Assembly (NCBI GenBank): GCA_027063755.1
Contig: JAMORD010000085.1
Location: 1-7,822 of the forward strand
Direction: 5' to 3'
Source of the DNA: a bacterium
GTDB lineage: Bacteria; Coprothermobacterota; Coprothermobacteria; Coprothermobacterales; JAADFF01
Length of the DNA stretch: 7,822 nt
The notes under the pieces are model-generated. The model saw only the letters and a program-made list of their open reading frames with translations, was not told the origin of the DNA and searched no databases. The position numbers were made by a program, and so were the translations under genes. Within the stretch, counting starts at the first letter, position 1; each line of letters opens with the position of its first letter. This document shows, in pieces, positions 1-7,822 of the stretch.

Positions 1-113
1 TACAGAGGAAAAGGCAGGTTTCCACCCCCTATGGGTAGGCTAGAAACTAGAATTTGTGGATGCAATACCAAACGATGCTATAAGTTTCCACCCCCTATGG
101 GTAGGCTAGAAAC
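1..113 (-). CRISPR. Leader-proximal end of a CRISPR array (two repeats, one full spacer)
   Basis: Two identical 30-bp repeats lie at 18-47 and 84-113, each beginning GTTTCCACCCCC and ending GGCTAGAAAC on the plus strand. They enclose a 36-bp spacer at 48-83. Positions 1-17 are the end of another spacer, so the array continues left of the window. Read on the minus strand the repeat starts GTTTCTAGCCTACC and ends GGTGGAAAC. This resembles the known family of repeats with a TAGCCTACC core and a GAAAC 3' end found with type I-B and type III systems in Clostridia and thermophiles. That orientation makes 84-113 the first repeat after the leader and is why I assign the minus strand. Both repeats are intact, as expected near a leader, whereas distal repeats are often degenerate. 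No cas genes are in the window, so the subtype is not established. Confidence 0.93.
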
Positions 114-345
114 CGCAGAATGATACTCTGCACTTCATTTTATCATCTTTGGTTTTTTCCAAGGTATTATATACCTATGTAGAAATGTACAATAATATAC
201 AATGATATATTTATTATCTAGCATTCGGGAACTTCTTAAATTATTCTAAATAATAAAATGAATAGTAAGAATCTTTTAGAATCTTGATGAAGAATAATAC
301 TGTCTTATCATTGATAGTAAAAGTCGTGCTTTCTATGTTAATTTT
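114..345 (-). promoter_or_regulatory. Probable CRISPR leader
   Basis: This gene-free, strongly AT-rich stretch abuts the last repeat on the side predicted to be upstream of the array. It holds several small symmetric elements. GCAGA/TCTGC (115-119 and 127-131) forms a hairpin next to the repeat. TTGG/CCAA flanks a T6 run at 149-162. A perfect 15-bp palindrome of AGGTAT and ATACCT arms lies at 162-176, AGAATCTT is directly repeated with a 10-bp period at 268-285, and TATCA/TGATA lies at 306-316. The leader role is inferred from position, composition and repeat orientation. The right boundary is arbitrary, because the stretch also has to hold the promoter of the rightward gene at 398. Confidence 0.6.
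166..171 (-). promoter_or_regulatory. Putative -10 box driving pre-crRNA transcription
   Basis: The minus strand reads TATAAT here, a perfect -10 consensus. It lies inside the AGGTAT/ATACCT palindrome at 162-176. The -35 is weak: TTGTAC with a 15-nt spacer, or TATTGT with 17 nt. Transcription would begin near 159 and reach the first repeat at 113 after roughly 45 nt, a sensible geometry for a CRISPR leader promoter. The overlapping palindrome could be a protein-binding site or chance in AT-rich DNA. Confidence 0.4.
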
Positions 346-348
346 AGA

Positions 349-354
349 TATAAT
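349..354 (+). promoter_or_regulatory. Putative -10 box of the small membrane protein gene
   Basis: A perfect TATAAT lies here. Transcription would start near 361, leaving about 23 nt before the GGAGG ribosome binding site at 384-388. No good -35 is visible at 16-18 nt upstream, where the sequence is about GTGCTT, so the promoter is weakly supported or needs an activator. Confidence 0.35.
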
Positions 355-397
355 AACAATGGGCAATACGAGGATATATTATTGGAGGTGAGTGCCA

Positions 398-640
398 GTG
401 ATAGCTACTGCAATAGCACTGACTATCGTGTCCTTTATTGTTGTTGCTTATCTCATTTATAAAAATGGAAAGCTCCATAGGGTAGATGCCTTATTACCGT
501 TTATATTGGCACTCCCAGGGTTGTATCTGCATCCGGAACTTGCTATATATATAGCCATTATGACTGTGTTTTATACTGTTATTATTGTCCTTATATTTAC
601 GGTATATAAGGGTGCCCAGAAAGGCTTTTTAGAAGAGTAA
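398..640 (+). CDS. Small multi-pass membrane protein, unknown function
   Basis: A very hydrophobic protein of about 80 residues with no recognised catalytic motif. Counted from the upstream GTG at 392, hydrophobic segments span about residues 3-23, 32-47 and 50-72. A short basic linker (KNGKLHR) follows the first segment, and the tail is charged and ends LEE. The order helix, K/R-rich turn, hydrophobic pair with a central HPEL loosely recalls DUF2304-type small membrane proteins, often found near glycosyltransferases, but this one is shorter and the likeness is only by eye. Two GTG starts are possible. GGAGG at 384-388 lies 3 nt from the GTG at 392 and 9 nt from the GTG at 398; the second spacing fits the other genes here. 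The gene stands alone between the CRISPR leader and a terminator. It is most likely a real gene, given its strong ribosome site and coherent membrane pattern. Confidence 0.72.
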   Translation: MIATAIALTIVSFIVVAYLIYKNGKLHRVDALLPFILALPGLYLHPELAIYIAIMTVFYTVIIVLIFTVYKGAQKGFLEE

Positions 641-749
641 AAATACAGAAAAAATCTGTTGGTTATTTGTTAGTGTGCATATATTTTCTTATTGTTGTTC
701 AGCAAACCCAGGGGGAATTCTAGTAAACGGTAGAACAAGTAGTAAGTTT

Positions 750-784
750 GCAAAGAGTGCTAATATTGGCCCTCTTTGCTTTTT
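750..784 (+). terminator. Rho-independent terminator after the small membrane protein gene
   Basis: GCAAAGAG (750-757) pairs perfectly with CTCTTTGC (772-779), with further possible pairing inside the loop (759-762 with 767-770). TTTTT follows at 780-784. The U-tract is on the plus strand, so it stops rightward transcription before it runs antisense into the NTPase and hflKC genes. The right arm lies inside the last codons of the convergent NTPase gene. On the minus strand the same hairpin is followed by AAACTT, a poor U-tract, so termination of the leftward operon here is less certain. Confidence 0.65.
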
Positions 785-1257
785 AGTATGTTTTTATATG
801 GCACTACTTCCCTATCTAGGTTAAATAATTTGTCTGCAGAGCATCTTATATGCTCAACCAGTGGATGCACATCTTTAATGGGAATGGTAACAATGATGTC
901 TTTATGGTCTTGCCACAATTTTTCTACTACCTTGGCAAATTCTATGTTTAGAAGTTCCATCTTGCCTATCTCATCTATAACTATTGTGGTATCTTCTGGT
1001 GTACTGATGAGTTTTTCTATTACAGGTTTGAGGTTTTCTGGGAACACGGCATATTTGCCTACTTTAAAGGGGGAGTGGCTACCCACTCGCGCCAGAGGTA
1101 GCCTTTCTCCCCATGTTGTTACAATATCAAAGCCATATCGTCTGCCTGACCGTCTAATTTCTTCTGTGTAAAATCCTACAGCATCTATGTGTTTAACTAT
1201 TTCCCTGACCAGTGTTGTTTTTCCGCTTCTTGGTGAGCCTGTTATGGCTATTTTCAC
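760..1257 (-). CDS. THEP1-type nucleoside triphosphatase
   Basis: A small P-loop NTPase of 165 residues, close to the usual length of the THEP1 family (about 170-180). That family was characterised in the thermophile Aquifex aeolicus and has a human relative, NTPCR. These enzymes hydrolyse ATP, GTP and other NTPs slowly; their cellular role is unclear. Visible features are the Walker A motif GSPRSGKTT at residues 7-15, the family signature GFYTEEIR...GRRYGF at 28-43, VGKYAVF near 66-72, and a Walker B segment VIDEIGKMEL at 93-102. The start is GTG, with GGAGG 9 nt upstream inside the last codons of hflC. The start overlaps the hflC stop as GTGA, so it is translationally coupled as the last gene of the hflK-hflC operon. 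It probably acts in the cytoplasm; no membrane segment is seen. A nucleotide kinase is the main alternative, but the 28-43 signature favours THEP1. Confidence 0.88.
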   Translation of the reverse strand: MKIAITGSPRSGKTTLVREIVKHIDAVGFYTEEIRRSGRRYGFDIVTTWGERLPLARVGSHSPFKVGKYAVFPENLKPVIEKLISTPEDTTIVIDEIGKMELLNIEFAKVVEKLWQDHKDIIVTIPIKDVHPLVEHIRCSADKLFNLDREVVPYKNILKSKEGQY

Positions 1258-2126
1258 GGAGATACACCTCCAAATTTTATGAGGTATCTGAATAGGTCAC
1301 TGTCAGGAGATATGACTATAATGGTGTTTTTTAGGTGTGTGCTGTAAAAGTCCATGGTTTGCAGGAATGTATAGAATACAGGGTCAAGTTTGGCAACTTC
1401 TGAGATAATTCTCTGTGCCTCAGCATCTCCTTCACCTTTTAATATTTCTGCCTTTTTGTATGCATCTGCCAGTATTTCTTTGGCTGTTCTGTCGGCTTCT
1501 GAGCGAATGCGTATGGCCTCACTTTGACCTTCGGCTCTGAGTTTGGCGGCTTCTCTCTGCCTTTCGGCTATCATAGACTGGTATATGGCCTTTTCGTTTT
1601 CGGCTGGTATGAAGACCCTCTTAAATCTTATGACCTCTACACTAACCCCATAACCTTTGGTGGTAAGGCGGGCGTTATCTATTATTTCTTTCTGTATGGC
1701 ATCTCTTTTTTTATAAAGTATATCGTCGTACTTATTTTTGCCTACAACAACTCTAACAGCAGAATATATGGCATCGTCAAGTCTCTCTTGCACACCGGGT
1801 ATGGTTTTTACCCTTTGATAAAAAGTTAATGGGTCTGTAATACGAAATAGGGCTATTGTGTCCATAACGATATTTTTCTTGTCTTGAGTAACCACTGTAA
1901 CAGGCTCGGCATCGTATTCAAGTAGTTTTTTGGTGTATATATGCACTGTGTCCATGAAGGGAATACGAACATACAAACCAGGTGATTGTATGACCTTAAT
2001 AACTTTACCAAATCTCAAAACTACAGCCTGTTGGTCTGTGCGAACAATAAAAAGTGCCGATGTACTAATAAGCAATATGGTGATGACAATAATGATGCCT
2101 ATGGCTTTCCATATTTTCCCTTTCAT
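1254..2126 (-). CDS. hflC: HflC, SPFH-domain membrane protein (FtsH modulator)
   Basis: HflC pairs with HflK in a membrane-anchored SPFH (stomatin/prohibitin) assembly. In E. coli this cages FtsH and restrains its proteolysis of membrane proteins. The 290-residue protein has one N-terminal membrane helix at about residues 6-28. The SPFH domain follows, opening with DQQAVVLRFGKV (31-42). Next comes the hallmark MIAERQREAAKLRAEG (185-200), leading into an Ala/Glu/Arg-rich coiled coil to about 245. The C-terminus has the typical HflC pattern FYTFLQTMDFY...ISPDSDLFRYL (251-282). Length is near the family norm. The ATG start overlaps the hflK stop as ATGA, with a GGTGG-type ribosome site upstream. 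Its own last codons (FGG) hold the GGAGG of the next gene. The large domain is expected outside the cytoplasm, as in E. coli. Confidence 0.95.
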   Translation of the reverse strand: MKGKIWKAIGIIIVITILLISTSALFIVRTDQQAVVLRFGKVIKVIQSPGLYVRIPFMDTVHIYTKKLLEYDAEPVTVVTQDKKNIVMDTIALFRITDPLTFYQRVKTIPGVQERLDDAIYSAVRVVVGKNKYDDILYKKRDAIQKEIIDNARLTTKGYGVSVEVIRFKRVFIPAENEKAIYQSMIAERQREAAKLRAEGQSEAIRIRSEADRTAKEILADAYKKAEILKGEGDAEAQRIISEVAKLDPVFYTFLQTMDFYSTHLKNTIIVISPDSDLFRYLIKFGGVSP

Positions 2127-3133
2127 TTGTCTTCACCACCTTGAGAGGAGATATTCTGCTCAAGAGACTGAATGAGATTATCAAGGTTGATAATTTTCAC
2201 ACCATCTCCTACAACGATGAATTTCACTCCATTTTCAGACATCTTTTTCAGGGCCTCGTAGAAGAGCTCTGTTTCAACAACTTTGGGGGCTTCTGAGTGT
2301 CTTTGTATAAGTAGTTTTAACCTACCGGCACGACCTTCAGCCTCTTTAATGCGCTGATATTTGTATGCTTCGGCTTCATTAATGGTTTTAGAAGCTGTAC
2401 CTTTTACCTCAGCAAGTACTTTGTTGGCATAACTCTGGGCTTCCAGTATAGTCTTTTCTTTCTCCGCCCTTGCAGAGATAACATCGTTAAATGCCCCTTG
2501 AACTTCATCAGGTGGCATAACATCCTGTATCTGCACAGCTGTTATATTTAGTCCATATCCAAGGTTTCTCATAATTTCCTGTATACGTTGTTTGGTTTCT
2601 GTTTGCACAAGCTCTTTGCCTGTTGTCAGTATTTCATCAAATGAGTGAGATGCCACAACCTGCCTGAATACACTTTCAGCAGTGTCTCTGATAATTTTCT
2701 CCAATCTTGTTTTATCTGATGGTAGATTAATAACATATTGGGCCGGGTCTGATACTTTATATTGCATGGCCCAGTATACATGAACGATTTTGTTGTCTGA
2801 TGTAAGCATTTTGCTTTCGTTGGGAACATCTTTATATTTGGCCGGTGGTCCTGGGTCTATGGTACGGTAGCCAAATTCATATCGTCTTATTTCCTCTACA
2901 GAGACGATTTGGACACTATCAATAAACGGTATTTTGAAGTGAATGCCGGCATCTTTGATGTCCATAAGCTTACCAAAACGAAAAACAACGGCTTGGGAGC
3001 CTGTTGGAACAATGTAAAAAGAGCTGTATAGGAGATATAAGATAAATAAGGCGATGATAATACCCCATATGGATATTTTACGGTTTTTTATACTTATATG
3101 CTCCCTTGTAGGAATTTTAAACTCTGATTGCAT
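2123..3133 (-). CDS. hflK: HflK, SPFH-domain membrane protein (FtsH modulator)
   Basis: First gene of the hflK-hflC-NTPase operon and partner of HflC. From the chosen start it is 336 residues. A short polar N-terminus precedes a membrane helix at about residues 22-41. The SPFH domain begins VPTGSQAVVFRFGK (42-55). It includes the HflK-type stretch MLTSD...WAMQYKVSDP around 109-130. An Ala/Glu/Lys-rich coiled coil runs from about 215 to 280, and the tail is hydrophilic. The N-terminus lacks the long Gly/Pro-rich extension of proteobacterial HflK, which accounts for much of the shorter length. I chose the ATG at 3133 because GGAGG (3142-3146 on the minus strand) lies 8 nt upstream; an ATG seven codons earlier (3154) would put that ribosome site inside the gene. 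Assignment as HflK rather than another stomatin relies on the motif and on the adjacent hflC. Confidence 0.94.
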   Translation of the reverse strand: MQSEFKIPTREHISIKNRKISIWGIIIALFILYLLYSSFYIVPTGSQAVVFRFGKLMDIKDAGIHFKIPFIDSVQIVSVEEIRRYEFGYRTIDPGPPAKYKDVPNESKMLTSDNKIVHVYWAMQYKVSDPAQYVINLPSDKTRLEKIIRDTAESVFRQVVASHSFDEILTTGKELVQTETKQRIQEIMRNLGYGLNITAVQIQDVMPPDEVQGAFNDVISARAEKEKTILEAQSYANKVLAEVKGTASKTINEAEAYKYQRIKEAEGRAGRLKLLIQRHSEAPKVVETELFYEALKKMSENGVKFIVVGDGVKIINLDNLIQSLEQNISSQGGEDK

Positions 3134-3269
3134 ATACTTCACCTCCACCGCCATTGTATCATGAGTGTGTTGGTGTAGATGGTTTTTATTAAACTCTTTT
3201 CACATGCTGAGCTGTGGTGTATTGAGTGATGTATTGTGGTAAAGTCTATATATAGCGGAGGTGATGAAG
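3134..3269. promoter_or_regulatory. Divergent intergenic region between hflK and the plus-strand cluster
   Basis: This short region must hold the promoters of two divergent operons, but I see no convincing -35/-10 pair on either strand. On the plus strand TTCACA (3199-3204) resembles a -35, followed 17 nt later only by TTGAGT. TATATATA at 3247-3254 would start transcription on top of the ribosome binding site at 3257-3261, so it is unlikely as a promoter. On the minus strand TTTAAT (3193-3188) and TACAAT (3158-3153) are possible -10 boxes without good -35 partners. The region may use activated promoters or non-consensus sigma recognition. Confidence 0.35.
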
Positions 3270-4235
3270 TTGAGTGCTTTATACGATAAGAAATTTGTGC
3301 AGATATCAGGTGGGCTGCACGGTTTTGCTATAGAGATGCCGGTAGATGACTGGAAAAAGACATATGCTTTGTCTTCTCATAATGTTAGGGTTTTATCGGC
3401 ACCAGGTGTTTTTAGGGCTGTTGTTATAGGTGAAACAGAGGAAGAGGTTGAAGATCTATTTCGTATGATTAGAGAGAAGGTTCACCATATAGACGATACG
3501 GTAGATGTTGAGAGATTCCTTTCTATTATTCGCAGGGTCATTTATAAATATCTGGAGGATAAAGTTGTTGGTGATATTGCCCCTTATGTTGTTTCGTCGG
3601 TTTCTACACTTGGGTTTGACGATGTTGAATCCAGTTTGGTGGTTATTCCTACTCCTGAGACCACATATGAAACAACGGTTTCAGGTATTAGTGGTGTACT
3701 CGTTATGAAGATATGGTTTGTACCCATTGGTAAGACAGAAGATATTTTGTATCTTATGGGGGCATTGCCGGCATTTAATCCGTCAATTATTATAGATAGT
3801 GTAGATATGCCGAGCACTATTAAGGTGCCGACTATTGTGGCATCTGGAGTGGCTTCTGATAGGTTGGGTAATACCTTTGTTGTGGCACCGTGGATTATTG
3901 TACCTACCCAAGAGGAGAAAAAAGGAAGAACTTTTATAGATAATATTTTTTCCATTACATCTATGGATTTCTTGCCTCAAGAACTTATAAAGCGTAATAC
4001 GCTTGATGCGTTTAGGGGTAGATTGAAGACATCGCTATCTATTGTATTTAACCGACCTTCTGCCAGGCTACTGACGCTTATGGATATTACATCTCCCTTG
4101 CGTTCAAGGCTACTTCCAGAGGATATTGTGGCGATAATTCCCCGCATGGACCTCATTGGGTTTAAGCGAATCTTCAGGGTTATCAGGACATCTCCTGTGA
4201 AAGATATAGTGGCATATCCGGAGGTGAAAGTATGA
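3270..4235 (+). CDS. Unknown soluble protein A, first gene of the plus-strand cluster
   Basis: Not recognised. About 321 residues, no signal peptide or obvious membrane helix, so probably cytoplasmic. Beta-rich hydrophobic stretches alternate with charged helices such as GETEEEVEDLFRMIREKV (about residues 54-71) and VERFLSIIRRVIYKYLEDK (about 80-98). A Val/Ile/Pro-rich middle (SLVVIPTPETTY, IWFVPIGKT, VAPWIIVPTQ) precedes a basic C-terminal third with several Arg-Leu pairs. No Walker, Rossmann or nuclease motif is seen. I place the start at TTG 3270, because GGAGG at 3257-3261 is 8 nt upstream. The in-frame GTG at 3261 and ATG at 3264 overlap or abut that site. Its stop overlaps the next start as ATGA, so the two are translationally coupled. 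Coding status is very well supported by length, ribosome site and coupling; function is unknown. Confidence 0.82.
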   Translation: MSALYDKKFVQISGGLHGFAIEMPVDDWKKTYALSSHNVRVLSAPGVFRAVVIGETEEEVEDLFRMIREKVHHIDDTVDVERFLSIIRRVIYKYLEDKVVGDIAPYVVSSVSTLGFDDVESSLVVIPTPETTYETTVSGISGVLVMKIWFVPIGKTEDILYLMGALPAFNPSIIIDSVDMPSTIKVPTIVASGVASDRLGNTFVVAPWIIVPTQEEKKGRTFIDNIFSITSMDFLPQELIKRNTLDAFRGRLKTSLSIVFNRPSARLLTLMDITSPLRSRLLPEDIVAIIPRMDLIGFKRIFRVIRTSPVKDIVAYPEVKV

Positions 4236-5203
4236 ATATTATTGTAGATAGAAAGTATTCCACTATCAATAGTGATCCTTCTCTAAGCTTCTTTGCCCTG
4301 TCGGTATCTGCCAAAGATGTGCATACAAGGGCACTTGCCGTTTACTTTAGTGCTATGATGGGATTTTTGTTAGATATAGATGTGCCACTGAAGGAAGATG
4401 GTTTATATGCGGTTTCTGAGGGTGTTTATCTCTTTGGTAAGCAGATGACAGGAGAGTATTTACTGTATATTGTAGGAGATTATGAAGGTGTAGACAAGGT
4501 AATGGTGGATGTATTTAACTTTTTGACGGGGAAAAATGGCAACTTAGAGGAGATGGGGAAAGTCTTTGACCGTATGTCTGCTTTGGTTCCACATATTCCT
4601 GCTTATCCTTCCCCTGTTACAGCTCTATATAGGTTTGTGTGGGAGAAGATGCTTCATATTGAACCGACTGACGATGTAGATGTTATGTACCTCAATAAAA
4701 TCAGTCTTATTTTGAAACGCTCTGATACAGCACTGGCCTTTACCAGCCTTGAAAAATATGCAACCCATGTTAGTGATAGGCCTGTTCTGGTAGTAGGAGA
4801 TCTGCCTGCGGAGTATGAGTATGTAGATAAACTTGTTAGTGGTATTAGTTATAAGGGAAGGCTCTATTTGCATCCTCTTAGGAGTTTAGATGATGTGTAT
4901 TATGGATATGTCACCAAACTCTGGTATCAAGATAAGGGATATGGTGTCATATATGAAAGGATAAGAGACTATCTACTTCTATATGTATACGGAAGAAAGA
5001 GTATTCCTTCACTTCCTCGTATAGATGATATGGAACACTATAGATTACTGTGGCGAGAGATGTTTGTTGATCCAATAGAGCGAATAGAGATTCTTTCTGT
5101 TGCCGGACATGTTCTTACCGATGATGTAGATATTGCCGATATTGTAGATGGTATGTGGGATGATGTGATGACAACTGAGTTTCAAATAAGGGGGAGAGAT
5201 TAG
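4232..5203 (+). CDS. Unknown soluble protein B
   Basis: Not recognised. It has 323 residues, almost the same length as the preceding product, and no membrane helix. It is rich in Asp, Tyr and Val and likely acidic, with clusters such as EPTDDVDVMYL (about residues 144-154) and TDDVDIADIVDGMWDDV near the C-terminus (about 298-314). The segment YLLYIVGDYEGVDKVMVDVF (about 76-95) is a strand-turn-helix unit resembling AVVIGETEEEVEDLF in the upstream protein, a weak hint of a shared fold. The ATG start follows GGAGG by 7 nt and overlaps the previous stop by 4 nt. Its TAG stop shares one base with the next GTG start. Tight coupling to a soluble neighbour upstream and a membrane protein downstream suggests a subunit of a membrane-associated complex; that is inference only. 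Confidence 0.82.
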   Translation: MNIIVDRKYSTINSDPSLSFFALSVSAKDVHTRALAVYFSAMMGFLLDIDVPLKEDGLYAVSEGVYLFGKQMTGEYLLYIVGDYEGVDKVMVDVFNFLTGKNGNLEEMGKVFDRMSALVPHIPAYPSPVTALYRFVWEKMLHIEPTDDVDVMYLNKISLILKRSDTALAFTSLEKYATHVSDRPVLVVGDLPAEYEYVDKLVSGISYKGRLYLHPLRSLDDVYYGYVTKLWYQDKGYGVIYERIRDYLLLYVYGRKSIPSLPRIDDMEHYRLLWREMFVDPIERIEILSVAGHVLTDDVDIADIVDGMWDDVMTTEFQIRGRD

Positions 5204-6081
5204 TGGAAGACACGACAAAAACACTCTTGCCTTTGCCGGTTAGAATAAAGCATATCTCTTGGGATGTGTGGGTGTTTTTTATGTTGTTTGTTTGGATTGG
5301 TGTTTTCCATATATTGTTTTCCCCCATGGTTGTTAAAAAACAGCTTTTGCTTGAATGGCTACCGGAAATGGCTAAAAAAGCTCCGGAGGCCATAAAGATG
5401 GGCAAAGATGTAGAAGCTGCAATTAGTATGGCATCTACACTAACTTTTACACTGTTGGATATATCTCTTAGGAGTATTGCATGGTGGATTTCTACATATG
5501 CTGTGCTTAGGTATGCGATTTCAGGTAAAGGTATTAAAGCGTTTCTCGTTCCTGTAGAGGATAAATACATGCTTGTTGCCGATAGACTGAAAACTTATAG
5601 AGTGATGATACTTTTTGCAACGGTACTTGCTGCTGGACTTTATGCAGTAAAAGATTATATAATATACACTTTGCTTGTATCCAAGGGTATAGATCCTACC
5701 TCTGCTGGTTGGTTGTTTATTAGTAATCTTGGGGGCATTATATCTATGATTGTTGTAACTATTGTCTGGGTGCTTCTTCCCGATAAATGGCTTGCCAAGA
5801 TGTGGCTTGTTAGAGCTGCACTGAATAAAGAAAAAAATACGGTGCTGTCTATTGATATTGCTCCACGGAATTTTGTAGGATACTTTGTTGCTTTTGCTAT
5901 GGTATCTGCTGTGGTTGTGCTTATCACATATCCCAGCGTTGCCTACTTTTTACCACTTGTTTTTCTCCCACTCTTGATAGAATGGTGGATGGGGGGCTTG
6001 GTTGTTTCTTTGTTTGTGAAAATGCTAACAGGGTTTGTAAAACCATCTATAAGTATAGAGAGCGAGGGTATATGGGTATAA
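5203..6081 (+). CDS. Integral membrane protein, about six helices, unknown
   Basis: Not recognised. The 292-residue product has hydrophobic segments at about residues 22-40, 79-102, 133-158, 170-192, 224-243 and 246-272, giving roughly six membrane helices. A charged loop at about 44-75 contains EMAKKAPEAIKMGKDVE. A hydrophilic loop at 105-132 and a basic loop at 195-213 (DKWLAKMW...NKEKN) probably face the cytoplasm. There is no transporter signature or ATP-binding motif. Distant similarity to Yip1-like membrane domains crossed my mind but is too weak to claim. The GTG start overlaps the previous TAG stop by one base and follows a GGGGAGAG ribosome site at 5190-5197. It overlaps the next gene by 10 nt. 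It is probably the membrane core of whatever the cluster encodes. Confidence 0.83.
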   Translation: MEDTTKTLLPLPVRIKHISWDVWVFFMLFVWIGVFHILFSPMVVKKQLLLEWLPEMAKKAPEAIKMGKDVEAAISMASTLTFTLLDISLRSIAWWISTYAVLRYAISGKGIKAFLVPVEDKYMLVADRLKTYRVMILFATVLAAGLYAVKDYIIYTLLVSKGIDPTSAGWLFISNLGGIISMIVVTIVWVLLPDKWLAKMWLVRAALNKEKNTVLSIDIAPRNFVGYFVAFAMVSAVVVLITYPSVAYFLPLVFLPLLIEWWMGGLVVSLFVKMLTGFVKPSISIESEGIWV

Positions 6082-6782
6082 AGGAATTATATGTTGTAAT
6101 GCCAAAATGGGAACGATGTGCAGGTCGTGAATGGCTTTATCATCTTGTAGGTGAGTTTATGCGAAGACATTATCGGGTCACGGTTATTGCCCCTATGTCT
6201 ATGTATCCACCTGATATATCTGTAGATGTGTTTTATATTCCCCGTGAGGTGCTGACTCCATATACATCAGCACCATTTAGTATGCCATCACATATAAGAG
6301 ATCTCATTCTCTCTGGGAAAAAGGTAATTATTTCTTTGCCCTATAGTTCGTTGGTGCTATCTTTGTTGTCTGTTATGAAAGATATTAAAGGGCAATATTA
6401 TGTTATATGGCATCATATGTGCAAACCCACATTCTTGGGGGTGGAGAGAAAGGCTCACGCAAAGGTTCTTGAATATGCCAAAAAGGTGTTTGTGCCATAT
6501 CCTGGGATTCCCCTGCCAACCGCCAATGCTAATGTTGTCAGTGCCCCATTACCCCGAATAGATGTATCCTTTACGACATATTATCTCAGGGTGTTTTTAC
6601 CAAACTTAAAACTATATGAGCCTTTTCCCTATAGAGCAATGCTTAAGGTTAAGGCTGGTGCTACTCCGGCTTCATTGCCGGGTGAGTGGAAAGAGATATG
6701 GAGAGAAGTGCTTGATAGCGAACTTCCCACACTGAGGGATACTTTTGTATGGTATAGCCATGAGATATGGGAAGGGTTTTAA
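6072..6782 (+). CDS. Possible glycosyltransferase-like protein, N-terminal GT-B half only
   Basis: A 236-residue protein with no membrane helix. Its first half resembles the N-terminal domain of GT-B (GT4-type) glycosyltransferases. A first strand (KELYVVMP) leads to AGREWLYHLVGEFMRRHYRVTVIAP (17-41), matching the pattern G-x-E-x-x-x-x-L-x-x-x-L-x-x-x-G-H-x-V-x-V. Then come ISLPYSS and YYVIWHH strands (about 87-115) and AKKVFVPYPGIPLPTANANVVSAP (136-159), placed like the interdomain linker. The donor-binding second domain with its E-x7-E motif is absent; residues 160-236 look unrelated. It could be a reduced or degenerate enzyme, a partner protein, or a false likeness. The ATG at 6072 has GAGGG only 3 nt upstream. 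The frame is open further upstream (from 5982) but that part lies wholly inside the previous gene. It overlaps the previous gene by 10 nt and the next by 38 nt. Confidence 0.68.
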   Translation: MGIKELYVVMPKWERCAGREWLYHLVGEFMRRHYRVTVIAPMSMYPPDISVDVFYIPREVLTPYTSAPFSMPSHIRDLILSGKKVIISLPYSSLVLSLLSVMKDIKGQYYVIWHHMCKPTFLGVERKAHAKVLEYAKKVFVPYPGIPLPTANANVVSAPLPRIDVSFTTYYLRVFLPNLKLYEPFPYRAMLKVKAGATPASLPGEWKEIWREVLDSELPTLRDTFVWYSHEIWEGF

Positions 6783-7374
6783 AACTTCTTTTTTTACGGT
6801 TATACTTGTTATTGGTTTAGGATTTGTATTTTCTTTGATGTCTCATAGGCCTTCGTCTCAATCATATGTTTCTTTTCCACAGTATTCCCATAAGCAGGTG
6901 AAAATACTACAGCGATATCTTGACTGTAAACCCTACATAGGTTATGAAAATATGTATAAGGTGTGGCGGTATGAAGCTCATATGGCTTTTGAAATGAATA
7001 TTGTTGTTGCTCCTGTATATAGAGCCAAAAACATTGCTACTTCTATTGCTCCTAGGGTTGGTTTGCCTCCAGACGATAAAGACCTTATAGCCTTTGCCAA
7101 TATTATTGTTATGAGGGAAGATCTTATATCATGGTACGGCAAACATGTTGAGCAGAAAAGTGTTCGTTTATTTCAGAAAACACATGTGGGATATCTGAGA
7201 TGGAATGAAGGTAATGGGTGTTTAGATTATTCATTTCTTCCTATATATGCTCTTCCATATCATCTTAGAAATATAGATATAGAAGCCACATGGGGAAAGG
7301 CAAGACAAATGGGACTAACTATTACAGGGTATGTTGATGGAATTTATATAGAAAAAGTTTTGTATGGGCACTAA
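6745..7374 (+). CDS. Single-pass membrane-anchored protein with extracytoplasmic domain, unknown
   Basis: Not recognised. The 209-residue product has a short basic N-terminus (MRYGKGFK) and one membrane helix at about residues 14-32. A domain of about 175 residues follows, predicted outside the cytoplasm by the positive-inside rule. That domain has only two cysteines, C61 (LDCKPY) and C159 (GNGCLDY), which could form a disulphide. It is rich in Tyr and Trp, with motifs such as GYENMYKVWRYEAHM and LDYSFLPIYALPYHL. There is no lipobox or clear signal-peptidase site, so it is probably anchored rather than released. I keep the TTG start at 6745 because GAGGGA (6734-6739) lies at a normal distance. 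The ATG at 6760 has no ribosome site. The start lies 38 nt inside the preceding gene, implying coupled translation. Confidence 0.76.
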   Translation: MYGIAMRYGKGFKTSFFTVILVIGLGFVFSLMSHRPSSQSYVSFPQYSHKQVKILQRYLDCKPYIGYENMYKVWRYEAHMAFEMNIVVAPVYRAKNIATSIAPRVGLPPDDKDLIAFANIIVMREDLISWYGKHVEQKSVRLFQKTHVGYLRWNEGNGCLDYSFLPIYALPYHLRNIDIEATWGKARQMGLTITGYVDGIYIEKVLYGH

Positions 7375-7460
7375 TTGTTAAGAGTATTAAAAACTTGGCT
7401 ATTCCTATTTGTGAGAATCGTTTTATAATTTCAATGACACCCATAGGAATGGAGGCCGTT

Positions 7461-7822
7461 ATGACACCAGATGATGCACTGATGAATGAAATTATGGCTG
7501 AAATGGGATTTGACCCATACAAAGGGAAGTTTGGTAAAGGCTGGTTTCGGTATATAAAGGCTATAAAGGGAGGTCTTCTTGGAGAAGTTGGTTCCTATTA
7601 CCTTCATGACTATATTCTCATAGAGTATCCCTCCAAAGAAGACATTATTTCTATGCTAACCCCCGTAGATGGGGTTATGACGCAGAGAATTGCCCTTGTA
7701 GCAGACCATTGGGACGAGAAACATGTTTCTAAGAGTTTCTGGTTTGGTTTAAAGGGTTTTGCCGAGGTGGCTTATATCTCACCTCATGCAGAAGGGAAAT
7801 ATGCTCCTAAAAAGTTTCGCGA
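7461..7822 (+). CDS. Partial unknown protein, cut by the right window edge
   Basis: Not recognised. An open frame runs uninterrupted from the ATG at 7461 to the last base, giving 120 residues so far, with the C-terminus missing. GGAGG at 7451-7455 lies 5 nt upstream and decides the start. In-frame ATGs at 7449 and 7434 and a TTG at 7395 are alternatives, and the frame stays open back to 7338, inside the preceding gene. The protein begins MTPDDALMNEIMAEMGFDPY. It continues with mixed charged and aromatic sequence, including FGKGWFRYIKAIKGG and LVADHWDEKH. No membrane segment is seen. It has the same strand and codon style as the five genes before it, so it is probably the next member of the cluster. 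From the 7461 start it would leave an 86-nt gap, the only real gap in the cluster. Confidence 0.7.
   Translation, partial: MTPDDALMNEIMAEMGFDPYKGKFGKGWFRYIKAIKGGLLGEVGSYYLHDYILIEYPSKEDIISMLTPVDGVMTQRIALVADHWDEKHVSKSFWFGLKGFAEVAYISPHAEGKYAPKKFR

Follow-up and report, generated by a model that had tools for sequence, protein, structure and literature searches.

The described systems that lie closest to the locus considered here are the orphan operons that are confined to single lineages of sparsely sampled phyla, the GT-B glycosyltransferases (GT4), the YIP1 family (PF04893) and the CstA locus of Coprothermobacter. CstA belongs to a family of peptide/pyruvate transporters. PMC9132574 puts genes of unknown function at 40-60% of predicted microbial genes, and an operon of orphan genes is therefore to be expected where a lineage has been thinly sampled. 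The window analysed is an entire contig of 7822 bases from a 1.5-Mb draft genome. It carries a block of five overlapping genes, P1-P5, which is flanked on one side by hflK and on the other by a sixth gene, P6 (Table 1).

Organization of the locus

The five genes lie head to tail on the plus strand between positions 3270 and 7374 and overlap by exactly 4, 1, 10 and 38 nt. Five overlapping genes had been claimed by the first-pass annotation, and both the coordinates and the overlaps were confirmed. Its description of the cluster as unrecognised and translationally coupled is upheld for five of its six genes, P1-P5, and fails for the sixth. Shine-Dalgarno-like stretches precede the starts of P1-P5, and a purine-rich site is located within the preceding gene for every later start of the block (P2-P5). 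The block is present in a single copy in its own genome. The GC3 of P1-P4 resembles that of the neighbouring hflK and hflC, so that there is no clear sign in the sequence of a recent acquisition of the block; the GC3 of P5 is lower (0.26).

Upstream of the block, the genes for a THEP1-type NTPase, HflC and HflK are all encoded on the minus strand. The edge of the contig is occupied by a pair of repeats that resembles the end of a CRISPR array, and no cas genes were found alongside it within the window. An open reading frame of 82 residues with two to three hydrophobic stretches follows these repeats downstream and is without a credible family match.

Table 1. Coordinates of the features of the window and of the related loci in other genomes (L006, second species of the genus; L023 and L024, Coprothermobacter-like genomes; L022, distant genome)
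Feature	Position	Strand	Remarks
Two perfect 30-nt repeats	18-47, 84-113		36-nt spacer; contig edge
Open reading frame	392-640		82 residues
THEP1-type NTPase	760..1257	-	PF03266, E 6.4e-35
hflC	1254..2126	-	TIGR01932, E 1.4e-55, above its cut-off
hflK	2123..3154	-	TIGR01933, E 2.9e-69, above its cut-off; divergent neighbour of P1-P5
P1	3270..4235	+	~321 aa, soluble, no known family; start TTG 3270, alternatives ATG 3264 and GTG 3261; SD GGAGGTG
P2	4232..5203	+	323 aa, soluble, no known family; start ATG, 4-nt overlap with P1 stop; SD GGAGGTG inside P1 end
P3	5203..6081	+	292 aa, polytopic membrane protein, 5-6 segments; start GTG, 1-nt overlap with P2 stop
P4	6072..6782	+	236 aa, soluble; strands and helices predicted to alternate over residues 1 to ~140, a Rossmann-like order of low confidence
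P5	6745..7374	+	~209 aa; one N-terminal membrane segment, residues ~10-35; ~170-residue domain
TATAAT hexamer	7424-7429		P5-P6 gap
P6	7461..7822	+	ATG 7461; partial, cut by contig end; 142 aa in L006; first gene of P6-cstA-X unit
P6 family, other loci	L006:6840-7268; L023:9434-9877; L024:9094-9546; L022:8742-9167
Small post-cstA proteins	L006:8864-9782; L023:7402-7773
Flagellin gene	L006:9750-10916		PF00669, PF00700

Conservation and selection

Retention of the gene order had been proposed as a check on the cluster, and the cluster is indeed kept in the sole other searched genome of the genus, that of a second species (contig JAADFF010000027.1). The order of P1-P5 and all four overlaps are identical there, and so is the position of hflK beside the block. 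The proteins of the two species are 81% (P1), 78% (P2), 80% (P3), 83% (P4) and 68% (P5) identical, at a dS of 0.9-1.6, which is near saturation. The dN/dS ratios are 0.083, 0.095, 0.089 and 0.088 for P1 to P4 and 0.276 for P5. By comparison, the THEP1-type NTPase has a ratio of 0.15, and HflK and HflC each have one of 0.03. A third-codon-position bias is present in P1-P5. Because order and overlaps are kept at 68-83% identity and a dN/dS of 0.08-0.28, P1-P5 are, on this comparison, real genes under purifying selection and not chance open reading frames. Their rate of evolution is about three times that of HflKC. The ratio of P5 (0.28) is about three times that of P1-P4, and P5 could be only loosely constrained.

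In both species, hydropathy analysis gave 5-6 membrane segments for P3 and, for P5, a single one close to its N-terminus. In P1, P2 and P4 it gave borderline peaks only, which are missing from the orthologues. The start of P5 is ambiguous: TTG 6745, which gives the 38-nt overlap, and the in-frame ATG 6760, which gives an overlap of 23 nt, are both present in both genomes.

Relatives of P1-P5

No match of P1-P5 above the curated cut-offs was found in Pfam or NCBIfam. The best Pfam match of P1, 'Ribonuclease 2-5A' (E 0.008), is under the cut-off and missing in the orthologue, and was rejected. In PADLOC, no curated match was obtained and no component profile of anti-phage defence was matched by P1-P5; the only match in PADLOC-DB was that of P2 (E 0.0058), and it covered no more than part of a type I specificity model. 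PHROGs yielded no credible match for P1-P5, the sole match of any kind being that of P2 (E 1e-4 over 49 residues) to a family of unknown function. A search of the PDB sequences with the profiles of P1, P2, P4 and P5 gave nothing credible. P1 and P2, which are of similar length, were also considered as paralogues, and this was rejected at an hhalign probability of 0.3%.

The P1-P5 profiles were run over about 290 genomes, with all nine members of the phylum among them, and credible matches were found only in the own genome and in the congener. Matches in other genomes were weak (E 0.002-0.1) and short, many of them running across stop codons. A match of P3 in genome G035 (E 4e-4) lies inside a gene resembling an MFS-type transporter and was taken as chance, as was the best match of P1 in genome G003 (E 0.17), which lies inside a flagellar operon. 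With P3 as the query, GTDB contigs yielded the congener alone. Within these roughly 290 genomes, where no credible relative was found outside the genus, the lineage specificity of the block holds. A match to a known operon, or related genomes that do not keep the cluster, had been named beforehand as evidence that would speak against the block, and neither check refuted it: P1-P5 matched no known operon, the congener keeps the block, and the remaining seven members of the phylum are simply without the genes.

The sixth gene and the cstA unit

P6 had been counted as a member of the cluster, and this was not borne out. It is separated from P5 by a gap of 86 nt (85 nt in the congener) and heads a P6-cstA unit that is found without P1-P5. 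The TATAAT hexamer in the gap is conserved amid otherwise diverged sequence; no good -35 element was found. In the congener, P6 is followed by cstA (PF02554). Relatives of P6 were found in one distant genome and in three Coprothermobacter-like ones; in two of the latter (L023 and L024) P6 is located directly upstream of cstA and P1-P5 are absent. The same arrangement, seen in L006, L023 and L024, is met with in more than one family. Since the Coprothermobacter-like genomes keep P6-cstA without P1-P5, P6 is, as judged from gene neighbourhood, the head of an older P6-cstA unit that is separate from the block.

The likeness to the CstA locus of Coprothermobacter extends to cstA itself and beyond. 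The CstA proteins of the congener and of a Coprothermobacter-like genome share 56% identity, and the small open reading frame after cstA in the congener is 24% identical (E 1e-9) to the counterpart in L023. The difference is that the likeness covers P6 only, P1-P5 being absent there. The P6 family consists of proteins of about 140 residues, has no Pfam or NCBIfam model and, in two families of the phylum, occupies the position immediately before cstA; no cstA was found in the examined flank of its relative in the distant genome. The small post-cstA proteins of L006 and L023 are related across families and are likewise without a family model. The congener has two of them in a row, the first of which was compared with the L023 counterpart.

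A flagellin gene is present in the same region of the congener, and a further genome of the order (L026) has a flagellar operon; motility is therefore likely in parts of this lineage.

Possible function and alternative explanations

The chances are about even that P1-P5 constitute a translationally coupled operon that is specific to its lineage and encodes a membrane-associated complex. In such an operon, which as far as the searches reach is confined to one genus, probably of the phylum Coprothermobacterota, P1-P5 would form one transcription unit, expressed through the overlapping stop and start codons, and their products would join into one membrane-associated assembly. P3 would be the polytopic core of the assembly and P5 a single-pass subunit with its C-terminal domain probably outside; P1, P2 and P4 would be cytosolic partners whose amounts are balanced by translational coupling. 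This explanation is supported by the order and the 4, 1, 10 and 38 nt overlaps, which are identical in the two species despite the dS of 0.9-1.6. It is weakened by the restriction to two genomes, so that the linkage could be phylogenetic inertia, and by the fact that operons often combine unrelated functions. Co-transcription, complex formation and an envelope role are what we infer for P1-P5, and the envelope complex proposed by the first-pass annotation would likewise be a reading of membrane topology. The annotation had also called the block a lineage-specific or undescribed system. The former stands, with no credible relative outside the genus in about 290 genomes; the latter does not follow, conservation being that of two congeneric MAGs and the analysis having yielded no assignable function, motif or fold. 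It is unlikely that P1-P5 are a previously undescribed membrane complex with folds absent from the PDB that became fixed in one thermophilic lineage.

P1-P5 may instead belong to known families from which they have diverged strongly (P4 could be a GT-B enzyme, for instance, and P3 part of a known membrane family), act in an ordinary envelope-glycan or lipid pathway and look like orphans only owing to the thin sampling of the phylum. This is possible, if somewhat doubtful. Profiles built from only two sequences are weak in remote detection. The order of elements predicted for P4 is Rossmann-like. Glycosyltransferases, mixed with other proteins, account for several of the top 50 Foldseek matches of P4, the model used being an unusable one (AlphaFold, AF2, mean pLDDT 38; that of P1, at 35, is equally unusable). 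However, the same search gave no match at E <= 0.001, the best (E 0.004) being to an unrelated protein, and P4 has no match in Pfam, NCBIfam or the PDB sequences. An hhalign comparison of P4 with five glycosyltransferases of E. coli (WcaL, WcaI, WcaC, WaaB and WaaG) gave scores no better than those of 60 column shuffles, in a weak test of low power made with a small profile. Nor does P4 leave space for a C-terminal half such as GT-B enzymes possess. The 'GT-B-like half protein' that P4 had been taken for is left with no sequence support and with a low-confidence fold that is only vaguely Rossmann-like.

An origin of P1-P5 in a mobile element or virus, of which the block would be a domesticated remnant, would be consistent with orphan genes confined to one genus, with the nearby CRISPR-like array and with the one weak PHROG match of P2. 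Nevertheless, no relative of any of the five proteins was found in IMG/VR, tblastn matched neither P1 nor P2 in phages and did not match P4 in plasmids, and no PADLOC match was worth reading. The GC3 of P1-P4 is like that of the neighbours, and the chromosomal site, beside hflK and P6-cstA, is common to the two species; we regard such an origin as highly improbable. A somewhat better, though still poor, chance is given to P1-P5 being unrelated orphans that are adjacent by descent and have no joint function. In its favour, the carriers are two congeneric genomes only; against it, all four overlaps are kept exactly at near-saturated dS, and translational overlap usually goes with co-expression.

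Comparison with known systems

P4 may resemble the GT-B glycosyltransferases (GT4) in the alternation of strands and helices predicted over residues 1 to ~140 by an unreliable model (pLDDT 38) and differs from them in having no sequence match in Pfam, NCBIfam or the PDB sequences. The C-terminal nucleotide-sugar-binding Rossmann domain of the GT-B fold is missing: no PF00534-like match was found, and at 236 aa in both species P4 is too short to hold a second domain after its first ~140-170 residues. P3 resembles the YIP1 family in its 5-6 membrane segments and in a GKG motif after the second segment that appears conserved by eye. A profile of 31 YIP1 domains, evaluated with held-out positives and several hundred background open reading frames, gave P3 0.9 bits compared with 48-173 bits for held-out true members, and the assignment was rejected. 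An earlier, smaller YIP1 profile was also negative for P3, Pfam gave no YIP1 match for P3, and both the own genome and the congener (G001) were negative for the family.

If the complex is real, P1-P5 would be a lineage-specific membrane machine, with five proteins well defined for structural work, of a deep-branching group of thermophiles that has been little studied. More readily useful than the block are two by-products, the ~140-residue P6 protein family linked to CstA and the correction that removes the sixth gene from the cluster. Orphan operons restricted to one lineage are common where a phylum is sparsely sampled. P1-P5 share with them tight packing, purifying selection and the lack of relatives outside the genus, and show nothing distinctive beyond their membrane-rich make-up. 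P1-P5 are a sound catalogue entry, one of very many orphan operons, and do not amount to evidence for a system of a new kind.
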